From the NCBI GenBank assembly GCA_030427735.1, contig JAUIBP010000017.1, forward strand, positions 1 through 44,921: a DNA stretch of 44,921 nucleotides, in the 5' to 3' direction. Positions 1-44,921 of this stretch are shown in pieces (within the stretch, counting starts at the first letter, position 1; the number at the start of each line of letters is the position of its first letter). Position numbers and translations under genes: made by a program. Origin of the DNA: Bacteroidia bacterium. GTDB lineage: Bacteria; Bacteroidota; Bacteroidia; Flavobacteriales; Flavobacteriaceae. The notes below the pieces were generated by a model. It searched no databases. It saw only the letters and a program-made list of their open reading frames with translations, and was not told the DNA's origin.

Positions 1-92
1 TGGCTCAGTTTCATCCGCTGTGGGTGGCTCAATTTCATCCGCCGCACTATGCTCACTTTAATCCGCTGCAGGTGGCTCACTATGGCCGTTTT
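1..92. mobile_element. End of an IS21-family-like insertion sequence (multiple terminal repeats)
   Basis: Four degenerate tandem units of about 24 bp lie here, starting near 1, 25, 50 and 73. Each begins TGGCTCA or TGCTCAC and runs into (T)CATCCGC or an equivalent such as AATCCGC or TGGCCG. Repeated TGGCTCA-TTT-CCG units are typical of the terminal transposase-binding sites of IS21-type (IstA/IstB) elements in Bacteroidetes; that link is from memory of the family, not from a search. The repeats stop just before a reading frame that matches the middle of an AraC regulator, so the element appears to have inserted into that gene. The transposase genes and the other end would lie left of the window. 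The exact boundary, about 90-97, is uncertain. Confidence 0.6.
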
Positions 93-422
93 TTGCAATT
101 TCAACAGTTACTTCGAGATTATTATAATGGTCGTATAGAGGGAGTGCCATCAGTGAATTATTTTGCCAGTAAAATGAATCTCACACCAAATTATCTTGGT
201 GACGTTTTAAAAGCATATACCCACAAATCTGCTTTAGAAACCATCCACGAGCACATTACAAATAGTGCCAAAAAACTACTTCTTGAAAGTGATTTAACCA
301 ATGCTGAAATAGCATTTGAGTTAGGTTTCGATTACCCCAACTATTTTGCCAAGTTCTTTAAAAAGAAAACACAATTAACGCCTAAACAGTTCAGGATGAA
401 GCAAAAGTTAACGAACAGTTAA
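93..422 (+). pseudogene. AraC-family regulator, C-terminal DNA-binding half, 5' end removed by the IS end
   Basis: The frame encodes the AraC/XylS double helix-turn-helix: a first HTH around YFASKMNLTPNYLGDVLK and the signature second HTH around ELGFDYPNYFAKFFKKKTQLTPKQFR. Family members are about 290-300 residues with an N-terminal sensing domain, while only about 110 residues are present. Upstream of codon 93 the open frame continues into the insertion-sequence repeats, so an ATG at 24 would give a protein with a short junk leader made from the repeats. It may therefore still be expressed as a DNA-binding fragment, possibly acting constitutively on the genes that follow, but as a regulator it is truncated. 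Family assignment is strong; loss of function is inferred. Confidence 0.75.
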
Positions 423-456
423 AAATAATATTATCAGTAAAATGTTTCTTTTTGGT

Positions 457-471
457 CAGTAATTGTTACTG
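457..471. promoter_or_regulatory. Perfect 15-bp palindrome upstream of the first hydrolase
   Basis: CAGTAATTGTTACTG is a perfect inverted repeat (6-bp arms, TTG spacer) in the 115-bp gap between the AraC remnant and the hydrolase start. It is placed where an operator would sit. No convincing TAnnTTTG -7 box was found next to it, so regulator and role are unknown. Confidence 0.35.
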
Positions 472-537
472 TTCAACCACATAGTTATCAAGTAATTTTG
501 AGGTATAAATTAATTGTTAATCTTAAAACTCAATATG

Positions 538-1479
538 ATGTCACAACAAAAAATTTCTTACAAGAACACAAATAACGGCATTATGATGTCTGCTTATTTA
601 GACCTTCCAAATGATTTTGATGAAAACAAAACATACCCAGCCATAGTAATAACTCACCCAGGTGGTGGTGTAAAAGAGCAAACCGCTGGTATTTATGGAA
701 GAAAATTTTCAGAACACGGTTTTGTAACCATCGTAACTGATGCTTCATACCAAGGTGAAAGCGGTGGAGAACCTCGTCAGTTGGAGAATCCTTATATCAG
801 AACTGAAGATATAAGTTCGGCAGTAGACTATTTAACCACTTTACCTTATGTAGATAACGAGCGTATTGGCGCTTGGGGTATCTGCGCAGGTGGTGGTTAT
901 ACCGTTAATGCGGCTATTAATGATAAACGTATTAAAGCAGTCGGAACTGTAAGTGCGGTTAACATTGGGCATATGATTAGTAAAGGTTGGTTAGGCGACC
1001 AAGATATGAAAGATGCCATAGGCTCTTTACAATTTGGTGCGCAAGCTCGTACCATTGAAGCCAATGGCGGTGATATTGTTCAAATGCCAATGGCACCTCT
1101 TAATGAGGATGATACACCTTATACCGATTTAAAAGAAGCTTGGGAGTATTACCATACAGACAGAGCGCAATGCTCAACATCACCAGGTTATGGTACAGCT
1201 CGTAGCTTAACGCAATTGGTAACTTATGATGCCTTTAATATGGCTGAAATTTACTTAACACAACCATTATTTGTGGTAGCAGGTAGTGTTGCAGAATCTA
1301 AATGGATGAGTGATAACCTTATGGAAAGAGCAGGGACAGACAACAAGCAAATGTATATTGTTGAAGGGGCTAATCATATGAAACTATATGATATTCCTAA
1401 ATATTTAGACGAAGCTGTTGCACAGTTAGCACCGTTCTTTAAAGAGCATTTAGGCGTTGCAGAACTCGTTGAAGCTTAA
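538..1479 (+). CDS. Alpha/beta hydrolase with cysteine nucleophile (dienelactone-hydrolase-like)
   Basis: A 313-residue alpha/beta-hydrolase fold protein with no signal peptide, so cytoplasmic. It has an oxyanion-type segment THPGGG near residue 50, a nucleophile elbow GICAGG with Cys at about residue 116, and a terminal catalytic His in GANHM at about residue 280. Cys in place of Ser at the elbow is the arrangement of dienelactone hydrolases, though many uncharacterised hydrolases of this kind sit in AraC-controlled clusters and the substrate cannot be named. Start codons at 535 and 538 are adjacent; 538 was chosen because the protein then begins MSQQKISYKN. A longer start at 514 adds an unlikely leader. 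It is followed by a terminator and a second hydrolase of the same fold. Confidence 0.8.
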   Translation: MSQQKISYKNTNNGIMMSAYLDLPNDFDENKTYPAIVITHPGGGVKEQTAGIYGRKFSEHGFVTIVTDASYQGESGGEPRQLENPYIRTEDISSAVDYLTTLPYVDNERIGAWGICAGGGYTVNAAINDKRIKAVGTVSAVNIGHMISKGWLGDQDMKDAIGSLQFGAQARTIEANGGDIVQMPMAPLNEDDTPYTDLKEAWEYYHTDRAQCSTSPGYGTARSLTQLVTYDAFNMAEIYLTQPLFVVAGSVAESKWMSDNLMERAGTDNKQMYIVEGANHMKLYDIPKYLDEAVAQLAPFFKEHLGVAELVEA

Positions 1480-1496
1480 TTCAGAATTAATTATAT

Positions 1497-1530
1497 AAGC
1501 CAAAGTATCAAAATGCTTTGGCTTTTTTAT
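1497..1530 (+). terminator. Rho-independent terminator after the first hydrolase
   Basis: AAGCCAAAG at 1497-1505 pairs perfectly with CTTTGGCTT at 1516-1524 around a 10-nt loop, followed by a T run. It lies 17 bp past the first hydrolase stop and 25 bp before the second hydrolase start, so the two genes are probably only partly co-transcribed. Confidence 0.8.
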
Positions 1531-1554
1531 CCAATAACTAAAAACTTTAAAAAA

Positions 1555-2577
1555 ATGGAACATCAAATAAATTTAGACGGAATAGAAAATCAACCGACAA
1601 ATACAGCAAGAATGTCAAAGGAAATGATGGAAAATGCTGTTGACCAAATGAACAGAATTTCAGAGGAAGACTATGCCAAAATTATGGGTATGGTAAAAGT
1701 CTGTAAAAGAGAATGGAGAAGTTTATTACACAAAACACCAGATGATTATGGAATGAAGGGATGGGAAGACATTTACTTTCAAGCAGATGATGGTGTGCCT
1801 TTAAACGGTTGGTATATCCCTGCCAAAGGTGGTGAAAGTGATAAACTGGTTATTTTCAATCACGCATTACCTATGAGTAGAGCAGGTTTTCAAGGGCATA
1901 TGGGAGAACCTTGGAGCGGTTTTGAAGCTGTAGAAATAGACTTCGTTATCCAAATGAAACATTTAACCGATGCAGGGTATAACGTATTAGCTTATGATAT
2001 TCGTAATCACGGACAGAGTGGTACTGCAAATGATGGTATGTGCGGTATTGGGCTATTGGAATGGAGAGATTGCGTGGGCGTAAAAAAGTATGTGGATGCA
2101 CACCCTCGATTAGGTAAAATGAAAGTGGCACTTTATAGTCAATGTATGGGTGGATGCTCTCAATACGTGGCGATTGATAAACGTCCAGACTTATTTGAAA
2201 ACGTAGCCTGTATGTGTAGCCCATTAGTACCTTCTATGCGTTCAATCTACAATGCCTTTTCAAAACTATTGGGTGTCAATGATTATTTAGACCTGTTGGA
2301 TTTTGAATTGATTAGAGCAGGTGGATTTACTCGTGATGAAATGGATCCAAAACTATACACTAAAAACATCAAAATGCCATTATTAATGTGGCAGGTAAAA
2401 GATGATGCTTGGGTAGAAAACCCAGGCGATGCACAAGCTACTTTTGATACGATTCCAAGTAAGGAAAAACACTTACACTGGATTGAAGGTACAACACACC
2501 GTTTTAAAGATGGGTATAACTATTTTGGAAGAACACCAGAGAAAGTGTTAGCTTTCTTGGATTCTCATATGAAATAG
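1555..2577 (+). CDS. Alpha/beta hydrolase with cysteine nucleophile (second, larger)
   Basis: 340 residues. The N-terminal ~75 residues are helical and lack hydrolase motifs. The core then shows a beta-strand/oxyanion segment (VIFNHALPMS), a nucleophile elbow SQCMGG with Cys at about residue 197, and a terminal His in GTTHRF at about residue 315. Like its neighbour, it carries Cys rather than Ser at the nucleophile. No signal peptide, so cytoplasmic; substrate unknown. The start is at 1555 (MEHQINLDG); the open frame upstream to 1513 is the terminator hairpin and is not coding. A 162-bp stretch of this gene, 2296-2457, has a decayed duplicate at 8079-8240. Confidence 0.8.
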   Translation: MEHQINLDGIENQPTNTARMSKEMMENAVDQMNRISEEDYAKIMGMVKVCKREWRSLLHKTPDDYGMKGWEDIYFQADDGVPLNGWYIPAKGGESDKLVIFNHALPMSRAGFQGHMGEPWSGFEAVEIDFVIQMKHLTDAGYNVLAYDIRNHGQSGTANDGMCGIGLLEWRDCVGVKKYVDAHPRLGKMKVALYSQCMGGCSQYVAIDKRPDLFENVACMCSPLVPSMRSIYNAFSKLLGVNDYLDLLDFELIRAGGFTRDEMDPKLYTKNIKMPLLMWQVKDDAWVENPGDAQATFDTIPSKEKHLHWIEGTTHRFKDGYNYFGRTPEKVLAFLDSHMK

Positions 2578-2593
2578 AAAACATATTAATCAT

Positions 2594-2624
2594 AAAGCCG
2601 AAGTTCTGTGCTTCGGCTTTTTAT
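2594..2624 (+). terminator. Rho-independent terminator after the second hydrolase
   Basis: AAAGCCGAAG at 2594-2603 pairs with CTTCGGCTTT at 2611-2620 across a 7-nt loop, followed by TTAT. The hairpin separates the hydrolase from the oxidoreductase operon that starts at 2638. Confidence 0.8.
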
Positions 2625-2637
2625 AATATTAGAAAAA

Positions 2638-3273
2638 ATGAAAAACGCACTCATATTAGGAGCAAGTGGAGCAATTGCACAACACACCATAGAAAAATTG
2701 CAAAAAAATAATAATATTAATTTAACCCTTTTCGCAAGAAACACTAACAAAATAAAGCAGTTTGAAAGCCCTAACACTAAAATCGTAGAAGGTGATGTGT
2801 TGAATAAATCAGATTTAAAAGAAGCATTAAAAAACAAAGATATTGTATATGCTAATCTTTCAGGGGCAATGGAAAATTTGGCTAAAGCAATAGTTTCCGA
2901 AATGGAAGAAAGCCAAACAAAAAGATTAGTTTTTGTAACCTCTTTAGGTATTTATAATGAGATACCAGGCAAGTTTGGTGAGTGGAACGACAGAATGATA
3001 GGCAACGCATTAAAAACCTATCGTAAAGCGGCAGATATTATTGAAGCATCCGATTTAGACTATACCATTGTAAGACCTGCTTGGCTACAAGATGAAGATG
3101 AAGTGAACTTTGAAACAACTCAAAAAGGAGAAGATTTTAAAGGTACTGAAGTATCTCGTAAAAGTGTAGGTAATTATATAGCAGACCTCATCGAGCATCC
3201 AGAAAAAGACAGTAAAGCAAGTATAGGCATAAACAAACCAGGTACACAAGGAGATAAACCTTCATTTTACTAA
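2638..3273 (+). CDS. NAD(P)-binding oxidoreductase (NmrA/atypical SDR type)
   Basis: 211 residues with an N-terminal Rossmann strand and glycine motif LILGASGAIA, then a second strand ending FARN, the usual point where the NADP ribose phosphate is read. A later segment, TIVRPAWL, is typical of NAD(P)H-binding atypical short-chain reductases, which often lack the full Tyr-Lys catalytic pair. Probably a cytoplasmic reductase or NADPH sensor; substrate unknown. The start at 2638 follows the terminator; the frame upstream runs through the hairpin. First gene of an apparent seven-gene operon ending at 7832 with gaps of only 3-38 bp. Confidence 0.75.
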   Translation: MKNALILGASGAIAQHTIEKLQKNNNINLTLFARNTNKIKQFESPNTKIVEGDVLNKSDLKEALKNKDIVYANLSGAMENLAKAIVSEMEESQTKRLVFVTSLGIYNEIPGKFGEWNDRMIGNALKTYRKAADIIEASDLDYTIVRPAWLQDEDEVNFETTQKGEDFKGTEVSRKSVGNYIADLIEHPEKDSKASIGINKPGTQGDKPSFY

Positions 3274-3311
3274 TTCAATCACAATTGAAATTAAAGAAGA
3301 AATATAAAAAG

Positions 3312-3923
3312 ATGATTTGGGCAATTTTAGGTGTTGGTATATTAACAATCCTTGCTTTTGCTATAACGATTGTAACTATTGATTCCAGCCAGTATAAGCG
3401 TAATCAAAAAATTATTCAGTCACTAACAGAAACTCAAAAGCCTTCTAATACGTTAGTGGTATTTTTTTCTCGTTCAGGTAATACAGAACTAATGGCAAAA
3501 AAAATTGCAGAGTTAGAAGAAGCACACGTTTTACCTATAACTTCCAATAATTACAACATTGGTTTTAAAGGTTGGTTTCAGTCACTAAAAGATGCAAGAA
3601 ATACAGAGGCAGAAATTACAGCAACAACAATAAATTTAAAAGAATACGATACCATTTACATAGGTTCACCAATATGGTTGTATAGTCCAGCACCACCCAT
3701 TTTTGAGTTTGTAAGCAATAATGATTTCACCAATAAAAAAGTGGTGTTGTTCAATTCTATGAATAGCAAGTTTGAGCCACAGTATATAGATGAATTTAAA
3801 AATAGTGTTGAACAAAAAGGAGGAACTTTCTTAAAACACATATATATCATTCGAGGACGTATGACACAGCAAATGGATGTTAATACCTTTTTGAGTGAAG
3901 TAGAACAAAAACTAATTAATTAA
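3312..3923 (+). CDS. Membrane-anchored flavodoxin-family protein
   Basis: About 203 residues. One hydrophobic N-terminal helix (roughly residues 2-23, MIWAILGVGILTILAFAI) is followed by a flavodoxin domain with the phosphate-binding loop FFSRSGNTE and the later flavin-contact region YIGSPIWLYS. This matches the flavodoxin_4-like proteins that bind FMN and pass electrons between NAD(P)H enzymes and quinone or other acceptors. The anchor suggests it works at the cytoplasmic membrane; topology is not certain. ATG 3312 is preferred; a TTG at 3285 in the same frame would add nine basic residues. It lies between an oxidoreductase and a metallo-hydrolase in the same operon. Confidence 0.75.
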   Translation: MIWAILGVGILTILAFAITIVTIDSSQYKRNQKIIQSLTETQKPSNTLVVFFSRSGNTELMAKKIAELEEAHVLPITSNNYNIGFKGWFQSLKDARNTEAEITATTINLKEYDTIYIGSPIWLYSPAPPIFEFVSNNDFTNKKVVLFNSMNSKFEPQYIDEFKNSVEQKGGTFLKHIYIIRGRMTQQMDVNTFLSEVEQKLIN

Positions 3924-3932
3924 CTAAAAAAT

Positions 3933-4833
3933 ATGAACTTAAAAATCGTAAAATCTAAAATTGGTAATGCTAAAATCACTCAAATCGTAGAATGCGACAT
4001 TAACGAAGCAATGCCAATCATTCTTCCTGATGCTACGCCCGAAGAAATGAAAAAAAATAGAATGGTTAGACAAACCGTACAGGACAGATGATTATTTAAT
4101 GAACGCAGATTCACAGGCATTCTTTGTGGAAATGAACGGAAGGTTATTTGTTGTAGATACTTGCGTTGGTAATGAAAAAGAAGTATTGGGGTTCGATGGT
4201 TTTACCAATCTTAACCTACCCTTTTTGGATGCTATTGAAAAAGCAGGATTTGACCGCCACAAAGTAACGGATGTTATATGTACACATTTACATTTTGACC
4301 ACGTAGGCTGGAACACCTACAAGGAAAATGGCGAATGGAAACCAACATTTCCAAATGCCAAATATCACTTTGCCAGAGAAGAATATGAGTATTGGGAAAA
4401 GGATGGTTTTAAGAATCACGTCTTAGGGCCTTTAGAAAATGTATCGTTTCACGAATCCATAGACCCTGTTGTAGAAGCAGGTTTGGTAAATTTGGTAGAA
4501 ATGGATGCAGATTTAGGCGATGGTATTTCCTTTAAACCTTCTCCAGGGCATAGTAAAGGGCACGTTAATGTACATTTCAATGCAGGTGATGAAACCTTTA
4601 TCATAGCAGGAGATATGTGTCACCATCCTTGCCAAGTTGCACAAACCGATTGGGCAGCAATTATTGATTACGATCAAAAAGAATCATCGGCAACAAGACG
4701 TAAGATTTTAGGTGAATTAAGTGGTTCTGATACTTTGGTAACCTGTACTCATTTTTGTAGTCCTTCTTTTGGGCATATTAAAGGTAACGAAACAGAAGGC
4801 TTTGTGTTTAAAACTGTAGATAAAACAAAATAA
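3933..4833 (+). pseudogene. MBL-fold metallo-hydrolase, split by a +1 frameshift in an A8 run
   Basis: The ATG at 3933 opens a frame of 52 codons ending at TGA 4089-4091. The remainder (the metallo-beta-lactamase fold, with THLHFDH metal motif, SPGHSKGH and GDMCHH) continues in the next frame. The frames meet in a run of eight A at 4050-4057. Removing one A gives a continuous 299-residue protein reading EEMKKIEWLDKPYRTDD through the junction, which is natural for this AHL-lactonase/glyoxalase-II-like family. An internal ATG at 4099 could start a 244-residue product that keeps all the metal ligands but lacks the N-terminal ~55 residues. Possibilities are a true frameshift mutation, phase variation or transcriptional slippage at the tract, or a sequencing error. 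Confidence 0.7.
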
Positions 4834-4837
4834 GCTT

Positions 4838-5551
4838 ATGTGGATTTTAAATTCGCATAGAAACCTTTTAAAAAGGCAAATTTTAGGGTTTGCCTTATTT
4901 CTTATTATGGGCGATCAGTTTATGGAAGCACAGATTGCGGTAGATGAAAAAGGAACATTCTTGTTTACTGGAGCATCTATGGACATTCCTGGTAACAATA
5001 AATTTGTATTTTACTATGGGTATAGTCCATCTGATAATTTTCAAGCTTTGGTAGCATTGCCCTTTTTTAAATTACATAAAAACATTCAGTTTATGCCTGG
5101 TTATATGGTGACAAAAACTGATGGAAATGAAGTGTTTACCAATTTACAACATCATTTTTTACCCAGCCTTATTTTCAACTTCAAATTAAGTGAACGATTT
5201 ACATTAACCGATAGGAATATGTATTTTAGATTAGAACGAAAAAATGCTGATGCTGTTTCGTTTTACAGGAATAGAATAGGGCTTATCTACCACACCAAGC
5301 TATTTAAAAAACCTGCCGATATTTTTGTGCACGATGCTATGTTTTGGAGTTTAGAAAGTGGAAAATTTACAAGAAACCGTGTGATATTAGGAACAACTGT
5401 AAAAGCTTTTAAGTGGTTGTCCCCACAATTCTGGTATGTATTACAGAACGATACAGGATTATTGCCAAGGCATCAATTTTATGTTATCTTAACTGTGCCT
5501 TTAGAAAACTTTGGCGTATTTAAAAAGAAAGAGAAACTAGTTAACAATTAA
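4838..5551 (+). CDS. Probable outer-membrane beta-strand protein (DUF2490-like)
   Basis: 237 residues. A hydrophobic N-terminal segment (about residues 15-25, ILGFALFLIMG) followed by EAQ fits an export signal, and the mature part alternates short aromatic strands and turns, such as NKFVFYYGYSPSDNF and FYRNRIGLIYHTKLF. This is the pattern of small Bacteroidetes outer-membrane barrels; the RNR-G-IYH stretch recalls DUF2490 proteins, but the match is from memory and weak. Starts 4 bp after the metallo-hydrolase stop and ends 3 bp before the next gene, so it is co-transcribed. Function unknown. Confidence 0.5.
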   Translation: MWILNSHRNLLKRQILGFALFLIMGDQFMEAQIAVDEKGTFLFTGASMDIPGNNKFVFYYGYSPSDNFQALVALPFFKLHKNIQFMPGYMVTKTDGNEVFTNLQHHFLPSLIFNFKLSERFTLTDRNMYFRLERKNADAVSFYRNRIGLIYHTKLFKKPADIFVHDAMFWSLESGKFTRNRVILGTTVKAFKWLSPQFWYVLQNDTGLLPRHQFYVILTVPLENFGVFKKKEKLVNN

Positions 5552-5554
5552 GCA

Positions 5555-6115
5555 ATGAAAAAAGAACGTTTTGAAGCCATTACAGATGCGGTTATGGCTA
5601 TTATCATCACAATAATGGCATTAGAGATTGAACTGCCAAGTCTAAATGAAGAAGGTATTAATGAATTTATGGTTCAAATTGGTATCTATATTGTAAGCTA
5701 TGCTTTTATAGCCATTCTTTGGATAAACCATCACAATATTTTTAAATATGTAAAAATGGTTGATCATACCACATTATGGTTTAACTTTTTGCTGTTATTT
5801 TCAACTTCATTAATTCCTTTGGCCACAAGAACAATCGATGAGTCTTTTTATGATAATAAAAGCCACATCATCTTTGCTTTAGTGTTTGGTTCAGCAACCT
5901 TATTTTACTTTTTGTTAGATGAAAGAGCAATCAAATTATCTGGAAATAAACATACCGCAGATACTCGTAAAATGAATATTGTAGCCACTATATTATTTAT
6001 GTTGGCTGTGCCTTTAAGCTACGTGAGTATTTATATATCATCTGCTATATTCGTTTTAGTTCCAACGGCTTATTTTTTATTGCCACGTAAACAAATAAAG
6101 GATGAAATAATATAA
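5555..6115 (+). CDS. TMEM175-family (DUF1211) potassium channel-like protein
   Basis: 186 residues with about five to six transmembrane helices. The first helix carries RFEAITDAVMAIIIT, the conserved (R)F-(S/E)-(D/A)-x-x-(D)AV signature of bacterial TMEM175/DUF1211 proteins, whose first helix lines a leak-type potassium pore. IAILWINHH in a later helix is also typical. It is likely an inner-membrane tetrameric cation channel. The canonical Ser-Asp of the FSD motif reads EAITD here, a modest deviation. Same operon as a bestrophin further on, so two ion channels are encoded together with redox enzymes. Confidence 0.75.
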   Translation: MKKERFEAITDAVMAIIITIMALEIELPSLNEEGINEFMVQIGIYIVSYAFIAILWINHHNIFKYVKMVDHTTLWFNFLLLFSTSLIPLATRTIDESFYDNKSHIIFALVFGSATLFYFLLDERAIKLSGNKHTADTRKMNIVATILFMLAVPLSYVSIYISSAIFVLVPTAYFLLPRKQIKDEII

Positions 6116-6121
6116 TCGATA

Positions 6122-6787
6122 ATGAATAAAGTAATAATAACAGGAGCTACAGGTATGCTCGGTAAAGCCGTGTTACAAGAATGTTTAGAGCACCTAAAAA
6201 TTGATAAAGTACTTATCATCAATAGAACCCCATTAGGGTTAAACCATCCCAAATTGGAAGAAATCATTTTAAAGGATTTTTCTAATATTCAGTCTATTGG
6301 TGAACAGTTAAAGGATTACGATGCTTGCTTCTTTTGCATGGGAGTATCAGCTTTAGGCATGGATGAAGAAACATACACCAGCATTACTTATACAACGACT
6401 AAAACATTTGCCGATGTAATTTATAGCATGAACCCCAATATGGTTTTCAACTATATTTCAGGAGCTGGTACAGATACTTCAGAACAAGGAAAAGTGATGT
6501 GGGCAAGAATTAAAGGAAAAACGGAGAATTATATTTTACAAAAAGGATTCAAAAAAGCCTTTATGTTCAGACCAGGAATTATTATTCCAGAAAAAGGAAC
6601 AAAATCAAGAACAGGATGGTTAAATACTACATATACCCTTATGAGTCCTTTGTTTCCTTTTCTTAAAAAGTTAAGTAACGTAACAACATCAACCAATATT
6701 GGTTTGGCTATGATAAATTCACTCTTCTTTAATGTTGATTCAAAATATCTATCAAATAAAGACATCAATTTATTGGCTAATAAATAA
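6122..6787 (+). CDS. NAD(P)-binding Rossmann protein (HTATIP2/TIP30-like)
   Basis: 221 residues. The N-terminus IITGATGMLGKAVLQE is a textbook extended-SDR dinucleotide loop, followed by LIINRTPLG after the second strand. FNYISGAGTD and FRPGIIIPEKG match the positions of the active-site strand and the C-terminal part of TIP30/YwnB-like proteins. Cytoplasmic. Substrate unknown; likely an NAD(P)-dependent reductase or epimerase-like protein. It begins 6 bp after the channel gene and ends 10 bp before the bestrophin. Confidence 0.75.
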   Translation: MNKVIITGATGMLGKAVLQECLEHLKIDKVLIINRTPLGLNHPKLEEIILKDFSNIQSIGEQLKDYDACFFCMGVSALGMDEETYTSITYTTTKTFADVIYSMNPNMVFNYISGAGTDTSEQGKVMWARIKGKTENYILQKGFKKAFMFRPGIIIPEKGTKSRTGWLNTTYTLMSPLFPFLKKLSNVTTSTNIGLAMINSLFFNVDSKYLSNKDINLLANK

Positions 6788-6797
6788 ATTTTAGAAT

Positions 6798-7832
6798 ATG
6801 ATTGTTACAAAGAACATAAGCTTTTCACGCTTGATGAAAACAACAGGCCATCACTTTCTATGGCTAATTCCTTTAATGGGTAGCATAGCGGTGTTATATC
6901 ATTTTAGTATAATAACTTTCAAAATACCTTGGATTCCTGTATCTGTTATTGGTACAGCTGTAGCATTTTATGTGGGTTTTAAAAATAATCAATCCTATGA
7001 CAGATTATGGGAAGCACGTAAAATATGGGGTGGTATTGTTAACGATAGTCGCACTTGGGGTATGATGGTAGATGGCTTTGTTACAAGTCAATTTACAGAT
7101 AAAGCTATTCCAAAGGAAGAAATAAAAAAGATAAAGAAGAAACTCATTTACCGACACATAGCTTGGCTATACGCACATCGTAGTCAATTATTAGTTCCTA
7201 CATCATGGGAGCATAGTGCCCAATCAGGACATATAGGTAAATCGGCACAAAAATCTCAAGAAAAATTTGGAGTAGGTTTAATAGATGATGAAGAAACAAG
7301 AAGTAGTCTCGACACCTTTTTATTGCCAGAAGAACACCAACGCTTAGTGAATGCAGCTAATACAGCGACACAAATAATCAATGAGCAGTCAAGGGATTTG
7401 ACACAGTTAAGAAAAGAAAACATCATAGATGATTTTAGGCATATGTCTATGGAAAATGTACTGAGAACGTTTTATGAACTACAAGGTAAAAATGAACGCA
7501 TTAAAAAGTTTCCGTTGCCAAGACAATATGCTAATATGAGCCGTTATTTTGTGGGGATTTTTATTGCGTTTTTACCATTTAGTATGATACCTGAAATGAT
7601 GAACATTGGACAATTGGGGTTTTGGTTCTCAATTCCTGTTGTGGCATTAATTGGATGGATTTATGTAGCCATGGAATTAGTTGGGGATTATTCTGAAAAT
7701 CCATTTTCAGGACTGACCAATGATATTCCAATGTTATCCTTATGTAGGATAATTGAAATTGATCTACGTGAAATATTAGGTGAAAAAGATTTGCCTCCAA
7801 GTATTGAGGCTAAAAAAGGAGTATTGATGTAG
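6798..7832 (+). CDS. Bestrophin-family ion channel
   Basis: 344 residues, matching bacterial bestrophins (about 290-340). Features include the N-terminal helices (SFSRLMKTTG, LWLIPLMGSIAVLYHF), the conserved GFKNNQSYDRLWEARKIWGGIVNDSRTW region that builds the helix after the first pore helices, and the C-terminal PFSMIPEMMNIG and EL-GDYSENPF segment with an acidic cluster. Bestrophins form pentameric anion or cation channels in the cytoplasmic membrane; ion selectivity cannot be read here. Last gene of the operon; no clear terminator follows. Confidence 0.85.
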   Translation: MIVTKNISFSRLMKTTGHHFLWLIPLMGSIAVLYHFSIITFKIPWIPVSVIGTAVAFYVGFKNNQSYDRLWEARKIWGGIVNDSRTWGMMVDGFVTSQFTDKAIPKEEIKKIKKKLIYRHIAWLYAHRSQLLVPTSWEHSAQSGHIGKSAQKSQEKFGVGLIDDEETRSSLDTFLLPEEHQRLVNAANTATQIINEQSRDLTQLRKENIIDDFRHMSMENVLRTFYELQGKNERIKKFPLPRQYANMSRYFVGIFIAFLPFSMIPEMMNIGQLGFWFSIPVVALIGWIYVAMELVGDYSENPFSGLTNDIPMLSLCRIIEIDLREILGEKDLPPSIEAKKGVLM

Positions 7833-8065
7833 TTGGTCTAAATAGATTTCTATAATTATTATAATGGTTCCACTTTCTAGCTTATCAATTAAACCTACTA
7901 GAAAAACAATATGAGCAATGTCTGAATTCACTGAGACGGGAACGGTAAACATTCTTTAAAGACATACAAAATCAATCTTTTTTATCTTAATTAGGTCATT
8001 TGCTAAGGTTAATTATTGTAAATAAATGTTATTCGTTTTTGAAGAAAAAAAATTACTGCATTCGT

Positions 8066-8240
8066 GTATTTACACCTATTGGATTTCGAATTAATTAGAG
8101 CAGGCGGATTTACTCGTGATGAAATGGATCCAAAATTACACACTAAAAACATCAAAATTTCATTATTAATGTGGCAACTAAAAGATAATGCTTGGGTATA
8201 AAACCCTAGAGATACCGAAGCTACTTTTGCAACCATTCCA
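8066..8240 (+). pseudogene. Decayed duplicate of part of the second alpha/beta hydrolase
   Basis: From 8079 to 8240 the sequence aligns without gaps to 2296-2457 inside the hydrolase at 1555-2577, and weaker similarity starts near 8066. The translation LDFELIRAGGFTRDEMDPK is identical at the start. Downstream a TAA replaces the GAA after AWV, and another TAA follows TIP, so it cannot make the enzyme. It is the remnant of a second paralog or of a duplication around the operon. Confidence 0.85.
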
Positions 8241-8298
8241 TAAATTCAAAGGAAATATTAATCAATCCGAAGAGTAAATCACTGTAAAAATAATTTAA

Positions 8299-8487
8299 TT
8301 AAATTTCATAATTAAAAATGCTAAACAACCATTTGACTTGAGCATAAAATTAATGGAAAACGGAGTTATAACGATAATAAACGTTGACGGAGAAGAATTT
8401 ACGTTTAACAAATTAAACAAACGATTATTCGAACTAAATAACTCTGTAATTACCAACAAAGTCTTTGGCAAATTCAAGGCAGAATAA
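8299..8487 (+). pseudogene. Orphan 3' gene fragment, unknown family
   Basis: An open frame from just after a stop at 8296 to TAA 8485-8487. It reads well as protein, including FDLSIKLMENGVITIINVDG and FTFNKLNKRLFELNN, but has no start before an internal ATG at 8353 (44 residues from there). I do not recognise it. It looks like the C-terminal end of a lost gene; it could instead be a small real protein starting at 8353. Confidence 0.35.
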
Positions 8488-8704
8488 ATTAACTCCCATT
8501 TCAACGCAACCATTAGATAATTTTCTCATCTAGTAGAAAAAGCTTACAACAAAGTAAGTTTAAAGAGACTTAGATTTTTGCTTATGGGGCTCTTCTGAAC
8601 CTTTCGAAACACGAAACGAGCATTTATCTAATTCTCATGTGCTATTAATTAACCAACCCCCAATGAAGCGTAATAAAAACCTAGTTGGGTTAAAAAAATC
8701 AAAA

Positions 8705-10171
8705 ATGAAAGTAACGCGTTTAATTTTAGGATTGTTAACAATTGGAATGGTTTCCAGTTGTGAAATGGATGGTGATTTGGGATCATATGAAGTTTATGGA
8801 GATTCAGAAGTAACATTACCAGGTGACACTTACAATGAAGTGGGAGAAAATCCCTTTGTCCAAGTATTGGAACAGCCTATTTCCACGTTTTCAGTTGATG
8901 CCGATGGCGCTTCCTATGCAAATGTCCGCAGATTCATTCAACAAGACAATCAACTTCCACCAAGCGGAGCGGTAAGAACAGAAGAGCTGATTAATTATTT
9001 CAACCTTGACTATGAGTACACCGACCCTACCCACCCTATCTCTTTAAACGGAGAAGTAAGTCAATGCCCTTGGAATACTTCAAATAAACTGATTAGGATT
9101 GGTATGAAAGGAAAACCAATTCCACAAAACGAGCTACCCCCTTCAAATTTTGTATTTCTCATTGATGTATCAGGATCCATGGGTGGTGAAGACAGACTGG
9201 AGCTATTAAAAAATGGTTTTAAATATTTTGTGGATGAATTGACATCTGCCGACAAAGTTGCCATAGTAACTTATGCTGGGTCAGCGGGAGTTGTTTTGGA
9301 GTCAACATCGGGTGACAATAAAACTGAAATAAAAAAAGCTATAGATGCTTTGGGCTCTGGTGGAAGTACAGCTGGAGCCGAAGGTATTATTACTGCCTAC
9401 GAAATAGCCCAACAAAATTTCGTTGAAGGAGGTAATAACAGAATTGTCATTGGAACTGATGGAGATTTCAATGTAGGCCCATCTAGTCAAGAAGAGCTAA
9501 TTACACTAATCGAAGAGAAAAGAGATTTTGGCATCTTTTTAACCGTACTTGGTGTTGGACGAGGGAATTTAAACGATGCTGCTTTAGAGCAAATTGCCAA
9601 CAATGGTAATGGCACATATGAGTACATTGATAACCTTGAACAATTGAGAAAAGTATTTATTTATGATTACAGCAAATTCTATACTGTAGCCAAAGATGTT
9701 AAAGTTCAAGTAGAATTTAATAGTGCAAATGTTGAAGCATATCGTTTGATTGGATATGAAAATAGATTATTAAACCAAGAAGACTTCGAAGATGACACTG
9801 AGGATGCAGGAGAAATAGGCTCAAACCAAAATATCACGGCTTTATATGAGATAGTCCCAAAAGAGAATCCCAATTACAAAATTGCCCCTACGTTTACAAT
9901 AAACTTTAGATATAAGCTTCCTGATTCCGATAGCAGTATTCCTCTCGATTTAGAGATCTACGACAAGGGAAACTCCTTTAGTGAAGCTAGCGACTTTATG
10001 AAGTTTACAGCAGGAGTTGCATCTTTTTCAATGCTTATCACGGATTCTGAATACAAAGGAGATAGCAGCTATTTAAACGTACTTAACTGGATTGACAACC
10101 TGAATCTAAGTGATGAGCACAACTTTAAATCAGAGTTTAAAGAAATTGTGAAGATGACTCAAGAGTTGTAG
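8705..10171 (+). CDS. Von Willebrand factor A-domain lipoprotein (YfbK-like)
   Basis: 488 residues from ATG 8705; a signal peptide with lipobox (TIGMVSSC, Cys at about residue 19) predicts a lipoprotein. The longer frame from 8639 would place 22 basic residues before it and was rejected. Domains in order: an N-terminal vWF-A-associated region (STFSVDADGASYANVRRF, residues ~55-130), the VWA domain with the metal-ion-dependent adhesion motif DVSGSMG, then a C-terminal DUF3520-like beta region (YSKFYTVAKDVKVQVEFN onward). Such proteins bind partner proteins at the cell envelope; the specific role is unknown. It is slightly short for the family. The following repeat element begins 36 bp after its stop. 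Confidence 0.85.
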   Translation: MKVTRLILGLLTIGMVSSCEMDGDLGSYEVYGDSEVTLPGDTYNEVGENPFVQVLEQPISTFSVDADGASYANVRRFIQQDNQLPPSGAVRTEELINYFNLDYEYTDPTHPISLNGEVSQCPWNTSNKLIRIGMKGKPIPQNELPPSNFVFLIDVSGSMGGEDRLELLKNGFKYFVDELTSADKVAIVTYAGSAGVVLESTSGDNKTEIKKAIDALGSGGSTAGAEGIITAYEIAQQNFVEGGNNRIVIGTDGDFNVGPSSQEELITLIEEKRDFGIFLTVLGVGRGNLNDAALEQIANNGNGTYEYIDNLEQLRKVFIYDYSKFYTVAKDVKVQVEFNSANVEAYRLIGYENRLLNQEDFEDDTEDAGEIGSNQNITALYEIVPKENPNYKIAPTFTINFRYKLPDSDSSIPLDLEIYDKGNSFSEASDFMKFTAGVASFSMLITDSEYKGDSSYLNVLNWIDNLNLSDEHNFKSEFKEIVKMTQEL

Positions 10172-10206
10172 GTCTAAAATTTCTGTATCTTATATTGTCT
10201 TTTAAC

Positions 10207-10355
10207 TGGATACGGCGGACAAACTGAGCCACCCTCAACGGGTTAAACTAAGCATACCTAAATTTGAGGTAAACCCCTGTTTAATAACACTTAATATCTA
10301 GTGGCAGATTGGATTGTTATTCCGCTGTTCATAGTTCAGGTTCCGATCCTATCCA
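10207..10355. repeat. 149-bp inverted-repeat-ended element, copy A
   Basis: Starts TGGATACGGCGGAC and ends with the complement of TGGATAGGATCGGAAC. A second copy of exactly the same length lies at 13552-13700 in the same orientation, roughly 80-85% identical by eye with compensating 1-bp gaps. Read on the minus strand, the left part contains GGTGGCTCAGTTTGTCCGCC, nearly the IS21-end unit seen at 1-92. It looks like a non-autonomous MITE-type element or an IS-end relic. No target-site duplication is evident. Confidence 0.7.
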
Positions 10356-10453
10356 TCATTCTTAAAAAGGTAGTGCGAGGTAGTTTGAGCTGTTTCTTTA
10401 TCAATAGGATAAGTGCCTTCTAAATCTACATAAGGGGAAACATGATTATATCT
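10349..10453 (-). pseudogene. Gene fragment cut by repeat copy A
   Basis: On the minus strand the bases next to the repeat read as plausible protein (VSPYVDLEGTYPIDKETA then TTSHYLFKNDG), stopping at TAG within the terminal repeat of the element. The frame is closed upstream by TAA at 10456-10454. It looks like the middle of a Bacteroidetes hypothetical protein interrupted by the element; the remaining part was not found in the window. Between here and 10555 nothing else is recognisable. Confidence 0.35.
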
Positions 10454-10555
10454 TTAATGTCTAAAAATTGGGTTGTATAAATGTTTTGAGCGTAAATTGT
10501 TGACGTTATAACAAACAGTACTATTTATAAATATTTCATATTTGATTGATGTATA

Positions 10556-11260
10556 TTATTCATATTTTTTGAGTTGCTTCATCGCATTAGCCTTATAAAA
10601 ATCACCAATTGGGATCTCTACCTTACCAATTTCAATATCTTGCTTTGTAAATGCTGAAATTTTTGTTGAATTGACTACATAGGATCGATGCACTCTTAAA
10701 AAACGAGCATCTAATTTCTCATGAAAGACAGTTAGCCCCTGTTTTATAATTAAAGAAGAATCTTTTAAGTGAATTTTAATGTAATCTTTGATACTTTCTA
10801 TATAAGTTATATCATCATAAAAGACTTTAATACTCTTCTTGTTACTTTGAACAAAAATATATGAATCTTTAAGTTTTGAACTTTCTGTAGCTTCAATAGA
10901 TGACTTGCCTGTATCTATAAACTTTTCAATCGCTTTAAAAAAGCGTTGGAATGTGATTGGTTTTAAAAGGTAATCTACAGCATTTAATTCAAAACCCTCA
11001 AGCGCATAATCACGATAAGCTGTGGTAAAAATGACTTTTGGTTTATGTTTTAAATTTTCAAAAAAATCAGTTCCTTTTAATACTGGCATTTCTATATCCA
11101 AAAACATTAAATCTATAGTTTCGACTTGTAATATCTTGTGCGCCTCTAGTGCCGAAGAACATGATGCAACTATTTTAAAAATATCGAGCTGAGACAAATG
11201 AGTTTCGATTAGCTCTCTTGCCAAATTTTCATCATCAACTATAAGACATTTATAAAGCAT
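10556..11260 (-). CDS. LytTR-family response regulator
   Basis: 234 residues. The receiver domain has the acidic pair in LIVDDE, the phospho-acceptor Asp at about residue 55 in FLDIEMP, a TTAYRDYALEGF switch region and the LLKPI lysine. A LytTR DNA-binding domain follows (about residues 135-230) with IFVQSNKKSIKVFYDDITYIE and FLRVHRSYVVN. Its start overlaps the end of the sensor kinase gene by 11 bp, so the two are translationally coupled. The partner and target are likely local: the divergent DUF6624 gene is one candidate. Confidence 0.9.
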   Translation of the reverse strand: MLYKCLIVDDENLARELIETHLSQLDIFKIVASCSSALEAHKILQVETIDLMFLDIEMPVLKGTDFFENLKHKPKVIFTTAYRDYALEGFELNAVDYLLKPITFQRFFKAIEKFIDTGKSSIEATESSKLKDSYIFVQSNKKSIKVFYDDITYIESIKDYIKIHLKDSSLIIKQGLTVFHEKLDARFLRVHRSYVVNSTKISAFTKQDIEIGKVEIPIGDFYKANAMKQLKKYE

Positions 11261-12299
11261 TGGAAGTGATTTTTAAGTTTACGGAATATAGGTCTCGTTC
11301 ATTATTAACGTCTAATATATAACTATCGGGATATAATAATTCTAATTGTTTTTTTATGTTCTTAAAGCCTATAGCTTCTCGATTATCATTATGATTTTTT
11401 TCGGAAATAGCTGGCTTTGTATTTACTATTCTAAATTCGATATTTTGAACATCTCCTTGAATATAAATATCAATACGTGCTGAATTTATCTCTTGGCTAA
11501 CACCATGTTTAAAGGCATTCTCTAAAAAAGTAAGCAAAAGCAATGGCGCTATTTTAGCATCATTCGTTATATCCTTATTAAAACTAACTTTCACACGATT
11601 TCCATAGCGCACTTCCTCTAGATCTACGTAATTGTGCAAAAGTGCCACTTCATTTTTTAATAGGACATACTTGTCCTTACATTGGTATAATATATAATCT
11701 AATATTTCAGAAAGTTTAGCAATTACTTCAGGTGTCTTATCAGATTTTTTTAATGCAAGCACATATAAATTGTTTAATGTATTAAATAAAAAATGCGGGT
11801 TTAATTGATTTTTTAGAGCATTTAATTCTGAAGTTCTTTTCTTCTCTAATAAAATAGCCGTTTCTTTTTGTTTTTTGTAATAATTAAAAATAACTAAAAT
11901 TACTGTCGGAAAAAGATATTCAGGAATACTGCCTATATATGCTGGCCAGTTAGTAAACCTATCTGCTAGAATAAAGGGTGGCCTATATGAAAATTCATCA
12001 GGATAAGAAGGTATTAAAATGTATGCTTTATAAATAGAGTAGCTAATAAATAAAATATAAATTAAGACCAAACAACTAGAGAAAAAGACAAGCTTTCTAT
12101 TGGCATTTAATAAATATGGGATACCTATTTTTATAATAGCATACGCTAATATTATTTGCAGAATTAGCTTAAAAAAAACAGATTCAAATAAAAATATTTT
12201 ATTGGTTTCATAAGGCCAAGACACGCTCATGAAATAAATGAGTAAGACTGCCCAGAACAAGACGTGTCCCAATATTTTCTTATTTAAAAATGAAGTCAT
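11250..12299 (-). CDS. LytS-type sensor histidine kinase
   Basis: 349 residues. Four predicted transmembrane helices (about residues 8-28, 42-62, 70-92, 122-142) are followed by a His_kinase (PF06580-type) domain. The phosphorylation motif is LNPHFLFNTLNNLY with His at about residue 169, and there are ATP-binding elements around LLLTFLENAFKHG (N box) and a glycine-containing IGFKNIKKQLELLYP. No extracytoplasmic sensor domain, so it probably reads a membrane or small-molecule cue. Pairs with the LytTR regulator that follows it. Confidence 0.9.
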   Translation of the reverse strand: MTSFLNKKILGHVLFWAVLLIYFMSVSWPYETNKIFLFESVFFKLILQIILAYAIIKIGIPYLLNANRKLVFFSSCLVLIYILFISYSIYKAYILIPSYPDEFSYRPPFILADRFTNWPAYIGSIPEYLFPTVILVIFNYYKKQKETAILLEKKRTSELNALKNQLNPHFLFNTLNNLYVLALKKSDKTPEVIAKLSEILDYILYQCKDKYVLLKNEVALLHNYVDLEEVRYGNRVKVSFNKDITNDAKIAPLLLLTFLENAFKHGVSQEINSARIDIYIQGDVQNIEFRIVNTKPAISEKNHNDNREAIGFKNIKKQLELLYPDSYILDVNNERDLYSVNLKITSNAL

Positions 12300-12534
12300 A
12301 TCTATTAATTAGTAAACTTTGTTGCTTAAGTAAATCTACAATTTATAGGTTATCTATTGTTTATTAATAGACAGAAATATGATTACAGCCAATAAAAAGC
12401 TATAATGCACAAACAAAACGGTTTTTGGTTCAATTTTACATTTCTGTATTCTTAAAGTTTTGATTGGTCTATTTTTTTATTTCCGAATTTAAAAGCGCTA
12501 TAATTTGGCAACATTAATTATAAATTAAAAAACT

Positions 12535-13533
12535 ATGAAACGTACATTAGTAACAACAGTTGTATTAATTATTTTTTCTACAATGATTGGTGTTGCTCAA
12601 AACACTAATCTTGAATATGCTAATTTAATAAGAGATGGTTGGAAACTTTGCTTGGAAAAAGACTTTGCTGGTTCAGCAAAACTCTATGAGAAAGCCTTTA
12701 AGCTTAATAATGAAGTCCCTTTGAATGATCGCTATAACGCCTCATGTATTTACGCCTTATCTGGAAATAACAATATGGCTTTCCATCATTTATTTATTAC
12801 TGCAAACGATTTAAAGTGGGATGATTATAATCATTTAATCAATGATAGTGATTTAAAAGTTTTGCATTCAGATAAACGCTGGGAAGAATTAAAGTCAATC
12901 GTCATGCAAAATAAAGAAGAGACTGAAGCGCACTTTGACAAAGATTTGGTAGCTGTATTAGACACAATATATTTTGACGATCAAAGCACTCGAAATCAAA
13001 TCCGTTCTATGGAAGAGAAGTATGGAAGGAATTCAAAGGAAATGGATGACTTTTGGAAAACCATTCTTAAACAAGATTCTATTAATCTTATTAAGGTTAG
13101 TAAAATTCTAGATGAACGAGGATGGCCAAGTAAATCACTTATTGGCAAACGAGGCACTTCTACCCTATTTTTAGTGATACAGCATGCCAATCAAGAAGCT
13201 CAAGAAAAATATTTACCCTTAATTGAAAAATCTGTGGCAGACAACAATCTTCCTAAAAGACAATATGCTATGTTTTATGACAGACTACTTTTAAGAAGGG
13301 GTGAAAGACAAATTTATGGAACTCAATTAGCTATTAATAATGAACTTAAAACACCTTATGTCCTGCCATTAGAAGACCCAACTAATGTTGATATGCGAAG
13401 AGCACAAATGGGACTTAACACCATGCAAGAAAATCTAAATAGATGGAATCTTATTTGGGATGTAGAAACCTACATTAAAGAACTACCAACTATAGAAGCA
13501 AAAGAGAAAGAATTAAATGAAAAAAAAATGTAA
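12535..13533 (+). CDS. Secreted/periplasmic DUF6624 protein with TPR-like N-terminus
   Basis: 332 residues with a signal peptide (about residues 1-21, ending GVAQ). A TPR-like helical region follows (CLEKDFAGSAKLYEKAFKLN; NASCIYALSGNNNMAFHHL). The C-terminal ~200 residues look like DUF6624: DQSTRNQIRS, RGWPSKSLIGKRGTSTLFLVIQHA, KRQYAMFYDRLLL and the RQIYGTQL motif. The molecular role of that domain is not known to me. It is divergent from the LytS/LytTR pair, with a 235-bp intergenic region holding ctaTAATTTGG at 12500-12510, a near match to the Bacteroidetes -7 box. Repeat copy B begins 19 bp after its stop. Confidence 0.75.
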   Translation: MKRTLVTTVVLIIFSTMIGVAQNTNLEYANLIRDGWKLCLEKDFAGSAKLYEKAFKLNNEVPLNDRYNASCIYALSGNNNMAFHHLFITANDLKWDDYNHLINDSDLKVLHSDKRWEELKSIVMQNKEETEAHFDKDLVAVLDTIYFDDQSTRNQIRSMEEKYGRNSKEMDDFWKTILKQDSINLIKVSKILDERGWPSKSLIGKRGTSTLFLVIQHANQEAQEKYLPLIEKSVADNNLPKRQYAMFYDRLLLRRGERQIYGTQLAINNELKTPYVLPLEDPTNVDMRRAQMGLNTMQENLNRWNLIWDVETYIKELPTIEAKEKELNEKKM

Positions 13534-13551
13534 TTTACTTAGATATATGGA

Positions 13552-13700
13552 TGGATAGGGCGGACAAACTGAGTCACCCGCAACGGGTTAAAATGAGTAT
13601 GCCTAAATTTGAGAAAAAACCTGCTTAATAACACTTCATATCTAGTAGCAGACTGGATCGTTATTTCCACTGTTTATGGTACAGGTTCCCGTCCTATCCA
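13552..13700. repeat. 149-bp inverted-repeat-ended element, copy B
   Basis: Begins TGGATAGGGCGGAC and ends with the complement of TGGATAGGACGGGAAC, so the ends are inverted repeats (8 of 8 bp, then partly conserved). Same length and orientation as copy A at 10207-10355. The IS21-like unit GGCGGACAAACTGAGTCACCC lies at the left end. A 60-codon frame crossing it from 13609 is not conserved with copy A and is taken as chance. Confidence 0.7.
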
Positions 13701-13748
13701 GTTACAGAGCAGCCTCCCGTTGGCAACAAGCCAAAAAATCAATATTTA

Positions 13749-13780
13749 TTACCAATTTGGTAACTCATTTCATATATTTG
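13749..13780 (+). promoter_or_regulatory. higBA operator and promoter
   Basis: TTACCAATTTGGTAA (13749-13763) is a palindrome with 7-bp perfect arms. TATATTTG at 13773-13780 is a perfect TAnnTTTG -7 box, 18 bp before the GTG start of the toxin gene. The TTTG inside the palindrome is closer than usual to the -7 box (13 bp). A palindrome at this position is the expected site for autorepression by the HTH antitoxin. Confidence 0.6.
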
Positions 13781-13797
13781 CGACAAACTAGTTTAAT

Positions 13798-14091
13798 GTG
13801 AGAGTAATAGCCAAAAAAACCTTACGAGATTTCTGGGAGAAACACGCTGACCGTGAAGAACAATTAAAGTCATGGTATCGGGAAACAGAAAAATCGGAAT
13901 GGAATAACATTAACGAATTAAAAAATGATTATCCAAACGCCAGTATTTTAAAAGACAACAGGATTGTTTACAACATTAAAGGAAACAACTATCGGTTGAT
14001 TGTAAAATTCAACTTTGAATTCCAAATATGTTGGATAAGGTTTATAGGAACTCATGCAGAATATGATAAAATAGACGCAAATAACATCTGA
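13798..14091 (+). CDS. higB: HigB-type toxin (mRNA interferase) of a type II toxin-antitoxin pair
   Basis: 97 residues from a GTG start, the only in-frame start. The fold signature of the HigB_toxin family (RelE superfamily) is visible: RVIAKKTLRDFWEKH at the N-terminus, LKDNRIVYNIKGNNYRLIVK in the central sheet and ICWIRFIGTHAEYDKID at the C-terminus, with the terminal His-x-x-Tyr-Asp typical of these ribosome-dependent RNases. The antitoxin gene starts 2 bp after the stop, the reversed toxin-first order characteristic of higBA. It lies between repeat copies, consistent with a mobile cassette. Confidence 0.88.
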   Translation: MRVIAKKTLRDFWEKHADREEQLKSWYRETEKSEWNNINELKNDYPNASILKDNRIVYNIKGNNYRLIVKFNFEFQICWIRFIGTHAEYDKIDANNI

Positions 14092-14093
14092 TT

Positions 14094-14450
14094 ATGAAAA
14101 TAGCACCAATTAGAGATGAAAAGGATTATCAAAAAGCACTCGACAGACTTGAGAACATTTTTGATGCAAAAAAAGGAACTGAGGAGGGAGACGAATTAGA
14201 GATCCTTTCAATTTTGATTGACCGATATGAAAATGATAATTTTCCAATTGGAATGCCAGACCCAATTGAAGCCATCAAGTTCCGAATGGAACAAATGGGA
14301 ATGAAGCAAAAAGATTTAGCGGAGGTTGTTGGTTTCAAAAGTAGAGTCAGCGAAATTTTAAATAAAAAACGTAAACTGACCTTGGATATGATTAGAAAAT
14401 TGAACACGACTCTTCACATTCCGACTGAAGTTTTGATTCAAGATTATTAA
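14094..14450 (+). CDS. higA: HigA-type antitoxin, XRE-like helix-turn-helix
   Basis: 118 residues. The N-terminal ~55 residues (ALDRLENIFDAKKGTEEGDELEILSILIDRYE) are the HigA extension that wraps the toxin; a helix-turn-helix follows (MEQMGMKQKDLAEVVG then FKSRVSEILNKKRKLT), matching COG5499-type HigA proteins. It should neutralise HigB and repress its own operon through the palindrome upstream of higB. It ends about 70 bp before a clear terminator. Confidence 0.9.
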   Translation: MKIAPIRDEKDYQKALDRLENIFDAKKGTEEGDELEILSILIDRYENDNFPIGMPDPIEAIKFRMEQMGMKQKDLAEVVGFKSRVSEILNKKRKLTLDMIRKLNTTLHIPTEVLIQDY

Positions 14451-14522
14451 CAAAAAAGCCAGTTGCTAACAATGGTAAGGTAACCGTTGTACAAACCTAT
14501 AATTTTCAGAAAACATAATAAA

Positions 14523-14554
14523 AAACGTCCTTTTTAAGGGCGTTTGTTGTTTTG
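14523..14554 (+). terminator. Terminator after higBA
   Basis: AAACGTCC (14523-14530) pairs with GGGCGTTT (14538-14545) with one G-T pair, 7-nt loop, and a T-rich tail GTTGTTTTG. Confidence 0.7.
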
Positions 14555-14614
14555 TTAGTTATTTAACATCTTAATATGGTATGCTACAAAAAAAGTCAGT
14601 AGATGACCACCTGA

Positions 14615-14651
14615 GGCGGAAAAAACTGAGCAACCTAAATTTAAGTTAAAC
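14615..14651. repeat. Short degenerate third copy of the 149-bp element's left part
   Basis: GGCGGAAAAAACTGAGCAAC followed by CTAAATTTAAGTTAAAC aligns to the left part of copies A and B with an internal deletion of about 22 bp. It lacks the TGGATAGG terminus and the right half. It lies between the higBA terminator and the hut promoter; the rest of 14555-14780 shows nothing recognisable. Confidence 0.5.
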
Positions 14652-14784
14652 TGAAAAGGAAAAATTTTAGACACACGTCATAACCTTAACTTTATTAATA
14701 TTTCCTACTAACTTCAAAAGCAAAACGCTAAAGCCATAAGTTCTCATTTATTTGGCATAGTTACATAAAATCCGTTGTAAGCTG

Positions 14785-14792
14785 TATTTTTG
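14785..14792 (+). promoter_or_regulatory. Probable -7 box for hutG-hutF
   Basis: TATTTTTG fits the Bacteroidetes -7 consensus TAnnTTTG and lies 24 bp before the hutG start. A TTTG at 14751-14754 is too far (30 bp) to be an ideal -33 box. Confidence 0.5.
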
Positions 14793-14815
14793 TATACTCA
14801 TATAAAAACCAGTTT

Positions 14816-15607
14816 ATGGAACTTTATAACCTAATAGAACCCACTGCACCCAAAGTACCCATTCTTATAAGTTCGCCGCACTCTGGCACATTTTTTCCAG
14901 AGGATATCGCAAAAACCTTACAATCAGACCTTGTAAACCAACCAGACGACACCGATTGGTTTATAGATACTTTATACAATTTTGCGCCTAGTCTGGGCAT
15001 TACCATGATTACTGCAAATTACAACCGTTGGGTAATAGACCTTAATCGTAACCCAGAAAGTAAACCGCTGTATAACGATGGGCGTGTAATAACAGGCTTA
15101 GTACCAACAACCAATTTTAACGGCGTAAGTTTATATAAAAACGACGTCCCCGACGAAACTGATATAAAATATAGAATCGCGCATTACTATACACCTTATC
15201 ATTTAAAAATAGAAGAATTATTAAACACGATGCGTCAACAATTTGGCAAAGCAATCTTGTTTGATGCTCACTCCATTCGCAAACATGTTCCCGGTATTCA
15301 AGACGCGCCATTCCCTGATTTAATATTAGGCGACAATGATGAAACATCTGCTTCAAAAACAATTATAGACACGGCTTTAAAGGCGTTAAACACATCTGGC
15401 AAACAGGTAGAGCACAATCACCCTTTTAAAGGCGGTCACATTACTAGATCCTTCGGAAACCCTAAAAATAATATCCATGCGCTACAGTTAGAAATGGCTA
15501 AAACCAATTATATGGACGATTCCGAAACCCAGTATCACGAGCAACGTGCCAACAATATCAGAACGACACTCGATCACCTTTTTAACGAATTGATTAAAAC
15601 TTTATAA
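14816..15607 (+). CDS. hutG: N-formylglutamate deformylase (amidohydrolase)
   Basis: 263 residues, usual length for the family. It hydrolyses N-formyl-L-glutamate to glutamate and formate, the last step of the five-step histidine degradation route. Visible family blocks: ISSPHSGTFFP at residues 18-28, ANYNRWVIDLNR, LFDAHSIRKHVPGI, HNHPFKGGHITRSFGNP and LQLEMAKTNYM near the end; the conserved His, Asp and Glu in these blocks form the metal site. Its stop shares one base with the start of hutF (TAATG), so the two are translationally coupled and catalyse consecutive steps, HutF first. Confidence 0.9.
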   Translation: MELYNLIEPTAPKVPILISSPHSGTFFPEDIAKTLQSDLVNQPDDTDWFIDTLYNFAPSLGITMITANYNRWVIDLNRNPESKPLYNDGRVITGLVPTTNFNGVSLYKNDVPDETDIKYRIAHYYTPYHLKIEELLNTMRQQFGKAILFDAHSIRKHVPGIQDAPFPDLILGDNDETSASKTIIDTALKALNTSGKQVEHNHPFKGGHITRSFGNPKNNIHALQLEMAKTNYMDDSETQYHEQRANNIRTTLDHLFNELIKTL

Positions 15608-16989
15608 TGGAACACGCATATCTTTTTAAAGGCTTACTTACCGAAAATGGTTGGCTAGAAAACGTGAAAATTACGGTAGATAATCTTGGCAAAATAACTT
15701 CAATTACGCCCAATACACCCCTAACAACCGAAGAATGGGTTAATGGGTATGCCCTGCCGGGGTTCCAAAATGCCCACTCTCACGCTTTTCAATACGCCAT
15801 GGCTGGGCTTGCAGAATACCACGAAGGGCAAAGTACACCAGACGATTTTTGGAGCTGGAGAACGGCCATGTATAATTTAGCCTTAAGTATTTCTCCAGAA
15901 CAATTAGAAGCGATTGCCACCATGCTGTATGCCGAAATGGTGCGTCATGGCTATACCGCTGTAGCTGAATTTCATTATTTACATCACGACAAAAACGGAA
16001 AACCCTATACCAATCTAGCCGAACATGGAGAACGCTTAATAGCTGCTGCAAAAAATGCTGGTATTGCCATAACGCTTGTCCCCATGTTTTATCAAAAAGG
16101 TGGTTTTGGGCAACCTGCCGAAGACAAACAGAAGCGTTTTATATCGGCCCATATTACAGATTACTACAATTTATTAGAAGCCAGCAATCAGGCAACTGCT
16201 TGCTACACCAACGCAAATTTAGGCATTGGTATTCACTCGTTGCGGGCTGTTGAAGCCAACGCCATTATTGAAGTTTGCAATACCTTAAAAGATCATCAAC
16301 CTTTTCACATACACATTTCCGAACAATTAAAAGAGATTGAAGACTGCCTTAGTTTTTACAATAAACGCCCAGTAGAGTGGTTATTAGAAAACTGTAACGT
16401 TAATAACAATTATCATTTAGTACATGCCACACACCTAAACAAGCAAGAGGTAGAAGGCATCGCTAAGGCGCAAGCCAATGTGGTAATTTGTCCAACCACC
16501 GAGGGTAATTTAGGCGATGGTTTATTCGCGTTCGCGCATTACAAATCCTTAGAAGGCCGTTGGAGTATAGGCACCGACAGCCATGTTAGCCTAAACCCTT
16601 TCGAGGAGATTAGACTATTAGATTACGGACAACGGCTTACTACACACAAACGCCACACCTTTTTTAAACCTAATTATGGTGATAGCGGTTTTAATGCCAT
16701 AAAAATGGCTTGGACAGCAGGAAAAAAAGCAATGGGACAAACAACACAGGATTTTTTTAAAATCGGACAAGGTTTTGATGCGGTTGTTTTGGATGCCAAT
16801 GCACCTTTAATAGCTAGCTCAAGCACCAAAAATTTATGCAACACTATGGTTTATGCTTCAGATCCTGCACAGATTTTAGGCACGATAGTTAACGGAAAAT
16901 GGATTGTAAAACAAGGCATACATAATAAGAAAGATGAAATCACTTCTAAATTCATTTCCACAATGAAAGCTTTAGGATCTAGACTGTAA
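15607..16989 (+). CDS. hutF: Formimidoylglutamate deiminase
   Basis: 460 residues; amidohydrolase superfamily. It converts N-formimidoyl-L-glutamate to N-formylglutamate plus ammonia, feeding HutG. Metal-binding NAHSHAFQ with His57 and His59, HIHISEQ (third metal His and substrate region), HATHL and GTDSHVSLNPFEE carrying the metal Asp are all present, as is the FSWR-like DDFWSWR lid. The first steps (hutH, hutU, hutI) are not in the window. Convergent with gldN across a shared terminator. Confidence 0.9.
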   Translation: MEHAYLFKGLLTENGWLENVKITVDNLGKITSITPNTPLTTEEWVNGYALPGFQNAHSHAFQYAMAGLAEYHEGQSTPDDFWSWRTAMYNLALSISPEQLEAIATMLYAEMVRHGYTAVAEFHYLHHDKNGKPYTNLAEHGERLIAAAKNAGIAITLVPMFYQKGGFGQPAEDKQKRFISAHITDYYNLLEASNQATACYTNANLGIGIHSLRAVEANAIIEVCNTLKDHQPFHIHISEQLKEIEDCLSFYNKRPVEWLLENCNVNNNYHLVHATHLNKQEVEGIAKAQANVVICPTTEGNLGDGLFAFAHYKSLEGRWSIGTDSHVSLNPFEEIRLLDYGQRLTTHKRHTFFKPNYGDSGFNAIKMAWTAGKKAMGQTTQDFFKIGQGFDAVVLDANAPLIASSSTKNLCNTMVYASDPAQILGTIVNGKWIVKQGIHNKKDEITSKFISTMKALGSRL

Positions 16990-17026
16990 GTTCCCTAATC
17001 TCTTTTTATTTTGAGTTCATTATAAA

Positions 17027-17065
17027 AACAAAAAAACGGCCTACATCTGTAAGCCGTTTTTTTAT
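17027..17065. terminator. Bidirectional terminator between hutF and gldN
   Basis: An AAAACGGC / GCCGTTTT stem extended by TACA / TGTA (one internal mismatch), with A-rich left and T-rich right flanks, serves both the plus-strand hut operon and the minus-strand gld operon. Confidence 0.8.
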
Positions 17066-17084
17066 TTTATAGATTATATACGTC

Positions 17085-17975
17085 TTAGTAAGACCACATA
17101 TCTAACTCGAAATTTCTAATATTTTCTTTAATTCTATCAGATTCTAACAACTGCATTAAAGCGTTATCTTCTATATACTCGGTAACTTCTCTATCTCCAT
17201 AAACATTTTCTTCTTTAAAAATGTAACCGTTAAAACGTCTGGAGTTTAAGATGTGGTCGAAAGAAAATGGCACTGCACTATTGTCGTTATTAAACGCTTT
17301 TGCATCGTGCAACACTTGTCTTGCATCTGGATAGAATACCCAAAATAAAGGAATTAATTCTTTAACATCGGTATCTATAAAGTTTACGTCTGGGGCCACT
17401 GGTGCTATCGCTAATAAACGATATTTTAACTCAGACTGACGCTTATCGAAATACCAAAGTCCTTTAATCCAATATTCTGTAATGTCGTAAGCAGAAATTT
17501 CGCGTCTTCTAATGTACTGCGGATCTACAACACCTTCGGCGTTAAACTGCTCGAATCCGATGTCTGTAGTATCTACTAAAACTAATGCATCTTTAATATC
17601 AGATAATGTTCTTTTAGTAGTAAAGTAAGAATCGTCGTAAATATTCTTGATTTTGTCTTGCTTTATACTTTTTAAAAGCACATCGTATAACGATCTTCTG
17701 TTGCTTCCAATATTATTGGTATCTACAGGATAATAAAGCGGGAAATTAACACGCTCGTCTAGCACAATTTTCTCCCATACCATTTTAGAAAACATCAGGT
17801 CTCGATCGTCTACATAACCATACTCTAATGGTTTATCGTTATCCATTGCCTTTTGGGCATCTGTTCGTAAACCAATTTCTTCTGGACTTTTAGCATTTAA
17901 AATATTTGCTTGAGCGAACGATGCCGAAGCGACCAAAATGCTACATAGGGTTAATAAAAAACTTTTATAATTCAT
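17085..17975 (-). CDS. gldN: GldN, type IX secretion / gliding motility ring protein
   Basis: 296 residues with a signal peptide (about residues 1-21, ending SFAQA). GldN (PorN in Porphyromonas) is periplasmic and forms the outer-membrane-associated ring with lipoprotein GldK. Diagnostic stretches include YGYVDDRDLMFSKMVWEKIVLDERVNFP, YDITEYWIKGLWYFDKRQSE and ELIPLFWVFYPDARQVLH. Last gene of gldK-L-M-N; 49 bp separate it from gldM. No second paralog (gldO) lies downstream. Confidence 0.95.
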   Translation of the reverse strand: MNYKSFLLTLCSILVASASFAQANILNAKSPEEIGLRTDAQKAMDNDKPLEYGYVDDRDLMFSKMVWEKIVLDERVNFPLYYPVDTNNIGSNRRSLYDVLLKSIKQDKIKNIYDDSYFTTKRTLSDIKDALVLVDTTDIGFEQFNAEGVVDPQYIRRREISAYDITEYWIKGLWYFDKRQSELKYRLLAIAPVAPDVNFIDTDVKELIPLFWVFYPDARQVLHDAKAFNNDNSAVPFSFDHILNSRRFNGYIFKEENVYGDREVTEYIEDNALMQLLESDRIKENIRNFELDMWSY

Positions 17976-18024
17976 TTGTTTAAAAATTTTAATTATTGCG
18001 CTAATATCTCTTTAGATACGCTTT

Positions 18025-19587
18025 TTAGTTTGATAATTCAATTAAAACTGGAGATACTTTCTTCAATTTGTAAGATGAATTATTACTAATTTGAGCTTTA
18101 ATATCGAAAATAGTTACAGCATCACCACGTTTTGCTTTACGCAAAGCAGATTTAGCTCTATCGTTAAGTTTTGTTCCTCCAACAGAAATTGTTGGCTGTC
18201 CTGGTATTTTAATTTTGAACGATGTTACTGTTAAAGGTAAATCGAAATCGAAATCGTCTAATTTAGCACCAATAGTAGCAATCTCTAAGCTGTTACGTTG
18301 CATAGAAACGTTACCGTCTTCGCCACGAATAGTACCTGTAGGACTAGGGATATCTTTAATTCTGAATGTTGCTCTGTCGCTTACTTTACCACCATCTGGT
18401 AATGTACCGCTAACATTAATAGTTACCTCACGACCTTGACCTGGGTTCATAACATATTTACCAACACCTGATGCTTTGCTTAACCCTGGTGCACTTGCAG
18501 AAACTTTATTGTCTGCAATACCAGCGAAAGAAATTGTCATTGGGTTAGCAACACCACGATAAACTACATTCATTTTATCTGCAGAAATTGTAGCTGAGTT
18601 AGGTTTAGATACTGTTGCAAAAGTAGATTTTACAGGTACCTCTATTTGCTCTCCATCTTGTTCGAAAACTAATTTACCTTCAATAGTGTGTTCTCCTGGA
18701 GATCCAGTGCTAAAGTTTAATTTAACTTTACCATCTTCTACAGTATAATCCTTATCGGTTAACGCTCTACCATCTAATGTTAATTCTACCTTGTTTGGTT
18801 TTGTAGAACCATCTTTACGACCTAATACAATGTTACCATCGAAAGTTTCGCCGTTAAAGTAAGCCGATTTAGAAGTTTCTAATAACGTTGTATAGTTAGT
18901 CATAGACGCTTCTGCAGCTAATTGACCTGCTAACATTCTGTTTAAAATTTCAGAATCTGTTGTTTTAACATCGGCTTGTAACTGAGTGATTTTTGTTAAT
19001 GATGCTACTAAAGGAAATCCTTTATAGTGGTAGCTCAACCAATCTACTTCATTACCATCTCTGTTTTCTACAGGGGTTGTGTTAAAAGTTTCTTCTACAT
19101 CTTCTGCTAAAGGTGCTAATTTAGGATCTGTTTTTAAAATAGCAGACACACCGTCTCTAAACGTTGCAATTTGCTTTAAAAACTCTTCGCCTTCTGGCTT
19201 ATAATTATCACCAATAAAAAAGTAATTGTCCAAGAAATCACCTTTATCCATAGTTTCGTAATCCTTAGGATTTTCGGTTTTAGCTAACATTTTAGATTTT
19301 AAGTCTTCTAAATAACTGTTAAAATCGTGAGCTAAAGTATTTACTTGGTCTGCCTTAAGTTTAAGTGGTTTAAACTTTTCTGGTTGCTCTTCTGCTTTCA
19401 ATTCAAGACTGGAAAGTAAAGCGGTATTACGGTCTGTTGCCGCTTGGTTAGATTCAACCAATTTTTCGTTCATCAATCCAAATGCCGAAAGCACTTCTTT
19501 AGACATATTTAAGGCCAACATCGCAATGAAGATTAAATACATCAAGTTAATCATTTTCTGCCTTGCAGATAAATTTCCTCCTGCCAT
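18025..19587 (-). CDS. gldM: GldM, type IX secretion / gliding motor shaft protein
   Basis: 520 residues. One N-terminal transmembrane helix (about residues 12-32, INLMYLIFIAMLALNMS) anchors it in the inner membrane. The long periplasmic part is made of stacked domains that span to the GldKN ring: a helical first domain (residues ~35-220), then beta-sandwich domains beginning at FDGNIVLGRKDGS, continuing through KMNVVYRGVANPMTISFAG and ending with DIKAQISNNSSYKLKKVSP. It partners with GldL as the proton-driven motor. Length and domain plan are typical. Confidence 0.95.
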   Translation of the reverse strand: MAGGNLSARQKMINLMYLIFIAMLALNMSKEVLSAFGLMNEKLVESNQAATDRNTALLSSLELKAEEQPEKFKPLKLKADQVNTLAHDFNSYLEDLKSKMLAKTENPKDYETMDKGDFLDNYFFIGDNYKPEGEEFLKQIATFRDGVSAILKTDPKLAPLAEDVEETFNTTPVENRDGNEVDWLSYHYKGFPLVASLTKITQLQADVKTTDSEILNRMLAGQLAAEASMTNYTTLLETSKSAYFNGETFDGNIVLGRKDGSTKPNKVELTLDGRALTDKDYTVEDGKVKLNFSTGSPGEHTIEGKLVFEQDGEQIEVPVKSTFATVSKPNSATISADKMNVVYRGVANPMTISFAGIADNKVSASAPGLSKASGVGKYVMNPGQGREVTINVSGTLPDGGKVSDRATFRIKDIPSPTGTIRGEDGNVSMQRNSLEIATIGAKLDDFDFDLPLTVTSFKIKIPGQPTISVGGTKLNDRAKSALRKAKRGDAVTIFDIKAQISNNSSYKLKKVSPVLIELSN

Positions 19588-19638
19588 TTCTAATTAGGTT
19601 TTAAGTTAATAATTTCTAGAACTTGATATTCTAATTAG

Positions 19639-20286
19639 TTATTTTTTGTTCATTGCAGAAAGCATACCTCCATAAACACCATTTAATGATGATAAGTTAG
19701 ACGCTAAAGATTGCATTTGATCTTTTAATTTTTGTGCATTCTCTACAGACTCTTGGTTGATTGTTGCTTGACGACTTACACTTTCTAATTGTACTTTGTA
19801 TAAGCTGTTTAACGACTCCATTTGAGAGGCTGCTACAGACATTTCTTCGCCATATTTTTTAGTTGCTGCAATAGAATCTACTGTTGGGTTAATACCTTTT
19901 GCTGCACCTTCAAAGTTTTTAATGCTTTGGCCTAAGCTAGCCATTAATTCACCATCAATTTTAGCTTCTTTTAATAAGTTGTCTAATTTTTTAGATAATA
20001 AACCATCAGCATCTTTAGGCTCTTCTTTTTTAGCTCTTGCTGTTTTTTGTCCTCCAGATAATTCTGGGTATACTAAAGACCAATCTAATTCTTCTTCTAC
20101 AGGCTCGAATGCCGATATTGCGAAAATGATTGCTTCTGAAACCAGACCAATAGTTAACATTACGTTACCTGTTAAAGGTCCTAATTCGAAGTGAGTAATT
20201 TTAAATAATGCTCCAATAATTACTACTGATGCTCCAAGGCCATAAGCCATGTTCATGAATCTTTTACTTGCTTTTGATTGTGCCAT
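19639..20286 (-). CDS. gldL: GldL, type IX secretion / gliding motor stator protein
   Basis: 215 residues with two N-terminal transmembrane helices (about residues 15-33 and 40-58). Helix 1 contains Lys29 and helix 2 has Glu51 (LVSEAIIFA). The Flavobacterium johnsoniae counterpart, Glu49, is known as the key ionisable residue for proton-driven rotation. The C-terminal ~120 residues are a cytoplasmic coiled-coil-like region rich in Ser/Gln (MESLNSLYKVQLESVSRQ). Five GldL surround a GldM dimer in homologues. It starts 87 bp after gldK. Confidence 0.95.
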   Translation of the reverse strand: MAQSKASKRFMNMAYGLGASVVIIGALFKITHFELGPLTGNVMLTIGLVSEAIIFAISAFEPVEEELDWSLVYPELSGGQKTARAKKEEPKDADGLLSKKLDNLLKEAKIDGELMASLGQSIKNFEGAAKGINPTVDSIAATKKYGEEMSVAASQMESLNSLYKVQLESVSRQATINQESVENAQKLKDQMQSLASNLSSLNGVYGGMLSAMNKK

Positions 20287-20373
20287 AATTTCTAATTTTA
20301 AGATTTAAGGAATTTCCCTAAATGTGGTTGATTAATTTTAATAATGAATAAAAGGGGTTTTAGTTTAATTTAA

Positions 20374-21741
20374 TTATCGGTTAGAATTACTGGTAATATC
20401 TGTACCCATGTAATCTTGTACGGTTCTAAAGCCTATGTAACTTCTTGCAGAATCTGCGTATTCGTAATCTCTAGAACTTACTTGTAAAAAGTATGCAACA
20501 TCTTTCCAAGATCCGCCACGCACCACTTTACGTTGGTTGCTTGGGTCGTTTACACTTGGATTAATGGTTGATGAATACTCGTAAGATGCTGGATCGTAAG
20601 ACGAATGTACCCATTCGGACACGTTACCTGCCATGTTATATAAGTTATAATCGTTAGGCTCGTAAGACTTTGCCTCTACTGTATACAAAGCTTGGTCTGC
20701 AGCGTAATCACCTCGTAAAGGCTTAAAGTTTGCCATAAAACAACCTCTGTCGTTTTTAGCATAAGGCCCTCCCCAAGGGAATGTAGCAGCTTGTAAACCA
20801 CCGCGAGCAGCATACTCCCACTCAGCTTCAGATGGTAATCTGAATGAGTTTACATACTGTCTCTTCTTATCTTTTTGATACGAATTTTTATATAAGGTTC
20901 TCCACTGGCAGAATGCATTGGCTTGTTTCCAGCTCACACCTACTACAGGATAGTCTCCATAAGCATCGTGCCAAAAATAATCGTTATGCATTGGCTCGTT
21001 GTAAGAATAAGCGAAGTCTCTAATCCAAGCTGTTGTATCTGGATACACTTCTACTTCTTCTTGTACAATAGCATCGCTACGTTTTAGATTTTTATTCTTA
21101 GCTGCCTTTTGAATATCTAAGTAGGTATACTGAAATTTAAACTTCGTAACATCCCAAGTACGCTGCCCGTTGTAAGATTCTTCTAAAGGAATATACATGG
21201 TATCCATTACTTCGGTATAATACTCGTCTGGATACTCTGCAGTATCAAAAACAAGATCTACGTTTTTGTTTAATTTTCTGCCTTCGTATCCTGTTGGGCC
21301 AAGACCACTATAGTTATCCAACATATACTTTTCGTAAACGGTCATACTTGCGGTATCTGCATCTGTAAATGCATACTCACCTATACCACCATCTTCTGGG
21401 GTTTTACCAACCTCGTCGGCCAAGATTGCCAAACGGGTTCTGATAATAGAATCGCGAACCCAATTTACAAATTGACGGTATTCGCTATTGGTAATTTCGG
21501 TTTCGTCCATATAAAATGCACGCACCGTTACTGTTTTTGATGGCGCATCCTGAATGGCTGCTACATCATCATCGGCTTTACCCATTATAAACGATCCGCC
21601 AGGAACTAGTGTCATTCCATAAGGCTTTTCTGGGTGCCATCTCTTTCCTTGTACTCCAACCAATTCTCCCCTATCTCCGGAGCCACAACTGGTTAATACT
21701 GCTAAAACAACTGTTAATAAAACAAACTTTTTCATATCCAT
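20374..21741 (-). CDS. gldK: GldK, type IX secretion lipoprotein with FGE-sulfatase fold
   Basis: 455 residues. The signal peptide ends in lipobox VLTSC (Cys at about residue 19); ATG codons at 21741 and 21735 are both possible starts. The remainder is a formylglycine-generating-enzyme (SUMF1-like) fold: MTLVPGGSFIMG, YMDETEITNSEYRQF, WEYAARGG, YNMAGNVSEWV and RKVVRGGSW. GldK is not catalytic but builds the periplasmic ring under the outer membrane with GldN. First gene of the gld operon; a candidate promoter lies at 21785-21815. Confidence 0.95.
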   Translation of the reverse strand: MDMKKFVLLTVVLAVLTSCGSGDRGELVGVQGKRWHPEKPYGMTLVPGGSFIMGKADDDVAAIQDAPSKTVTVRAFYMDETEITNSEYRQFVNWVRDSIIRTRLAILADEVGKTPEDGGIGEYAFTDADTASMTVYEKYMLDNYSGLGPTGYEGRKLNKNVDLVFDTAEYPDEYYTEVMDTMYIPLEESYNGQRTWDVTKFKFQYTYLDIQKAAKNKNLKRSDAIVQEEVEVYPDTTAWIRDFAYSYNEPMHNDYFWHDAYGDYPVVGVSWKQANAFCQWRTLYKNSYQKDKKRQYVNSFRLPSEAEWEYAARGGLQAATFPWGGPYAKNDRGCFMANFKPLRGDYAADQALYTVEAKSYEPNDYNLYNMAGNVSEWVHSSYDPASYEYSSTINPSVNDPSNQRKVVRGGSWKDVAYFLQVSSRDYEYADSARSYIGFRTVQDYMGTDITSNSNR

Positions 21742-21784
21742 AGAAAACTCGAGGTTATTATTAGTACCTAAATTTTTGTGAGCG

Positions 21785-21815
21785 TAAACATATTTATATA
21801 TTTTCTAAAAAACAA
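21785..21815 (-). promoter_or_regulatory. Candidate gldK promoter
   Basis: On the minus strand, TTG (21815-21813) and TATGTTTA (21792-21785) are about 20 bp apart, close to the TTG / TAnnTTTG Bacteroidetes pattern, with the last base of the -7 box deviating. It lies about 45 bp upstream of the gldK start. Confidence 0.4.
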
Positions 21816-21900
21816 CTTTTTTGAGGAAAATTTACTCATTTCATCGTAAAAAACATGCATTTAATCGATGAACGGTACATTTCGTCTTGTTTTTATGCAT

Positions 21901-23070
21901 TTAAACGCAATTTTTCTGATACGCTTTATACCATCTTTCTGGGATGATATTATTGCAAGCATCTAAATAATCTTGATGCATGCATGGTAATAACGTATGA
22001 CGTTTTAATTTATTATTGATTTCATTCAAAAAAGGAATCTCAATCCACCAGCGTCCAGTTTTGATGCTTTTATAAAAATTGAGTTCTTGGGAGTCTACTA
22101 AGGTAATGAATTTTTGGTAGATATTTTCATCTTTAAAATCGGTATCGTTCACTCTATTATTGTAGCCTTCTATAAAATACCAGATCATTTGAGCTATTAA
22201 TACACAGGTAATTTCGTCGTCTTTAGATGGTTTATACTCAAAAATCCCTAAAGCACTTACTTTATTACTGATCCCCGCATAGCGTGTAATGGCACAAATT
22301 TCTTTACCATCTAAACCATTTGGCGATACTTTTTGATTTAAACTAACTTCGGAAGCTTTCATAGCTCCCAAATCGACACTTACAATGTTGGCATCACGCA
22401 TGGCTGGTTCTACCAAAGTAATATCGTTAGACACCTCGCCTAATCGATACGATTCGAAGTACAACTTCTCCATCAAATCTATTTCTTCTTGAGAATTGAA
22501 ATAGGTTTGATAGCCTATAGTGGCGTAGTTGAATAAATTGTATGGTTCTTCTAAAATAATTTTACCTACAAAACTATCATTCTTCATAGGTTTTGAAGAA
22601 TCCCCTAAATCGAATTTAGAATCGACATTAACAATATTTACCATAGGTATCAGGCTATCGAAAGCACGATACATTGGGTAAGTAAGATCTTGACTACCGC
22701 CTAGGATAATAGGAATAATATTGGCTTTCACCAATTCAGTGACAGTTTCCTTTACAGCAAAATATGTATCCTCTAGAGTTTCGCCTTTTGGTATATCGCC
22801 TAAATCGGCTACTACAGAACTCCAACTACCAGGAAACAATTTGTACAAGGCTTGCCTTACTTCGTTTAGGTTAAACGTTTCGCCAATATAATTAACATCG
22901 TTTCTATTTTCTAAAACACCAATAATTGCAATCGACACTTGGTCGAGCTCGGGAATACCATTTTGTTTGGTGTGAATTTTCAATTTTCTTCCAAAGGCCT
23001 GTGGCGATAATAGTTCTGTATGTGCTAAAACCATATCTGGTACAGGTACCAAGAAGTTAAGGTCTGCCAT
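21901..23070 (-). CDS. Arginase/formimidoylglutamase-fold protein lacking most metal ligands (probable pseudoenzyme)
   Basis: 389 residues of ureohydrolase (arginase/agmatinase) fold, ADIPKG-type N-terminal features included. The Mn-binding motifs are degraded: GGDHS is GGSQD (His to Gln, residues 124-128), DAHxD is VDSKFD (His to Lys, near residues 149-154), and the SxDxDxxDP motif is SVDLGAMKAS (second Asp to Gly at residue 235). Hydrolysis of formimidoylglutamate or arginine is therefore unlikely, although automatic pipelines tend to name such genes formimidoylglutamase. It abuts topA with no gap and lies 160 bp before gldK, suggesting a structural or accessory role near the gld genes; that role is inference. 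Ends with NIIPERWYKAYQ and a ~100-residue C-terminal extension. Confidence 0.8.
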   Translation of the reverse strand: MADLNFLVPVPDMVLAHTELLSPQAFGRKLKIHTKQNGIPELDQVSIAIIGVLENRNDVNYIGETFNLNEVRQALYKLFPGSWSSVVADLGDIPKGETLEDTYFAVKETVTELVKANIIPIILGGSQDLTYPMYRAFDSLIPMVNIVNVDSKFDLGDSSKPMKNDSFVGKIILEEPYNLFNYATIGYQTYFNSQEEIDLMEKLYFESYRLGEVSNDITLVEPAMRDANIVSVDLGAMKASEVSLNQKVSPNGLDGKEICAITRYAGISNKVSALGIFEYKPSKDDEITCVLIAQMIWYFIEGYNNRVNDTDFKDENIYQKFITLVDSQELNFYKSIKTGRWWIEIPFLNEINNKLKRHTLLPCMHQDYLDACNNIIPERWYKAYQKNCV

Positions 23071-25563
23071 TTATTTCTTTTTTGCAGGGGTTTTCTTCTT
23101 TTTTGCAGCAGTTTTTCGTTTTGGCGTTTTAGCTTCAATTAAAGCTTTAGCCTCATCTAAGGTTATTTTAGTAGCATCTACTGTTTTGTCTAATTCTACT
23201 TTAACTTTACCTTTTATTACATTATGTCGTCCCCATCGGGCTTTTTCTACACGAATACCTTCGTCTTCCCAATTATGAACGACTTTATCTATTTCTTTCT
23301 GAATTTTTTCTTCTATTAATGTTACAATATCATCATCGGATAAATTATCCCAATCGTATTTCTTGTTTACATTAATAAACATATTGTTCCATTTTATATA
23401 TGGCCCGAAACGGCCTTTACCTTTTTGTACTGGCAAATCGTTGTACATATATATAGGTGCATCGGCTTTTTGCTTCTCTTTAATAAGTACTATGGCATCT
23501 TGCAATTCCAAATCTAAAGCTTCCACTCCTTTAGGGATTGAAATGTAAGCATCACCAAATTTCACGTAAGGTCCAAAACGGCCATTATTAACCTCGACCG
23601 CCTGCCCTTCAAACTCGCCTAAAGCTTTTGGTAGTTTAAACAAATCTAAAGCCTCCTCGAACGTTATGGTGTTTAACTGTTGCTCTGGCGATAAACTTGC
23701 AAACTGCTTGTCTTCATCGTCTGCTGCACCAATTTGTGCCATCGGACCAAATTTACCTAAACGTACACTCACGGGACGTCCTGATTTAGGATCTGTTCCT
23801 AAAATACGCTCTCCAGATTCGCGATCGGCATTCTCCTGAACATCTTTTACATGTGGATGAAAATCTTTATAAAAATTCTTCATCATTTTAGTCCAGTCTT
23901 CTTTACCTTCAGCAATATCATCAAAATTCTCTTCTACTTTAGCCGTAAAATTGTAATCTAAAATGCTTTCAAAATGATTCACCAAAAAATCGGTAACAAT
24001 CATACCAATATCGGTCGGTACCAGTTTACCTTTATCTGAGCCTACTTTTTCGGTGAGCAACTTATCTTTTACCTCACCATTTTTTAGAGTTATTTGAGTG
24101 TATTCGCGTTCCTCGCCCTCAATAGTTCCTTTTTCTACGTAATTTCTATTTTGAATGGTAGAAATAGTTGGCGCATAAGTAGACGGACGACCAATACCTA
24201 ACTCTTCTAATTTTTTAACTAAAGAAGCTTCTGTATAACGATATGGCGGACGCGTGTAACGTTGTGTCGCAGTAATGAAACTATTCAACAAAGTCTCGTT
24301 AACTTTCATTGCGGGCAACATACCATCCTGCTCGGAATCCTCATCGTCTGTACCCTCTAGATACACTTTTAAAAAGCCTTCGAAAGTAATTACCTCTCCG
24401 TTAGCTGTAAACAATTCGCTATGGGTTGAAGCCGAAATTTTAACATTAGTGCGCTCTAACTCTGCTTCGCTCATTTGCGAGGCTATGGCTCGCTTCCATA
24501 TTAATTCGTATAATCGTGCTTGATCGCGATCGATATCTACAGAATGTAAAGCAAAATCTGTTGGTCGAATAGCTTCGTGTGCCTCTTGTGCTCCCTTAGC
24601 TTTTCCAGTATAATTTCTTGGCTTAGAAAATTTCTTACCATATGCATTTTCAATCTCTGCCTGAGCTCCTTTTCGAGCTTCGTCCGATAAATTCACACTA
24701 TCGGTTCTCATATAAGTAATAAGACCCGCTTCGTATAAACGTTGAGCTAAGGTCATGGTTTTACTTACCGAAAAATATAATTTACGAGCAGCCTCTTGCT
24801 GTAAAGTAGACGTGGTAAATGGTGCCGCAGGCGATTTTTTTGCTGGCTTTTTCTCTAAATCGGCAACTTTAAAACTTGCTGAAGCATTAGACTCCAAAAA
24901 GGCAAATGCCTCTTCTTTAGTTGCAAACGTTTTTGGTAGTTTAGCTTTAAAAGTCTGACCAGATTCGTTGGAAAATTCAGCATCTATTCGGTAAGAGGCC
25001 TCTGGAGTAAACGCTTGAATTTCGCGTTCGCGCTCCACAATTAATCGCACAGAAACCGACTGTACTCGTCCTGCAGACAAACCGCCTTTAACCTTACGCC
25101 ACAATACAGGCGAAAGTTCGTAACCTACAATACGATCTAATACGCGGCGAGCTTGCTGCGCATCGACTAAATGATAATCGATTCCTCTAGGGTTTTCGAT
25201 AGCCTTTTGTATGGCCGATTTAGTAATTTCGTGAAAAACAATACGTTTTGTTTTAGCCTTATCTAACTTTAGGGTCTCGGCTAAATGCCAAGCAATAGCC
25301 TCTCCTTCGCGATCCTCATCACTTGCTAACCAAACCGTTTCAGCTTTTTTAGAAAGGTCTTTCAATTTCTTTACAACGGCCTTTTTATCGCTTGAAACTT
25401 GATATTTCGGACTAAAATCGCCATCTACATCTACCCCTAATTCTTTAGAAGGCAAATCGGCAATATGCCCAAAACTAGATTCTACTTTATAATCTTTACC
25501 TAAAAATTTTTCGATCGTCTTGGCCTTTGCAGGAGACTCCACTATTACTAAATTCTTCGCCAT
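23071..25563 (-). CDS. topA: DNA topoisomerase I
   Basis: About 830 residues from ATG 25563 (MAKNLVIVES); eleven extra codons upstream from 25596 are not needed. It relaxes negative supercoils by nicking one strand. The Toprim domain has VIVESPAKAKTIEKFLG and DEDREGEAIAWHL (metal acidic residues). The catalytic Tyr is at about residue 284 in ITYMRTDSVNLS. Typical repeats follow: RPSTYAPTI in the core, then topo C-terminal repeat modules beginning KSGRPVSVRLGKFGP, GRFGPYVKFGD and KGRFGPYIKWNN. It ends in a lysine-rich tail (AAKKKKTPAKKK) that can bind DNA. No zinc-finger cysteines, as usual in this group. Confidence 0.95.
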   Translation of the reverse strand: MAKNLVIVESPAKAKTIEKFLGKDYKVESSFGHIADLPSKELGVDVDGDFSPKYQVSSDKKAVVKKLKDLSKKAETVWLASDEDREGEAIAWHLAETLKLDKAKTKRIVFHEITKSAIQKAIENPRGIDYHLVDAQQARRVLDRIVGYELSPVLWRKVKGGLSAGRVQSVSVRLIVEREREIQAFTPEASYRIDAEFSNESGQTFKAKLPKTFATKEEAFAFLESNASASFKVADLEKKPAKKSPAAPFTTSTLQQEAARKLYFSVSKTMTLAQRLYEAGLITYMRTDSVNLSDEARKGAQAEIENAYGKKFSKPRNYTGKAKGAQEAHEAIRPTDFALHSVDIDRDQARLYELIWKRAIASQMSEAELERTNVKISASTHSELFTANGEVITFEGFLKVYLEGTDDEDSEQDGMLPAMKVNETLLNSFITATQRYTRPPYRYTEASLVKKLEELGIGRPSTYAPTISTIQNRNYVEKGTIEGEEREYTQITLKNGEVKDKLLTEKVGSDKGKLVPTDIGMIVTDFLVNHFESILDYNFTAKVEENFDDIAEGKEDWTKMMKNFYKDFHPHVKDVQENADRESGERILGTDPKSGRPVSVRLGKFGPMAQIGAADDEDKQFASLSPEQQLNTITFEEALDLFKLPKALGEFEGQAVEVNNGRFGPYVKFGDAYISIPKGVEALDLELQDAIVLIKEKQKADAPIYMYNDLPVQKGKGRFGPYIKWNNMFINVNKKYDWDNLSDDDIVTLIEEKIQKEIDKVVHNWEDEGIRVEKARWGRHNVIKGKVKVELDKTVDATKITLDEAKALIEAKTPKRKTAAKKKKTPAKKK

Positions 25564-25704
25564 TTTTATTTTTTTGGTGCTACAAATGTAAATCAAAAAA
25601 AATACATCATCCTAATTTTATACGCTTTCCGCACGATAATCTGCAAATAATAACTGCTTATTTACCAATTATTATCCTAAAAACAACACTGCGTTTTAAA
25701 GATT

Positions 25705-26466
25705 TTAAAGCTCTAATTCTTTAATATCATTTACACTTTCTTCATCGTTAAAACCGACAACGTGCTTATAAATAAAATAAATAGGTAAGTAAGAAAACGA
25801 ACTTGTTAAGAACACACCCACAAAACACATTAATAAACCTACTATTTGAGCCAACACCCCGCAAACTAGAATAAGCCCAAAGGTTATCAACCATTTTTTA
25901 TTACCAATTTTAAAGCTGGTTTTCACAATGTCTGACACCGTCATTTCTGGATTGAATGCAAAAACAACCACAAAAAATGATACTGGTACAATAGCATAAA
26001 TAAGAGGTAATACACATAGCATTGTACATAAAACTGAAATAATCACCGTAACCAACGCCAACGTAATCAACTTTAGCAAATAAGGCTTCTTAAAGTAATA
26101 GAAATAATCGTCTTTAGTGTTTTCATTCAAATCTTTCTGCTTACAAATTCTGTAAAATGCAGCTTGCATTGCTAAACTTATGGCTGCAGCAAAAATCATA
26201 AACACTATAAAAACAAGAACAAATGGAATAAGTAAAATAGGGTTACTATCTATACTATTTTTAAAGGCATCGGGATCTATAATGTCTACCGCTATTAATG
26301 GCGTATAAATTATAAAGTAAAAAGGGAGCATTAAAGCCAAGGTAAGCACCAAGGTAATCAAGCCTTGCAACCATACTTTTTTAAAGAGCTCTATACAATT
26401 ACTAAAAATTGTTCCAAAATCTAATTCTGGAGCTTGCGCGATTTTTTGTTCTATTTTGGTATTCAT
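25705..26466 (-). CDS. Integral membrane protein of unknown function
   Basis: 253 residues with about six hydrophobic segments (near residues 30-55, 75-105, 140-165, 170-190, 200-235). An N-terminal cytoplasmic amphipathic stretch reads DFGTIFSNCIELFKKVW. Similar Flavobacteriaceae proteins are often given names such as beta-carotene monooxygenase-like without support. I do not assign a function. It is minus-strand, divergent from miaB with a 146-bp gap, and 140 bp upstream of topA. Confidence 0.6.
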   Translation of the reverse strand: MNTKIEQKIAQAPELDFGTIFSNCIELFKKVWLQGLITLVLTLALMLPFYFIIYTPLIAVDIIDPDAFKNSIDSNPILLIPFVLVFIVFMIFAAAISLAMQAAFYRICKQKDLNENTKDDYFYYFKKPYLLKLITLALVTVIISVLCTMLCVLPLIYAIVPVSFFVVVFAFNPEMTVSDIVKTSFKIGNKKWLITFGLILVCGVLAQIVGLLMCFVGVFLTSSFSYLPIYFIYKHVVGFNDEESVNDIKELEL

Positions 26467-26531
26467 AATAAGGTTAGGTTTAGTTGGCTGTAAAAAAAGT
26501 ACTTTTTAACAAAAAAACAAGAAATTTTAAA

Positions 26532-26572
26532 CTGACACTTTGTCACTAAACTTAATTTTAATTGTATCTTTG
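26532..26572 (+). promoter_or_regulatory. miaB promoter with palindromic operator
   Basis: TTTG (26539-26542) and TATCTTTG (26565-26572) are 22 bp apart, a classic TTTG/TAnnTTTG promoter. CTGACACTTTGTCACT (26532-26547) is palindromic (TGACA-CTT-TGTCA) and covers the -33 box. The same 16 bp (13 of 16 identical) sits over the -33 box of groES. Confidence 0.75.
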
Positions 26573-26612
26573 CACACTTATTGACTGATACCTATTTTTT
26601 TCGGGGATAATT

Positions 26613-28055
26613 ATGGAAAAGACTATAGATGAAAGCAAACAAGGTGAAGCCCTTGTACTTGAACAGAAAACGGAAAACAAACGTAAATTATTTATAGAAA
26701 GTTACGGCTGCTCTATGAATTTTAGTGATAGCGAAATTGTAGCATCAATACTATCAAACCAAGGCTATAATACCACGCAGAGTTTAGAAGATGCCGATTT
26801 AGTTTTGGTTAACACCTGCTCTATTAGAGATAAAGCAGAACAAACCGTACGCAAACGTTTAGAAAAATACAATGCTGTTAAAAAAATAAACCCAGGCATG
26901 AAAGTAGGGGTATTAGGTTGTATGGCCGAGCGTTTAAAAAGCAAATTCCTAGAAGAAGAAAAAATTGTAGATCTTGTTGTTGGCCCAGACGCCTATAAAG
27001 ATTTACCCAATTTACTTGCCGAAGTCGATGAAGGCCGCGATGCTATAAACGTTATACTTTCTAAAGAAGAAACTTACGGAGACATCTCTCCCGTTAGACT
27101 AAACAGCAACGGTGTAACAGCCTTTGTTTCTATAACCAGAGGTTGCGACAATATGTGTACATTTTGCGTTGTACCATTTACCCGCGGGCGCGAACGAAGC
27201 CGTGACCCACAAAGTATTTTAGAAGAAATAAACGATTTATGGGATAAAGGTTTTAAGGAAATCACTCTTTTAGGCCAAAACGTAGACAGTTATTTATGGT
27301 ACGGCGGCGGACTTAAAAAAGATTTTGAAAAAGCTTCAGATATGCAAAAAGCAACTGCTGTTAATTTTGCTAAACTTCTAGAACTTTGTGCCAAGGCCCA
27401 ACCAAAAATGCGTATTCGTTTCTCAACTTCTAATCCACAAGATTTCACTTTAGATGTTATAGAAACCATGGCCAAATACAAAAACATTTGCAAACACATA
27501 CACTTACCAGTGCAAAGTGGTAGTGACCGTATTTTAAAAGCCATGAACCGTTTACATACCAGAGAAGAATATTTCGAGTTAATAGACAATATTTATCGCA
27601 TAATACCAGATTGTGCTATTAGTCACGATTTAATTGCTGGTTTCCCTACAGAAACTGACCAAGACCACCAAGACACCTTAAGTTTAATGGAATACGTTAA
27701 ATACGATTTCGGTTATATGTTTTACTACTCCGAGCGACCTGGCACTTTAGCCGAACGTAAAATGGAAGACGACATTCCGCTGGACATCAAGAAAAAACGC
27801 CTAGACGATATTGTGCAATTACAACGTAAACACAGCGAAATAAGAACCCGAGCATATCTTAATTCTGAAGTAGAAGTTTTAGTTGAAAAAGAATCTAAAA
27901 AATCTAATGAACACTGGTCTGGAAGAACTTCGCAAAACACTACTGCCGTATTTCCTAAAGGCGACTTTAAAATAGGCGATTTTGTAACTGTAAAAATTAC
28001 AGATTGCACAAGTGCTACATTAATAGGAGAAGGTATTGCATTATCTAACCTTTAA
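26613..28055 (+). CDS. miaB: tRNA-2-methylthio-N6-dimethylallyladenosine synthase
   Basis: 480 residues. Methylthiolates i6A37 of tRNAs that read UNN codons, using two 4Fe-4S clusters and radical SAM chemistry. An N-terminal MTTase domain has three cluster cysteines (YGCSMNFSDSE, NTCSIRDKAE, GVLGCMAERL). The radical SAM CxxxCxxC is RGCDNMCTFCVVPFTRGRE at about residues 187-205. A TRAM domain is at the C-terminus (SEVEVLVEKESKKS to GEGIALSN). A ~22-residue N-terminal extension precedes the MTTase fold. First gene of the run miaB, sigma-54 activator, lptE, hypothetical, secG. Confidence 0.95.
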   Translation: MEKTIDESKQGEALVLEQKTENKRKLFIESYGCSMNFSDSEIVASILSNQGYNTTQSLEDADLVLVNTCSIRDKAEQTVRKRLEKYNAVKKINPGMKVGVLGCMAERLKSKFLEEEKIVDLVVGPDAYKDLPNLLAEVDEGRDAINVILSKEETYGDISPVRLNSNGVTAFVSITRGCDNMCTFCVVPFTRGRERSRDPQSILEEINDLWDKGFKEITLLGQNVDSYLWYGGGLKKDFEKASDMQKATAVNFAKLLELCAKAQPKMRIRFSTSNPQDFTLDVIETMAKYKNICKHIHLPVQSGSDRILKAMNRLHTREEYFELIDNIYRIIPDCAISHDLIAGFPTETDQDHQDTLSLMEYVKYDFGYMFYYSERPGTLAERKMEDDIPLDIKKKRLDDIVQLQRKHSEIRTRAYLNSEVEVLVEKESKKSNEHWSGRTSQNTTAVFPKGDFKIGDFVTVKITDCTSATLIGEGIALSNL

Positions 28056-28082
28056 TTTTAACCAAAAGCTAAACATCAATAT

Positions 28083-29369
28083 ATGGAATCAGTTCAAGCC
28101 ATAAAACAACGTTTCGGAATTATAGGTAACGACCATAAACTTAATCGTGCCATCGAAAAAGCCATACAAGTGGCCCCGACAGATATTTCGGTTCTAGTTA
28201 CAGGAGAAAGCGGTGTAGGTAAAGAAAGTATTCCTAAAATCATCCATCAGTTATCCCACAGAAAACACGGTAAGTACATTGCTGTTAACTGCGGAGCTAT
28301 TCCAGAGGGCACGATAGACAGCGAATTGTTTGGACACGAAAAAGGTGCATTTACCGGAGCCACTCAAACCCGTAGCGGTTATTTTGAAGTTGCCGATGGT
28401 GGCACCATTTTTTTAGACGAAGTTGGCGAATTACCACTCACCACTCAAGTACGACTATTGCGTGTTTTAGAAAACGGAGAATTTATAAAAGTAGGTTCTA
28501 GTAAAGTACAAAAAACCAATGTACGTATAGTGGCTGCTACCAACGTAAACATGTTTGAAGCCATAGAAAAAGGAAAGTTTAGAGAAGATCTTTACTACCG
28601 TTTAAGCACTGTAGAAATAAGCTTACCACCATTACGCGATAGGCAAGAGGACATCCACTTACTATTCAGAAAGTTTGCGAGCGACTTTGCTTTAAAATAT
28701 AAAATGCCAACGGTAAAATTAACCGATGATGCCGCTGCCCTACTTTTAAAATTTAGATGGAACGGTAACATTAGACAATTACGAAATGTGGCCGAGCAAA
28801 TTTCCGTTTTGGAAGAAAACAGAACCATTAATGCTCAAACCTTAAAAACATACCTTCCAGAAACAAGCTCTAATTTACCCGCTGTTATTTCGAGCACCAA
28901 ATCGGAAAGCGACTTTAGTAGCGAACGCGAAATTCTTTACAAGGTATTGTTTGATATGAAAAGTGATTTGAACGACTTAAAGAAATTAACCATGGAACTT
29001 ATGAAACATGGTAACGATAAAAACGTTCAGAAAGACAACGAATCTTTAATTCAGAAAATTTACGGTAACGAATCGGATGCAGAATACGACGATACAACTT
29101 ACGACAACAATACTGAAGACGATTTAGAAATCCTTTCCATACCAGAACCCGCCAATACCGCTTTAATAGACCCTAGTAATAATGCGTTAGACAAATATCA
29201 TTTTGCAGAGGAAATTGAAGAAGAAGAAACATTATCTTTACAAGACAAGGAATTAGAATTGATTAAAAAATCGTTGGAGCGCCACCAAGGAAAACGTAAA
29301 TTGGCAGCAGCCGAACTTGGTATTAGCGAACGCACATTATACCGAAAAATAAAACAGTACGACCTATAA
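28083..29369 (+). CDS. Sigma-54-dependent transcriptional activator without sensor domain
   Basis: 428 residues. The AAA+ domain starts almost at the N-terminus: Walker A GESGVGKES at residues 41-49, sigma-54 contact loop GAFTGA at 88-93, Walker B GGTIFLDEVGELP and an Arg-finger region YYRLSTVEI. It ends in a Fis-type HTH (ERHQGKRKLAAAELGISERTLYRKIK). No receiver, GAF or PAS domain precedes the ATPase, so activity must be set by partner proteins or expression. A ~110-residue acidic linker rich in Asp/Glu separates ATPase from HTH. 28 bp after miaB and 4 bp before lptE. Confidence 0.92.
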   Translation: MESVQAIKQRFGIIGNDHKLNRAIEKAIQVAPTDISVLVTGESGVGKESIPKIIHQLSHRKHGKYIAVNCGAIPEGTIDSELFGHEKGAFTGATQTRSGYFEVADGGTIFLDEVGELPLTTQVRLLRVLENGEFIKVGSSKVQKTNVRIVAATNVNMFEAIEKGKFREDLYYRLSTVEISLPPLRDRQEDIHLLFRKFASDFALKYKMPTVKLTDDAAALLLKFRWNGNIRQLRNVAEQISVLEENRTINAQTLKTYLPETSSNLPAVISSTKSESDFSSEREILYKVLFDMKSDLNDLKKLTMELMKHGNDKNVQKDNESLIQKIYGNESDAEYDDTTYDNNTEDDLEILSIPEPANTALIDPSNNALDKYHFAEEIEEEETLSLQDKELELIKKSLERHQGKRKLAAAELGISERTLYRKIKQYDL

Positions 29370-29373
29370 AAGC

Positions 29374-29880
29374 ATGAACATTAAACATTATTTTGTACTA
29401 CTTTGCATAACAATTAGCCTAGTTGGCTGTGGTGTCTATTCCTTTACAGGAGCAAAAGTTAACCCAAACACAAAAACATTTCAGGTTAACTATTTTCAAA
29501 ACAACTCTAATTTAATAGAACCTGGTTTAGATTTAGATTTCACGAATGCGTTAACCGATTTACTATTAAACCAAACCAATTTACAATTAGTAAAATCTAA
29601 TGGCGATTTGGTTTACGAAGGCGAAATAGTTGAGTATAGAATTTCTCCAACTACAGCAACAGCTCAAAATACAGCAGCGCAAAACCGCTTAACCATTTCG
29701 GTTAATGTGCGCTTTTACAATAAGCAAGACGAAGATGCCGATTTCGAGAAACGTTTCTCGTTTTTTTACGATTACCAAGGCAGCGATCTATTAACAGGAT
29801 CGACCAAAACTACTGCTCACGACGAAATTTTCGAACGCTTAACTCAGGATATTTTTAATGCTTCACTAGCGCAATGGTAA
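29374..29880 (+). CDS. lptE: LptE-like LPS-assembly lipoprotein
   Basis: 168 residues. Signal peptide with lipobox SLVGC (Cys at about residue 19) and the sequence CGVYSFTGAK, typical of Bacteroidetes LptE. The mature part (TFQVNYFQNNSNLIEPGLDLDFTNALTDLLL) has the LptE alpha-beta layout. In homologues it plugs the LptD barrel that inserts lipopolysaccharide into the outer membrane. It lies directly after the sigma-54 activator and before a hypothetical gene and secG, consistent with an envelope-biogenesis cluster. Confidence 0.85.
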   Translation: MNIKHYFVLLCITISLVGCGVYSFTGAKVNPNTKTFQVNYFQNNSNLIEPGLDLDFTNALTDLLLNQTNLQLVKSNGDLVYEGEIVEYRISPTTATAQNTAAQNRLTISVNVRFYNKQDEDADFEKRFSFFYDYQGSDLLTGSTKTTAHDEIFERLTQDIFNASLAQW

Positions 29881-29887
29881 TGTAAAT

Positions 29888-30829
29888 ATGACGCTTTCAG
29901 ACTTTACAGACATATTACAACAGCCAGAAACCATAACAGCTACCCATACCGAGGCCTTGCAAAGTGTGCTCGAAGAATTCCCGTATTTTCAACCTGCTAG
30001 AGCATTGCATTTAAAAGGTCTAAAAACAACCGAAAGCTTCAAATATAATCAGGCACTAAAAACAACAGCAGCCTATACAACAGACAGAAGTATTTTGTTC
30101 GATTTTATAACATCCGAAGTGTTTCTTCAAAATGCCGTATCGGAATTTATAAAACAAAACACGGCGCATTTAAAAGATTTAGAAGTAAATGTAGACGATA
30201 TTTCAGTAAACAAAAAAACATCTATAGACGATACTTTAAAACAACATATTGATGACACCGAAGGCGTATTGGATCCTGAATTATTTCAGCCAAAAGTAAC
30301 GCCTTCAAAAATTTCTAGTTTTACTTTAGAAAGTCCAAATACTACCAACGCGACTAACAGCAACAGCAATCAATCTCCAGAAAGTGTTCTGGAAATTGGC
30401 AAGCCTCTAGAATTTAATAAAGCCGAAACCCACTCGTTTAACGAATGGTTAAAACTTGCCCAATTTACACCCGTTAACAGACCTGACACAGAAACATCTA
30501 GCAACACAGAAGACGAAACAGAAACGCAATCGTGCCCTGTTAAGGCTAAAAAATTTGAATTGATTGATAAATTTATTTCTTCTAGCCCTAAAATAGATCC
30601 TAAAAAATCGACAACTACTCCAAATCAAAATCTTGCCGAATCACAAATGATCCCTTCGGAATCGTTAATGACAGAGACTTTGGCCCGAATTTATGTCGAA
30701 CAAAAAAACTATAAAAAAGCAATTCAATCTTATAACATTTTAAGTTTGAAATATCCAGAAAAAAGTGGTTTCTTTGCAGACCAAATTAAAGCAATAAAAA
30801 AAATACAAGAACAAAATACAAAAAACTAA
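29888..30829 (+). CDS. Conserved hypothetical protein, disordered middle and C-terminal TPR
   Basis: 313 residues. The N-terminal ~100 residues are helical (LQSVLEEFPYFQPARALHLKG, reminiscent of Bacteroidetes genes next to lptE/secG). The middle (~residues 125-240) is low complexity, rich in Ser, Thr, Asn and Pro. The C-terminus (ETLARIYVEQKNYKKAIQSY) is one TPR-like repeat. No signal peptide. Its stop shares one base with the secG start. Function unknown. Confidence 0.6.
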   Translation: MTLSDFTDILQQPETITATHTEALQSVLEEFPYFQPARALHLKGLKTTESFKYNQALKTTAAYTTDRSILFDFITSEVFLQNAVSEFIKQNTAHLKDLEVNVDDISVNKKTSIDDTLKQHIDDTEGVLDPELFQPKVTPSKISSFTLESPNTTNATNSNSNQSPESVLEIGKPLEFNKAETHSFNEWLKLAQFTPVNRPDTETSSNTEDETETQSCPVKAKKFELIDKFISSSPKIDPKKSTTTPNQNLAESQMIPSESLMTETLARIYVEQKNYKKAIQSYNILSLKYPEKSGFFADQIKAIKKIQEQNTKN

Positions 30830-31185
30830 TGAGTACGTTTACTATATTTTTATTCCTAATCGTTGTCGTAGCCTTTCTATTAATTGTAGTTATTATGGTA
30901 CAAAACCCTAAAGGTGGCGGATTATCGTCTTCTTTTGGCGGCGGCGGTTCTCAGCAAATTGGTGGTGTTAAAAAAACGACCGATTTCTTAGACAAAAGTA
31001 CCTGGACATTAGCGACCTTAATGCTTGTTTTAATTTTATTATCTAACGTAGCTATAAACAGAGGTTCTGGCAGTGTTGAATCTAAAGCATTAGATACCGA
31101 GTCTACAGCGCAACCGTTACCAAACACGCCTGCAGCTCCGGCAACTACAACAGAAACACCTGCTACAGATGACAGTGCAGAATAA
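30829..31185 (+). CDS. secG: SecG, preprotein translocase subunit
   Basis: 118 residues. Two transmembrane helices (about residues 2-22 and 56-76) flank the conserved cytoplasmic PKGGGLSSSFGGGG loop. SecG helps SecYE/SecA export at the inner membrane. A ~40-residue Thr/Ala/Pro/Glu-rich tail follows the second helix, longer than in Proteobacteria but common in Bacteroidetes. Its ATG overlaps the previous stop (TAATG) and a strong terminator follows. Confidence 0.92.
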   Translation: MSTFTIFLFLIVVVAFLLIVVIMVQNPKGGGLSSSFGGGGSQQIGGVKKTTDFLDKSTWTLATLMLVLILLSNVAINRGSGSVESKALDTESTAQPLPNTPAAPATTTETPATDDSAE

Positions 31186-31207
31186 GCAAAACTCATTAAA
31201 CTTATAT

Positions 31208-31242
31208 AAAAAATGCCAACGTGTTTACGTTGGCATTTTTTG
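31208..31242 (+). terminator. Terminator after secG
   Basis: A perfect stem, ATGCCAACGT pairing with ACGTTGGCAT around a 4-nt loop GTTT, with A-run before and T-run after. Confidence 0.9.
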
Positions 31243-31245
31243 TTT

Positions 31246-31286
31246 CTGAAAGTTTGTCAGTCCTATTAACTTGGCATAATTTTCGA
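31246..31286 (+). promoter_or_regulatory. groES promoter with palindromic operator, sigma-54-like alternative
   Basis: CTGAAAGTTTGTCAG (31246-31260) is a palindrome overlapping a TTTG (31253-31256), 20 bp before TAATTTTC (31277-31284), a near-match -7 box. The stretch TTGGCATAATTTTCGA (31271-31286) also resembles a sigma-54 -24/-12 element, with a weak -12 half. The start codon is at 31333. No CIRCE (HrcA) inverted repeat is present. Confidence 0.55.
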
Positions 31287-31332
31287 AATGTACAGTTCAG
31301 TAAATCATAAACTATTAAAAAAATATAATAAC

Positions 31333-31611
31333 ATGAGTAAAGTAAACATCACACCACTTGCAGACCGCGTTCTGGTAGAACCACTTCCTGCAGAAACTCA
31401 AACAGCATCTGGATTATTCATTCCAGATTCAGCACAAGAAAAACAACACAAAGGTACCGTTGTTGCTGTTGGTACTGGTAAAAAAGATGAACCACTTACT
31501 GTAAAAATTGGAGACACCGTACTTTACGGTAAATACTCTGGTTCCGAATTAAAACTTGAAGGTAAAGATTACCTAATGATGCGCGAAGACGACATCATGG
31601 CAATTATTTAA
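31333..31611 (+). CDS. groES: GroES, 10-kDa co-chaperonin
   Basis: 92 residues from ATG 31333 (MSKVNITPLADRVLVEP); fifteen codons upstream in frame belong to the leader. Caps the GroEL cylinder during folding. Conserved features are PLADRVLVEP, the mobile loop ETQTASGLFIPDSA (about residues 20-33) and LMMREDDIMAII at the C-terminus. Normally groEL follows directly; here about 465 bp with an inverted-repeat-flanked gene lie between. Confidence 0.95.
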   Translation: MSKVNITPLADRVLVEPLPAETQTASGLFIPDSAQEKQHKGTVVAVGTGKKDEPLTVKIGDTVLYGKYSGSELKLEGKDYLMMREDDIMAII

Positions 31612-32066
31612 TGCTTTTGGCTTTAGGCAGTAAGCTTTAAGCAATAGGCTTATGAGGGATTTTAAAAAATACGACATTTGGAAACTAAGTCATTCGCTTA
31701 CTCTAGAAATTTACAAGTTAACCAGTAATTTTCCACAAGAAGAGTTATTTGGATTGACTTCGCAATTAAGACGAGCTTCCGCCTCCATCCCAACAAATAT
31801 TAGTGAAGGCTGCGGAAGAGATAGTGACAAAGATTTCAACCGATTCCTCGCTATTGCTTTAGGCTCAGCAAACTAAGTTGAATATTTATTAATACTTGCG
31901 AAAGATTTAAATTACATCTTAGAGCAAGATTTTATTCAACTTAACCAAAACATTAACCTTATTAAGAAAAAAATATTCACTTTAAAACAAAAGTTAACCA
32001 AGTAGACAAAGGCCAAAAGCATAAAGCCTATCGCTTAACGCTTACAGCCTATTGCCTACTGCAATT
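31611..32066. mobile_element. Inverted-repeat-bounded insert between groES and groEL
   Basis: Core inverted repeats of 22 nt with only two mismatches lie at 31630-31651 and 32024-32045 (consensus GTAAGC-TTAAGC-ATAGGCTT). Outside them are further short units, TTAGGCA, AATAGGCT and ATGCTTTTGGC, also partly inverted. The left arm ends one base before the enclosed start codon. The layout, a four-helix-bundle gene inside a stem-forming repeat, resembles intervening sequences of 23S rRNA, here placed between two protein genes. Confidence 0.6.
31652..32005 (+). pseudogene. Four-helix-bundle protein (23S rRNA intervening-sequence protein type), one nonsense codon
   Basis: A 117-codon frame with a single stop, TAA at 31874-31876, where the family has a charged residue (GSAN-stop-VEYLLILAKDLNYI; homologues read like GSA-x-ELEY). 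The frame is otherwise perfect to TAG 32003-32005. Signature parts: FKKYDIWKLSHSLTLEIYK, LTSQLRRASASIPTNISEG and RFLAIALGSA. This PF05635-type fold also includes Avd of diversity-generating retroelements. Biological function is not established. It could be inactive, read through, or make a 74-residue N-terminal product. Confidence 0.8.
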
Positions 32067-32070
32067 TTAA

Positions 32071-33708
<1,638 letters not shown>

Positions 33709-33757
33709 ACCAAGAATTACATCTCTCAAGTTTTTTTAAATTTGAGTGAAATTAAAT

Positions 33758-33797
33758 ATGAAACGCTTCCTAATAATTTTAGGAGGCGTTTTTTATT
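33758..33797. terminator. Bidirectional terminator between groEL and the PepSY gene
   Basis: AAACGCTTCCTAA (33761-33773) pairs with TTAGGAGGCGTTT with few mismatches around a short AT loop and T-run tail. It overlaps the last codon of the convergent gene at 33793, so it likely serves both. Confidence 0.7.
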
Positions 33798-35370
33798 TCA
33801 TCTGAAGTTTCAAATCCCTCTTTTGTTTTTGTGGTTGTATTTTTAAACCCACCCATAAGGAAACTAGTCCGCAGAACAACCAAGTAATATCCACAAAAAA
33901 GGAATCCGTATACCCGAGTTTAAACGATTTCCAAAACCATAACCCAGAATGAATTCCATTAAAAACGGGAATCAATACTCCCATAAATCCAGCTAAAACC
34001 AAAGCATTTCTATTGATTTTAAAGTTGCTCTTTATAACAAATGAATATACCGTATATCCTACCCAAAAAGCCAGAAACAACCAACTGATCCAAACAAAAC
34101 GCTGTGCCATTCCTAAAGGAAACGTTTTTGTTAATAGAAACATAAAGGCAATAGCAGGATATAGGCCTAAACAGGAACCAAGATAAATTGCACCAACATT
34201 TTTATTGAATTTCGCTTTATGCGAATAACTCTTTTTATCGCGTGCTACCAGCCAAATCATCACTCCCGAAATAATAACCACGCAGGTAAGCAATGCCAGT
34301 ATAAAATACAGTACTTTTAACAAAATACCGCCATAATCTCCAAAATGAATAATATGAATAAAATCCCACGAGGCTTCGGTGTATAGAGGTGCTTCTGAAG
34401 CCGACTTGTACTCTAATAATTCATGATCGGAAATACGATAAATCATTTTATTATAATTATAAACACTTTCAATCCCTTCTGTACCTACATAAATTTCCAG
34501 CTCGGCATTTTTATCGTGATAATTTTTAATTGAAGCGTAAACACTTTCGATGTTTTTATTAGAAAAATCAGATAATATTAAATCAACCTCATCATTAATA
34601 GATAATTCCTCGTGATTATAATCGGACTTAATTTCTGAAGAAACCTCTTCTGTATTTTCTTCGGGAAGTATCGTATCTATAGGAACCGAAATTACAACTA
34701 ACAAACAAAAAATAGCCCCTGTAATAGCGTACATAAGTTGAAAAGGCAAACCTATAATTCCTAGAGCAGTGTGTGCATCTGTCCAGAGGAGTTTAACAGT
34801 AGATTTTAAACGAAACGTAAAAAAGTTCGACACAATTTTTTTCCAATGCACAATCACACCTGTAATAGTGGCAAACAAAAAAAACACAGCAACAAGCCCT
34901 GCCAAATAAAAACCAACTGTAGGAATTTGATCGAAAAAATGAAGATCGTAAAGAAAGGTGCCTAAAGTCTTTTGAGAAATTACTTTATGGGCAGATGCCT
35001 CATACGTTTTATCGTTAAGATGTAGATCGATACGCCCACTAGCTTCCAAAGGATCAAGAATACCCAACTTACTTTTTACCAACGTAGTATCCCGTAAAGG
35101 CCGAGAATAAACATTAATGCCGCCATCATGCTCGTAAATACTCAGGTTTCGCCCATGCATATCGTAGCCAACTGCTTTAACCTTAGCAATCACTTTATCG
35201 TAATCTATTAAGGTAAGACCATGAGGTTTTTCATTAGCTTCCCAGCGGTCTATATTATGCATAAACAAGGTAAAAGCCCCTGCAAAGAAAATCACATAAA
35301 GCCCTATGCTTATAACAATTCCGCTTACTGTGTGTGTATTAAAAAACACATTATAATCTCTATTACTCAT
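33793..35370 (-). CDS. PepSY-associated transmembrane protein (iron-uptake operon)
   Basis: 525 residues. A PepSY_TM-type protein: N-terminal helix (about residues 12-33), a periplasmic domain of ~130 residues, then helices near 155-175, 205-230, 345-370, 395-420, 430-450, 470-490. Family members sit with TonB receptors for ferric siderophores and are thought to reduce or release iron at the inner membrane; that function is established for relatives only in part. Last of five genes that begin at 39643. Conserved His pairs, such as HNIDRWEANEKPHGL and TDAHTALGIIGLPF, could bind haem. Confidence 0.8.
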   Translation of the reverse strand: MSNRDYNVFFNTHTVSGIVISIGLYVIFFAGAFTLFMHNIDRWEANEKPHGLTLIDYDKVIAKVKAVGYDMHGRNLSIYEHDGGINVYSRPLRDTTLVKSKLGILDPLEASGRIDLHLNDKTYEASAHKVISQKTLGTFLYDLHFFDQIPTVGFYLAGLVAVFFLFATITGVIVHWKKIVSNFFTFRLKSTVKLLWTDAHTALGIIGLPFQLMYAITGAIFCLLVVISVPIDTILPEENTEEVSSEIKSDYNHEELSINDEVDLILSDFSNKNIESVYASIKNYHDKNAELEIYVGTEGIESVYNYNKMIYRISDHELLEYKSASEAPLYTEASWDFIHIIHFGDYGGILLKVLYFILALLTCVVIISGVMIWLVARDKKSYSHKAKFNKNVGAIYLGSCLGLYPAIAFMFLLTKTFPLGMAQRFVWISWLFLAFWVGYTVYSFVIKSNFKINRNALVLAGFMGVLIPVFNGIHSGLWFWKSFKLGYTDSFFVDITWLFCGLVSLWVGLKIQPQKQKRDLKLQMK

Positions 35371-35385
35371 AGCATTTAAAACTTG

Positions 35386-35667
35386 TTACTTTGCTAATAG
35401 AATAACAATAGCACATAACGCTACAATACCTATTAAAAAAGACCATGCCTGCCAAACTTTAGGAAACCAATACGTGACGAGCATAAACCCAACCCAAACA
35501 ATAAAACCAGAATACACAGCAGTAGCGAGCACTACCGATCTGTCTAACCAAGTTGCTAAAGCCGCATGTATAGCGACTGAAGCCAATAAACTCCCTAAAA
35601 TAGCTGCCGTGAGTTTACCGAATTTGAACCAAGAAGATTGTGATAAATATTTTTTGTTTGCCGGCAT
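35386..35667 (-). CDS. Small membrane protein, DUF3649-like
   Basis: 93 residues with three hydrophobic helices (about residues 17-38, 45-65, 72-92). GKLTAAILGSLLASVAIHAAL and WVGFMLVTYWFPKVWQAW are like DUF3649 proteins, which are found with siderophore receptors and PepSY proteins. Likely forms or assists an inner-membrane iron-handling complex. Tight spacing (15 bp before PepSY, 2 bp after the preceding gene). Confidence 0.6.
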   Translation of the reverse strand: MPANKKYLSQSSWFKFGKLTAAILGSLLASVAIHAALATWLDRSVVLATAVYSGFIVWVGFMLVTYWFPKVWQAWSFLIGIVALCAIVILLAK

Positions 35668-35669
35668 AA

Positions 35670-36005
35670 TTAAAAGTAAGTCATTATTAATTCGGTACTA
35701 AAACTTACCACAACGGTTAACACAATATGCATCCATTTAATAATTTTGAAAGGCATACAAATAACCACTAAACAAGCTAACACCATCCATAAAGATAAGC
35801 TAGTAAAAACACCAACCCCTAAACTTACTTTAGCAACAAAAATGAAGGTACTAAATAAAAATGCTGAGCCAGACAAAAGCAGGCTCAACATTTTATTTTT
35901 CTGTAATAAAAGCATAACGCCTGTTTTTTCTATCTCTACCCGATCTGAAATGGCATACAGGCAATACACCGATAGAAATGACAAACAAAATGCTAAGCTA
36001 TACAT
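35670..36005 (-). CDS. Small membrane protein, DUF3325-like
   Basis: 111 residues, three to four transmembrane helices, beginning YSLAFCLSFLSVYCLYAISDR. DUF3325 proteins are small inner-membrane partners of DUF3649/PepSY in ferric-chelate operons, and gene order supports this. Molecular role unknown. 11 bp after the DUF4374 gene and 2 bp before the DUF3649-like gene. Confidence 0.6.
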   Translation of the reverse strand: MYSLAFCLSFLSVYCLYAISDRVEIEKTGVMLLLQKNKMLSLLLSGSAFLFSTFIFVAKVSLGVGVFTSLSLWMVLACLVVICMPFKIIKWMHIVLTVVVSFSTELIMTYF

Positions 36006-36016
36006 AAAATTATCGA

Positions 36017-37231
36017 TTAGAAATTTTTAAACAAGGCATTTACATAAACGTTACTACCGTCTAATTTCGCACCTTGAGTAAACCCATTAGCGCCACCGCC
36101 AATGTTAACTTCGTAAATATGAGCTTCTCCACCTGTTACACTTACAGGAATATAAAATTTACCATCTTCTACACAATCCAAAGAAAAGATATCTCTAAAC
36201 GAAGCTTTAGGCAAGTTTAATTCTGTTACAGTTCTATTGTTCAAGTTTATTTCTACTATCGTACCTGTGTTTTGTAACAAATCGCCCCAAGTTGGCACAT
36301 CTGAATTACGTACAATATTAGCATAAGCAATACCATTTCCTGCATACCAAGCATTCCAGATAGAAATTGATTCGTTAAATTCGGCAGAAATGTCAAATAC
36401 ATAATCATCGTAGTTTCCATTCTTAATTCTAACAAATACCGAAGGTTTATCTGTTACTCCTCCATTCCACAACTCGCTAGTCATGTTATACTGGTAGATA
36501 TCGCCGTTTTCAGTTACAAACGATCCATTGGTACGATAACCAGCTGTAGATCCTGCAGATGCATTAGATTGTAAAATTTCAGGATTCGTCATAGATGGAT
36601 AGTCTAACCTTACTGTCACTAATGATTCGATAGCCTGAGTCCAATCTGGATCACTATATAACGATCCGAAGTAAATATTACTACCCTGTACTACGGCATT
36701 AGACCATACATTTTCTACACCATCTATTACAGGCATTGTAATATATCCGTAACTTGTTGCTCCAAAACTCTCTAAATCTATAATAGCATAAGGCACACCA
36801 CTATCACCAGGATTATTTAATAACAATATTTCGCTATCGTTTACAACCTGTATATACCTAAAAAACGCTCCAGCTGTTAAAACACCGTTATCTATAGAAG
36901 CAATAAATACAGGACCGCTTGGGGTTAACTCGTACTTCTCTGTTAAACCTTCAGTATTATTCAGAATATACAAATAACCATCTACTGTAACCGATAAGTT
37001 AGCCCAGCCTTCAGAGCCATTTCCTACAATAGAAATATTTCCCGACATTAAATCGTCTGTAATGGTGTAATACCCTTCGCCATCAATACCTGCACTTACT
37101 GTATATTTGGCATATTCTGGATCTGGTGTCGAATTATTGTTATCGTCGTCGCTAGAACAAGACACGAAACTTAAGCCCGAAAGCAACATCGCACCTATAG
37201 CTAATAATTTAAATTGATTTCTTGTTTTCAT
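36017..37231 (-). CDS. DUF4374 outer-surface/periplasmic lipoprotein for ferric-chelate uptake
   Basis: 404 residues. Signal peptide with lipobox SFVSC (Cys25), then an Asp/Asn-rich linker SSDDDNNNS resembling a Bacteroidetes lipoprotein export signal. The rest repeats a beta-propeller-like pattern (GYLYILNNTEG, GEIYQYN-type blocks, GKFYIPVS), matching DUF4374 proteins encoded next to TonB receptors. Likely binds the substrate or helps the receptor at the outer membrane. 3 bp after the receptor. Confidence 0.8.
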   Translation of the reverse strand: MKTRNQFKLLAIGAMLLSGLSFVSCSSDDDNNNSTPDPEYAKYTVSAGIDGEGYYTITDDLMSGNISIVGNGSEGWANLSVTVDGYLYILNNTEGLTEKYELTPSGPVFIASIDNGVLTAGAFFRYIQVVNDSEILLLNNPGDSGVPYAIIDLESFGATSYGYITMPVIDGVENVWSNAVVQGSNIYFGSLYSDPDWTQAIESLVTVRLDYPSMTNPEILQSNASAGSTAGYRTNGSFVTENGDIYQYNMTSELWNGGVTDKPSVFVRIKNGNYDDYVFDISAEFNESISIWNAWYAGNGIAYANIVRNSDVPTWGDLLQNTGTIVEINLNNRTVTELNLPKASFRDIFSLDCVEDGKFYIPVSVTGGEAHIYEVNIGGGANGFTQGAKLDGSNVYVNALFKNF

Positions 37232-37234
37232 AGT

Positions 37235-39643
37235 TTAAAAAATTGATTTTTGAGTTATTTGATAATTAATTTTCAGGAAAATTGCCCTTCCTGGTTTTTG
37301 TAATAAAAAATTGTCGTAAACCTGTTCGTTAAATATGTTGGAAACATCTACCGCCACAACAAACTTCTCTGACGGAAAAGTATATCCAATACCCGTATCG
37401 AAAGTTAATTGCGTAGGCACTATACTTTTTGTAGAAGAATCTCCCAAACTAGGCCATCTTAAGTAAAATTCATGAACGTAACCCGAGCTTACATATGCAA
37501 AAAACTTACTGTTTTTTTGAATAAAGTCTTCTGTCTTATAATCTAAACTGGCATTCATCATAAAATAAGGGGTGTTTCTTAGGCGATCACCATAAAGAAT
37601 GTTATCTCGGCCATATTCATCGGTTTTTTGATTGTTTCTTAAATCTTGATAAGTTCCATTTAAGTTTAATTTAAAGTGCTGAAAGAAATCGTAAACTACA
37701 TCTAACTCGACTCCTGCACCAGTAATCTTTCTTATATTCTGAAAAGATCCAATTTCTTGTCCGCCTTGAATATCAAGTTGTAAAATATCCGATACATCTC
37801 TATAAAATGTATTTAAACCTACTTTTACCCCATGCTGTTCGCCCAGACGATAACGCCCTAAAACCACACCTAAATTAGCATTAAAACTCTCTTCAGGCTT
37901 TATATTAGGATTACTCGTAATGGTAACACCATCGCCTAAAGCTTCTGTTGCACTAGGCAACCTAGTTGCTTGTTCTATTGATGTTTTTATTAAAAATTGA
38001 GAGTTTAACAAATACGAAGCAGCAATACCTCCACCCCAATTACCTACAGTATTTTCGTGCACTATAGTTTCGTATTCGGTGTTGTAAACCAATTCGTTTA
38101 TTGATGAATCGAAACCGTAATGCTTTAAAAACACATTTGCGTGAAGTCGTTCGTCAAATTGTTTAGTTTCTAACCAAATACCCGCAAATTGAGATGCTAC
38201 TTTTTGAGGCTCTAAAAACGGAATTTCATAGTCGGCTGCAAAAGGATCTTCTCCGGTACGCTTGGTACTAGAATACAAATAATTAAAACCCAACTTAAAA
38301 TTAGTTGATAATTGATAACCAATATTTGCTCTAGTTATTAAAGCATTGTCCGTTAAAGTATAGAGCGCTTTGCTACCGCCACGCCCCCTTTCGCCACCAG
38401 AAGGATTGTAACCTATTACTTTCCCTCTCCAATCGTAACGATTAGTTGTTGTATCTATAGTTGTACCTTCCATATAAGAATATCCTGCAAAGACATTTAC
38501 ATCTAAACCTTCTGTTATTAAATCTTTTTTCTGATAGGTAACACTAGGCATAAGTACCTGTTCGTTATTACGCATTTCGCCATAAACATGCCCCATAGTT
38601 TGCCCAGTTTGCACCCCTTGTTTTTGATCTGAAGCTAACATGGTAATAAAAAACTGATCGGCCCATGTTTTTTGGGTAAATCCAATATCGAACTTGGCGG
38701 TAGCCGTTTTAAAATCGTCGTTAAAGCGTTCAGCTGGATTGTCTTTAGTAAAATAAATAGTTCGCCCGGTATTTTCGTCGCCGTAAAACACCCCTTCTCC
38801 CCAGACTTTATAATTATTATCTGAATAAGTATAAAATGCAGACAATTTGGTTGTGAATCCAGAATTGGTTCGCCATTGGCCATGTAATGCAGCTTGATGA
38901 GTATTAAAAGACCCGAATGAATACGACGCTGCTGCAAAGTTGGACACGTCTTGATTAGTAACCAAATTAATAGCACCACCTAAAGCATCAGACCCCAAAT
39001 CTACAGGAACCACACCTTTATAAACATCAATACGTTCTATAAGTGCAATGGGTATATTGTTTATGGAATAAGACGAACCATAATAATCCATAGGAACGCC
39101 ATCTATAAAAAAGCGAATAGCATTGCCAGACATACCATTTAATGAATAATCGTAATCTGAACCTATACCTCCTGTACGCCTTACACGAACTCCTGGAGCG
39201 CGATCTAAAACCTTATTTATATCTAAATTTTGCGATTTTATTTGTTGAGTTTCTATAACATCAACACTAAATCCTTTTTCCTCTATTTTTAAAGCCTTAG
39301 ATTTTCCGTTAACTACAACTTGGTTTAATTGCGAAGTATCTTCTAATAAAATAATATTTTTAGTAATCGTAATATTTGCCGTTACCGAAATTTCAATTGC
39401 TTGTGACTTATAACCTATCCCAGAAATTTTTAAAACATAATTACCAGGAATAACTTCATTAATTATATACCCTCCATCAAAACTACTTGCGGCACCTTTG
39501 TTCGTATTTTCTAAAATAATTGTAATACCAAATAAAGGTTCATTATTAACATTTTTAACTATTCCTTCTATACTACCATTGCTGTTTTGTGCTTTAACCA
39601 TTGAAAAACACAGCATGAAAAAAACTGATAAAATCCGAATCAT
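37235..39643 (-). CDS. TonB-dependent receptor for a ferric siderophore or similar chelate
   Basis: 802 residues, signal peptide (about residues 1-18, ending VKAQ). A carboxypeptidase-regulatory-like domain (residues ~20-100, GSIEGIVKNVNNEPLFGITI) precedes the plug domain (VLDRAPGVRVRRTGG, IALIERIDVYKGVVPVDLG, DALGGAINLVTN), then a 22-strand-type barrel with aromatic C-terminus. The plug retains the usual TonB-facing features. The downstream genes are all iron-uptake accessory types, so iron chelate is the best guess; haem or cobalamin cannot be excluded. First gene of the operon. Confidence 0.85.
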   Translation of the reverse strand: MIRILSVFFMLCFSMVKAQNSNGSIEGIVKNVNNEPLFGITIILENTNKGAASSFDGGYIINEVIPGNYVLKISGIGYKSQAIEISVTANITITKNIILLEDTSQLNQVVVNGKSKALKIEEKGFSVDVIETQQIKSQNLDINKVLDRAPGVRVRRTGGIGSDYDYSLNGMSGNAIRFFIDGVPMDYYGSSYSINNIPIALIERIDVYKGVVPVDLGSDALGGAINLVTNQDVSNFAAASYSFGSFNTHQAALHGQWRTNSGFTTKLSAFYTYSDNNYKVWGEGVFYGDENTGRTIYFTKDNPAERFNDDFKTATAKFDIGFTQKTWADQFFITMLASDQKQGVQTGQTMGHVYGEMRNNEQVLMPSVTYQKKDLITEGLDVNVFAGYSYMEGTTIDTTTNRYDWRGKVIGYNPSGGERGRGGSKALYTLTDNALITRANIGYQLSTNFKLGFNYLYSSTKRTGEDPFAADYEIPFLEPQKVASQFAGIWLETKQFDERLHANVFLKHYGFDSSINELVYNTEYETIVHENTVGNWGGGIAASYLLNSQFLIKTSIEQATRLPSATEALGDGVTITSNPNIKPEESFNANLGVVLGRYRLGEQHGVKVGLNTFYRDVSDILQLDIQGGQEIGSFQNIRKITGAGVELDVVYDFFQHFKLNLNGTYQDLRNNQKTDEYGRDNILYGDRLRNTPYFMMNASLDYKTEDFIQKNSKFFAYVSSGYVHEFYLRWPSLGDSSTKSIVPTQLTFDTGIGYTFPSEKFVVAVDVSNIFNEQVYDNFLLQKPGRAIFLKINYQITQKSIF

Positions 39644-39791
39644 TATTTAGACTAAATATAAACAACAAATGTGAGAAATATTTATTGGTAAAAAAATTCA
39701 AATCTGTGAACGACATTTTTAGCACCGCAAACGACAACTGAAATAGCTATGAAGATTAGTTAAAGAATAGCTTTTAACTAAAAGAAAGTTA

Positions 39792-39799
39792 TATTTTTG
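39792..39799 (+). promoter_or_regulatory. Probable -7 box of the second LytS/LytTR pair
   Basis: TATTTTTG (39792-39799) fits TAnnTTTG and sits 21 bp upstream of the kinase start in the 177-bp divergent spacer with the TonB receptor. No clear TTG was seen 17-23 bp further upstream. A match for the receptor promoter on the other strand was not found. Confidence 0.45.
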
Positions 39800-39820
39800 A
39801 TTGCTAAATTCTAGTATTTA

Positions 39821-40876
39821 ATGCTTCAAAAGATAACTTCTTTCTTAAAAAACAATTACGACGAGTTAATTTTTCAAACTATAGTAACCGTACTATTATT
39901 TTTAGTGTATTCGTACAATCAAGAAAACGCCAATTATTATACACAAAGCAACATAACCGCTATACCTTATAAAATTCCGTTTTTTTTAAACTATGCCATT
40001 GGTGCATGGCTAATTAGTTATGTACTTTTACCTAAACTGTATGTAAAAAAGGACATCTTATTTTTTACAATCGGCTTAATAATTATAGAAGGTGTTGTTA
40101 TAATAGTAGATGAATTTATACTAGAAAAAATATATTTTCCGACAACTCGAGGCACATATTTTCCCGGTGTTATACCTACTTTAATAGAAACCCAACCTGT
40201 AATTATTACTATTATTCTATTTAAGTTTGTTTGGAATTTTCATAAAAAACAACGGGAAGTTAAGCAGCTAAAAAACTTGGTTAAAGACAGTGAATTACAA
40301 TTCTTAAAATCGCAAATTAACCCGCACTTTTTATTTAACAATCTTAACAACCTGTATTCCCATGCCATAGAAAACTCACCTAAAACACCCTCTATTATTA
40401 TAGAATTATCATCTGTATTACGCTACATGCTGTATGACTGTAAAGAAAATTACGTGTCTTTAGAAAAAGAAATATCCCATTTAAAAAATTTCACCGAACT
40501 CTATAAACTGCAAATAGAACATCGTGGCAACATTCAATTTAAAACCGATACTTTCGAGAACAGTAAATTAAAAATTGCCCCACTAATTTTGATGGTTTTT
40601 ATAGAAAATGCTTTTAAGCACAGCACCTCTAACCAGTCTGATAATATACACATCACCATAAACGTTAAGACATCTGAACAGGGAGTATTAAAATTTTCTT
40701 GCAAAAACAATTACATCGTTTCTAACAAAAAAAGCAATCTAGAAAGTGGTATTGGGTTAGAAAATGTTAAGAAACGCCTTATGTTATTGTACCCGAAAAA
40801 GCATGATTTAAATATTGAAATGACAAATAACATTTATAAAGTTGAATTATCTATAAACCTGAAACAAGATCGTTAA
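39821..40876 (+). CDS. LytS-type sensor histidine kinase, second copy
   Basis: 351 residues. About four transmembrane helices (residues 17-32, 55-71, 79-98, 125-142), then a His_kinase domain with phosphorylation motif INPHFLFNNLNNLYS (His169), FIENAFKHS N-box and GIGLENVKKRLMLLYP. Architecture is the same as the kinase at 11250-12299, including the phospho-His position. No extracytoplasmic domain. Its last base is the first base of the regulator start, so the pair is coupled. Divergent from the iron operon, so it may sense iron or envelope state and control it (inference). Confidence 0.88.
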   Translation: MLQKITSFLKNNYDELIFQTIVTVLLFLVYSYNQENANYYTQSNITAIPYKIPFFLNYAIGAWLISYVLLPKLYVKKDILFFTIGLIIIEGVVIIVDEFILEKIYFPTTRGTYFPGVIPTLIETQPVIITIILFKFVWNFHKKQREVKQLKNLVKDSELQFLKSQINPHFLFNNLNNLYSHAIENSPKTPSIIIELSSVLRYMLYDCKENYVSLEKEISHLKNFTELYKLQIEHRGNIQFKTDTFENSKLKIAPLILMVFIENAFKHSTSNQSDNIHITINVKTSEQGVLKFSCKNNYIVSNKKSNLESGIGLENVKKRLMLLYPKKHDLNIEMTNNIYKVELSINLKQDR

Positions 40877-41559
40877 TGCTAAATTGTATCATCATAGAAG
40901 ACCAACCCCCAGCGCAAAGAATTTTAAAAAAATACATTTCTGATATTCCGGAATTGGAATTAAAAAATACGTTTCCAGATGCCGTAAGCGCTTTGGAATA
41001 TTTAAAACACGAAACAGTAGATGTTATTTTTTTAGATATCAATCTGCCAAAAATATCGGGTATGGAATTTTTAAACGATTTAAAAAATCAGCCTTACATA
41101 ATCATGACAACAGCATTTTCTGAATTTGCATTAGAAAGTTACGAGCACCATGTTATTGACTATCTATTAAAACCATTTGCATTTGACCGTTTTAAGAAAG
41201 CTATTAATAAAATTTTAGAATTAGAGAACAATTTATCATCTAAAAATGAGGATACTGTTTACGTAAAAACTGGACACGAACTTTTTAAACTAAATTGCAA
41301 CGATATTATTTTTATCACTTCCGATGGCGATTATACAGAAATTTACACGCAACATAAGGTATACTTAAGTTCAGACACACTAAAACAATGGTTGGAGAAA
41401 TTAGATCATTATTTTTGTCAGATTCACAAATCTTACATTATTAACATGAAACATTTGTCAAAAATTTCTGCAAACAAGATTTTTTTATCAAAAAACCACA
41501 TCTTACCTATTGGCAGAGCTTATAAGAAAAATTTCACAGATAAATTTTCAGAACATTAA
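40876..41559 (+). CDS. LytTR-family response regulator, second copy
   Basis: 227 residues. Receiver with IIEDQ (acidic pair), phospho-acceptor Asp54 in FLDINLPK, TTAFSEFALESY and LLKPF; then LytTR DNA-binding domain (about residues 130-225, VYVKTGHELFKLNCNDIIFI, FCQIHKSYIINMKHLSKI). Follows its kinase with a 1-base overlap and ends 60 bp from the convergent adenylate-forming enzyme. Confidence 0.9.
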   Translation: MLNCIIIEDQPPAQRILKKYISDIPELELKNTFPDAVSALEYLKHETVDVIFLDINLPKISGMEFLNDLKNQPYIIMTTAFSEFALESYEHHVIDYLLKPFAFDRFKKAINKILELENNLSSKNEDTVYVKTGHELFKLNCNDIIFITSDGDYTEIYTQHKVYLSSDTLKQWLEKLDHYFCQIHKSYIINMKHLSKISANKIFLSKNHILPIGRAYKKNFTDKFSEH

Positions 41560-41618
41560 GTTTATAAACTTTCGTTGTTTTCTATAGTTTATAAAAATAT
41601 TCTAATGGCTAAAAGAAA

Positions 41619-42947
41619 CTACGATTCTTGAAGAACTTTTGTACTATTACTACATTTATTTATAACAAATTTTCGCTTACCTGAAGATAACAATGGAATT
41701 TCATCAACATATAAAATATTAATGATTGCCCTGCTTCCTAAAATTTCTTGAAACTCTTGTCTTATTTGTGTTTCAGAATTAAATTCAGGATTGACATTTA
41801 ATTTAAAAGTATAATGTATTTCGTCTTCCTGAATAAATTGATACTGTTTTATATTCGGATATTTTAAAATATGGTAAACGGCATACGAAGAAATATGTTT
41901 CCCTTCCGAATCAAAAATCATATCCAACTTTCTACCTTCAATTTTTTTAAGCACTGGATATTGTTTTGAATTCTTATTTTCATAACCCAACAAACCAATA
42001 TCTCCAGTATCATACCTAATCATAGGCATAGCGTAATTAAACAAATCTGTTACCACTATTCTCCCCAATTCGCCTTCAGAGACTGGCTCGTCTCTATCAA
42101 GCTTTAAAATTTCCACATAATAGCTTGCCCAATTAATATGGAAATCAGAGTTTTCACCTACCTGTTGCGCTATAATTCCATTTTCAACGTTTGAATATCT
42201 AGACACCACATTAACTCCAAAATATTCTTGTAAAACAGTTTTTGTCTTGCCGTTTAAAGCCTCCGCCATGCCAATAACAGAATTAATACCACTATTTTTT
42301 TGAGGCTGTAAATTATATTTTAAAATATAATCTCTAATTTCGTTTAAAGATGATGCATATGCTAAAATTCCCTTTCCTGATTTGGTTTTATGTATTTCAT
42401 TTAAAAACATTTTAACATCATGTTCTTCAAGTTTAGAAACAGGGTGCATATAAATATTCTGTTTCCATGCCTGAAACCTAGTTTTGCTATTGTACTGATC
42501 CCAATGTCTTAAATAAAACAATTTGTCTCCTAGTTGAAAACCCGACAGCTTAGAAAAATAGATTACATCGGCTAAATTCCTGTGTTTTTTATTAAGGTTA
42601 TGATACACCTTAAATGGAGTACCTGTAGACCCACTAGTATATGCTGAAAAATTTTTCTGATCTAAATACTCCTCTGATTTAAATTTATCATATTGCTCTA
42701 CAATCTTGTTTTTATTTAGTATTGGAAAATCTGAAATTTTTAAAGAATCTACATCTTCTCTGTAATAAGGAGTCGTTTTTATGGCATGCTGTAACAATCG
42801 CTCTAAATTACGCTCTTGCATCTCTTTAGATTTTAGAGTATTAAGATTTTCAAGTATATAGTTAATTTCCTTGTAATGTGCATTTACTTTGTTACCCTTT
42901 ACATAGTCAAAAGACCAAAACAAAAATCTCCTTATAGAATTTACCAT
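41619..42947 (-). CDS. Phenylacetate-CoA-ligase/CapK-type adenylate-forming enzyme
   Basis: 442 residues. AMP-binding motif AYTSGSTGTPFKV at about residues 101-113, core DTGDIG region with YDTGDIG and a C-terminal domain carrying the hinge and SSGKRKFV (catalytic Lys in GKR). Family members (PaaK, CapK, F390 synthetase) activate carboxylic acids. CapK-type members commonly sit in polysaccharide or surface-polymer loci, where they are believed to modify glycans. Substrate unknown. Starts 15 bp after the fibronectin-repeat surface protein, which suggests co-transcription and a surface-polymer role. Confidence 0.75.
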   Translation of the reverse strand: MVNSIRRFLFWSFDYVKGNKVNAHYKEINYILENLNTLKSKEMQERNLERLLQHAIKTTPYYREDVDSLKISDFPILNKNKIVEQYDKFKSEEYLDQKNFSAYTSGSTGTPFKVYHNLNKKHRNLADVIYFSKLSGFQLGDKLFYLRHWDQYNSKTRFQAWKQNIYMHPVSKLEEHDVKMFLNEIHKTKSGKGILAYASSLNEIRDYILKYNLQPQKNSGINSVIGMAEALNGKTKTVLQEYFGVNVVSRYSNVENGIIAQQVGENSDFHINWASYYVEILKLDRDEPVSEGELGRIVVTDLFNYAMPMIRYDTGDIGLLGYENKNSKQYPVLKKIEGRKLDMIFDSEGKHISSYAVYHILKYPNIKQYQFIQEDEIHYTFKLNVNPEFNSETQIRQEFQEILGSRAIINILYVDEIPLLSSGKRKFVINKCSNSTKVLQES

Positions 42948-42962
42948 TACAGTTGCCAGTTT

Positions 42963-44921
42963 TTAATCCCCTTTTGTTTTAACATCTATTTGTTGTTCTA
43001 ATTCAGACACCCTTTTTTCCATTTGCAGAATATATAAAGTCATTTCTTCAATTTTTTCAAGAAGAACAACATTCATTTTAGCGAGATCAATTCCATTCGC
43101 TTTAACTTCATTCGCACTCGGTACATTTGGCAAATGCCCATATTTACGAATAAACAATTCAACATCCTTTAATGTTGGTAAATCGTATCCCTTTTCAAAC
43201 ACATAATCTGGCCAAGAAGTTTGCAGAGCGACGTTAATTTCCTCAGCAACTACACCTCCAGCGACAGCTAATCTGTAATTAGACGTATTTAAAGTACCTA
43301 TACCTAGATTACCATTTACAAACGTATGGTTAGAATACCAATCTACATCTAACCTGTTAGCATTCTGATCTGTATAATTAACCTCCTCATTTAGAGTCGT
43401 TGCTTCTAAAGCAACACTCTGTAAGGACATATTCCCAGAACCATCCAAAGCACGAACCGTGAAACTATAAGTTGAGGATGGCGTTAAACCTGATACTGTA
43501 TAACTCGTTAATCCGCCTGTTAATCCTAAACTTACGCCATTCTGAAATACTTCATAATCGCTAACACCTACATTATCCGTTGAGGCCGTCCAACTTAAAT
43601 CCAAGCCTGTTGTCCCGAGGTTCGAAGCCAACAAGCCCGTTGGAACACTTGGAGACTCTGTATCGGCTGGGCTTAGGGTCGTTGCCTCTAAAGCGACACT
43701 CTGTAAGGACATATTCCCAGAACCATCCAAAGCACGAACCGTGAAACTATAAGTTGAGGATGGCGTTAAACCTGATACTGTATAACTCGTTAATCCGCCT
43801 GTTAATCCTAAACTCACGCCATTCTGAAATACTTCATAATCGCTAACACCTACATTATCCGTTGAAGCTGTCCAACTTAAATCCAAGCCCGTTGTCCCGA
43901 GGTTCGAAGCCAACAAGCCCGTCGGAATGCTTGGAGCTTCTGTATCGGCTGGGCTTAGGGTCGTTGCCTCGAAAGCATCACTTTGCAAGGACATATTCCC
44001 TGAACCATCCAAAGCACGAACTGTAAAACTATAGGTTGTGGATGGCGTTAAACCTGAAACTGTATAACTTGTTAATCCGCCTGTTAATCCTAAACTCACA
44101 CCGCTCTGAAACACTTCATAATCGCTGACCCCTACATTATCCGTTGAGGCCGTCCAACTTAAATCCAAGCCAGTTGTCCCGAGGTTCGAAGCCAACAAGC
44201 CCGTTGGAACACTTGGAGCTTCTGTATCGGCAGGGCTTAGGGTCGTTACCTCTAAAGCGACACTCTGTAAGGACATATTTTCTGAACCATCCAAAGCGCG
44301 AACTGTAAAACTATAGGTTGTGGATGGCGTTAAACCTGAAACTGTATAATTCGTTAATCCGCCCGTTACCCCTAAACTAACTCCGTTCTGAAAAACTTCA
44401 TAATCGCTGACTCCTACATTATCTGCTGAGGCCGCCCAACTTAAATCCAAACCTGTTGTCCCGAGGTTCGAAACCAATAAACCCGTTGGAATGCTTGGAG
44501 ACTCTGTATCGGCTGGGCTTAGGGTCGTTGCCTCTAAAGCAACACTCTGCAAGGACATATTTCCCGAACCATCCAAAGCGCGAACTGTGAAACTATAAGT
44601 TGTGGATGGTGTTAAACCTGAAACTGTATAACTCGTTAATCCGCCTGTTAATCCTAAACTCACACCATTCTGAAATACTTCATAATCGCTAACACCTACA
44701 TTATCCGTTGAAGCTGCCCAACTTAAATCCAAGCCCGTTGTCCCGAGGTTCGAAGCCAACAAGCCCGTCGGAATGCTTGGAGCCTCTGTATCAGCTGGGC
44801 TTAGGGTCGTTGCCTCTAAAGCGACACTCTGCAAGGACATATTTCCCGAACCATCCAAAGCGCGAACCGTAAAACTATAGGTCGTGGATGGCGTTAAACC
44901 TGAAACTGTATAACTCGTTAA
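42963..44921 (-). CDS. Fibronectin-type-III repeat surface protein, 5' end outside window
   Basis: At least 653 residues; the frame stays open to the window edge, so start and signal peptide are missing. Five full copies plus part of a sixth of a 94-residue FN3 domain (APSIPTGL-like start, DLSWTASTDNVGVSDYEVF, YTVSGLTPSTTYSFTVRA, DGSGNMSLQS). After the last repeat comes LGIGT..., then a C-terminal module WPDYVFEKGYDLPTLKDVE to HLPNVPSANEV and a leucine/glutamate coiled coil (MNVVLLEKIEEM, VSELEQQI). This module occurs in Bacteroidetes cell-surface or tail-fibre-like proteins. No type IX secretion C-terminal signal is seen. Likely an adhesin or surface scaffold. Confidence 0.8.
   Translation of the reverse strand, partial: LTSYTVSGLTPSTTYSFTVRALDGSGNMSLQSVALEATTLSPADTEAPSIPTGLLASNLGTTGLDLSWAASTDNVGVSDYEVFQNGVSLGLTGGLTSYTVSGLTPSTTYSFTVRALDGSGNMSLQSVALEATTLSPADTESPSIPTGLLVSNLGTTGLDLSWAASADNVGVSDYEVFQNGVSLGVTGGLTNYTVSGLTPSTTYSFTVRALDGSENMSLQSVALEVTTLSPADTEAPSVPTGLLASNLGTTGLDLSWTASTDNVGVSDYEVFQSGVSLGLTGGLTSYTVSGLTPSTTYSFTVRALDGSGNMSLQSDAFEATTLSPADTEAPSIPTGLLASNLGTTGLDLSWTASTDNVGVSDYEVFQNGVSLGLTGGLTSYTVSGLTPSSTYSFTVRALDGSGNMSLQSVALEATTLSPADTESPSVPTGLLASNLGTTGLDLSWTASTDNVGVSDYEVFQNGVSLGLTGGLTSYTVSGLTPSSTYSFTVRALDGSGNMSLQSVALEATTLNEEVNYTDQNANRLDVDWYSNHTFVNGNLGIGTLNTSNYRLAVAGGVVAEEINVALQTSWPDYVFEKGYDLPTLKDVELFIRKYGHLPNVPSANEVKANGIDLAKMNVVLLEKIEEMTLYILQMEKRVSELEQQIDVKTKGD
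43394..44921 (-). repeat. Tandem 282-bp repeats encoding FN3 domains
   Basis: Unit starts of 282-bp spacing can be followed through the conserved CTGTATCGGCTGGGCTTAG-like stretch near 43659, 43941, 44223, 44503 and 44785. Copies are nearly identical at DNA level, with mostly silent or single-residue differences, implying recent amplification or gene conversion. Copy number is likely to vary and such arrays are prone to assembly collapse. Confidence 0.85.

Follow-up and report, generated by a model that had tools for sequence, protein, structure and literature searches.

The groES and groEL genes of this flavobacterial genome are separated by an element that belongs to a broad family of copies found between cistrons, and on balance we favor the view that it is an intervening sequence (IVS)-like element, of the kind found in 23S rRNA, that lives between the cistrons of protein-coding operons. 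The IVS-type element itself is known; its hosting between protein cistrons, with mirrored heptads on its flanks, is the new part. The window, by which we mean the whole stretch of DNA that was analyzed, comprises 44,921 nucleotides of Bacteroidia bacterium (GenBank assembly GCA_030427735.1, contig JAUIBP010000017.1), and the features of the region are collected in Table 1.

Table 1. The groES-groEL region and the parts of the element between the two genes (positions in the window)
Feature	Position	Strand	Remarks
groES (Cpn10)	31333..31611	+	PF00166, E 8.9e-32; 5' neighbor of the element
Left arm	31612..31651	+	Tandem imperfect GCNNTAR-type heptads; lag-7 segment score 12
Four-helix-bundle / 23S_rRNA_IVP ORF	31652..32005	+	PF05635 with X at the stop
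In-frame TAA	31874..31876	+	Sole nonsense codon of the ORF
Right arm	32024..32063	+	Mirrored-orientation heptads; lag-7 segment score 21
groEL (Cpn60)	32077..33708	+	PF00118, E 1.6e-78; 3' neighbor of the element

The whole element (31612-32063) lies in a groES-groEL gap of 465 nt, with its ORF in sense orientation relative to both genes. When X is placed at the TAA codon, the ORF matches positions 1-104 of the 106 in PF05635 (E 3.4e-38; 130.5 bits, above the curated cut-off of 33.8), and its first 74 amino acids score 95.8 bits against TIGR02436, above the cut-off of 24. The ORF is therefore a member of these four-helix-bundle families, the annotation of which is silent on arms and operon placement. 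No stop codon interrupts this frame in the 23 named groESL relatives examined (23 of the 24 named loci were used), all of which have ORFs of at least 112 amino acids; given the nonsense codon, the copy in this genome seems to be decaying. At E 0.001 or below, the ORF matched PF05635 alone, and no transposase domain was found in it. An Rfam search of 31000-32600 returned no family near its gathering score, the proteins of two relatives had no match among PADLOC defense families at E 0.01, and a near-identity search of plasmids gave no match. The solved PF05635 relatives 2gsc and 2rld each contain five chains, and a pentamer is stated for a Xanthomonas protein (PMC4990558). Avd of diversity-generating retroelements is a distant homolog (PMC10053308); against NF033474 (Avd), one relative (L156) scored 31.1 bits, far short of the curated threshold of 80, and neither L134 nor the piece of this ORF gave a match up to E 0.001. 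Elsewhere in the window, 43391-44921 is occupied by a tandem repeat with a 282-bp unit (5.4 copies, 91% matches), which reaches the window end.

An earlier, sequence-only reading of this DNA had described 22-nt inverted repeats with two mismatches at 31630-31651 and 32024-32045, and these proved exact. They enclose the ORF up to its start codon, as it had claimed, with the left arm ending at 31651 directly before the ATG at 31652, and its four-helix ORF is indeed intact but for one nonsense codon. Its suggestion that pairing extends outside the 22-nt core also held, in the form of 40-nt inverted arms that are 80% complementary and are built of tandem heptads, which it had missed. The left-arm heptads are, in order, GCTTTTG, GCTTTAG, GCAGTAA, GCTTTAA, and GCAATAG; a mirrored series is present on the right, where further heptad matches start at about 32009. 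The local score between left and right flanks is 43 at this element, compared with a cross-locus mean of 17.5 (sd 3.9; 101 loci). RNA folding of 31590-32090 gave a z-score of -5.17, and 0 of 100 shuffles were as stable; in the predicted minimum-energy fold, the arms are paired as short helices with single mismatches between them at steps of about 7 nt.

The rRNA IVS of Coxiella is 428-444 nt long and has a 28-bp terminal stem, a sense S23p ORF that shows reductive decay, and tandem heptameric repeats directly 5' of this ORF, with the RNase III site for its excision at the first repeat (PMC4990558). As these rRNA elements are described for Coxiella and Leptospira, the groESL element resembles them in its sense IVP-family ORF, its complementary termini predicted to form a stem, its length (about 430-450 nt), its sporadic presence, and the decay of the ORF in some hosts, and it shares tandem heptamers before the ORF with the IVS of Coxiella. 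Unlike them, it sits between protein-coding cistrons rather than in an rRNA helix, and its family has mirrored heptads on both sides and many divergent copies per genome. Among the hallmarks of an IVS, complementary termini (with the stem as a prediction), a sense IVP ORF, and sporadic presence were thus found, and location in an rRNA gene was not, the element being situated between groES and groEL; because it resides in a protein operon, we call it IVS-like rather than an rRNA IVS. In CPR bacteria, some of the reported rRNA insertions carry IVP ORFs, and others, a separate group without an ORF, occur at many sites (PMC11270868).

Copies of PF05635 are widespread among relatives of this bacterium. 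Five are present in its own genome. Genomes with at least one copy make up 5 of 6 in the genus, 113 of 149 in the family, and 75 of 99 in a sample of the phylum; there were none in 14 control genomes. The same plan recurs, to some degree, at most of about 190 other loci, with heptads that differ between sites. In a set of 101 loci (103 retrieved minus L018 and L019, two pieces of one broken copy), an ORF finder placed both neighbors on the same strand as the IVP ORF in 92 cases, one neighbor in 7, and neither in 2, and the median gaps flanking the ORF were 56 and 43 nt. Because this set consists mostly of best-scoring matches, we also compiled a near-complete list of copies for the six family genomes that have the most of them. 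This census used 70 of 78 listed matches, and the remaining 8 were left out as lying at a contig edge, partial, broken, or not retrieved. In it, 65 of the 70 copies had a same-strand gene on either side, and five had one on a single side only. The chance expectation for two same-strand neighbors is about 0.38 (P about 3e-22), a rough baseline that comes from one genome and an ORF finder (242 co-directional pairs among 322 neighboring ORF pairs in 400 kb of this bacterium's DNA).

At L103, a nadD-like gene lies 3' of the IVP gene, and the gmk / four-helix / nadD arrangement of F. columnare, listed among phage elements (PMC5524665), could represent an element of this type. IVP genes have also been described in cas loci, and one of these, between cmr3 and cmr2 in Pleurocapsa, was read as CRISPR-associated (PMC3936711); its intercistronic position fits this IVP family instead. 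Repeats are not discussed in the passages of these two papers that deal with IVP genes, and among open PMC papers we found no prior report linking IVP genes to operon positions and heptads.

The heptad arrangement was surveyed at 153 loci, 3 of 156 having been dropped for short flanks. The best lag-7 flank segment had a mean score of 11.8, compared with 3.8-4.3 at lags 4, 5, 6, 9, 10, and 11, 5.6 at lag 8, and 4.0 in shuffled sequence. At least one arm reached a score of 12 or more in 90 of the 153 loci, and both arms did so in 45; the passing arms (135 of 306) had a median of 5.4 heptad units, a length that the threshold itself pushes toward four or more. One locus that came from two collections (L060 and L176) is counted twice in this survey and in the Mantel, array-density, pairing, permutation, and clade analyses described below. 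It is shared by G042, a genome of the family, and a named Xanthomarina contig, on which basis we take the family to be Flavobacteriaceae. In the census, 47 of 70 loci had at least one arm with a heptad score of 9, and 23 had none. The density of lag-7 arrays was 3.36/kb at distances of up to 150 nt from the ORF and 0.19/kb elsewhere in the same loci, compared with 0.07/kb and 0.02/kb, respectively, for a lag-9 control.

In 400 kb of this bacterium's own genome, there were 17 lag-7 arrays, of which 15 were intergenic; other lags gave 1-11 arrays, with 1-5 intergenic. Of the 15, only 3 have an IVP ORF at a distance of up to 150 nt; they belong to L003 and L004. The sampled 400 kb contains one more whole copy, L001, neither arm of which reaches the array threshold. 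Another 7 are in three long intergenic mosaics of L233 (6419-6793, 12626-13025, and 15982-16034) that have no IVP gene and adjoin a REP-like repeat (GATTCTTCGCTCCG...CTGAATGACA), and five are elsewhere. No degenerate IVP gene was found within the three mosaics. From these counts and the density contrast above, heptad arrays show strong enrichment beside IVP genes but are far from restricted to them. An ATTGAG-like heptad array of the L001-element kind lies at L248:17657-17726, in a separate intergenic gap 1.26 kb from L001, and is possibly a solo arm or relic. The right arm of L004 (C3 of this genome, about 148 kb) holds the heptamer TAACTGA, unexplained intergenic arrays of which have been described in Beggiatoaceae, Cyanobacteria, and Bacteroidetes (PMC4679880). 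Those arrays are likewise intergenic tandem heptamers, often placed just before start codons, but the paper presents them as direct repeats that precede genes of various kinds, and its main text does not contain the words S23, four-helix, or intervening.

Across different sites, protein identity correlated with similarity of heptad profile (Mantel rho 0.204, compared with a maximum of 0.137 in 300 permutations). This test used 117 of the 153 loci, 36 without a heptad arm of score 9 having been dropped, and base composition and host relatedness remain in the correlation. In the census (52 loci, with pairs from the same site retained), the between-genome value was 0.156, barely below the maximum of 500 permutations. 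Most members of this element's clade have GC-containing heptads, whether they lie beside groEL, cysN, leuB, or other genes, and two Poribacteria and two Anaerolineae loci are among them; the exceptions in the clade are three other Poribacteria loci with AGTTATA-like heptads, L089, and several loci that lack a clear array. AGTATTG-like heptads are found in a clade next to thiolase genes, and AGAAAAT-like ones in another. Judged from these sequences, related proteins appear to share one heptad motif, which the left and right arms tend to carry in mirrored form. Orthogonality of heptad codes within a genome was also considered and was unsupported, as heptad similarity within genomes was about the same as between them for pairs of <45% identity.

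At the groES-groEL site itself, 24 named loci are filled, mostly in Flavobacterium and also in Avrilella, Dokdonia, and Winogradskyella; they were found through the ORF and are hence positives only, and they make up all but one of a groEL-site set of 25 loci. F. pectinovorum and F. reichenbachii (L140/L142) are among the species with an intact copy. A tree of 47 proteins (40 of the 53 in this element's clade and 7 others, hand-picked, with L176 absent) is compatible with one origin at groEL in 71% of 200 bootstrap trees and with a single origin at cysN and at leuB. In the genus of this bacterium, the site is filled in 1 of 6 genomes, this one. In a second genus of the family, presumably Flavobacterium, 61 genomes were drawn evenly and 60 sites were resolved (L308 was the exception); 5 of these are filled, with gaps of 412-477 nt, and 55 have no ORF, with gaps of 11-147 nt. 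In two of the latter, L262 and L270 (147 and 141 nt between groES and groEL), a short stem that lacks the ORF is still bracketed by GC-type heptad arms on both sides, and the lag-7 scores of 23 and 22 exceed those at filled sites in the second genus. Where the ORF is missing in the bacterium's own genus, the site holds arm remnants or diverged sequence: the right arm is nearly whole in the sister L109 (score 55; 0 of 500 shuffles as high), and parts of it remain in L106 and L108 (0 and 1 of 500 shuffles as high, respectively). The sisters L107 and L105 have no significant arm remnant, and the left arm is present in none of the five. The remnants in three of five sisters and the ORF-less stems of L262 and L270 suggest loss that leaves arm remnants, and gain was not seen. 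The element at groES-groEL appears to be an ancient insertion, inherited vertically and lost often.

These comparisons bear on what the sequence-only reading had proposed. It had called for the groES-groEL spacing of relatives, and the two genes are closer together where the element is absent. It had also proposed a search for the repeats with and without the ORF; repeats without the ORF were found in L109, L106, and L108 for the right arm and in L262 and L270 for both arms, and no significant remnant was found in L107 or L105. An unremarkable gene conserved in all relatives, the outcome it had set against itself, is not what the sparsely filled sites of the two genera display. Its idea of an IVS-like unit in a protein operon stands as regards the ORF, the termini, the length of about 450 nt, the sense orientation, and the patchy presence, but such a unit is not peculiar to groESL. 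Other gaps at this site hold different sequences. Those without the ORF in L279, L287, L276, L289, and others often contain AGTATTA-like heptads, possibly the remains of another element type, and L120, in another family, has a gap of 265 nt. In a transcriptome study of Flavobacterium psychrophilum, groES and groEL are under one promoter, and a helix bundle or S23 is not mentioned in its main text (PMC9723704).

The intact groESL copies are under strong purifying selection. ORFs from 23 named loci (L147 was left out) form 253 pairs, and the 124 whose dS was 0.1-1.5 had a median dN/dS of 0.057. Such selection is among the evidence for a host-beneficial operon regulator, in which the four-helix protein would bind the heptads of its own mRNA and tune translation or stability, with no excision and no selfishness. 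The correlation of protein clade and heptad type across different sites and the tight co-directional intercistronic position also favor such a regulator, and single origins at groEL and cysN followed by long residence are compatible with the data. We consider this explanation rather unlikely, as the element is very patchy at groESL (5 of 60 sites in the second genus and 1 of 6 in its own), the copy in this genome is broken, the host operons are unrelated core operons, and the mirrored motif of the right arm would be superfluous for a protein that binds single-strand RNA.

The relationship between the two arms was analyzed in several ways. Across 153 loci, the left arm matched the reverse complement of the right arm with a mean score of 28.3 at its own locus and 16.8 with other loci, and the own-locus match was in the top 5% for 82 loci and in the top half for 136. 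When the 70 census elements were folded, there were 21.2 left-right base pairs, compared with 10.8 after the right arms were swapped; 15 or more such pairs were predicted in 43 of 70 elements and in 86 of 280 swapped ones, and 27 of the 70 census loci had fewer than 15. Within a site, own arms had no clear advantage over cross-species arms at groEL (25.9 versus 25.2, n = 25), were hardly better at fadA (25.1 versus 23.2, n = 16), and were not better at cysN (18.0 versus 19.2, n = 7). Permuting whole heptad units changed the best ungapped score from 17.2 to 15.7 in 85 of 193 loci (the other 108 lacked usable arrays in both arms) and from 24 to 22.6 at this element. By these three within-site tests and the unit permutation, compensatory co-evolution of the arms is weak or absent. 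An RNA-stem model with base-by-base compensatory changes is thus unsupported, since cross-species arms pair about equally and unit permutation costs little. The left-right match is mainly a motif property, and selection for exact pairing is not clearly seen; a motif-level stem, or recognition of mirrored motif arrays, fits the arms better.

Mirrored orientation with conservation at the level of the motif rather than the pair is also expected of terminal repeats and so fits the view of the insert as a DNA-level mobile element, the arms of which would be terminal inverted repeats for the IVP protein and a host enzyme, with the RNA stem incidental. One protein clade does occur beside many different downstream genes, and the ORF-less stems of L262 and L270 resemble non-autonomous copies. 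This explanation is nonetheless improbable in light of the census, in which copies within one genome are diverged (median identity 0.275-0.325, highest pair 0.65) and neither near-identical copies nor recent within-genome duplication was seen in any of the six genomes. Moreover, 0 of 70 census copies are antisense to both neighbors, which indicates a constraint at the RNA level, the ORF has no transposase domain, and neither a clean empty site nor a target duplication was found among own-genus sites. Low-complexity chance or a sequencing artifact, which short, degenerate heptads and an ORF with a nonsense codon might suggest, has a probability close to nil and is ruled out by the specificity for lag 7, the cross-locus controls, and the 25 groEL-site loci (24 named assemblies).

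The reading of the insert as an IVS-like element, which we prefer, is based on its IVP ORF, the mirrored pairable heptad arms, the sense placement in operons, the recurrence of the arrangement, the patchiness with remnants, and the purifying selection, with further support from the heptamers, stem, and RNase III cut of the Coxiella IVS (PMC4990558). On this reading, the element is probably excised from the mRNA. It would be promoterless and transcribed as part of the operon mRNA, in which the arms would fold to a stem enclosing the ORF. Cleavage of this stem by RNase III or a similar enzyme would release the insert and separate groES mRNA from groEL mRNA, and the two would continue apart. The host may tolerate this split because the cut falls between cistrons, where continuity is unneeded, much as ribosomes with cut 23S helices are tolerated. 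Such a split might also alter the GroES:GroEL ratio, as the sequence-only reading had suggested. The encoded protein probably binds its own heptads and probably acts on the arms of its own element in protection, processing, or spread.

Several observations run against the IVS-like reading. Strong purifying selection also fits a host function, and no recent movement is seen, since the copies within a genome are diverged. Exact pairing is not clearly selected, and some census loci have few pairs or no arm. Most heptad arrays in the 400-kb sample of this bacterium's own genome are not beside an IVP gene, and 2 of the 101 loci are antisense to both neighbors. A wider proposal, which we hold as speculative and doubtful, is that IVSs are not mainly rRNA elements and instead form a phylum-spanning, mRNA-resident class processed from operon transcripts, in which mirrored arrays of some five heptads, with one heptad for each subunit, would be the recognition sites of the encoded pentamer in a clade-specific heptad code.

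PF05635 genes are present in most sampled genomes of the phylum (75 of 99), and the IVP family is called functionally uncharacterized in PMC4990558 and PMC11270868. Treating IVP genes as operon-resident, IVS-like units with mirrored heptads provides a concrete, testable model for the protein and its binding to heptads. It may also account for a group of unusual intergenic heptamer arrays and of small ORFs that split operons, and it raises the question of how many of the operon transcripts in bacteria are cleaved by elements that reside in them.
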